The translations under genes were made by a program, and so were the position numbers. 39,960 nt of DNA. Origin: Accumulibacter sp. GTDB taxonomy: Bacteria > Pseudomonadota > Gammaproteobacteria > Burkholderiales > Rhodocyclaceae. This document shows positions 1-39,960 of the stretch, piece after piece; within the stretch, counting starts at the first letter, position 1; every line of letters starts with the position of its first letter. The stretch is from assembly GCA_020049495.1 (NCBI GenBank), contig JAIFKU010000031.1, positions 1-39,960 of the forward strand, written 5' to 3'. Below the pieces are notes generated by a model. The model saw only the letters and a program-made list of their open reading frames with translations, was not told the origin of the DNA and did no database searches.

Positions 1-5
1 TGAAA

Positions 6-19
6 CCCGACTTTGACAC
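6..19 (+). repeat. Left terminal inverted repeat of the IS
   Basis: CCCGACTTTGACAC, the exact reverse complement of 1878-1891. The similarity stops after 14 bases. Confidence 0.88.
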
Positions 20-109
20 CGCCAAGTAACACGCTCCTCGGAAAGCCGCATGGCGCAAGGCATTCGGCGAAGATGCCGAAATGGGTGTGTATCTAGGCGA
101 GAATAGTGC

Positions 110-1795
110 TCAATCCAGATTCAAGATTGGTTTTGGCGGCTTTATTTTCAGTGCTTTCAATCGGTTAGCGGCATCCGGCGAAGGCTCGGTCACCTGCCAG
201 ACACGACCATGGGGGCTAAACAATAGCGCCAGTTGGACCCGTTTCAGATCATCCCGGATAGTGCGCCACGTATCCTGACACGCGTGCTCGATGGTGCGTT
301 CAAGCAACAGGGACAACACCGTGATAGCGATGTGGGCATGAATGCGATGCGGCGCCCAGTGGAACACCGGACGCATCTTCAATCCGCTCTTCATGGTCCG
401 CCAGGCTTCTTCCACCCGCTGCTGCTGTTTGTAACCGAGCGCCATGTCTTCCGCCGTGAGCGTGTCGTCGTTACTATGCACGACGAACTTGCCGTCGAAT
501 CGTTCCAGTTCGGCGATGGCCTGTCGGTCGATCGCCAGCCCCTGCTTTGTCTCCTTCAGCAAGCGCCCGTAGCGTGCGCTGGTGCGCAAGGCGCAAACCC
601 GTTTCGTGTGGCCCTCTTTGGCCAGATCGGACAGGCTGGCCAGTTCCGCCTCCAACTCGTTCAAGAGTTCTTCCCGATGCGACTTCTGACGCGTGGCTTC
701 CAGCGGATTGAAACAGACCGCATAGCGTCGCCGTCGCTCACCCTCACCGACGATGACCTCCTTGACCTCCAGATTCTCGGCGACGGTGCGATAGCGCCCC
801 GGACGCGAGAGCACGTCCTCGGTGACTTCGTCACCACAGCGCATCGGCATCGCCAGCAGGTACTTTCCGCCGCCCTTGGATAGTGCTTGCAAGTTGGCCT
901 GCGAGACCATTCCGGCATCGCCGACGAAGAGGCAGCGGGTGAGTTGCCAACCGCGCAGGTCGTCCTTGACCCGGGCAACTGTGGTGACGTCGACCGTGTT
1001 GCCGGGAAACACCCAGTGGCGCACCGGGAATCCGTCCCGGGTGACGGCCATGCCGACCACGATCTGCGGTACGTCGCCGCGGCCGTTCTTGCTGTGACCA
1101 CGCTTGCGGGGAGCGGCGTAGAGCTTCTTGCCTGCCGTCGCACTGCCGTGAACCTGGCCATCCTTGTCGCCTTCGTCTTCCGCATCGATTTCGAAGTGCA
1201 GCGAGGTGGTGTCGTAGAAGATCACCTCCACGTCGAGATTGAGCAGGTCGGCCACGCGGTGGAAGATGGCTTGCTCGATGGCGTCCTTGTTCGCTTCCAG
1301 GAAGTCCATGGCGCGGTAAAGCTGGTGCAGTTTCAGATCCTGCGTCCCGTCGATATGGGCGTCTTCTTTGAGCCACTGTTCATGGCAGTAGAGTTTCGAG
1401 GCCGGGGCGCAGGCACGGTTAGCGACCAAGGCAAACAGAGCCCGCTCGACATCGAAGCCGAGATGCCGCGTGCCAGCCTGCTGCCGCACGATGGCGTCGA
1501 TACCTAGCTGCTTCCAGATGGCTTCGAGGACGTAGAGGTCGCCGTAGGGCCAGGCGCAGATCAGCCGCCAGTCGCCGCCGGCATCGACGATCTCTTCCGG
1601 CGAGCATCGGCGCAGGATGCTCTTGGCCAGTCGTCGCAGACGTTCAACCACTTCGGGATCGTCGCCTCGCCCGCAGTTGTGGACAATGCTCGCTTGCGAC
1701 CTTCCCTTGGCGGCATCCCAGACATTCTCCGCCAGTTGCAGGTAGGTCACGACGCTGCCATCCGCCCGCCGTTGTTTGCTCTCGCGTAGGTACAT
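110..1795 (-). CDS. IS1634-family DDE transposase
   Basis: A 561-residue cut-and-paste transposase of the IS4/IS1634 group that acts on the 14 bp ends of its own element. The RNase H-like DDE core is visible: a first Asp in DTTSLHFEI near residue 195, a second in VGDAGM near 294, and the Glu in a YKQQQRVEEAWRTMKSGL segment near 475, followed by an RPVFHW stretch typical of this family. The length is usual for the family and no stop or frameshift breaks it. The start is ATG at 1795, only about 80 bp from the right end. Several long ORFs in other frames of this GC-rich gene are shadows. The catalytic residues were assigned by eye. Confidence 0.9.
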   Translation of the reverse strand: MYLRESKQRRADGSVVTYLQLAENVWDAAKGRSQASIVHNCGRGDDPEVVERLRRLAKSILRRCSPEEIVDAGGDWRLICAWPYGDLYVLEAIWKQLGIDAIVRQQAGTRHLGFDVERALFALVANRACAPASKLYCHEQWLKEDAHIDGTQDLKLHQLYRAMDFLEANKDAIEQAIFHRVADLLNLDVEVIFYDTTSLHFEIDAEDEGDKDGQVHGSATAGKKLYAAPRKRGHSKNGRGDVPQIVVGMAVTRDGFPVRHWVFPGNTVDVTTVARVKDDLRGWQLTRCLFVGDAGMVSQANLQALSKGGGKYLLAMPMRCGDEVTEDVLSRPGRYRTVAENLEVKEVIVGEGERRRRYAVCFNPLEATRQKSHREELLNELEAELASLSDLAKEGHTKRVCALRTSARYGRLLKETKQGLAIDRQAIAELERFDGKFVVHSNDDTLTAEDMALGYKQQQRVEEAWRTMKSGLKMRPVFHWAPHRIHAHIAITVLSLLLERTIEHACQDTWRTIRDDLKRVQLALLFSPHGRVWQVTEPSPDAANRLKALKIKPPKPILNLD

Positions 1796-1877
1796 GGGCC
1801 CTATCGTAGAGCCTACGGGCTCCGAAAATCAACAATCCATGTATCTAGGGTTTTGGCGGCTCAATGCCCGGAAACCC

Positions 1878-1891
1878 GTGTCAAAGTCGGG
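1878..1891 (-). repeat. Right terminal inverted repeat of the IS
   Basis: GTGTCAAAGTCGGG, the exact reverse complement of 6-19. It is followed directly by TGAAA (1892-1896), the second copy of the presumed target duplication at 1-5. Confidence 0.88.
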
Positions 1892-1986
1892 TGAAACGCG
1901 CCGCGTTAATGTTGGTAAGGCCGGAACAAAATTCTCACTGCAACGAACCGACCGAGTATCGAACTCATACTAACCAGGAGATAAAA

Positions 1987-2322
1987 ATGCTCAAGAACAT
2001 CATCGCTTTTGCCGTCGCTGCTACATTCGGTTCCCTTGTTTTCGCCCAGGCTCCTGCCGCTGCTCCGGCCAAACCGGTTGAAGCCGTCAAGCCGGCTGTT
2101 GCGTCTCCGGCCCCTGCTGCCCTTGCCCCGGTGGTAACTCCGGCCGCCAAACCGGCCGTCAAGGCCGAAGAAAAGAAGGACGCCGTAAAGGGTGAGAAGA
2201 AAGCCAAGGTAAAACAAAAGGCAGCGAAGAAGACTGAAGCGTCACCGGTCGCCACGCCTGCCGCAACTGCCGCACCCACACCGGCCGCAGCCTCCGCTGC
2301 CGTTCCGGCGGCAAAGAAGTAA
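1987..2322 (+). CDS. Small exported Ala/Pro/Lys-rich protein
   Basis: A 111-residue protein of unknown function. Residues 1-20 form a Sec signal peptide (MLKN, hydrophobic core, VFA-QA cleavage). The rest is low complexity: Ala/Pro/Val stretches with repeated AKPV or AKPAV units, a Lys-rich middle (about 60-85) and an Ala/Pro tail. A basic, disordered periplasmic or envelope-associated protein is expected, somewhat like histone-like or cell-wall-linked Ala/Lys/Pro proteins, but I do not recognise a defined family. The start is fixed by AGGAG at 1976-1980 ahead of ATG 1987; an upstream in-frame start at 1864 would enter the IS. The gene is monocistronic and ends before a strong terminator. Its promoter region lies within 100 bp of the IS end, so the insertion may have altered its expression. 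Confidence 0.7.
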   Translation: MLKNIIAFAVAATFGSLVFAQAPAAAPAKPVEAVKPAVASPAPAALAPVVTPAAKPAVKAEEKKDAVKGEKKAKVKQKAAKKTEASPVATPAATAAPTPAAASAAVPAAKK

Positions 2323-2370
2323 TCGCGAGCAATAGTAGCTGCGCGGTCCGGCTCGCCGGGCGGGGCAACG

Positions 2371-2405
2371 AAAAGGGGAGGCCGGATATGCGGCCTCCCC
2401 TTTTT
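2371..2405. terminator. Bidirectional rho-independent terminator
   Basis: A hairpin with arms GGGGAGGCCG and CGGCCTCCCC, a short loop, A residues on its left and TTTTT on its right. It sits between the convergent genes ending at 2322 (plus) and 2430 (minus) and can serve both strands. Confidence 0.9.
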
Positions 2406-2429
2406 GCCGATCAGGATTCTGCGCTGGTC

Positions 2430-2876
2430 TTACTTTGCCTTGTCGACCAGGAAACTCACCGCTGCCTTGAGTTCGGCATCACTCAGATCAGCCGCACCAC
2501 CCCTCGGCGGCATGGCATTCTTGCCGTTGATCGCAGCCTTGAGCAGTGCGGCATTGCCGGTGGCAATCCGAGCTGCCCAAGCCGGTTTGTCGCCCGTCTT
2601 CGGTGCGCCAGCCAGACCAGCTTCATGGCAGGCCTTGCAGATCGAGTTGTAAATCGTCGCTCCGTCACGCGGTTTGCCATCGGAGATGGCGACGGCCTTT
2701 TGCATTTCCACCCGGGCGACGGGCTGGATGCGCAGTTCGGCGTCATCACTGTTGTCTGTTTTGGCGCCGCCCTTGCCGAGCATGGAAAGTGGCCAGATGA
2801 CAACAATCAGGACGATGGCCACGACAATGGTGATGAGCATGATTTTCTGCGAAGAGTATGGCTGCTTGTTATCCAT
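2430..2876 (-). CDS. Membrane-anchored class I cytochrome c (c5-like)
   Basis: A 148-residue monohaem electron carrier. A single membrane segment at about 12-32 (IMLITIVVAIVLIVVIWPL) anchors it to the cytoplasmic membrane with the haem domain in the periplasm. The haem-binding motif is C80-K-A-C83-H84, and M122 in NAMPPRGG is the likely sixth iron ligand. The AMPPRGG segment and the short C-terminal helix resemble the cytochrome c5 family. Likely role: passing electrons between respiratory complexes and a terminal oxidase or reductase; the partner is not shown by the neighbours. It is convergent with the upstream Ala/Pro-rich gene and separated from the flavin reductase gene by 77 bp on the same strand. 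Confidence 0.85.
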   Translation of the reverse strand: MDNKQPYSSQKIMLITIVVAIVLIVVIWPLSMLGKGGAKTDNSDDAELRIQPVARVEMQKAVAISDGKPRDGATIYNSICKACHEAGLAGAPKTGDKPAWAARIATGNAALLKAAINGKNAMPPRGGAADLSDAELKAAVSFLVDKAK

Positions 2877-2953
2877 TGTGGTTTCCCGGTTGATCTGCGA
2901 GCAAGTTCAATTCTAATTGATGCGCCGCAATCCTGCAGTTTTCCTGAGCGGAT

Positions 2954-3550
2954 TCAGCCGCCAGCCTTGCCGGCGTCAAGCTGGCAGTAGCGGCCGTTAT
3001 GGAAGAGCAGTGGCAACATGGCCTGGCCCTCGGCAAAACGCTCAACACGTCCGACAAAGATAAGGTGATCGCCACCCGGATAATGCGCCTCGTTCGTGCA
3101 TTCGAAACCGGCGCAGCAGCCTTCGATCAATGGCACGCCGCCAAGTCCAGCGAACCAGGGAATGCCCTCGAAGCTTTTGTTGCTGCGCGAAGCGAAGCGG
3201 TCGGAGATTGCCTGCTGGTCGACGGAAAGCACATTGACCGCGTAGTGGCTTGCATTACGGAAGGCTTCCAGATTCGGCGAACTCAGTGACAGGCTCCAGA
3301 GAATGAGTGGTGGCTCGAGCGAAACCGAGTTGAACGAACTGATCGTTACGCCGATCGGCTCTCCATCCGCTGAGCGTGCGCTGACAACGGTTACGCCGGT
3401 CGCAAAGCGGCCAAGCGTGCTGCGAAAATCGCGGCAGCAGTCGTTTTTGGACGAGGCAGGGCCGCGCCCGCTAGCGCCAGTCGGGTTGGACGGGTCGACA
3501 ACAGCCGTCGCCATCTCGGGGGTGTGCGCAGAAGCGCTGGTGTGGGTCAT
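2954..3550 (-). CDS. Flavin reductase-like (FMN-binding split barrel) protein
   Basis: A 198-residue protein of the flavin reductase / DIM6-NTAB family. Family members use NAD(P)H to reduce FMN or FAD, often for a partner monooxygenase. The fold's landmarks are present: FRSTLGRFATGVTVVSA (about 41-57), the flavin-loop segment GVTISSFNSVSLEPPLILWSL (about 66-86), and HLIFVGRVERF near the C-terminus. The first 35 residues are Ala/Pro/Ser-rich and not conserved in the family, so an internal start is possible; the annotated ATG at 3550 has GGAT-like purines upstream only. No monooxygenase gene is adjacent, so the partner is unknown. Confidence 0.8.
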   Translation of the reverse strand: MTHTSASAHTPEMATAVVDPSNPTGASGRGPASSKNDCCRDFRSTLGRFATGVTVVSARSADGEPIGVTISSFNSVSLEPPLILWSLSLSSPNLEAFRNASHYAVNVLSVDQQAISDRFASRSNKSFEGIPWFAGLGGVPLIEGCCAGFECTNEAHYPGGDHLIFVGRVERFAEGQAMLPLLFHNGRYCQLDAGKAGG

Positions 3551-3620
3551 CGGGCGATCCGGGTGAAATAAGGAGGCATGCTAAGATCGGTTCTGTTCAC
3601 AGAAGTTCAGGAGTTTCGTG

Positions 3621-3761
3621 ATGCTGTCGGTATCCATTGGCTACGTTCAGAACACTGTGGCAAGCGGCGTTGCATCAACCGAATTATCGCCTTGCAGCCC
3701 TTGGCTGTCGAGACACTTGAACAATCCTGCTGTTTTTCGCCGGTGCGTGCATGAGCGATGA
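3621..3761 (+). CDS. Possible 46-residue leader peptide overlapping mutY
   Basis: A short ORF with a strong ribosome-binding site, CAGGAG at 3608-3613, seven bases before ATG 3621. It encodes 46 residues (MLSVSIGYVQNT to VHER) and stops at 3759-3761, inside the first codons of mutY, which starts at 3751. The mutY start has no obvious Shine-Dalgarno sequence of its own, so ribosomes ending this ORF could restart on mutY (translational coupling). The peptide resembles no family I know. It may be real, or it may only be a ribosome landing site. Confidence 0.4.
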   Translation: MLSVSIGYVQNTVASGVASTELSPCSPWLSRHLNNPAVFRRCVHER

Positions 3762-4812
3762 TGCGTTTTCAGCCTGCCTGATTCGCTGGCAACAGAAACA
3801 CGGGCGCCATGACCTGCCCTGGCAGCAGACACGCGACGCCTATCGCATCTGGCTTGCCGAGATCATGCTGCAGCAAACACAGGTCAGTACGGTTATTCCG
3901 TATTACTCCCGGTTCCTCGAGCGTTTCCCGACGATCGAAGCACTGGCCCGGTCAGCGCTTGAACCGGTGCTCGAGCTCTGGGCCGGTCTGGGCTATTACG
4001 CTCGGGCGCGCAACCTGCATCGCTGCGCACAGGTCATTGTTACCGATTGCGCTGGCCAGTTCCCGAAAGAAGCACAAGCCATCGCCGAATTGCCGGGCAT
4101 CGGCCGCTCCACAGCGGCGGCCATCAGTGTGTTTGCCTTCGGGCAGCGTGCAGCAATTCTCGACGGCAACGTCAAGCGTGTTCTGGCGCGTTGTTTTGGC
4201 ATTGAGGGTTTTCCCGGCTCGGCGACTACGCAAAAGGAAATGTGGCGGCTGGCCGACGCGCTGCTGCCGGCCAGAAACATTGGGGCTTACACGCAAGGCT
4301 TAATGGATCTGGGCTCGACGCTGTGCAGCCGGCGCAAGCCATTCTGCAATGCCTGCCCGATGCACGAAATCTGCATTGCCCGGCGCGAAGGACGGCAGGC
4401 CGAATTACCCGTTGCCAAACCAAGAAAAGTGCTGCCTGAACGCGAAACAGGCCTGCTGATACTTACGGATGGAAATCGTGTGCTTCTTGAACGTCGGCCA
4501 CCGGCAGGCATCTGGGGCGGACTGCTGACCCTGCCCGAAGGCGGCGTGGCCGAAGCACGAGAGTTAACTCGGCGTTACGGTTGCCGACTGCTGGCGATGC
4601 AGGCCTTGTTGCCGTTCAGGCACACCTTCAGCCATTTTCACCTGCACATTCAGCCGCTGCTCTGCCGTGTCGAGGTAAAGACCCGGCTGGTGGCCGAAGC
4701 CGGCTGGCAGTGGCTTGAATATGAAGCGATCGAAACGGCGGCGCTGCCGGCACCGATCAGGTTCTTGCTCAGGACGATGGCGCAGAGGGTGGGACAGGAA
4801 GCGCAAGAATAA
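3751..4812 (+). CDS. mutY: Adenine DNA glycosylase MutY
   Basis: A 353-residue base-excision repair enzyme that removes adenine mispaired with 8-oxoguanine. Catalytic E37 (LAEIMLQQTQV) and D138 (ILDGNVKRV) fall at the same positions as in the E. coli enzyme. The helix-hairpin-helix is LPGIGRSTAAAI (114-125). The 4Fe-4S cluster ligands are C192, C199, C202 and C208 in the C-X6-C-X2-C-X5-C pattern. The C-terminal NUDIX-like 8-oxoG recognition domain (about 230-345) is present. Length is normal. It overlaps the short ORF at 3621-3761 and is convergent with the following regulator gene. Confidence 0.97.
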   Translation: MSDDAFSACLIRWQQKHGRHDLPWQQTRDAYRIWLAEIMLQQTQVSTVIPYYSRFLERFPTIEALARSALEPVLELWAGLGYYARARNLHRCAQVIVTDCAGQFPKEAQAIAELPGIGRSTAAAISVFAFGQRAAILDGNVKRVLARCFGIEGFPGSATTQKEMWRLADALLPARNIGAYTQGLMDLGSTLCSRRKPFCNACPMHEICIARREGRQAELPVAKPRKVLPERETGLLILTDGNRVLLERRPPAGIWGGLLTLPEGGVAEARELTRRYGCRLLAMQALLPFRHTFSHFHLHIQPLLCRVEVKTRLVAEAGWQWLEYEAIETAALPAPIRFLLRTMAQRVGQEAQE

Positions 4813-4843
4813 GCTGCTGCGCACACCGGCGGCCTCATTTTGG

Positions 4844-5644
4844 TTAAGACGTCGTACGACTATTCGAGGTCTCAGAGGGCTGTGCGTCCTGCATCATCTT
4901 TACTTGCTGATCTGCTGCCTCGCTGGCGCGGCGCAGCCTTTCGCTGCTGTTGGAGAGATGCATGCGCATGCTCGCGCGCGCCATTTCAGGGTCCTTTCGC
5001 GCAATCGCATCGAGGATATACTGGTGTTCGCGATTGGTCCGGTACAGATAATCCTGGGCGGGTTCCGGCGATAATCTCGTCGTATCCAGGCGCGTGCGGG
5101 GTATCGTCGTGGTGCCCAGATGGCGGTAGAAATCCTCAAAATACTTGTTGCCTGTGGCCAGCGCGATCTGCAAATGAAACTGGAAGTCCGCATCTACGGA
5201 GCTCGCCCCTTTGTTGATGTTCTCTTCAATGGTTTCGACGGCGCGCTGCATCAGTTCGAGGTGTTCCTCCGAGCGGCGCAACGCGGCGAGGCCCGCCGCT
5301 TCGGTTTCCAGGCTGATGCGCAATTCCAGCATGGCCAGCACGTCACGGATCGTGACGACAGTTGTCAGATCCGGCGAAGACAGGGTCGAAGCCGGAAGGG
5401 GCAAAGCAAACGTGCCTATGCCATGCCGGGTTTCGACAAAACCGGCGGCCTGCAATCGGGACATGGCTTCACGCACGACGGTGCGACTGACGCCTTGTTC
5501 GGCCATGACTTCGGGTTCGGTAGGAAGTTTGTCGCCTGGTGCGTAAAGGCCGCGGCGGATCTTCTCGCTCAAATCATTCATGACCTCCTGGGCAAGGCTA
5601 CGAGAGCGTTTTCGAGGCAGGGCGGGAGTCTTTGATGCGTCCAT
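4844..5644 (-). CDS. FadR/GntR-family regulator of the aldarate cluster
   Basis: A 266-residue transcription factor. The N-terminal winged helix-turn-helix spans about 15-80, with the family pattern LPTEPEVMAEQGVSRTVVREAMSRLQAAGFVETRHGIGTF. An FCD all-helical ligand domain follows (about 105-235). ATG 5644 is chosen; an in-frame TTG 13 codons upstream has no ribosome-binding site. The gene is divergent from gudD and the aldarate genes, so it most likely controls them in response to glucarate, galactarate or a downstream keto acid, as a repressor. The ligand and mode of action are inferred from context only. Confidence 0.88.
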   Translation of the reverse strand: MDASKTPALPRKRSRSLAQEVMNDLSEKIRRGLYAPGDKLPTEPEVMAEQGVSRTVVREAMSRLQAAGFVETRHGIGTFALPLPASTLSSPDLTTVVTIRDVLAMLELRISLETEAAGLAALRRSEEHLELMQRAVETIEENINKGASSVDADFQFHLQIALATGNKYFEDFYRHLGTTTIPRTRLDTTRLSPEPAQDYLYRTNREHQYILDAIARKDPEMARASMRMHLSNSSERLRRASEAADQQVKMMQDAQPSETSNSRTTS

Positions 5645-5968
5645 GATGGCAGTCGATCCGGCTAGGTAAATTTCCGCTTGCAAAATGATACGGAATAATT
5701 ATACTTCGAAATCAGACGTACGACGACTTATGAGAAGTGAGTTCGAGAAAATAATATTTTCCGGATAAAAATGCCTGCCGAGATGCTGGTTACAGCGGAA
5801 TATTGAACAGCATCAGCCAGATGATGATCGGTGGCGGCAAGGCCGCGCATCAATCCACCGTCCATCAGCTCACGACTGCGGCGGAAGTGCGATCCGATGC
5901 GGCTAAGCCTTGGCCGCATGATCGCCTGATCCGGGAATTATCTGAATAATCTGTTATTGGAGATTTTT
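5645..5968. promoter_or_regulatory. Divergent control region between gntR and gudD
   Basis: About 320 bases with no convincing gene. It must hold promoters for both the regulator and the gudD operon. An ORF of about 42 codons starts at 5821 without a ribosome-binding site and was not accepted. The best operator candidate is at 5716-5726. The AT-rich stretch 5750-5770 could hold promoter elements, but no clear -35/-10 pair stands out. Confidence 0.5.
5716..5726. promoter_or_regulatory. Candidate FadR-type operator
   Basis: ACGTACGACGA fits the FadR/GntR half-palindrome pattern TNGTNNNACNA at every specified base except the first, and is centred on the palindrome CGTACG. It lies in the gap between the regulator gene and gudD. 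Such short matches occur by chance, so this is tentative. Confidence 0.3.
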
Positions 5969-7318
5969 GTGAGTCAGAACCAAACGAATTGCGGCGGGGC
6001 TCCGAGCATTACCGGGATGCAAGTGATCCCGGTCGCTGGCCAGGACAGCATGGAACTTAACCTGAGCGGAGCTCACGGCATCTACTTCACGCGCAACATC
6101 GTCATCCTGAAGGACAGCGCCGGCAATACCGGACTCGGTGAAGTGCCGGGCGGCGAGAAGATTCGCCAGACCATCGAAGACGCCCGTCCGCTGATCATCG
6201 GCAAGACGTTGGGTGAGTACAACAACATTCTCAACGCCATGCGCAAGACCTTTGCTGACCGCGATGCCGGTGGCCGCGGCCTGCAGACCTTTGATCAGCG
6301 CACGACCATTCACGCGATCACGGGTGTTGAATCAGCTTTCCTCGATCTGATGGGCCAGTTTCTGAACGTGCCGGTGGCTTCTCTCCTGGGCGAAGGCATG
6401 CAGCGCGATGCCGTCGAGATCCTCGGTTACCTCTTCTATATCGGCGATCGCAAGAAAACTACGCTCAACTATCGCAGCGAACCGGGTGCCGACAACGATT
6501 GGTTCCGTCTGCGCAATGAGGAAGCATTGACCGCGCAATCCATCGTGCGCCTGGCCGAAGCGACGCACGATCTTTACGGTTTCAACGATTTCAAGCTCAA
6601 GGGCGGCGTGCTTTCGGGTGAAGAAGAAATGGAAGCCATCATCGCGCTGCACGAACGCTTCCCGCAGGCGCGCATCACGATCGATCCGAACGGCGCGTGG
6701 TCGCTGGAAGAAGCGATCCGCCTGTGCTGCGACAAGCATGGCATCCTCGCCTACGCTGAAGATCCGTGCGGCGCCGAGAACGGATTCTCGGGCCGCGAAG
6801 TGATGGCCGAATTCCGCCGCGCCACCGGGCTGCCGACGGCGACCAACATGATTGCCACCGACTGGCGTCAGATGGCGCACTCGGTCCAATTGCAGTCGGT
6901 CGATATCCCGCTCGCCGATCCGCACTTCTGGACCATGCAGGGCTCGGTACGCGTGGCGCAGATGTGCAACATGTTCGGCCTGACCTGGGGCTCGCATTCG
7001 AACAACCATTTCGACATCTCGCTGGCCATGTTCACCCACGTTGGTGCTGCGGCGCCGGGCAAGGTGACGGCCATCGATACCCATTGGATCTGGCAGGACG
7101 GGCAGCGGCTGACCAGGGAGCCGCTGAAGATCGAAGGCGGCTTGATCCGCGTCCCGGCCAGACCGGGGCTCGGTCTCGAGATCGATATGGTGGAAGTGGA
7201 GAAAGCGCACCGGGCCTACAAGGCCATGGGCCTGGGCGCACGCGATGATGCGGCGGCCATGCAGTACCTGATTCCGAACTGGAAATTTGACAACAAGCGC
7301 CCGTGTCTGGTGCGCTGA
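5969..7318 (+). CDS. gudD: D-glucarate dehydratase
   Basis: A 449-residue enolase-superfamily enzyme that dehydrates D-glucarate (and L-idarate) to 5-keto-4-deoxy-D-glucarate. Residues matching the E. coli active site are all present at the same spacing: K211 in FKLKGG, D239 in IDPNGAW, E270 in CGAENG and N293 in TNMIA as magnesium ligands or bases, and H343 in [10 protein letters not shown]. Start choice: GTG at 5969 has GGAG at 5959-5962 six bases upstream, while the in-frame TTG at 5957 overlaps that site. It is followed 12 bp later by garL, its pathway partner, and is presumably controlled by the divergent FadR-type regulator. Confidence 0.95.
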
Positions 7319-7330
7319 CAGGAAATCATC

Positions 7331-8110
7331 ATGACCAATATACAAGCCTATACCGCTTTCCCCAATCAGTTCCGCAGCGACCTGATTGCCGGCAAGCAGC
7401 TGATCGGCTGCTGGTGTTCGCTGGCCAGTCCGATCACTGCGGAAATCATCGGCCTGGCCGGGTTTGACTGGCTGCTGCTCGATGGCGAGCACTCGCCCAA
7501 TGATGTGCTGTCCTTCATCCCGCAACTGATGGCGCTGAAAGACAGCGTCAGCGCGCCGGTCGTCCGGCCGCAATGGAATGACACCGTTGAAATCAAACGT
7601 CTGCTCGATGCCGGCTTCTACAACTTCCTGATTCCCTTTGTCCAGTCGGCTGAAGAAGCGCAACGTGCCGTCGCCGCCACCCGCTATCCGCCCGAAGGCG
7701 TACGAGGCGTGTCGATCGCGCAGCGCAGCAACCGCTACAACACCGTGAAGGATTATCTGAAGATCATCAACGACAACATTACGGTAATGGTCCAGATCGA
7801 GAATCGTGCGGGCGTGGAAGCGATCGACAGCATCTGTGCGGTACCCGGTGTTGATGGCATTTTCATCGGCCCCTCCGATCTGGCCGCCGCCTATGGCCAT
7901 CTGGGTAATCCTTCGCATCCGGAGGCGCAGGACGCGATGCAGACGGTATTCGACCGGGCCCGGGCGCAAGGCAAGCCGGTCGGCATTCTCGCTCCGGCTG
8001 AAGCCGATGCCCGTCGTTACATCGAAATGGGAGCGAGCTTCGTCGCTGTTGGCAGCGATCTGGGCGTTTTTCGTAGCGCTACGCAAGCGCTGCGCGACAA
8101 ATTCGTGTAA
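7331..8110 (+). CDS. garL: 5-keto-4-deoxy-D-glucarate aldolase
   Basis: A 259-residue HpcH/HpaI-family class II aldolase that cleaves 5-keto-4-deoxy-D-glucarate to pyruvate and tartronate semialdehyde. It is very close to E. coli GarL throughout: IGCW near the start, [27 protein letters not shown] and [17 protein letters not shown]. Catalytic H54 and metal ligands E157 (QIENRAG) and D183 (GPSDLAA) sit at the positions expected from GarL with a four-residue offset. It follows gudD by 12 bp and should be cotranscribed. No garR or garK lies in this cluster; see the aldo-keto reductase. Confidence 0.95.
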
Positions 8111-8392
8111 CAGTTCATCATGCCGTGCAAAGCACTGAACATGCAAGAAGTTTCAAATGAGCAATCCGGGTTAATGTCTTCAGGGCCATCCTGATTTAAA
8201 GCGCCGACAAGAGTGCCGAGCAAGCTGGGCAATGAAAGCGGATAAGAAAGTGCGAGACTGGAGCGTCCAACGGTCGGCTTTGGAACAGCGGATCGGCACT
8301 TGGAATATTTCGGTGACACGGAAAAGGGTGCATCTTGTATCCCGAGGATGCGCTTGAGACGAGCGGGATTTTTACTAGAGAGGAGCAACACC

Positions 8393-9352
8393 ATGAAAAA
8401 GACAATCATGGCCCTGCTGGCAGGGCTAGTCATGACGGCAGGAGCACACGCGGCGTATCCGGACAAGCCGGTGACCATCATCGTACCGTTCCCGCCCGGC
8501 GGATCGACCGACATGGTGGCACGGATCATGACGCAGAAGATGTCGGAGAAGCTCGGGCAGCCCGTCATCGTCGAGAACAAGCCGGGAGCCACCGGCGCCA
8601 TCGGCGCTGCCCAAGTCAAGCGATCGGCGCCTGACGGCTACACGATCCTGTGCGCTTCGATCGGTGTGTGGGCGGTCAACCCTTTCCTGCAGAAGAACCT
8701 GGCTTACGATCCGGCCAAGGACTTCGACCTGCTGACGGTTGCCGTCAAGTCGCCGAACGTCCTGGTGATCCACCCGAGCGTTCCGGCCAAGGACGTCAAG
8801 GAACTGGTCGAGTACCTCAAGCTGAAACCCAACAAGGTCACCTTCCCGTCCTCGGGTGCGGGTTCCTCCGACCACCTGACGGCCGCGCTGTTCTGGATGT
8901 CCACCGGCACCACCGGCATCCACGTCCCGTACAAGGGCGGCGGCCCGGCCATCGCCGACCTGGTCGCCGGCCACGCCGAAGCTTCGTTCCAGAACCTGAA
9001 CAACGTCATCGGCCATATCAAGGCCGGCAAGCTGAGGGCGCTGGCGGTGACCGCCGAGAAGCGCGCGGCACTGCTGCCTGACGTTCCGACGATGGTCGAA
9101 CTTGGCTACAAGGACGTCGTGGTGACTTCCTGGCAGGCATTTGGCGCGCCGAAGGGACTGCCGACCGACGTGAAGAAGGCTATCCATGAAGCGATGATGG
9201 CTGCCCTCAAGGACCCGGAAACGTCGAAGAAGCTGACCGACCCGGGATTCGAAGTCACGGCGTCGACGCCGGAGGAATTCGCCAAGTTCCTGCAGGCCGA
9301 ACTGGCCAAGTGGAAGACGGTCGTCGAGGTCGGCAAGGTCACGCTGGACTGA
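8393..9352 (+). CDS. Bug/TctC periplasmic carboxylate-binding protein (first system)
   Basis: A 319-residue extracytoplasmic binding protein of a tripartite tricarboxylate transporter (TTT). The signal peptide is residues 1-20 (MKKTIMALLAGLVMTAGAHA). The mature protein starts with the Bug signature YPDKPVTIIVPFPPGGSTD and continues with VIVENKPGATGAIGA and VPYKGGGPA. The start is ATG 8393, set by AGGAG at 8381-8385; an upstream extension to 8300 has no support. A 282 bp gap separates it from garL, so it may have its own promoter. By context the ligand is probably glucarate or galactarate. A strong hairpin follows the gene (9404-9437). Confidence 0.93.
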   Translation: MKKTIMALLAGLVMTAGAHAAYPDKPVTIIVPFPPGGSTDMVARIMTQKMSEKLGQPVIVENKPGATGAIGAAQVKRSAPDGYTILCASIGVWAVNPFLQKNLAYDPAKDFDLLTVAVKSPNVLVIHPSVPAKDVKELVEYLKLKPNKVTFPSSGAGSSDHLTAALFWMSTGTTGIHVPYKGGGPAIADLVAGHAEASFQNLNNVIGHIKAGKLRALAVTAEKRAALLPDVPTMVELGYKDVVVTSWQAFGAPKGLPTDVKKAIHEAMMAALKDPETSKKLTDPGFEVTASTPEEFAKFLQAELAKWKTVVEVGKVTLD

Positions 9353-9403
9353 TTCATTCCGCCATTCCATAGGTTTCCGGCAAAGAAACAAGGCTCTCTT
9401 CGA

Positions 9404-9437
9404 TTCGGGGCCTGCTGTTTTTGCAGCAGGCCCCGAA
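9404..9437 (+). repeat. Intercistronic hairpin between tctC and tctB (first system)
   Basis: A perfect 14 bp stem (TTCGGGGCCTGCTG paired with CAGCAGGCCCCGAA) around a six-base loop. It is not followed by a T run, so it is not a classical terminator. It lies just after the binding-protein gene and before the membrane genes, where a hairpin can protect the upstream mRNA or reduce read-through and so give more binding protein than permease. The function is inferred. Confidence 0.8.
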
Positions 9438-9473
9438 CTGGCTGGTTCCTCGGGGGCGAACAGAGGATTGCTT

Positions 9474-9935
9474 ATGAGTTCGTTGATCAGACATCCCAAG
9501 GATTTTTTCGCAGGTTTGATGTACGCCGCGATCGGTATCGGCGCGATCCTGGTTGCCCGAAATTACAACTTTGGGACGAGCGTGCGCATGGGGCCGGGCT
9601 ACTTTCCGACCATACTGGGCGGACTGCTCGTTCTGGTCGGCGTCATTTCGATGATCCGGGCTTTCACTCGCGAAGGTGAGCGGATCAAGTCGATCTCCTG
9701 GAAGGAAATCGTGCTTGTGCTTGGCAGCGTCGCGCTCTTCGGCGTGCTGGTGCGCGGCGCCGGCCTAGTACCCTCGTTGATACTCCTGGTGCTGATAAGC
9801 GCTTGGGCGAGCGATAAGTTCAAGCTTAAAACGGCACTGTTGCTGGCCATCCTGACCAGTGCCTTCAGTACCCTGGTCTTTGTCAAAGGACTGGGCCTGC
9901 CGTTTTCCATCATCGGCCCTTGGTTCGGAGTGTAA
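9474..9935 (+). CDS. TctB small membrane subunit (first system)
   Basis: A 153-residue membrane protein with four predicted helices (about 13-32, 47-65, 83-113 and 118-150), typical of TctB, the small permease subunit of TTT transporters. The FGTSVRMGPGYFPTILGGLLVL segment is the family hallmark. Start at ATG 9474 with AGAGGA upstream, in preference to TTG 9468. It ends 9 bp before tctA. Confidence 0.9.
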   Translation: MSSLIRHPKDFFAGLMYAAIGIGAILVARNYNFGTSVRMGPGYFPTILGGLLVLVGVISMIRAFTREGERIKSISWKEIVLVLGSVALFGVLVRGAGLVPSLILLVLISAWASDKFKLKTALLLAILTSAFSTLVFVKGLGLPFSIIGPWFGV

Positions 9936-9944
9936 GAGGACACT

Positions 9945-11444
9945 ATGGAAATTCTGGCAAATCTCTCGCTCGGTTTTAGCACTGCGCTTTCGCTGGCCAA
10001 TCTTTTTTACTGTTTTGTCGGGGTCGTGCTTGGCACGCTGATCGGAGTGCTTCCTGGACTCGGGCCCGTGGCCACGATCGCCATGCTCCTGCCGGTAACC
10101 TTCCATTTTCAGCCGGTTACTGCACTGATCATGCTGGCCGGCATCTTTTACGGTGCCCAGTATGGCGGCTCGACGACAGCCATCCTGGTCAATCTGCCGG
10201 GCGAGGCCTCTTCCGTGATTACTGCGCTGGACGGACACGCCATGGCCAAGCGCGGCGAGGCCGGCAAGGCGCTGGCCACGGCGGCGATCGGCTCGTTCAT
10301 CGCCGGCACCATCGCCACCTTCCTGATTGCCCTGTTCGCGCCGCCGCTCGCCGAAATGGCGCTCAAGTTCGGTCCCGCCGAGTATTTCTCTCTGCTGGTG
10401 CTCGGCCTTGCCGTATCGATCGTACTGGCGCACGGCTCGCTGCTGCATGCCTTGGGCATGATATTCCTCGGTCTGCTGCTGGGCATCATCGGCACTGACG
10501 TCAACTCCGGAGCGGAGCGCTTTACCTTCGGCCAGCCGTGGCTCGCCGACGGCGTCAATTTCGTCGTGCTGGCGATGGGCATGTACGGCCTCGGCGAGAT
10601 CATCAACAATCTCGAAAAAAAGGGAACGCGCGACCTGATGCTCAAGTCGGTGTCGGGAATCCGGTTATCCTGGACAGAGTTCAAGCACATACTGCCATCG
10701 ATACTGCGTGGGACAGCGGTCGGTTCTTTCCTCGGGATCCTCCCTGGCGGCGGCGCCGTGCTTTCTTCGTTTGCTGCCTATGCGGTCGAGAAAAAGCTAT
10801 CGAAGAATCCGATTCCATTCGGTGAAGGTGCCATCGAAGGGGTAGCCGGTCCCGAATCGGCGAACAACGCGGGTTCGCAAACGTCGTTCATTCCGATGCT
10901 GACGCTGGGCATCCCGTCAAACCCGACGATGGCGATCATGATCGGCGCGATGATGATCCACAGCATCCAGCCTGGACCGTCCGTGCTGACCGAGCAGCCG
11001 GCCTTATTCTGGGGGTTGATCGCTTCAATGTGGATAGGCAACTTTTTCCTCATTGTGCTGAATCTGCCGATGATCAGTATCTGGGTAAAACTGATCACCG
11101 CTCCCTACCACTTGATGTTCCCGGTAATCATCGTATTCTGCTCGATCGGTGTCATCAGCATCAACAATACCGAGTGGGACGTTTTCATGATGGCTTTCTT
11201 CGGCTTTGCCGGTTATCTGTTCAGCAAACTGGAATGCGAGCCGGCGCCGATGTTGCTCGGCTTCATCCTCGGTCCGATGATGGAAGAATATCTGCGGCGC
11301 GCCCTGTTGATGTCTTCCGGGGATTTCTCGGTGTTTTTCACCAGGCCACTGAGTGCAACGTTGCTGGCCGTTGCGGTTGTTGCGCTGGTCGTCGTACTGT
11401 TGCCGTCGATCAGCAAGAAGCGCGAGGAGACTTTCAAGGAGTAG
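9945..11444 (+). CDS. TctA large permease subunit (first system)
   Basis: A 499-residue polytopic membrane protein, the channel-forming subunit of a sodium- or proton-driven TTT carboxylate importer. The N-terminal GTLIGVLPGLGPVATIAMLLP and the FYGAQYGGSTTAILVNLPGE motif are the conserved TctA signatures; a second internal copy of the pattern lies near 265-300 (LGILPGGGAVLSSF) and PESANNAGSQTSFIPMLTLGIP near 300-325. It works with the TctB upstream and the TctC binding protein. Probable substrate: glucarate or galactarate, from its position inside the gud/gar cluster. Confidence 0.95.
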   Translation: MEILANLSLGFSTALSLANLFYCFVGVVLGTLIGVLPGLGPVATIAMLLPVTFHFQPVTALIMLAGIFYGAQYGGSTTAILVNLPGEASSVITALDGHAMAKRGEAGKALATAAIGSFIAGTIATFLIALFAPPLAEMALKFGPAEYFSLLVLGLAVSIVLAHGSLLHALGMIFLGLLLGIIGTDVNSGAERFTFGQPWLADGVNFVVLAMGMYGLGEIINNLEKKGTRDLMLKSVSGIRLSWTEFKHILPSILRGTAVGSFLGILPGGGAVLSSFAAYAVEKKLSKNPIPFGEGAIEGVAGPESANNAGSQTSFIPMLTLGIPSNPTMAIMIGAMMIHSIQPGPSVLTEQPALFWGLIASMWIGNFFLIVLNLPMISIWVKLITAPYHLMFPVIIVFCSIGVISINNTEWDVFMMAFFGFAGYLFSKLECEPAPMLLGFILGPMMEEYLRRALLMSSGDFSVFFTRPLSATLLAVAVVALVVVLLPSISKKREETFKE

Positions 11445-11490
11445 GCGGTCGCAGGTTGCCCGGCATCATATTATTTGAAGGATGAGTCCG

Positions 11491-12324
11491 ATGAAATGCG
11501 TTACATTGCCTTCAGGCGAGTTGGTACCGGCGCTGGGCATGGGTACCTGGATGATCGGTGAGGATCGTTCCACCCGCGCCGAAGAAATCGCCACGCTGCA
11601 GCGCGGCATCGATCTGGGCATGACGCTTATCGACACCGCCGAGATGTACGGTGAAGGCAAGTCGGAACAACTGGTTGGCGAGGCGATCCGCGGACGCCGC
11701 GACCGTGTTTTCCTGGTCAGCAAGTTCTATCCGCAAAATGCCACGCTGCGCGGGACACAACGGGCCTGCGAGGCCAGCCTGAAACGCCTCGGCGTGGACT
11801 GCCTCGATCTCTACCTGCTGCACTGGCGCGGTAGCGTGCCGCTGCAAGAAACCGTCGCCGCGGTGAAGCACTTGCAGGCCCAGGGGAAAATCCGCCATTG
11901 GGGCGTCAGCAACCTCGACACGGCGGACATGCAGGAACTATGCGACCAGCCCGGTGGACATCAGGTGGCGGTAAACCAGGTGCTCTACAACCTGTCGCGC
12001 CGGGGTATCGAATGGGATTTGCAGCCCTGGTGCGCGCAACGCCGGATTCCGCTCATGGCCTATTCGCCGATCGAGCAGGCCCGCCTGCTGCGCCATCCCG
12101 GCCTGTGCGATCTGGCGCGCCGACTTGGCATGACGCCATCGCAACTGGCGCTCGCCTGGCTGCTCCGGTTCGATCAGTTGATTGTCATCCCCAGGACGTC
12201 GACGCGCGTGCATCTCGAAGACAACTTCACTGCGTTGCAGTGCGAACTTGATGCCGCGACGCTCGCCGAACTTGACCGGATGTTTCCGCCGCCCCGGCGA
12301 GCCTCACCGCTCGAAATGCTGTAA
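11491..12324 (+). CDS. Aldo/keto reductase
   Basis: A 277-residue NADPH-dependent oxidoreductase of the AKR superfamily with a TIM-barrel fold. The catalytic tetrad is D48, Y53 (DTAEMYG), K78 (VSKFYP) and H111 (LLHW). The C-terminal NADPH-phosphate region VIPRTSTRVHLEDNF is present. ATG 11491 is preferred: the purine-rich GAAGGA at 11477-11482 overlaps the alternative ATG at 11482. It lies between tctA and garD. Because the cluster has no garR, one possibility is reduction of tartronate semialdehyde to glycerate; it could instead act on an aldehyde or lactone precursor of the aldarates. The substrate cannot be told from sequence. Confidence 0.88.
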   Translation: MKCVTLPSGELVPALGMGTWMIGEDRSTRAEEIATLQRGIDLGMTLIDTAEMYGEGKSEQLVGEAIRGRRDRVFLVSKFYPQNATLRGTQRACEASLKRLGVDCLDLYLLHWRGSVPLQETVAAVKHLQAQGKIRHWGVSNLDTADMQELCDQPGGHQVAVNQVLYNLSRRGIEWDLQPWCAQRRIPLMAYSPIEQARLLRHPGLCDLARRLGMTPSQLALAWLLRFDQLIVIPRTSTRVHLEDNFTALQCELDAATLAELDRMFPPPRRASPLEML

Positions 12325-12348
12325 ACGGCCCTCAAGGAAAGACGATTC

Positions 12349-13911
12349 ATGACCCAGCAGACCATCCCGTTAACTGGCCAGCCTCTGACCATCAGGGTCC
12401 ACGAAACCGACAACGTGGCCATCGTCGTCAATAGCGGAGGGCTGGCGGCGGGAACGGTGTTCGCTGACGGGCTCACGCTGCGCGAACACGTTCCGCAGGG
12501 ACACAAGGTGGCGCTCGTTAGCCTGGCGCAGGATGAGCCCATCGTGCGCTACGGCGAGATCATCGGCTACGCCATCAAGCCGATCGCCAAAGGCTCGTGG
12601 ATCGAGGAGTCTCTGGTTCGCCTGCCCGAGGCCCCGCTGCTGGAAACGCTGCCGCTGGCGACCAATGTGCCACCGGCATTGCCACCGCTTTACGGCTATA
12701 CCTTCGAGGGCTACCGCAATCCGGATGGCTCCGTCGGCACCAAGAACATGCTGGCGATCACCCAGACCGTGCAGTGTGTCGCCGGCGTCGTCGACTATGT
12801 CGTCAAGCGCATCAAGGCCGAACTGCTGCCGAAATACCCCAATGTCGATGGTGTCATCGGCCTCAATCACCTATATGGCTGTGGCGTGGCGATCAATGCC
12901 CCGGCCGCGGTCGTGCCGATCCGCACCCTTCACAATCTGGCGCTCAACCCCAACTTCGGCAACGAGGTGATGGTCATCAGCCTCGGCTGCGAAAAGTTTA
13001 CGCCGGAGCGACTGCTCGGCGAAGGCGGCATTCCGATCAAGATTGTCAGTGACCAGGTGATCTGCCTGCAGGACGAGAAATTCACCGGTTTCATGGCTAT
13101 GGTCGACGCCATCATGAAGCAGGCCGAAGTGCATCTGGCCCGGCTCAACCAGCGCCGGCGCGAAACCTGCCCGGCCGCCGATCTGGTCGTCGGCGTCCAG
13201 TGCGGCGGCAGCGACGCCTTCTCCGGCGTCACCGCCAACCCGGCAGTCGGCTACGCCTCGGATCTGCTGGTGCGGGCCGGTGCCACCGTGATGTTCTCGG
13301 AAGTCACCGAAGTGCGTGATGCGATTCATTTGCTCACCCCGCGCGCCGCGACCGAAGAGGTCGGCCGCGCGCTGCTGCGCGAGATGGCCTGGTACGACCA
13401 GTATCTCGCGGCGGGCGGGACTGATCGTGCCGCCAACACGACGCCAGGCAACAAGAAGGGCGGCCTCGCCAACATCGTCGAAAAGGCCATGGGTTCGATT
13501 GCCAAATCCGGCAAGAGCGCAATCGCCGGCGTACTCTCGCCCGGCGAGAAAGTGCAGCAGAAGGGCCTGGTCTTCGCCGCCACCCCGGCAAGCGATTTTG
13601 TCTGCGGCACGCAGCAACTGGCCTCAGGCATGACTATCCAGGTGTTTACCACCGGCCGCGGCACGCCGTACGGTCTCGAAGCCGCTCCGGTGATCAAGGT
13701 CGCCACCCGCTCCGATCTGGCAGCGCGCTGGCACGACCTGATGGAAGTGAACGCCGGCACCATCGCCACCGGTGAAGCGACGATCGAGGAGGTGGGCATG
13801 GAGATTTTCCTGCTCGTCCTCGATGTGGCCAGCGGTCGCAAGAAGACCTGGGCCGACCAGTGGGGACTGTTCAATTCGCTCGCCGTGTTCAACCCGGCAC
13901 CAGTGACCTGA
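12349..13911 (+). CDS. garD: Galactarate dehydratase
   Basis: A 520-residue iron-dependent dehydratase of the UxaA/GarD family that converts galactarate (mucate) to 5-keto-4-deoxy-D-glucarate. It is colinear with E. coli GarD over its full length. The N-terminal SAF-like domain (about 1-95) includes [10 protein letters not shown] and VPQGHKVAL. The C-terminal UxaA domain has [55 protein letters not shown] and the closing [18 protein letters not shown]. The Cys and His residues in these motifs are the likely metal ligands. It joins galactarate to the same GarL step as glucarate. It is 24 bp after the aldo-keto reductase and surely in the same operon. Confidence 0.95.
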
Positions 13912-13943
13912 ATTCGACTTTTCAATCACCGGAGGCGATCCTG

Positions 13944-14972
13944 ATGCAACACGAGCAAGGATTATTCGAGTTCAAGCCCAACCAGCGCTACCCCGACCCG
14001 GCGGTGCTGGTTCTCGACCCGTGCTTTGCCAGCTACCGCCTCTACAACAGCACGCTCGAGCAACTGGCCAGCGGCATGCGCTGGGCCGAAGGGCCGGTTT
14101 ATTTTCCCGAGGACGGCGGCTACCTTCTGGTCAGCGATATCCCGAACAACCGCATCATGAAGTACAGCGAGAAGGACGACAGCTTCAGCGTCTTCCGTCA
14201 GCCATCGAACTGGGCCAACGGCAACACGCGTGATCGCCAGGGCCGCCTCGTCACCTGCGAGCATTCGGTGACGCGCCGCGTGGTGCGCACCGAAAAGAAC
14301 GGCCAGCTCACGGTTCTGGCCGACAGCTTCGAAGGCCGGAAACTCAACGCCCCCAATGACGTCATCGTCAAGTCAGACGATTCGATCTGGTTTACCGACC
14401 CGTTGTTCGGCATCAACGGTGACTGGGAAGGCTTCAAAGCCAGGCCTGAGCAGGCCAGCACCAATGTGTTTCGCATCGGCGTCGATGGCCAGTTGAGCGC
14501 GGTGATCACCGATCTCGGCAATCCCAATGGCTTGGCTTTTTCGCCTGACGAGAAAAAGCTCTATGTGGTCGAATGCAGGGGTACGCCCAACAGCAGCATC
14601 TGGAGTTACGACGTCAATGCCGACGGCAGTGTGGGCAACAGGAGTAAGCTGATCGATGCGGTCGACCAGGGTGCTCCTGACGGTTTCAGGGTCGATCGCG
14701 ACGGCAACCTGTGGTGCGGATGGGGCAGTAATGGCGTTTTGCAGTCAGAGCCGAGCGACGTAAACGGGCGCCAGGTTTTCGCGCTCAAGGGCAAGCCGGA
14801 GGTTCTGGACGGCGTCATGGTGTTCAACCCGCAGGGCAAGCCAATCGGCTTCATCAAGCTGCCCGAGCGCTGCGCCAACCTGTGCTTCGGCGGCCCCAGG
14901 AACAACCGTCTGTTCATGGCCAGTTGCCATTCGCTTTATGCGCTTTACGTCGAAGCTCACGGCGCCGTCTAG
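13944..14972 (+). CDS. SMP-30/gluconolactonase family lactonase
   Basis: A 342-residue six-bladed beta-propeller of the SMP-30/Gnl/LRE family, calcium- or zinc-dependent lactone hydrolases. Motifs: MRWAEGPVYFPEDGGYLLVSDIPNNRI (first metal-binding Glu in the AEGP turn), NAPNDVIVKSDDSIWFTDP (metal-binding Asn), GNPNGLAFSPDEKKLYV and GAPDGFRVDRDGNLW (catalytic Asp). The start ATG 13944 has GGAGG at 13931-13935. As last gene of the aldarate operon it probably opens a glucaro- or galactaro-lactone to the free diacid used by GudD or GarD. No signal peptide is seen, so it acts in the cytoplasm. Confidence 0.88.
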   Translation: MQHEQGLFEFKPNQRYPDPAVLVLDPCFASYRLYNSTLEQLASGMRWAEGPVYFPEDGGYLLVSDIPNNRIMKYSEKDDSFSVFRQPSNWANGNTRDRQGRLVTCEHSVTRRVVRTEKNGQLTVLADSFEGRKLNAPNDVIVKSDDSIWFTDPLFGINGDWEGFKARPEQASTNVFRIGVDGQLSAVITDLGNPNGLAFSPDEKKLYVVECRGTPNSSIWSYDVNADGSVGNRSKLIDAVDQGAPDGFRVDRDGNLWCGWGSNGVLQSEPSDVNGRQVFALKGKPEVLDGVMVFNPQGKPIGFIKLPERCANLCFGGPRNNRLFMASCHSLYALYVEAHGAV

Positions 14973-15210
14973 CTCCGTAAAATACTGGAGTGATGATGCG
15001 CTCAGGAAGGCAGCGTTCGTTCATATCAGGCTACTGGGTTAAAGAGACGCCCAATGCGAAAATTAGTATGGATTTTCTGGCGCGTATTTATTGCTGTTTC
15101 GGCAAAGCCAGTCGTATTGCGCAAGCGTACCGAGATCGTGGAATCCGAATAGGCAGCCATTCCCGCAACGCGGGTTTGATGCAATCGGGAGTGTCAATGC
15201 TGCCCTGGCC

Positions 15211-16932
15211 TCAGTTTTTTTCGCCCGCGCTGCGTGCTCCGCCGACAGGCAGAACTTCAATGCCGTATTTGCGCGCGACCTGATGGTAGAGTTCGCGCGC
15301 CGAGATGACCTTGGCGTTGCGAATTTCCTTGGCTTGCGCCATTTCCAGGTAGCGGACGGCGCGTTGTCCCAGCTCTTCGTTCCAGCCCTGGCGATCGAGC
15401 ATGGTGAAGATTGCTTTGGCGGCGTTGACCAAAAACTGCAAATTGGGAACCCGCTCGGCCGCTTCGATCAGCATCTGCACCGAGGTTTCAATATCGCCAC
15501 CGCGGGCCGCCAGCACGCCGCGGTTATTGAGCTCGACGATTTCCCTGCCGATCTTGGCCAGCAGGGATTGCCCGGCTTCTTCCCTGCCGGTCTTCAGGAA
15601 GACGCCTTGAATGTGCGCAATCATGCTGCGGTCTTCGTGGTTCTCGGCGGCGACTTTGCTCAGAATCTCCTGCGCCATGTCTTCGTCGCCGGTGGCCAGA
15701 CAGGCATGGGCCAGGTCAATGGTGATTTTCTGCGAAAAATCGCTCTGCTCTTCTTCGCCCTGCAGACTGTGATGCAAGACAAGCGCTTTTTCCAGGGCCT
15801 GTTTGGCTTTGACCGGCTCGCCTTCCTGGTCGGCGCAGAGACTGTCCATGATCAGTGCCGCCAGTTCGCCCTGATTGCTGCCGCGCCAGTCCCGGCGGAG
15901 TTCGCGCGTAATTTTCTTGGCGCCATCGGTATGCCCGTTGTCGAGCATGACCCGAGTCAGATTGGTGTAATCGTCGATAACCCTGAGTGACGATCCGTGA
16001 TGGCGTTCGAGCACCTTGCCGTAAGCGCGCTCTGCGGTATCGAGATCGTCGTTGCGCACGGCGACATCGCCGACCATGCGTTGCCGCAGCGAATTATTTG
16101 GTGACATGACAGCGGCTTTTTGCAGAACATCCTGGGCTTCGGCAAGCTTTCCCATTTCCTCGCGCACGCTGGCAACAAAATCGTAGGCTGCAAGATATTC
16201 GGGAAAGTCCTCGATCAGCGAAACACCCATCACTTCGGCTTCCGGCAATTCATTCATGCCGCGTAGCGCGATGGCCAGACCCATGCGTGCCCACGGAACC
16301 ATGGCATGGTCCATGACCTGCTGATAAACCGCCTGAGCCTCCTGGTAACGGCCAAGAATGTTCAGGATTTCGCCCTTGAAGCGCAGTGTATCGTTAAGAA
16401 AGATATCCTCCTTGTCGAGCAGTTGTTCACAGGTCGTCAGCGCATCAGCAAAAGCACCTTTATCCAGATGCTCGAAAACCTTTTCGAAAAACTGTTTCTT
16501 GTAAATCGCTCTGGCCAGGCGGGCCTGGAGCTGATCCGCCGTGAACGGCTTGATCAGGTAGTCGTCCGGTGCCAGTTCGGCTACGGATATTACATTGTGA
16601 TAAGCGCGCTCGGCGGTGATGACCATGTACACCGTGGATAATGAAATGAGGTGCTGATGCCGTAGTTCCTCAAGCAGTTGCTGGCCGTCGCGACCATCAT
16701 CGAGATGGTAATCGGCCAGAATGATGTCGAACGCGTAGGCTTTCACCTGGCGAAGAACCTCGGCGGAGCTGCCGGCATTATGTACGGCGCTGATTCCGAG
16801 CGTTGAAAGAATGATGCGTAGCGAGTTGCGCGCGCTGGTGTGCCGGTCGACTAGCAGTACGCGCATGTGCGCCAGATCCTTGTCCAGCTTTTGCAGCAGG
16901 TCGGCGGTGTTTTTCTGGTCCGGGGCGCTCAT
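15211..16932 (-). CDS. Response regulator with TPR-like C-terminal tail
   Basis: A 573-residue protein. Residues 23-145 form a receiver domain: acidic pocket D29 (LLVDRH), phospho-acceptor D74 (IILADYHLDDG), T106 (VITAE) and K128 (YLIKPF). The remaining 430 residues are helical repeats of TPR type (for example GEILNILGRYQEAQAVYQQV and GMNELPEAEV) and contain no DNA-binding or enzymatic domain that I recognise. Output is therefore probably by protein-protein contact. Start at ATG 16932 with AAGG upstream; longer in-frame starts run into the mnmG promoter region. No histidine kinase gene is nearby, so its partner is elsewhere. It is divergent from mnmG. Confidence 0.88.
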   Translation of the reverse strand: MSAPDQKNTADLLQKLDKDLAHMRVLLVDRHTSARNSLRIILSTLGISAVHNAGSSAEVLRQVKAYAFDIILADYHLDDGRDGQQLLEELRHQHLISLSTVYMVITAERAYHNVISVAELAPDDYLIKPFTADQLQARLARAIYKKQFFEKVFEHLDKGAFADALTTCEQLLDKEDIFLNDTLRFKGEILNILGRYQEAQAVYQQVMDHAMVPWARMGLAIALRGMNELPEAEVMGVSLIEDFPEYLAAYDFVASVREEMGKLAEAQDVLQKAAVMSPNNSLRQRMVGDVAVRNDDLDTAERAYGKVLERHHGSSLRVIDDYTNLTRVMLDNGHTDGAKKITRELRRDWRGSNQGELAALIMDSLCADQEGEPVKAKQALEKALVLHHSLQGEEEQSDFSQKITIDLAHACLATGDEDMAQEILSKVAAENHEDRSMIAHIQGVFLKTGREEAGQSLLAKIGREIVELNNRGVLAARGGDIETSVQMLIEAAERVPNLQFLVNAAKAIFTMLDRQGWNEELGQRAVRYLEMAQAKEIRNAKVISARELYHQVARKYGIEVLPVGGARSAGEKN

Positions 16933-17065
16933 GTGAAGCACCTTACGCGACTGTCGGTCAGCGATCAAGCGACAGCAAGAACGAAACCGGAGCAGTCGGG
17001 CAATGCAAAAATCGAAGGTGCGACCGTTAGCTGCCTCGCCGCTGATCGGACGCAGCAGCCGAAAC

Positions 17066-17095
17066 CTGTTATTTTTCAGCGAATTGGCGTAGAAT
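17066..17095 (+). promoter_or_regulatory. Weak sigma-70 promoter candidate for mnmG
   Basis: CTGTTA, 18 bases, then TAGAAT, about 40 bases before the mnmG start. The -10 is good, the -35 poor. Confidence 0.3.
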
Positions 17096-17134
17096 CCGCA
17101 TCCCTTCAGCGTTCCCGGATCAAGCGAATTCCCG

Positions 17135-19042
17135 ATGCAGTTTCCTGACCGTTTCGATGTAATCGTGGTCGGTGGTGGCCACGCCGGTACCGAGGCGGCG
17201 CTGGCCAGCGCGCGCATGGGCGCCAGGACGCTGCTGCTCACGCACAGCCTCGATACGCTGGGTGCGATGAGTTGCAATCCGTCGATTGGCGGTATCGGCA
17301 AAGGACATCTGGTCAAGGAAGTCGATGCCCTGGACGGTGCGATGGCTGCGGCCACCGACGAGGCCGGTATCCAGTTTCGCATTCTCAACTCGAGCAAGGG
17401 ACCGGCGGTACGCGCCACGCGCGCGCAGGCCGACCGCGTGCTCTACCGCCAGGCCATCCGCCGCCGGTTGGAGAACCAGCCGAATCTGACCCTGTTTGCC
17501 CAGGCGTGCGACGATCTGCTGGTCGAGGATGATCGCGTGACGGGAGCGGTGACAGAACTCGGCGTGCGCTTTGCCACGCGCAGCGTGGTACTGACCGCCG
17601 GCACTTTTCTCAATGGCCTGATTCACGTCGGGCTGTCGAATACCGTCGGCGGCCGCATGGGCGAGTTGCCTTCGCTTTCGCTCGCGGCACGTCTGCGCGA
17701 GTTGCACCTGCCTGCCGGGCGCCTGAAAACGGGCACCCCGCCGCGCCTTGATGGCAAGACTATCGACTTCTCGGTGATGGAGGAACAGCATTCGGACGAT
17801 CCGCTGCCGGTATTTTCGCTGCTTGGCCACGCCAGCCAGCATCCGCAGCAGTTGCCCTGCTGGGTCACCAGTACCAACGAGCGGACGCACGACATCATTC
17901 GCGCCAATCTCGACCGCTCGCCGATGTATACCGGGTTGATTGAGGGCGTCGGGCCACGCTACTGCCCGTCGATTGAAGACAAGATCCACCGCTTTGCCGC
18001 CAGGAACAGCCACAACATCTTTCTTGAACCGGAAGGCCTGACGACACACGAAATCTATCCGAACGGGATCTCGACGAGCCTGCCCTTCGATGTACAGTTG
18101 GCCCTCGTGCGCTCGATGCGCGGACTGGAGAACTGCCACATCCTGCGTCCCGGTTACGCCATCGAATACGATTACTTCGACCCTTGCGGCCTTTACGCCT
18201 CGCTTGAAACCAAGGCCATCCACGGCTTGTTTTTTGCCGGTCAGATCAATGGGACAACAGGCTACGAAGAAGCAGCGGCGCAAGGCTTGCTGGCCGGGGC
18301 CAATGCCGCGCTGCAGGTGCAGGGCAAGGAGGCGTGGACGCCGCGTCGCGACGAGGCCTATCTCGGCGTAATGGTTGACGACCTGATTACGCGTGGAATA
18401 TCAGATCCGTACCGCATGTTCACCAGTCGGGCCGAATATCGACTTTCCTTGCGCGAAGACAATGCCGACATGCGGCTCACCGAGCATGGCCGGCGTCTCA
18501 GGCTGGTCGGCGAAGCACGCTGGGTCGCTTTCTGTGAGAAGCGCGAGGCGATTGCCCGCGAGCAGGAACGGCTCAGATCAACCTGGGTGCATCCCGCCAA
18601 GCTGCCGGTTGACGAGGCCATACGCGTGCTCGGCAAGCCGATCGAACGCGAATACTCGCTGCACGATCTGTTGCGCCGACCCGATGTAAGTTATGCCAGC
18701 CTGATGTCATTGCAGCTTGCTGACGCGCCCGCTGGCGCCAGGCTTTCTGACCCGCTGGTTGTCGAACAGGTCGAAATTCAGGCCAAGTACCAGGGTTATA
18801 TCGAGCGTCAGCTCGAAGAGGTGGCAAAAAGCCTGGCCAATGAGCAGACCCGCCTTCCGGTGGGCATCGATTACAGCCGGATTGGCGGCTTGTCGAACGA
18901 GATTCAGCAAAAGCTGATCCGGCATCAACCGGAGACCCTCGGTCAGGCCTCGCGCATTCAAGGCATGACGCCAGCGGCCATTTCGATACTGCTGGTTCAT
19001 CTCAAGCGCGGCGCTGTCGACGCGTCACGCCCAGGCACATGA
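17135..19042 (+). CDS. mnmG: tRNA uridine-5-carboxymethylaminomethyl synthase MnmG
   Basis: A 635-residue FAD-dependent tRNA-modifying enzyme (GidA). With MnmE it makes the 5-carboxymethylaminomethyl group on wobble uridine 34. The N-terminal dinucleotide-binding motif is [19 protein letters not shown] (10-28). The family signatures [23 protein letters not shown] (45-67), [16 protein letters not shown] and [22 protein letters not shown] are all present, and the C-terminal helical domain for MnmE and tRNA contact is complete. Its last codons overlap rsmG by four bases (ATGA), the usual coupling. Confidence 0.98.
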
Positions 19043-19668
19043 ACACGGCGGCGCAACTGGCGCAGGGCCTTGCCGAACTGGGCATAGATCTGCCGCCGGC
19101 CGGGCAAGAGAAACTGCTCGCCTATGTCGCCCTGCTCTACAAGTGGAACAAGACTTACAGCCTGACGGCTCTGCGCGAACAGGAAAAGGCCGTCAGTCAT
19201 CACCTGCTCGATTCGCTGGTGGTATTACCCTACGTGTCGGCGGGAAGATTGCTCGACGTCGGCAGCGGCGGGGGAATGCCGGGAATTCCACTGGCCATTG
19301 CCCGCCCGGATTTACGCGTGACCGTGCTTGACAGTAACGCGAAGAAGGCGGCTTTTCTGCAACAGGCGTCAATCGAGCTGGTATTGCCCAATATTTCCGT
19401 TCACTGCGGGCGAGTCGAACAGTATCATCCATCGTTTGGCTTTTCTGCGATTACCGCGCGGGCATTTTCTGATCTGGCTGATTTTGTCGGCTGGTCACGG
19501 CACCTTCTGGAGCCCGGAGGGCGCTGGCTGGCGATGAAGGGTGTCTGGCCGCATGATGAAATTGGGCTCTTGCCGGCCGAGGTGCAGCTTGAAGCTGTGC
19601 ATCGCCTGCAGGTACCGGGAGTTGAGGGTGAGCGGCATCTGGTCGTGTTAAGGAGCGCCGGCGCATGA
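19039..19668 (+). CDS. rsmG: 16S rRNA m7G527 methyltransferase RsmG
   Basis: A 209-residue SAM-dependent methyltransferase (GidB) that methylates N7 of G527 in 16S rRNA. The SAM-binding motif [20 protein letters not shown] is at about 71-90 and the family motif [14 protein letters not shown] at about 34-47. Translationally coupled to mnmG through an ATGA overlap. Length is normal. A REP-like palindrome follows before parA. Confidence 0.97.
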
Positions 19669-19720
19669 AGTTTTGGCTTGGAGGCAATACTGTTCAGCTA
19701 ACGCAAAGGCATCAAAATTA

Positions 19721-19788
19721 GTCATTCCCGCGCAGGCGGGAATCCAGTTACAGTCTTGGCTCTGGATCCCCGCTTGCACTGGGATGGC
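19721..19788. repeat. REP/dRS3-like palindromic repeat
   Basis: Two 27-base arms, 19721-19747 and 19762-19788, are imperfect reverse complements around a 14-base spacer. Inside the left arm, ATTCCCGCGCAGGCGGGAAT (19724-19743) is itself an inverted repeat of the ATTCCCGC-N4-GCGGGAAT kind, as in dRS3 elements of Neisseria and many betaproteobacteria. It separates rsmG from parA in what is usually a tight operon. By family knowledge such units are interspersed many times in a genome; only one is in this window. Confidence 0.75.
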
Positions 19789-19828
19789 GGCTTTACTGAA
19801 GCGTATTGGGCTTAGGGGAGAGTTGAAG

Positions 19829-20629
19829 TTGGCAAAAATACTGGCAGTAACCAACCAGAAAGGCGGCGTCGGCAAAACGACAACGGCGGTCAATCTGTCC
19901 GCCTGTCTGGCCGTCCTCGGGCAGCGTGTGCTGATGATCGATCTCGATCCGCAGGGCAATGCAACCACCGGCTGTGGCGTCGTCAAGCGCGAGGCGCTGC
20001 CTACGGTTTACCAGATTCTGATCGGGCGCTCGACACTGGCTGAAGCACGCATCCGGACGGATTTCGGTTTCGACATCCTGCCGGCCAATCGTGAGCTGGC
20101 CGGTGCCGAAGTCGACCTGATCGAGATGAGCGGACGTGAATTCCGTTTGCGCGATGCCCTGGCACCGGTGATCGATGATTACGATTTCATCCTGATGGAT
20201 TGCCCGCCGGCGCTGAATATGCTGACAGTTAACGGGTTGGTGGCGGCCGATGCGGTGATGATTCCGATGCAGTGTGAATACTACGCGCTAGAGGGCCTGA
20301 CCGATCTGGTGGCCACGCTCAAGAAAGTACGCGCCAATCTCAATGCCAGACTCGAAATCGAAGGCTTGCTGCGCACCCTGTTCGATCCCCGCTCGACTCT
20401 GACGCAACAGGTTTCCGGTGAACTGGTTGTGCATTTCGGCAGCAAGGTCTATCGCACCATCATCCCGCGCAATGTCCGTCTGGCCGAAGCGCCCTCTTAT
20501 GGCAAGCCGGTCAGTGCCTTCGACAGGCAATCAAAGGGCGCCCTGGCTTATATGGCCTTGGCGCAGGAAGTACTGGACCGTCGCGATGGCGTTGTGCGCG
20601 CCGACGTCGAACAAGGAGCAGAGGCATGA
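19829..20629 (+). CDS. parA: Chromosome partitioning ATPase ParA (Soj)
   Basis: A 266-residue deviant Walker-type ATPase that moves ParB-parS complexes during chromosome segregation. The deviant Walker A motif is NQKGGVGKTTTAVNLS near residues 9-24, Walker A' is MIDLDPQGNAT, and Walker B is FILMDCPPAL. The start is TTG 19829, preceded by GGGGAG at 19815-19820; it gives the standard MAKILAVTNQKGG N-terminus. The 52-codon in-frame extension upstream is translated REP sequence and was rejected. It overlaps parB by ATGA. Confidence 0.95.
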   Translation: MAKILAVTNQKGGVGKTTTAVNLSACLAVLGQRVLMIDLDPQGNATTGCGVVKREALPTVYQILIGRSTLAEARIRTDFGFDILPANRELAGAEVDLIEMSGREFRLRDALAPVIDDYDFILMDCPPALNMLTVNGLVAADAVMIPMQCEYYALEGLTDLVATLKKVRANLNARLEIEGLLRTLFDPRSTLTQQVSGELVVHFGSKVYRTIIPRNVRLAEAPSYGKPVSAFDRQSKGALAYMALAQEVLDRRDGVVRADVEQGAEA

Positions 20630-21474
20630 AACTGAAAGGACTCGGTCGCGGCCTCGATGCGCTGCTGGCCGGCAATGAAACGCAAGGCAGGGAGCAGCAG
20701 CGTTCCTTGCCGGTCGCTAGTCTGCAGCCGGGAAAATACCAGCCGCGCACGCGGATGGACAGCGCCGCGCTGGAAGATCTGGCGGCTTCGATTCGCGTGC
20801 AGGGCTTGATGCAGCCCATCCTCGTCCGCCCGGTCGGGGATAAATTCGGCGAGGAGCGTTTCGAGATCGTCGCCGGAGAACGTCGCTGGCGTGCCGCGCA
20901 AATGGCGGGGTTGAGCGAAGTACCGACCCTGATTCGCGAAATACCCGACGAGTCGGCCCTGGCCATGGCGCTGATCGAGAACATCCAGCGCGAAAACCTC
21001 AACCCGCTGGAAGAAGCGCAGGGCCTGCAACGGCTGATTGACGAGTTTTCGATGACGCATCAACAGGCCGCCGACGCCGTGGGCCGGTCACGACCAGCCG
21101 CATCGAATCTGCTGCGCCTGCTGCAACTGGTGGCGCCGGTACAGGAGTTGCTGATGCGCGGCGAGATTGATATGGGCCATGCGCGCGCGCTGCTGCCCTT
21201 GTCCGGTGCGCTGCAGATCCAGCTCGCCCAGCGCGTGGTGCAGAAAGGCCTGTCGGTACGGGAGGCCGAACGTCTGGCACAACATGCCCTGAAGCCGCCA
21301 AAAGAGCCTGAATCCAGGCAACCGGATCGCGACGTGCTGCGCCTGCAGGAAGAAATTTCAGACTTTCTCGGGGCGCAGGTGGAAATTCGCACCAACAAGA
21401 AGGGTGCCGGTAAAATACAGATCGAATTCGGAAACCTGGACCAGCTTGAGGGCATTTTGCAACGATTGCGCTAG
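20626..21474 (+). CDS. parB: Chromosome partitioning protein ParB (Spo0J)
   Basis: A 282-residue CTP-dependent parS-binding protein. The N-terminal part (KLKGLGRGLDALLAG) stimulates ParA. The ParB/sulfiredoxin-like CTPase domain includes IRVQGLMQPILVRP and the GERRWRAAQMAGLSEVPTLI motif (about 85-105). The helix-turn-helix MTHQQAADAVGRSRPAASNLLRLL spans about 143-166, and a C-terminal dimerisation domain closes it. It is coupled to parA. No parS-like site was seen by eye in this window. Confidence 0.96.
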   Translation: MKLKGLGRGLDALLAGNETQGREQQRSLPVASLQPGKYQPRTRMDSAALEDLAASIRVQGLMQPILVRPVGDKFGEERFEIVAGERRWRAAQMAGLSEVPTLIREIPDESALAMALIENIQRENLNPLEEAQGLQRLIDEFSMTHQQAADAVGRSRPAASNLLRLLQLVAPVQELLMRGEIDMGHARALLPLSGALQIQLAQRVVQKGLSVREAERLAQHALKPPKEPESRQPDRDVLRLQEEISDFLGAQVEIRTNKKGAGKIQIEFGNLDQLEGILQRLR

Positions 21475-21576
21475 GGATTTTTTAAGATTCCCGATCCCGG
21501 CCGGATGATTTCAAGGCCAATTCGTGCTGATTTGTGGCGGCCGAAGTGTTACATTGTCTCAATGCGTTATTGAATA

Positions 21577-21605
21577 TTGACCTGTTAGGTTATAGATCTT
21601 ATAGT
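21577..21605 (+). promoter_or_regulatory. Sigma-70 promoter of the atp operon
   Basis: TTGACC (21577-21582), a 17-base spacer and TATAGT (21600-21605). Five of six bases match the consensus in each box. It lies in the 178 bp gap after parB and gives a start about 40 bases before atpI. Confidence 0.75.
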
Positions 21606-21652
21606 AGACTAAACGACTTGCATCGGTTCGCCATATATTTTGCATTGCGCTA

Positions 21653-21994
21653 ATGTTCAGAGCTATCCTTCTGCAGGTGGCGGCAACAGTATTGACAACG
21701 CTGGCAGCGGGTTGGTTGGTGGGAACGCGGGGGGCAATTTCGGCAGCATTAGGTGGGGTGGTGTGTACCCTCCCCAATTTTTTGTTTGCCTTGCGCCTGA
21801 AGTTCGTGGCGAGTCGCCCCGGAGCTTCATACCCGGCCAATTTCTTCCTTGGCGAAATGGTCAAGATTGCAGCAACAATCGGGTTGCTGGCGTTTGTTGT
21901 AAATGAGTACGCCGATCTGCACTGGCCTTCCATGCTGATCGGACTGGGGCTTGCACTGCAAGCAGGTTTTTTGGCTTTTTGGAAAAAGTCCTGA
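21653..21994 (+). CDS. atpI: ATP synthase accessory protein AtpI
   Basis: A 113-residue membrane protein with four predicted helices (about 4-22, 27-47, 65-84 and 88-108). The GAISAALGGVVCTLPNFLFA segment is typical of AtpI (ATP synthase subunit I), which helps assemble the c ring. First gene of the atp operon, with only two bases between its stop and the atpB start. Confidence 0.88.
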   Translation: MFRAILLQVAATVLTTLAAGWLVGTRGAISAALGGVVCTLPNFLFALRLKFVASRPGASYPANFFLGEMVKIAATIGLLAFVVNEYADLHWPSMLIGLGLALQAGFLAFWKKS

Positions 21995-21996
21995 TC

Positions 21997-23174
<1,178 letters not shown>

Positions 23175-23213
23175 GCGGACATCTGCGATCAACCTTTCAG
23201 AGGGAAGATAACC

Positions 23214-23635
23214 GTGAATCTGAATGCAACTCTGTTCGCCCAGATCGTTGTGTTCTTCATTCTGGCGTGGTTCACGATGAAGTTCGTGTGGCCGCCCATC
23301 ATGAAGGCGCTCGACGAACGTGCGACAAAGACGCCGCCAGGCATTCGGCAGAAACCATGCGCGAAGGCAAGGATAAGGTCGCCGAGATCATTGCCCAGGC
23401 CGAGAAGCGAGGGCAGCAAATCATCGAGGATGCCAAAGTGCAGGCCAGGCTTGAAGCCGACAAGGTGGTTGCCGGTGCCAAGGCGGAGATCGAACAGGAA
23501 GCGGCGCGGGTTAAGGAATCGTTGCGCGAACGTGTGGCCGAACTGGCCGTTGCCGGCGCCGAGAAGATCCTGCGGCGCGAAGTCGATGTCCGTGCGCATG
23601 CCGAGATGCTGTCCACGATCAAACAGGATCTCTGA
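23214..23635 (+). pseudogene. atpF: ATP synthase Fo subunit b, frameshifted by an apparent deletion
   Basis: The gene is in two frames. From GTG 23214 the first frame gives a normal membrane anchor ([20 protein letters not shown], then [14 protein letters not shown]) and turns into nonsense after about residue 39 (23330). The rest of subunit b continues in another frame ([21 protein letters not shown] and onward) to a proper C-terminus, MLSTIKQDL, with stop at 23633-23635. The joined length is 422 nt against 471 for a usual 156-residue AtpF, so about 49 nt (16 codons plus one base) appear to be missing near 23325-23345, from the tether helix. As written, the first frame would run to 23648 and make a 144-residue chimera without the delta-binding domain. 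Either a real mutation or an assembly error; the rest of the operon is intact. Confidence 0.9.
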
Positions 23636-23640
23636 CGCTC

Positions 23641-24177
23641 ATGGCTGAATCTGTCACCATCGCTCGTCCCTATGCCCAGGCTGTTTTTCGTCTGGCGCGT
23701 GAAAGCAAGGCGCTTGGGGTCTGGTCGGAACGGCTGCAACGGCTTGCAGCCATTGCGCAAGATGCCGGGATGACCAAAGTCGTCGGTAATCCAAAGTTTT
23801 CCGCCGGGCAGGTCACCGATCTGTTTGTTTCTCTCACCGGCGAAGCCGGCAACCCGGAACTGATTTCCTTTGTCGGTCTTCTGGCCGAGAACGAGCGGCT
23901 CAATGTGCTGACGCAAATCCAGGAAATCTACGAGCAACTCAAAAGCGCAGACGAGGGAGTCAAGGATGCCGTTGTGACCAGCGCCTATGCTCTCGACGAT
24001 GCACAACTGAAAAATCTGATGAGCCAGCTTGAATCGCATTTCGGCAGCAAACTCCAGCCTCGTGTCGAGGTGGATGCAGCGCTGATTGGCGGGATCAGGG
24101 TGGCTGTAGGTGACCAGCTACTCGATGCTTCCGTTCGCGGCAAGCTTGACGCAATGGCCACGGCGCTTAAGAACTAG
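23641..24177 (+). CDS. atpH: ATP synthase F1 subunit delta
   Basis: A 178-residue peripheral-stalk subunit joining subunit b to the top of the F1 head. The N-terminal [14 protein letters not shown] (8-21) is the family signature; near the C-terminus [32 protein letters not shown] is well conserved. It starts five bases after the atpF stop, so the shifted first frame of atpF would overrun its start codon. Confidence 0.96.
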
Positions 24178-24186
24178 GAGAAATGC

Positions 24187-25725
24187 ATGCAATTGAATCC
24201 TTCCGAGATCAGTGAACTGATCAAGAACAAGATTCAGAATCTGGATGTGGGCGCTGAAACCCGTACGCAGGGTACTGTCGTCTCGGTGACTGACGGCATC
24301 TGCCGGATACACGGCCTGGCCGACGTGATGCAGGGCGAAATGCTCGAATTCCCGGGAGGAACCTTCGGCATGGCGCTTAATCTCGAGCGCGACTCCGTCG
24401 GGGCGGTGGTTCTCGGCGAATACGAGCAGATTACCGAAGGCGACACGGTCAAGACGACCGGGCGCATTCTTGAAGTTCCGGTCGGTCCGGAACTGCTTGG
24501 TCGCGTGGTCAATTCGCTCGGCCAGCCGATTGACGGCAAGGGCCCGATCAACGCCAAACTGAGCGACAAGATCGAGAAAGTCGCGCCGGGCGTGATCTGG
24601 CGCAAGTCGGTTTCGCAGCCGGTGCAGACGGGTTTGAAGTCGATCGACGCAATGGTTCCGATCGGTCGCGGCCAGCGCGAACTGATCATCGGTGATCGGC
24701 AGACCGGCAAGACGGCAGTGGCCGTCGATACCATCATCAATCAAAAGGGCAAGAACCTGATTTGCATCTACGTGGCCATCGGTCAGAAGGCCTCGACCGT
24801 GGTCAACGTGGTGCGCAAGCTCGAAGAGCACGGGGCCATGCACTACACCATCGTGGTCGCGGCTACGGCGGCCGAGTCGGCGGCCCTGCAATTCATTGCC
24901 CCCTACTCCGGCTGTACCATGGGCGAATACTTTCGTGACCGCGGGCAGGATGCGCTGATCATTTATGACGATCTGACCAAGCAGGCCTGGGCCTATCGCC
25001 AGGTCTCGCTGCTGCTGCGTCGCCCGCCGGGGCGCGAAGCCTATCCCGGCGACGTGTTCTACCTGCATTCACGCCTGCTTGAACGCGCCGCCCGTGTTTC
25101 CGAAGCCTGGGTCGAGAAGTTCACCAATGGCGAGGTCAAGGGCAAGACCGGTTCGCTGACGGCGCTACCGGTGATCGAAACGCAGGCCGGCGACGTATCC
25201 GCCTTTGTTCCGACCAACGTTATTTCGATAACCGACGGCCAGATCTTCCTCGATACCGATCTCTTCAATGCCGGTGTGCGTCCGGCCATCGACGCCGGGA
25301 TCTCGGTGTCGCGCGTGGGCGGCGCAGCGCAGACCAAGGTAATCAAGAAGCTCGGCGGCGGCGTACGCCTGGCGCTCGCCCAGTACCGCGAACTGGCGGC
25401 TTTCGCCCAGTTTGCTTCCGATCTTGACGAAGCGACGCGCAAGCAGCTTGATCGCGGTCGCCTGGTGACCGAACTGATGAAGCAGCCGCAGTACGCACCG
25501 ATGGCCGTTTCCGAAATGGCCATCACGCTGCATGCGGTCAACAAGGGATTTTTCGACGATGTTGAAGTGAAGAAGGCGCTTGATGTCGAGAAGCAGATGC
25601 ACGCTTTCGTCAAGCAGAAATACGCCGCCCTCGTCAGCAAGATCGAGACGAGCAAAGAACTTGATGCTGACGCCGAGCAGGAACTGACCAAGGCGATCGG
25701 GGAGTTCAAGGCCATGCTGGCCTGA
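24187..25725 (+). CDS. atpA: ATP synthase F1 subunit alpha
   Basis: A 512-residue non-catalytic nucleotide-binding subunit. The Walker A motif [15 protein letters not shown] is near residue 170, the arginine finger lies in the conserved [17 protein letters not shown] segment near 375, and length is standard. An AGGAG lies at 24176-24180, six bases before the ATG. Confidence 0.98.
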
Positions 25726-25743
25726 TCGACCGGGGAGATTGCT

Positions 25744-26610
25744 ATGGCAAGCGGCAAGGAAATCCGTAACAAGATCAAGAGCGTTGAAAGCACGCGCAAG
25801 ATCACCAAGGCCATGGAGATGGTGGCTGCATCGAAAATGCGCAAGGCGCAGGATCGGATGCGCGCCGCGCGGCCCTATGGCGAGAAGATCCGGCGTATTG
25901 CCGGGAACCTCTCACATGCCCTGACCGACTACAGCCATCCCTTCCTGGAAAAGCGCGACGAGATCAAGGCGGTTGGCTTGCTGACGGTAACTTCCGACAA
26001 GGGGCTTTGCGGCGGCCTGAATACCAATATCCTGCGTCTGGCCCTGGGCCGGATGAAGGAGTGGGACGCCGAAGGCAAAAAACTGCAGGTGAGCGCCATC
26101 GGCAACAAGGGTTTCGCCTTCATGATGCGCACCGGTGCCAATCTCGTGTCGCATGTGGTGGGTCTGGGCGATACGCCGCATCTGGAAAAACTGATCGGGC
26201 CGGCCAAGGTACAGATCGACGCCTATATCAACGGCGAGATCGACGTTCTGTACATCGCCTATACCCGTTTCATCAACACCATGAAGCAGGAGCCGGTGAT
26301 CGAACAGATGTTGCCGCTCTCCGGCGATCTGGTCGGCTCTACCAGTCGTAACCGCTGGGATTACATCTACGAACCGGATGCAAAGCCAGTCATCGACGAC
26401 CTGCTGTTGCGTTACGTCGAAGCGATCCTGTATCAGGCGGTGGCCGAGAACATGGCGTCCGAACAGAGCGCACGCATGGTAGCCATGAAGTCGGCTTCGG
26501 ACAATGCCAAGAACGTGATCGGCGAGCTCAAGCTGGTTTACAACAAGGCACGCCAGGCCGCGATTACCAAAGAGCTTTCGGAAATTGTCGGCGGCGCAGC
26601 GGCCGTCTGA
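25744..26610 (+). CDS. atpG: ATP synthase F1 subunit gamma
   Basis: A 288-residue central-stalk subunit. The N-terminal helix [20 protein letters not shown] and the matching C-terminal helix [33 protein letters not shown] form the coiled-coil shaft; [12 protein letters not shown] (about 84-95) is a family hallmark. Eighteen bases after atpA. Confidence 0.98.
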
Positions 26611-28047
<1,437 letters not shown>

Positions 28048-28082
28048 GCCCAGTCTCAATCTCCGCACAGGGGAAGGAAACC

Positions 28083-28508
28083 ATGCCACTCAGAGTTCAT
28101 GTTGATGTTGTCAGTGCCGAAGAACTGATTTTCTCCGGCGAGACCGACTTTGCGGTGTTCCCCGGCGAGGCCGGCGAACTGGGCATCTATCCGCGTCATA
28201 CGCCGCTGCTGACCCGCATCAAACCGGGTACTGTGCGCCTGAAGATTCCCGGCCGGGAAGAATATGAGCTGGTCTATGTTTCCGGCGGTATTCTGGAAGT
28301 GCAACCGACATTGATTACCCTGCTTGCCGACACGGCGATCCGCGCCCACGATCTGGACGAGGCGAAGGCCATCGAAGCCAGGCAGCGTGCCGATGAAGCG
28401 CTGAAGAATCGCGCTGCCGATGTCAGTTATGCCTCAGCCGAAGCCGAACTCGCTCAGGCCGTGGCCCAGTTGCAGCCGATCAAGAAAGGGCGCAAGCGCC
28501 ACCACTGA
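28083..28508 (+). CDS. atpC: ATP synthase F1 subunit epsilon
   Basis: A 141-residue subunit with the N-terminal beta-sandwich ([34 protein letters not shown]) and a C-terminal two-helix arm that can inhibit ATP hydrolysis. ATG 28083 follows GGGGAAGGAAA. It ends the atp operon and is convergent with the following minus-strand gene at a distance of 19 bases; no terminator hairpin is seen in that gap. Confidence 0.96.
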
Positions 28509-28527
28509 TTGATTGCTCGTTCAGATC

Positions 28528-29412
28528 TCAAGCCTTCTTTCCAGTTCCAGCGTGCGGATCGAGCAGCGCGCTCACATATCGATCGCCGAGGTCGGCGGCG
28601 ACGGCATTCCCCAGCACGCTGCGGATCTCTTCGGCCATTCGACTCGGACCCCGCCCGGAGGCTGCGGCCTGGCCACAAAAGTAGCCGAGGTCCTTGAACG
28701 CATTGCGGATCGAAAACTGGGTGCCGTCGAAGTTGCCGTCGAGCGCCGGCTTGACCATCTTCTCGAGGGTTCCTGAGCGGGCCGCTCCGGCCTCCATGAC
28801 CGAATACAGCGCGCGCCAGTCAACACCCTTGTCGCGCGCCCGGCAATAGGCCTCGGCAAGCAGCACGGCGGTGCCCTGCGTCACGAAATTGTTGAGCAGC
28901 TTGGCGTAATGTCCGGTTCCGACGTCGCCGACGCGCTGAACGGTTTTTGAGTACCCGGAAACGATTTCCCGGATGCGCGGGAAGGCCGCCTCAGCGCAGC
29001 CGACAATCGAACCGAGCGCACCCGCTTCGGCTTGTACCGGGCCGCCGGTCACCGGGGCATCGGCGTAGTCGACACCCCGCGCGCGCAGCGTTTCCGAGAT
29101 TTCCTTCGTCACCGCCGGGTCGGATGTCGTCGCATCAATGACGAGTTGTCCGCTACGAAGTTCCGGCAGCAAACCACTGACGACGGCGCGAACCGTATCG
29201 GCGTTGTTGACGCACAGGATGATGATGTCACAGCGACGGGCGAGTTCTGCAAGCTCACTGGTTTCGGTCGCGCCGAGATCAATGAGGCGGGCGATGCCTT
29301 CGCGATTGCGGTGCACGTAAAGACTGACCCGGCGCCCGCTTTTGAGAAGATTGAGGGCCATTCCCCGGCCCATGAGGCCGACCCCGATGAAGCCGATGTG
29401 TTGTTCAAGCAT
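28528..29412 (-). CDS. Beta-hydroxyacid dehydrogenase (3-hydroxyisobutyrate/6PGDH-like)
   Basis: A 294-residue NAD(P)-dependent enzyme of the beta-HAD family. Nucleotide-binding motif: GFIGVGLMGRGMALNLL (7-23). Substrate-binding loop: DAPVTGGPVQAEAGAL (118-133), with Thr at the usual Ser. Catalytic K171 and N175 are in GHYAKLLNNFV. AAGGA precedes ATG 29412. Family members oxidise C3-hydroxy acids (3-hydroxyisobutyrate, L-threonate, D-glycerate/tartronate semialdehyde) and some then decarboxylate. It is the last gene of a minus-strand operon with pdxA-like and tctCBA genes, so the substrate is probably a sugar acid brought in by that transporter. It could also serve as the missing tartronate semialdehyde reductase, but the distance from garL makes this less likely. 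Confidence 0.88.
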   Translation of the reverse strand: MLEQHIGFIGVGLMGRGMALNLLKSGRRVSLYVHRNREGIARLIDLGATETSELAELARRCDIIILCVNNADTVRAVVSGLLPELRSGQLVIDATTSDPAVTKEISETLRARGVDYADAPVTGGPVQAEAGALGSIVGCAEAAFPRIREIVSGYSKTVQRVGDVGTGHYAKLLNNFVTQGTAVLLAEAYCRARDKGVDWRALYSVMEAGAARSGTLEKMVKPALDGNFDGTQFSIRNAFKDLGYFCGQAAASGRGPSRMAEEIRSVLGNAVAADLGDRYVSALLDPHAGTGKKA

Positions 29413-29566
29413 GTTCTTCGTCCTTCGTTGAGCAAGGCAAATTCATGGCATTCCTGCACAGACCATCCACAATGCGAGCTGCGCGTCGGCAAGGCGATTG
29501 CGTGAACCGACAGTCGGTGCGCTGGTGCATCAGGCTGCGGCAAAAGCCCGATGCGCTTCGTTCAGA

Positions 29567-31075
29567 TCAGTTGGGCGTACGCTGCTGCCGCAAGCGCCCG
29601 ACAAGCCTGCCGATCAGCGGCCAGAAGAGCAGCAGCATGGCGAGGGTCATGATCGTCGCGACCAGCGTCGAATTGGTCCAGAAGATTCCCAGCGAGCCCT
29701 TGGAGAAGATCATCGACTGGCGGAAGGCATCCTCGGTCTTGTCGCCGAGCACCATCGCCAGAACCATGGGCGCAATCGGATAGTCGAGTTTCTTGAGCAG
29801 GTAACCGGCGATGCCGAAAACCAGCGCCAGCCAGAGATCTAGGCGAGCGCCGCTAATCTGGTAGGCGCCGATGAAGCACACGACAACGATCATCGGGCCG
29901 ATGATCGAGAACGGGATTCTCAGGATCGCGGCGAACATCGGCACAGTGGTCAGCACCAGAATCACGGCCATCACATTACCCATATACATGCTGGCAATCG
30001 TGCTCCAGACAAAGTCCGGACGTTCGATGAAGAGCATCGGTCCGGGCGTCAGTCCCCAGATCATCAGCCCGCCCATCATCACCGCGGCGGTCGCCGAGCC
30101 GGGGACGCCGAGCGCCAGCATCGGCAGGATGGCGCAGGTGCCGGCAGAATGGTCGGCGGTTTCGGGCGCGACGACGCCGGCCGGCTCGCCCTTGCCAAAA
30201 CCGTCCTTCTTACGCGCGAAACGCTTGGCCAGACCATAGCTCATGAACGACGCAGCAGTCGGACCGCCGGGGGTGATCCCCATCCAGCACCCGACGAGCG
30301 CACTGCGCAACAGCGTCATCCAGTGTTTGGGCAGCGAGAGGATCGCTTCCCAGACATCGCGGATCTTGATGCGGGCGTGGATGCCGTCAAAGCGCAGGCC
30401 TTCTTCCATCGTCTGCAGGAGCTCGCCGAGGCCAAAGAGACCGATGACGGCAACCAGGAAGCTGATGCCCTTGATCAGCTCGGTGATGCCGAAAGTCAGC
30501 CGCATATTGCCCGCCATGCCGTCCATGCCGACGGCGGCAAAAGCGAAACCGAGCATCATCGAGACGACGGACTTGAACGGCGAACTGCTGCCCATGCCAA
30601 TGAAGCTGCAGAAGGTCAGCAGATAGACAGCGAAATATTCGGGCGAACTGAACTTGAGCGCGAACTGGGTGACCCAGCCCGAGAGCACGGTGATGACGGT
30701 GACGCCGACCAGCGCGCCGATTCCGGCCGACATGAAGGCCAGCGTCAGCGCCTGGGTGGCCTTGCCTTGCTGCGCCATCGGGTAGCCGTCGAAGGTCGTC
30801 GCAACCGACGAGGGCTCGCCCGGGATGTTGAACAGGATGGACGTCGTCGAGCCGCCGAACAGGGCGCCCCAATACATGCTGGTGAGCAGGATGATGGCGG
30901 AAATCGGGTCCATGGTGAAGGTTAGCGGGATCAGCAGCGAGACGCCGTTCGGTGCGCCCAGTCCCGGCAGGACGCCGACCAGGATTCCAAGCAGTACGCC
31001 GGCCGCCATGAGTCCAAAATGGTAGAACGAGAAAACGATCCCGAAGCCGTCCATCAGGTTGCCAAAATTCTCCAA
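29567..31075 (-). CDS. TctA large permease subunit (second system)
   Basis: A 502-residue polytopic membrane protein of the TTT family. Signatures: LLGILVGVLPGLGAPNGVSLLIPLTF, MYWGALFGGSTTSILFNIPGE, and later GCWMGITPGGPTAASF and APETADHSAGTCAILPMLALGVPG. It is clearly related to, but divergent from, the first TctA in this window, so the two systems probably take different carboxylates. It lies 47 bases after tctB. Confidence 0.95.
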   Translation of the reverse strand: MENFGNLMDGFGIVFSFYHFGLMAAGVLLGILVGVLPGLGAPNGVSLLIPLTFTMDPISAIILLTSMYWGALFGGSTTSILFNIPGEPSSVATTFDGYPMAQQGKATQALTLAFMSAGIGALVGVTVITVLSGWVTQFALKFSSPEYFAVYLLTFCSFIGMGSSSPFKSVVSMMLGFAFAAVGMDGMAGNMRLTFGITELIKGISFLVAVIGLFGLGELLQTMEEGLRFDGIHARIKIRDVWEAILSLPKHWMTLLRSALVGCWMGITPGGPTAASFMSYGLAKRFARKKDGFGKGEPAGVVAPETADHSAGTCAILPMLALGVPGSATAAVMMGGLMIWGLTPGPMLFIERPDFVWSTIASMYMGNVMAVILVLTTVPMFAAILRIPFSIIGPMIVVVCFIGAYQISGARLDLWLALVFGIAGYLLKKLDYPIAPMVLAMVLGDKTEDAFRQSMIFSKGSLGIFWTNSTLVATIMTLAMLLLFWPLIGRLVGRLRQQRTPN

Positions 31076-31122
31076 TGTATTTCTCCCTCGCTGTCGCGAA
31101 TGGTGTTCTTGTCGGCCTTGAA

Positions 31123-31623
31123 TCAGTAGATTTTCAGCAGGGCTTCAATCGGCCCCTTGAGCAATGGCACCTGGAACCATTTTTCAAAAACGAAATAGAA
31201 AAGGACGATCGTGCACGCGCATACGGCGAGCGCCTTGCCGATCCGGTAACCCCCCTGGATCGTCATGACACCGAAGAGATAGAGCCCCAGGCCGACATAC
31301 AGCCCGAGCACCATCGACACAGCGACGAAACCGAGCATCGGCAGGAAGAAGGTCAGGATCCGGTAGCCCTGCTCGCGCGTCAGGAAGATTTGCTTGTAGC
31401 GTCGTTGCTCGATCACCGACTCGACCAGAACGCCGCAACTGGCGATGACGATGAAGAGGCCGATGTAAAACGGAAAATAGCCCGATTGCGGCCCGGCGTC
31501 ACCCCAGCCGGTACCGATCTCGAGCGATCCGTAGCAGACGATGGCGCCAGCGATGGCCGCTGCCAGAGCCACGGCAATTTCCATCGTCAGGCGGGTCATT
31601 AAGATCCCGGATGGGTTTTGCAT
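31123..31623 (-). CDS. TctB small membrane subunit (second system)
   Basis: A 166-residue membrane protein with four predicted helices and the family segment GDAGPQSGYFPFYIGLFIVIAS. GGAG lies eight bases before ATG 31623; internal ATG codons at residues 9 and 14 are alternatives. Confidence 0.88.
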   Translation of the reverse strand: MQNPSGILMTRLTMEIAVALAAAIAGAIVCYGSLEIGTGWGDAGPQSGYFPFYIGLFIVIASCGVLVESVIEQRRYKQIFLTREQGYRILTFFLPMLGFVAVSMVLGLYVGLGLYLFGVMTIQGGYRIGKALAVCACTIVLFYFVFEKWFQVPLLKGPIEALLKIY

Positions 31624-31649
31624 AAGTCAGACTCCACAATCATTACAGA

Positions 31650-31674
31650 ACGGGACAGGCAACGCCTGCCCCGT
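31650..31674 (-). repeat. Intercistronic hairpin between tctC and tctB (second system)
   Basis: Arms 31650-31660 and 31664-31674 pair over 11 positions (one G-U in the minus-strand RNA) around a three-base loop. No T run follows. It sits in the 83-base gap between binding protein and membrane genes, exactly as the hairpin of the first system does. Confidence 0.7.
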
Positions 31675-31706
31675 AAGGCTAAGGCACCGGAACCCCGGTT
31701 ACGGCT

Positions 31707-32696
31707 TTACTGGACGATCCACTTCTCGCGCTTGAAGACCGCAGTCGCCCGTTCGGCGTCCTGTTTGGTGTAGGCACGCAACTCGTCACCGGTCATGAAT
31801 CGATCGCTTTGCGAAGTCTTCTCGATATACGATTTCCACTCAGGCGTTTCGCTGACTTTCTTGAGCATCGTCGTGTAGAAGGCGATCGCCTCCGGCGACA
31901 CCTTTGCCGGCAGCCAGACGGTGCGCGGCATCTGGTAGTTGTCGATCGCTATGCCCGAGTCCTTGCACAGCGGAATGTCCGACCAAGCCATGTCCTTGCT
32001 GACCTTGGGGCCGGCGGCCATGCGCTGCGAACTGAAAACGCAGAGCGGTCGAACCATGCCGGCTTTAAATTGGCCAAGGTTTTCATTCGGGTTGTTGAGG
32101 TTGGCGTCGATGTGTGCGCCGGCCAGTTGAACCGCCGCTTCGCCGCCGCTCTTGAACGGGATGTACGTGAACTTGGCGCCGGTCGCTTCACTGATCATGC
32201 TGGCCAGTGTCTGGTCGGTGTCCTTGGACTGCGAGCCGCCCATCTTGAGGCCGTCGCCCTTCTTGGCCGCCTCGATGAAGCTCTTGGCGTCGGTGTAGGG
32301 CGAGTTAGCGTTGACCCAGATCAGGAATTCGTCGAGTGCAAGCGCCGTGACTGGAACCAGCATGTCGGCCGTGTAGCCCATTTTGGCAACCAGCGGCAGC
32401 AGGTACTCGTTGTTGGTTCCGAAGGTCAGCTTGTAGGCGTCGTCAAGGCTCGCCGAGCCATAGACAAAGCCTTCGCTGCCGGCACCGCCACCCTTATTAA
32501 GGACAACAATCGGTGCGTTCATCAGCTTGTATTTCAGGATGATCGACTGGATCGTTCGGGCGAAAATGTCGGTACCGCCGCCTGCTCCTGAAGCGACGAC
32601 GAATTCGACCGGCTTTTCCGGAACCCACGCCGCTGCAGCGGCTGTTGCATAGAGCGCGCTCGCCAGCAGGGTGGTAATCAACTTGGCTTTGAACAT
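31707..32696 (-). CDS. Bug/TctC periplasmic carboxylate-binding protein (second system)
   Basis: A 329-residue binding protein with a signal peptide (1-23, MFKAKLITTLLASALYATAA and onward) and the mature start WVPEKPVEFVVASGAGGGTD. It departs from standard Bug proteins: AGGGTDIFARTI replaces the usual PPGGSTDxxAR, and the ligand loop reads VLNKGGGAGSEGF instead of VENKPGA. This suggests a different subfamily and ligand. ATG 32696 has AGGAG upstream; the earlier ATG at 32750 would start inside the pdxA-like gene. Confidence 0.92.
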   Translation of the reverse strand: MFKAKLITTLLASALYATAAAAAWVPEKPVEFVVASGAGGGTDIFARTIQSIILKYKLMNAPIVVLNKGGGAGSEGFVYGSASLDDAYKLTFGTNNEYLLPLVAKMGYTADMLVPVTALALDEFLIWVNANSPYTDAKSFIEAAKKGDGLKMGGSQSKDTDQTLASMISEATGAKFTYIPFKSGGEAAVQLAGAHIDANLNNPNENLGQFKAGMVRPLCVFSSQRMAAGPKVSKDMAWSDIPLCKDSGIAIDNYQMPRTVWLPAKVSPEAIAFYTTMLKKVSETPEWKSYIEKTSQSDRFMTGDELRAYTKQDAERATAVFKREKWIVQ

Positions 32697-32708
32697 CGTA
32701 TGACTCCT

Positions 32709-32740
32709 TTTGTGGGTGAAACAGTTTGTGGGTGAAACAT
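32709..32740. repeat. 16 bp tandem duplication
   Basis: TTTGTGGGTGAAACA plus one base, twice in a row (32709-32724 and 32725-32740, last base G then T). It lies between the pdxA-like stop and the tctC ribosome-binding site and looks like a replication-slippage duplication. Confidence 0.85.
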
Positions 32741-32746
32741 TGAAAC

Positions 32747-33784
32747 TCATTTTGCCGCAGCGGCTTTGTTTCTCGATGCCATGCGCGCCGCCAGCAAAAT
32801 GGCCTCGCGCGTTGCGCCGATATTGGCGATGCCTTGCCCGGCGATGTCATAGGCCGTGCCATGAGCCGGTGTGCACACTGGGAAGGGCAGGCCGCCCATC
32901 AGGGTCACGCCGCGATCGAAGCCGACCAGCTTCATCGCGATCTGGCCTTGATCATGGTACATGGTCAACACCGCGTCAAAGTCGCCGCGCAGCGCACGGC
33001 CATAGACGGTATCGGCCGGAAAAGGCCCGAACGCATTGAATCCGCGCGCTTTGCCGGCTTCTACGGCAGGCGCGATGATGTCGATTTCCTCGCGGCCGAA
33101 ATTGCCGCCATCGCCGGCGTGCGGATTGAGCGCGGCCACCGCAATGCGCGGATTAATGACGCCGGCGTCACGCAGGCAACGATCGGTCAAGGCCATTTCG
33201 GCGAGGATGCCCTCACTGGTGATCGCCGCCGCCACTTCGGATAAGGGGATGTGTGATGTGACGCGGGCATTCCACACGCTACCGAGAACGTTGAACTCGC
33301 GCGCGTGGCCGTGAAAGTCGATGACGTCGCAGATGAAGCGGATCTCGTCGTCGTAGCCGGCGTAACCGTAGCGCATGGCTTTCTTGTTGAATGGCGTGAA
33401 ACAGACGGCATCAGCGTCACCGGTCTTGGCCATGGTCAGCGCCCGGCGGAAATTGTCGAGTGCGAAAGCGCCGCCTGCAGGCGTCGCTTCGCCGCGCGTG
33501 ACAGCCGATGGCGAGAGATTGCCAAGATCGATCAGGACAGGACGCGCGCTGGCGTCAAACGTCTCGCCCGGCGCGACAATGTCGATATCGAGTACCAGGC
33601 CGGCGATCGTCGCGCCTTCGTCAAGAATCCGGCGATCGCCGAAAACAACGATGTTGGCTGCCGCCCTGATCTCATCGAGACAGAGTAGTCTGGCAGCAAG
33701 TTCCGGGCTGATGCCGGCGGGATCGCCCATGGCCAGGGCGATGGTCGGACGACGGGGGGCAATTGCGGATGATTCCAATCTCAC
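32747..33784 (-). CDS. PdxA-family dehydrogenase (PdxA2-like)
   Basis: A 345-residue metal-dependent NAD-linked oxidative decarboxylase of the PdxA family. The three metal-binding histidines are present: H178 (VTSHIPL), H222 (LNPHAGDGGNFG) and H277 (MYHDQGQIAMK). The N-terminal IALAMGDPAGISPELAARLL is the family signature. Relatives include PdxA (4-phosphohydroxy-L-threonine), PdxA2 (4-phospho-D-threonate to dihydroxyacetone phosphate) and TphB (a terephthalate dihydrodiol). The operon with a carboxylate transporter and a beta-HAD favours a catabolic sugar-acid role over pyridoxal synthesis. The DUF1537 kinase usually found with PdxA2 is absent here, and no dioxygenase genes support a TphB role. 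First gene of the minus-strand operon, divergent from the GntR gene. Confidence 0.87.
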   Translation of the reverse strand: MRLESSAIAPRRPTIALAMGDPAGISPELAARLLCLDEIRAAANIVVFGDRRILDEGATIAGLVLDIDIVAPGETFDASARPVLIDLGNLSPSAVTRGEATPAGGAFALDNFRRALTMAKTGDADAVCFTPFNKKAMRYGYAGYDDEIRFICDVIDFHGHAREFNVLGSVWNARVTSHIPLSEVAAAITSEGILAEMALTDRCLRDAGVINPRIAVAALNPHAGDGGNFGREEIDIIAPAVEAGKARGFNAFGPFPADTVYGRALRGDFDAVLTMYHDQGQIAMKLVGFDRGVTLMGGLPFPVCTPAHGTAYDIAGQGIANIGATREAILLAARMASRNKAAAAK

Positions 33785-33836
33785 TGCGAGCTCCTTGAGC
33801 GGGGTATTTCCGAATAATGCAACCGAGGCGCTATGC

Positions 33837-33872
33837 TTGTCAACAATGTAACATGTTGTATTCTGAATTCAG
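33837..33872. promoter_or_regulatory. Candidate GntR/FCD operator cluster
   Basis: TTGTCAACAA (33837-33846, arms TTGT/ACAA), an overlapping ACAA-N9-TTGT (33843-33859) and the perfect palindrome CTGAATTCAG (33863-33872) lie close together in the 183 bp gap between the pdxA-like operon and the divergent GntR gene. Confidence 0.45.
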
Positions 33873-33899
33873 CATTCAGATGATATGATATAGTTCTTC

Positions 33900-33930
33900 T
33901 CTAGCGCGATATTGTTGTTGGCGCGCTAGA
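33900..33930. repeat. Inverted repeat upstream of the GntR gene
   Basis: Nine-base arms TCTAGCGCG (33900-33908) and CGCGCTAGA (33922-33930) around a 13-base spacer, about 38 bases before the GntR start. It could be an operator or an mRNA hairpin. Confidence 0.5.
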
Positions 33931-33967
33931 ATTCAGTTCCTTGCACCCATTTAACAGATTGTTGGCA

Positions 33968-34672
33968 ATGAACCTAGATCAGAATGCCCTGGATCCCCAG
34001 CATGATTCGTCCTCCCAGGAGACCGAAGTGGTCCGGATTGATCGCCCGACGCTGCACAATGTCGTGGTATCGCGCATCCGCGACATGATCATTGAGGGGC
34101 AACTGGCTTCCGGCGTGCGTATCCACGAAGGCCAGGTCGGCCAGCAACTCGGCGTTTCGCGTACGCCCTTGCGCGAAGCGCTCAAGGTTCTGGCCATGGA
34201 GGGGTTGGTCGAGCTGGTGCCCAGTCGTGGCGCCATGGTGCGCAAGCTGACCGCCAAAGACGTGAAGGACATGCTGACCGTGCTCAGTTCTCTGGAAGAA
34301 CTGGCCGGACAACTGGCTTGTCAGAACGGCACGGATGAACAAATCCAGGCGATTCGGGGCCTGCATGAAGAGATGTTGATGTTTTACGCCAAGCGTGACC
34401 GGCTGCAGTACTTCAAGTGCAATCAGCAGATCCATACGTCCATCATTGCCCTTTCCGGAAATGAATCGCTGATGCTGTTGCATGGGATGCTGCAGGCGCG
34501 CATGAAGCGCATCCGTTTTCTTGGCCATCGCACTGAAGAGCAGTGGGCGGCAGCGGTGGCCGATCACGAGGAAATGATCCAGGCGCTGGAAGCACATGAC
34601 GGAAATCGCCTCGTGTCAGCACTGATTGAACACCTGACGCGAACCTGGGAGCGCATCAAGACCGCAATCTGA
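33968..34672 (+). CDS. GntR-family regulator with FCD domain
   Basis: A 234-residue transcription factor. The winged helix-turn-helix is at about 28-90 (VVSRIRDMIIEGQLASGVRI, LGVSRTPLREALKVLAMEGLVELVPSRGAMV) and the FCD ligand domain at about 100-225 with conserved acidic and His residues (NQQIHTSII, ADHEEMIQALEAHD). It is divergent from the pdxA-tctCBA-betaHAD operon and presumably controls it in response to a sugar acid. The start is uncertain: ATG 33968 has no clear ribosome-binding site, and neither does TTG 33941. Confidence 0.88.
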   Translation: MNLDQNALDPQHDSSSQETEVVRIDRPTLHNVVVSRIRDMIIEGQLASGVRIHEGQVGQQLGVSRTPLREALKVLAMEGLVELVPSRGAMVRKLTAKDVKDMLTVLSSLEELAGQLACQNGTDEQIQAIRGLHEEMLMFYAKRDRLQYFKCNQQIHTSIIALSGNESLMLLHGMLQARMKRIRFLGHRTEEQWAAAVADHEEMIQALEAHDGNRLVSALIEHLTRTWERIKTAI

Positions 34673-34726
34673 TGCGGCTTGCAGAGCGCTTGAAGTTGCC
34701 GTGGGCGCGGGAAAGAGCCCTGGCTG

Positions 34727-35686
34727 TCAATCACCCGCGAGGCGTACGAGCCGCTCAGCCACAGCTTCATCGGTGACCAGGCAGTTCACATAACCGGCCG
34801 ACAGAATGGCCCGGATGATCTCGGCTTTGTACAGTCCCCCCGAAATGAGGATGCTGTTCGGAATTGCTTTCAGATCAGCCGGCGGCATGGCGATTACGCT
34901 CTGGTTGAGCGGGTGGTCGACAGCAAACCCTTGGGCATCAAGGAAAGTCCCGAGGATTTCACCGATGGCACCGATATCCTTGAGTTCAGGTAGGCGTTCG
35001 CGGACACTGTAGATGGTCGTGAGTTTTGTCCGCGGTGTCAGATCGCCGCAGGAAACAATGGCCACATCGGATCGGCGTGCGCGTTCCATGACTTCATTCA
35101 CGCCGCTGTGGGTGAGAAGAATTTCCCGGCTCTCGATGCTCGGACAATAGATCGGTGCTGTCACGTAATAGCAGTCAGCGCCGAGGGTCTTGGCCAGTTC
35201 GGTCGAGACTTCGAACGCATTCGTCTCGGATCCACGGGTCAGACCGCCCATCAGGGAAACCACGGATCCATCCTTGAGCTGGCGGGTGCGCATCTGCTTG
35301 ATGCTGGCGCTCAGCGTGCGACCCCAGCCGACGGAAATACACTGCCCGTCCTGGATGAGGACGTCAAGCAGGGCGCCAGCGGCGTCGCCGATCATGCGTC
35401 GTTGTTGTTCGTCGTCATCTGCCGACGGAACCACGGCAACCGACTTGAGCCCAAAGACCTGTTTGAGCTGCTCCTCCAGTTTGATGCAACTGAGCAGAGG
35501 CAGACGGATATCGACAACCACCGAACCATCGGCCCGCAACTGTCCGGCAATCTTGTTGACGCGCGCCCGGGCGATGCCGAGCCGATCGGAGATCTCCTGT
35601 TGAGTCAAGCCCGCGACGTAGTAAAACCAGGCGATACGTGCCCGCAACTGTTCGCCACCCGGGTTGGTCGATTCATCATTGAGCAT
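34727..35686 (-). CDS. SorC-family sugar-phosphate-binding regulator
   Basis: A 319-residue transcription factor of the SorC/DeoR type. The N-terminal helix-turn-helix is LTQQEISDRLGIARARVNKIAGQL (about 27-50); the rest is a NagB/RpiA-like effector domain (VGWGRTLSASIKQM, GGLTRGSETNAFEVSTELA, AIGEILGTFLDAQG). This family binds phosphorylated sugars; EryD of the Brucella erythritol operon belongs to it. ATG 35686 with AAGG upstream is preferred to the longer ORF from 35734. It is divergent from the derI-lerI-lerK genes and should regulate them, with a tetrulose phosphate as a plausible effector. Confidence 0.9.
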   Translation of the reverse strand: MLNDESTNPGGEQLRARIAWFYYVAGLTQQEISDRLGIARARVNKIAGQLRADGSVVVDIRLPLLSCIKLEEQLKQVFGLKSVAVVPSADDDEQQRRMIGDAAGALLDVLIQDGQCISVGWGRTLSASIKQMRTRQLKDGSVVSLMGGLTRGSETNAFEVSTELAKTLGADCYYVTAPIYCPSIESREILLTHSGVNEVMERARRSDVAIVSCGDLTPRTKLTTIYSVRERLPELKDIGAIGEILGTFLDAQGFAVDHPLNQSVIAMPPADLKAIPNSILISGGLYKAEIIRAILSAGYVNCLVTDEAVAERLVRLAGD

Positions 35687-35740
35687 CTTGAACCTTTCGA
35701 ACTGGCGCCATTGTAAGGGGCGAGGATTGCGCACAATATA

Positions 35741-35767
35741 TGAACAGGGGTAACAAACCCTCGTTCA
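35741..35767. promoter_or_regulatory. Candidate SorC operator
   Basis: Arms TGAACAGGGGT (35741-35751) and ACCCTCGTTCA (35757-35767) pair at 9 of 11 positions around AACAA. It lies in the gap between the SorC gene and derI, about 55 bases before the regulator start. Confidence 0.5.
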
Positions 35768-35795
35768 AAGCACATAATACAAATGTTGTTAATAA

Positions 35796-35809
35796 AATAC
35801 AAAAGTATT
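35796..35809. promoter_or_regulatory. Second inverted repeat in the SorC-derI gap
   Basis: AATAC-AAAA-GTATT in an AT-rich stretch about 50 bases before derI. It lies where a promoter for the plus-strand genes would be expected and could be part of it or an operator. Confidence 0.4.
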
Positions 35810-35860
35810 AAACTAGACGCATTGTACAGATTGTTCTCATCATTGAAAGGTAGAAAAAGC

Positions 35861-36319
35861 ATGAAAATTGCCATCGCCGGCGACAGCGTCGGGGTTTTAC
35901 TTGTCGAGGTTCTTTTTGCCCACTTGTCGACGTACAAGGGAATCGAAGTGACAAACCTGAGCAATTCGCCTGACGGCGCCAGCGAGTATTACGCCAACGT
36001 CGCCGATCGTGTCGGCAGCGCCATCCTGGCCGGGGAATTTGATCGTGGCATTTTGTGTTGCGGAACCGGGATAGGCATGGCCATCAGCGCCAACAAGGTG
36101 CCGGGAATCCGCGCCGCACTGACCCATGACACGTTTTCTGCGGAGCGTGCAGCCAAGAGCAATAATGCGCATATCATTACCCTTGGCGCGCGCGTGATCG
36201 GTTCCGAAGTGGCCAAGACGATCGTCAATACTTGGCTGGCTTGCGAGTTTGATCCTGCAGGGCCGTCAGCCGCCAATGTGGCGGCCATCGACGCACTGGA
36301 CACGAAATACCGGAAGTAA
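35861..36319 (+). CDS. derI: RpiB-like sugar-phosphate isomerase, probable D-erythrulose 4-phosphate isomerase
   Basis: A 152-residue RpiB/LacAB-fold isomerase. The active-site segment is [25 protein letters not shown] (63-87) with catalytic C67 (or neighbouring C66), followed by [26 protein letters not shown]. Standard RpiB interconverts ribulose 5-phosphate and ribose 5-phosphate; DerI and EryI are homologues that convert D-erythrulose 4-phosphate to D-erythrose 4-phosphate. The assignment to DerI rests mainly on the two genes that follow (lerI-like and lerK-like), a set known from erythritol and threitol catabolism. ATG 35861 has GAAAGG upstream. First gene after the SorC control region. 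Confidence 0.78.
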
Positions 36320-36365
36320 GCGAACCGGATCAACGTCTCCCGACCCGAAAAAAGCAGAATTCGCC

Positions 36366-37172
36366 ATGAGAAAACTTGTCGCCGCCACCGGCTGGAAAAT
36401 GAATATCGGCTCAGCCGAAACGGTTCGTTATGCCGGGTTTCTTAAATCCAGGGTAGCGCAACTCGATGTGTCGGCCATCGACATTTTCGTCCTGCCGCCA
36501 TTTACCTCGCTCCCGGCGGCTGCCGGAGCATTCGGAAATACACCGGTGGCCATTGGCGGACAGAACATGCACTGGGAGGATAGCGGCGGCTGGACGGGCG
36601 AAATTTCCGCGCCGATGCTGGTCGAAGCGGGCTGTCGTTACGTTGAACTCGCGCATTCGGAGCGTTTGCAACATTTCGGTGAAACCTATGAACTCATCAG
36701 GCGCAAGGTGGACAGGGCGATGAGCGCAGGACTGACGCCGGTCATCTGCCTGGGTGAGACGGCTCAGGAAAAAGCCGCAGGACGATCTGATGAGGTTCTG
36801 GCTGAGCAGGTGCTCACTTCGCTTGCCGGACAACCGGACAATCGCGTGCCCGATACCATACTCGCGTATGAACCGCGCTGGGCGATCGGTGCCGCCGAGG
36901 CTGCGTCCCCCGATTACGTGGCCGCCCGGCACAAGGCCTTGCGCAATATCCTGCGCCAGCATCGTGGCCGTGACGTCGCCGAGCATACCCGGATCATCTA
37001 CGGCGGGTCGGTGACCCCTGAAAATGGCCACGACATCATCGGCCTTGACGATGTGGATGGCTTGTTCGTCGGGCGCGCGGCGTGGACGCCCGAGGGCTTT
37101 GCCAGAATCATCGAACTGGTCGTCAAGGCGGCCGCAAAAAAACTCGCGCGCACGACAGCAGCGACAACTTGA
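36366..37172 (+). CDS. lerI: Triosephosphate isomerase homologue, probable L-erythrulose 1-phosphate isomerase
   Basis: A 268-residue TIM-family protein. The catalytic set is kept: K11 (GWKMN), H97 (VELAHSERLQHFGE) and E169 (LAYEPRWAIG). It differs from housekeeping TIM at telling places: the first motif is GWKMN, lacking the Asn of GNWKMN, and the mobile loop after the catalytic Glu reads PRWAIGAAEAASPDY rather than PVWAIGTG. The same kind of change is seen in EryH/LerI, which convert L-erythrulose 1-phosphate to D-erythrulose 4-phosphate. Between derI and lerK, which use its product and make its substrate. A housekeeping TpiA cannot be fully excluded. Confidence 0.78.
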   Translation: MRKLVAATGWKMNIGSAETVRYAGFLKSRVAQLDVSAIDIFVLPPFTSLPAAAGAFGNTPVAIGGQNMHWEDSGGWTGEISAPMLVEAGCRYVELAHSERLQHFGETYELIRRKVDRAMSAGLTPVICLGETAQEKAAGRSDEVLAEQVLTSLAGQPDNRVPDTILAYEPRWAIGAAEAASPDYVAARHKALRNILRQHRGRDVAEHTRIIYGGSVTPENGHDIIGLDDVDGLFVGRAAWTPEGFARIIELVVKAAAKKLARTTAATT

Positions 37173-37224
37173 GCGCATGCGATGAACAAACCCATCCTGG
37201 AAACCGCTAACTGGAGGACCTACC

Positions 37225-38934
37225 ATGACTTGCATCCATGACGACCCGGAAGTCTTCGCCACAACGGCGATGGCCGGCTTTAGTTCAATCTATGCCCGCA
37301 CTGTTCGGGCCGTTACCGGGGGCGTGGTGCGTTCGACGGCAACGCCCGCCGGCAAGGTCGCCGTCGTCGTTGGCGGTGGCTCCGGGCACTACCCGGCCTT
37401 TGCCGGCTTTGTCGGCCCGGGTTTTGCCGATGCCGCGGTCGCCGGCGACGTTTTCGCGTCGCCGTCGGCGCACAGCGTGGCACACGTCTCGCGCCTTGCC
37501 CATCGCGGTGGTGGAATCCTCCTCGGCTTCGGAAACTACGCCGGCGATGTGATGAACTTCGGCCTCGCTGCCGAGCGCCTGATGTCCGAAGGCATCGATG
37601 TGCGCATTCTGCCGGTAACCGACGACGTGGCCAGCGGACCGGCCGGGCAGCCAAAACTGCGGCGCGGCGTGGCCGGTGATCTGGTGGTGTTCAAGATCGC
37701 CGGGGCGGCCGCAGAGGCCGGGCTAGGTCTTGACGATGTTGAACGCGTGGCCATCAGCGCCAACGCCAGCACCATCACCTTTGGCGTCGCTTTTACCGGC
37801 TGTACGCTGCCCGGCGCCACACAGCCCCTATTTACGGTACCTGCCCAGCGCATGGGTATTGGTTTGGGCATCCATGGCGAACCGGGTATCAGCGAGGACG
37901 ACATTCTTTCTGCAACGAGGCTGGCGGCATTGCTCGTCGACCGTCTGCTTTCCGAGAAACCGGCAACAGCGAGTGGTCGTGTGGCCGTTGTGCTGAACGG
38001 ACTCGGCTGCACCAAGTATGAGGAACTTTTCGTACTCTGGGTCAGTGTTGAAGCCGCGCTGAAGAAGGCGGGGCTGACGCTGGTGCAACCCGAAGTCGGC
38101 GAGTTTGTCACCAGCCTTGACATGGCCGGCTGCTCGCTGACCCTGACCTGGCTGGATGAGGAACTCGAAAAATTCTGGTGCGCCCCGGCCGATACGCCGG
38201 TGTTGCGCCGTGGCGAAATCATTGCGACCGAACCGGCGCCAGCGCTTTCCGAAGAACAGGAAGGGCCTGCCGTGTTTGGCGTTGCGTCAGCGGCGTCGCG
38301 CGCCAACGGCAAATGCATTGCCGGTCTAATCGAAAATATTGCCAAAGCCTTGCGCGGCGCCGAGGAAGAACTCGGCAATATCGATGCCCTAGCCGGTGAC
38401 GGCGATCACGGCATGGGCATGACCCGTGGCTCGGCGGCTGCGGCCGAAGCGGCCGCCAAAGCGGTTGCCGCCGGCGCCGGTGCGGCCAGCGTGCTGGCCA
38501 TGGCCGGCGATGCCTGGGCCGATCGCGCGGGAGGTACTTCTGGCGCCTTGTGGGGCCTCGCCCTGCGTACCTGGAGCAGCGCGCTGAGCGACGAAGCAGA
38601 AATTACGCCGGATGCCGTTGCCAGAGGCGCACGCGCTGGGCTCGACGCGGTTATGCGCCTGGGCCGCGCCAAGGTCGGCGACAAAACACTGGTCGATTCA
38701 TTCGACCCCTTCGTCAGCGTCTTGAACACTACCGTGGGCAAAGGCCAGCCATTGGCAGCCGCCTGGAACGAGGCCGCACGCGCGGCAACGGCGGCGGCCG
38801 ACGCGACGGCACAACTCGCGCCGAAGATAGGCCGCGCCCGTTCGCACACGGCACGCAGCCTCGGGCATCCGGATGCCGGTGCAATTTCCCTCGCGCTGTG
38901 CGCGCGGATCGTGGCCGCAGAACTGGAGAAATGA
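37225..38934 (+). CDS. lerK: DhaK-DhaL fusion kinase, probable L-erythrulose 1-kinase
   Basis: A 569-residue ATP-dependent dihydroxyacetone-kinase-type protein. The DhaK domain (about 1-330) has GGGSGHYPAFAGFVG (50-64), D108 (NYAGDVMNF) and H217 (GIGLGIHGEPG), the His that holds the carbonyl substrate as a hemiaminal. The DhaL ATP domain (about 355-565) has the metal-binding ALAGDGDHGMGMTRG (D392, D394). The residue matching the general base H56 of E. coli DhaK is F59 here. This GHYPAF form is, as far as I recall, common in DhaK homologues of erythritol/threitol loci. In context it should phosphorylate L-erythrulose to L-erythrulose 1-phosphate for LerI. Start at ATG 37225 with GGAGG at 37213-37217. 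Confidence 0.8.
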   Translation: MTCIHDDPEVFATTAMAGFSSIYARTVRAVTGGVVRSTATPAGKVAVVVGGGSGHYPAFAGFVGPGFADAAVAGDVFASPSAHSVAHVSRLAHRGGGILLGFGNYAGDVMNFGLAAERLMSEGIDVRILPVTDDVASGPAGQPKLRRGVAGDLVVFKIAGAAAEAGLGLDDVERVAISANASTITFGVAFTGCTLPGATQPLFTVPAQRMGIGLGIHGEPGISEDDILSATRLAALLVDRLLSEKPATASGRVAVVLNGLGCTKYEELFVLWVSVEAALKKAGLTLVQPEVGEFVTSLDMAGCSLTLTWLDEELEKFWCAPADTPVLRRGEIIATEPAPALSEEQEGPAVFGVASAASRANGKCIAGLIENIAKALRGAEEELGNIDALAGDGDHGMGMTRGSAAAAEAAAKAVAAGAGAASVLAMAGDAWADRAGGTSGALWGLALRTWSSALSDEAEITPDAVARGARAGLDAVMRLGRAKVGDKTLVDSFDPFVSVLNTTVGKGQPLAAAWNEAARAATAAADATAQLAPKIGRARSHTARSLGHPDAGAISLALCARIVAAELEK

Positions 38935-38966
38935 TCGCCTGATTCGCACGCAACAGTGCGCCCTTC

Positions 38967-38999
38967 GGAAAGCCAGTCGTTTGGTCACGCTGGCTTTCC
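38967..38999. terminator. Hairpin between lerK and the following convergent gene
   Basis: Ten-base perfect arms GGAAAGCCAG (38967-38976) and CTGGCTTTCC (38990-38999) around a 13-base loop, between genes that converge. It is followed by a run of C (38998-39006), not T, so it is not a textbook rho-independent terminator. Confidence 0.4.
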
Positions 39000-39030
39000 C
39001 CCCCCCTGTCCCGCTTCCGATCGGGAATGT

Positions 39031-39744
39031 TCACTTGCCGCGAGTCGGTCTTCGCCGCCACAACCAGTGCACGCCCCAGGCCACGCCGGCGATCATCGTT
39101 AGCGTTCCGAGATGATGTACCGCTCTGCCCAAGGCATGGGCGTGCCCGAGCGCGCCCAGTCGTTCCAGCAAATAGATCCAGTCGTGCGGGCCGTCCTCGC
39201 CGGTATGCCCGCCGATCAGGATCAGTTGCGGGTTGAGCGAATCCCAGATGTACGGCGCCACATCGACCAGGCTCGCTCCGGCCCACCACAGGCAGATCGC
39301 CGCACCAAAAGCGTCGCGCTGGCGCAGCAGGAAGGCCGCGCCGATGCCCATGGGCAAGGCCACTTGAAAAAAGCTGCCGCCGAGAATGGTCAGGAATTCG
39401 CCAAAAGGCATGAAGAATACATGCCCGGCCTCATGAATCGGCAACACGATGTTGTGCATGAACGAACTATTGATCTCGGCATCACGATAATCCATCGCCA
39501 CCAAGCGCACGCCCCAGATGGCGACAAAGAGCAGCGCCGCGACCCGACCGAAGTAACTTGCCGGGTCAGCCGTTGCGTCTGGAATGGCCTCGGGTAGGGT
39601 TTCTTCCGGCACTGGCCCGTCCTTAGCAACAGGTGCTGCATTCCACTTATGAAACCAGATGCCGCAGTGCGGGCACTCCGAATTTTCCGCCATGGGCGGA
39701 TCGAAACGCACATCGCACTTGGGGCAACGAAAGATCTTGGTCAT
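39031..39744 (-). CDS. Zinc-ribbon membrane protein with HEAGH motif (M50-like)
   Basis: A 237-residue protein. A short N-terminal zinc ribbon uses C7, C10, C24 and C27 (CPKC, CPHC). A linker rich in Pro, Glu and Ala (about 35-62) leads to four or five predicted membrane helices (about 66-84, 98-115, 118-140, 146-165 and 213-230). In the second helix LPIHEAGHVFF (H104, E105, H108) has the HExxH pattern of intramembrane M50/site-2-protease-like metalloproteases; a later D161 (SLVDVAPYIWD) might be the third ligand. A protease or a zinc-binding membrane protein are both possible; no substrate or partner is suggested by the neighbours. Confidence 0.72.
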   Translation of the reverse strand: MTKIFRCPKCDVRFDPPMAENSECPHCGIWFHKWNAAPVAKDGPVPEETLPEAIPDATADPASYFGRVAALLFVAIWGVRLVAMDYRDAEINSSFMHNIVLPIHEAGHVFFMPFGEFLTILGGSFFQVALPMGIGAAFLLRQRDAFGAAICLWWAGASLVDVAPYIWDSLNPQLILIGGHTGEDGPHDWIYLLERLGALGHAHALGRAVHHLGTLTMIAGVAWGVHWLWRRRPTRGK

Positions 39745-39900
39745 CGTGGATTTACGCGTGTCAAAATTTCATGTGAGTCTCTATGGCCGGAATCCATGGT
39801 TAAATCTCTTGATAAAGTCGTTCAGAAGCATTTCACAACCATGCGAACACTTATCATACGCTTCGACTTCTAGTACATACACACATTAATTAAGAAACAT

Positions 39901-39914
39901 AATGTCGCGACATT
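39901..39914. promoter_or_regulatory. 14 bp perfect palindrome
   Basis: AATGTCGCGACATT, self-complementary over its full length, in an AT-rich region upstream of the zinc-ribbon gene near the window edge. Possibly a regulator binding site for that gene or for a gene beyond the window. Confidence 0.35.
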
Positions 39915-39960
39915 TTTTGATCCGCATCCTGCCGAGTGAACGACCATTCAATACAGCGGT

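What the first reader, a model, noticed from the sequence alone, without database searches (positions are those of the whole stretch)
23214..23635. Subunit b of the ATP synthase is broken by an apparent 49 nt deletion
Seen: the membrane anchor and the stalk/C-terminal part of AtpF lie in different frames, and the joined gene is 422 nt against about 471 for a 156-residue AtpF. A loss of 49 nt explains both the shortening and the direction of the shift. All eight other atp genes are intact and the order is normal. Subunit b is needed for F1Fo, so a fixed deletion would make this an ATP-synthase-defective lineage, or require frameshifting or a second atpF copy. An assembly collapse between short GCC-rich repeats is an equally simple explanation.
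Basis: partly seen in the sequence, partly recalled or inferred. Interest (0 to 1): 0.75.

Follow-up and report, generated by a model that had tools for sequence, protein, structure and literature searches.

The report
Broken atpF from a metagenome misjoin
The gene for ATP-synthase subunit b really is broken in this sequence, but the break sits exactly where the genome assembler appears to have stitched two pieces together, so the bacterium very probably has an ordinary working gene.

Summary
atpF has 39 codons (23214-23330) in one frame and 100 codons (23333-23632) in another, and is 49 nt shorter than the 156-codon gene of relatives. No second atpF was found in the 85% complete genome. In the genus, 24 of 28 genomes hold a full-length atpF; the window's is the only one with an internal break.

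The cause is very probably assembly, not evolution. In a sample of the window's genome and of a same-genus genome, G016, contig ends share exact runs of 91 nt (11 pairs within the first, 3 within G016) and no exact shared run exceeds 91, as expected of one de Bruijn graph with k = 91. The last 91 nt of a G016 contig equal window 23241-23331, so the atpF break lies at a graph-vertex boundary. A second gene of the same genome, read as carbamate kinase, is broken with the same geometry. An N-gap in G016 is 47-61 nt too short against 8 relatives, the size class of the 49 nt lost here. The atpF 3' part remains under purifying selection. No reads were available. I score it an artefact.

The parts
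23214..23330 (+). atpF 5' part: GTG start, membrane anchor and tether, 39 codons
   Evidence: (PF00430 positions 1-34)
23241..23331 (+). 91-mer identical to the last 91 nt of contig C295 of same-genus genome G016 (the base before it differs): read as a de Bruijn vertex at k = 91
23331..23332 (+). junction at which 49 nt (relative to relatives) are missing; coincides with the right edge of the 91-mer
23333..23635 (+). atpF 3' part: 100 codons plus stop, in the other frame
   Evidence: (PF00430 positions 52-131)
21653..21994 (+). atpI, intact (PF03899)
21997..22866 (+). atpB (subunit a), intact (PF00119)
22926..23174 (+). atpE (subunit c), intact (PF00137)
23641..24177 (+). atpH (delta), intact (PF00213)
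24187..25725 (+). atpA (alpha), intact
25744..26610 (+). atpG (gamma), intact (PF00231)
26647..28047 (+). atpD (beta), intact
28083..28508 (+). atpC (epsilon), intact (PF02823, PF00401)

Best explanation
The 49-nt gap is a local assembly error. The start of atpF is unusually alike in DNA between species of this genus. In one metagenome assembly with final k = 91, the window's species and the G016 species shared the 91-mer at 23241-23331, and both upstream pieces ended there. For the window's genome a later joining step attached the downstream piece directly to that end, losing the intervening 49 nt without inserting Ns. The living cell most likely carries an ordinary 156-codon atpF. Shown: the coincidence of the break with the shared terminal 91-mer, the 91-nt signature in both genomes, a second gene broken with the same geometry, and one N-gap too short by about 50 nt. 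Inferred: that both genomes come from one sample, that the window's upstream piece once ended at the vertex, and which program step made the join.
For: Exact 91-nt runs at contig ends: 11 pairs within the window's genome (9 end to end, 2 end to interior), 3 within G016, 1 between the window and G016; no exact shared run over 91 nt in 79 stretches (1.02 Mb) of the first and 50 stretches (0.49 Mb) of the second. The break lies at the right edge of the shared 91-mer. A carbamate kinase gene (name read by eye; Pfam gives AA_kinase) in contig C3 of the same genome changes frame at the right edge (425|426) of the 91-mer that ends contig C45, with 16 nt missing against an intact G016 homologue. A 24-N gap in an Rnf-Nqr family gene of G016 is 47-61 nt too short in the 8 relatives with both flanks. 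In the atpF 3' part pN/pS is 0.16-0.28 against six relatives, versus 0.10-0.23 among those relatives. 24 of 28 genus genomes have full-length atpF. Chen et al. 2020 (PMC7111523; abstract and passages seen) say that local assembly errors and scaffolding gaps propagate incomplete or incorrect protein-coding sequences.
Against: No reads were available, so the junction was not tested directly. The joined sequence carries no Ns, although the same assembly does insert short N runs (6, 17, 24), so a join without Ns must be assumed. The first 91-mer after the junction was not found as the end of any other held contig, so the second edge of the presumed join is not identified. A real deletion would itself create a branch at the same base; it would then need the shared run to equal k by chance, in both genes. 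DNA alignment places the carbamate kinase gap 4 bases from the vertex edge; the protein reading places it at the edge. One other vertex running through a contig (C64 with the end of C46) and one vertex interior to two contigs (C46 and G016 C19) gave no frame test. Only part of either genome was sampled.
Confidence: 0.95

Rival explanations
1. A real, recent 49-nt deletion inactivated atpF in this population, leaving an ATP-synthase-defective (fermentative) lineage or a minor mutant strain that happened to be assembled.
For: The contig is continuous without Ns, the frame break is real in the sequence, and no second atpF is found in the 85% complete genome. A real deletion would also make a graph branch at this base. 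pN/pS of the 3' part is slightly above the range among relatives for two of six comparisons beyond or at the top.
Against: The shared run with G016 is exactly 91 nt. From 93% local identity I estimate a few per cent chance of this under a real deletion, and the same coincidence occurs at carbamate kinase. No direct repeat at the deletion edges. The atpF 3' part is not decaying and the other operon genes are intact.
Confidence: 0.035
2. Programmed or occasional ribosomal frameshifting joins the two frames into a shortened b subunit.
For: The two parts overlap in open reading frame around the junction.
Against: Even a perfect shift would lack about 16 of 156 residues of the stalk that are present in each of the 21 intact relatives read. 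I see no slippery heptamer of the usual X XXY YYZ kind at 23320-23345 by eye (motif recalled). No other of the 28 genus genomes has such an arrangement.
Confidence: 0.005
3. Assembly collapse between short GCC-rich repeats inside atpF.
For: The stretch after the junction is GCC-rich.
Against: The bases flanking the gap do not repeat each other in relatives, and the break is placed by a shared 91-mer with another genome's contig end.
Confidence: 0.01

Closest known systems
atpF, F-type ATP synthase subunit b (Pfam PF00430)
   Same: Both parts match the family in order, in the normal atpI-B-E-F-H-A-G-D-C gene order.
   Different: 49 nt missing at the join, so the frame is broken.
Local assembly error or wrong scaffold join in metagenome-assembled genomes (Chen et al. 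2020, PMC7111523; abstract and passages seen)
   Same: Gene broken at a place where a contig of a related genome ends. The paper says coexisting closely related strains confuse de Bruijn assemblers and that uncorrected assembly errors and scaffold gaps put incorrect gene sequences in databases.
   Different: The passages seen describe unsupported sequence, wrong Ns and wrong repeat counts; a join that silently loses 16-49 nt at a k-mer vertex is my reading of these data.

Membership tests
Intact F-type ATP synthase subunit b (PF00430) | One continuous frame of about 156 codons covering anchor, tether, dimerisation and delta-binding parts | tested here: not met
   Two parts in different frames, 49 nt short
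Intact F-type ATP synthase subunit b (PF00430) | Position between atpE and atpH in an atp operon | tested here: met
Pseudogene fixed by deletion | Relaxed selection in the broken gene | tested here: not met
   pN/pS of the 3' part 0.16-0.28 against 0.10-0.23 among relatives: at most slightly raised; cannot exclude a very recent loss
Pseudogene fixed by deletion | Deletion present in the reads | not testable with these tools
   No reads held
Assembly misjoin | Break coincides with a contig end or graph vertex of the same assembly | tested here: met
   Right edge of the 91-mer that ends G016 C295; k = 91 inferred from 14 exact 91-nt runs at contig ends within the two genomes and no longer run. 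That both genomes come from one assembly is inferred
Assembly misjoin | Similar breaks elsewhere in the same assembly at such vertices | tested here: met
   Carbamate kinase in C3 at the vertex ending C45: one further coding case found, broken; one further such vertex (C64) and one vertex interior to two contigs gave no frame test
Assembly misjoin | No read supports the joined sequence | not testable with these tools
   No reads held

The most novel reading that the evidence does not exclude
A recent real deletion has knocked out F1Fo ATP synthase in a betaproteobacterium of the Accumulibacter-like group, a natural lineage or subpopulation living without oxidative phosphorylation.
Probability: 0.03. 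Interest if true: 0.55.

Novelty: not a real feature. Interest (0 to 1): 0.06.

Why it matters
Taken at face value, the record would suggest an organism without ATP synthase. Instead it shows how a conserved stretch shared by neighbouring species can make an assembler silently drop a few tens of bases from a core gene. A check for breaks at exact k-mer overlaps with other contig ends could flag such false pseudogenes in metagenome genomes without reads.

Tried and rejected
Chimera between species: G010 is the nearest relative on both sides of the break (86.3% and 86.9%); the order below it differs somewhat, and G016 has no counterpart downstream. No clear switch of species is seen. Second atpF or second F-type operon: in the window's genome PF00430, PF00231 and PF00119 ring only in the window's own operon. 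Other genomes sharing the short version: of 395 family genomes (drawn from a larger group), 106 matched a 371-base query at E 1e-40 and only the window's own at 100%. Plasmid collection: three distant partial hits only. N-gap in L152: no genome of the genus but G016 itself matched, so its true size was not measured. The 17-N gap in C20 lies in repeat-like DNA without a clear gene and says nothing about gap size. Paper searches for subunit-b shortening gave no passage on tolerated deletion length; only reference titles and a domain description were seen. In one search the loci on the minus strand were aligned unturned, so only its plus-strand rows are meaningful; one search repeats the alignment correctly. 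In one search the atpB start was set one codon late, which does not affect the result used.

Full report
What is there. The window is one whole contig (C60, 39,960 bases) of a draft genome of 3.46 Mb in 178 contigs, 85% complete. It holds an atp operon in the order I-B-E-F-H-A-G-D-C. atpF starts with GTG at 23214. Its first 39 codons and its last 100 codons are in different frames. Relatives have 156 codons; the homologous stretch is 1305 bases in four of the closest relatives against 1256 here, a difference of 49, and the atpF alignment shows one gap of 49.

How common is it. PF00430 was sought in the 28 held genomes of the genus. 24 have a full-length match; the window's genome has two pieces; G016 has one piece cut by the end of a contig; G008 and G012 have none. 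The window's genome has no second atpF and no second gamma or a subunit.

The clue. The contig of G016 ends at exactly the base after which the 49 nt are missing in the window, and its last 91 bases are identical to window 23241-23331, the base before being different. I then read 79 stretches of the window's genome (1.02 Mb, window included) and 50 of G016 (0.49 Mb) and listed all exact shared runs of at least 70 bases. Exact runs of 91 at a contig end occur in 11 pairs within the window's genome (9 end to end, 2 end to interior) and in 3 pairs within G016. Four further runs at contig ends are shorter (83, 85, 87, 89). No run exceeds 91. Between the two genomes there are two runs of exactly 91: the atpF one and one interior to two contigs. 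This is the signature of a de Bruijn graph with k = 91, and it makes both genomes look like products of one assembly (inference). Window 23331|23332 is then a vertex boundary of that graph.

A second case. Besides atpF, two contigs of the window's genome run through a 91-mer that ends another contig. One (C64, with the end of C46) shows no clear gene at that place. The other (C3, with the end of C45) lies in a gene on the minus strand that I read as carbamate kinase; Pfam gives the amino acid kinase family for its first part. By the protein reading its frame changes at 425|426, the right edge of the 91-mer 335-425; the DNA aligner puts the gap 4 bases away. The homologue in G016 is intact and has 16 nt more at this point. 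So both coding cases found, atpF included, are broken at the vertex edge, with the same geometry and with a loss that is not a multiple of three.

Gap sizes. The same assembly inserts short N runs. One, 24 N in an Rnf-Nqr family gene of G016, can be measured against relatives: they have 47, 47, 47, 54, 54, 58, 61 and 61 nt more between the flanks than the sequence with its Ns (8 of the 9 genomes searched matched). Some of this may be natural length variation of the protein end, and it is a single case. If gaps are underestimated by about 50 nt, a true gap of 49 would be estimated near zero and joined with no N. That last step is inference; the assembler is not known. The first 91-mer after the junction is not the end of any other held contig.

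Real deletion or artefact. A true deletion would also create a branch at this base. But the shared run would then have to start exactly 91 bases upstream by chance. With 93% identity to G016 over the last 410 bases and 96% between C3 and C45 over 304, I put that at a few per cent each, so well under one per cent for both. The deletion edges show no direct repeat when relatives stand in for the lost part. The 3' part of atpF has pN/pS 0.16-0.28 against six relatives, against 0.10-0.23 among them: slightly higher, but not that of a decaying gene. Frame comparison with G010 and G014 over the collinear stretches shows no other broken gene.

Why here. The start of atpF is unusually similar in DNA among the six closest relatives: identical synonymous codons in 90% of comparisons for codons 1-20 and 80% for 21-40, against 47-73% in the rest of the gene. 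Synonymous differences between the window and six relatives are 0.04-0.38 per site in codons 1-39 and 0.42-0.61 in the 3' part. This makes a shared 91-mer between species likely at this place.

Literature. The abstract and passages of Chen et al. 2020 (PMC7111523) say that local assembly errors and scaffold gaps lead to incomplete or incorrect protein-coding sequences in public databases, and that coexisting close strains confuse de Bruijn assemblers. None of the four searches listed a paper on this locus; they were not aimed at it by name.

Lineage. So the group is probably Accumulibacter-like Betaproteobacteria (inference from equal lengths and labels).

Verdict. A correct observation of a broken gene, explained with high confidence as an assembly misjoin at a k = 91 vertex. 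Ordinary; low interest.

Noticed in passing
23214-23273 and 24187-24246: The first 20 codons of atpF and of atpA stand out in synonymous conservation among six close relatives (0.90 and 0.91 identical synonymous codons, against 0.46-0.81 in the other 20-codon blocks of atpB, E, F, H and A); for atpA also 0.82 against more distant relatives. Possibly a translation-start or RNA constraint.
   Followed up: partly
L181 220-1214 (contig C3 of the window's genome): Amino acid kinase gene (read as carbamate kinase) with 16 nt missing at the edge of a shared 91-mer; contig C45 ends there and is 96% alike over 304 nt, so the bin may mix two strains.
   Followed up: yes
window 1-91: The first 91 bases of the window equal the last 91 bases of contig C24 of the same genome (L236), and the window's last 87 bases overlap contig C14 (L192), so these contigs are probably neighbours in the assembly graph.
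   Followed up: no
G012 (same genus, unnamed, 95% complete): No match for subunits a, b or gamma of ATP synthase; either the operon's contig is missing from the bin or the operon is lost.
   Followed up: partly
G014 contig C10, bases 598-4550: A second, divergent F-type ATPase gene set (a, b and gamma matches) besides the normal one.
   Followed up: no
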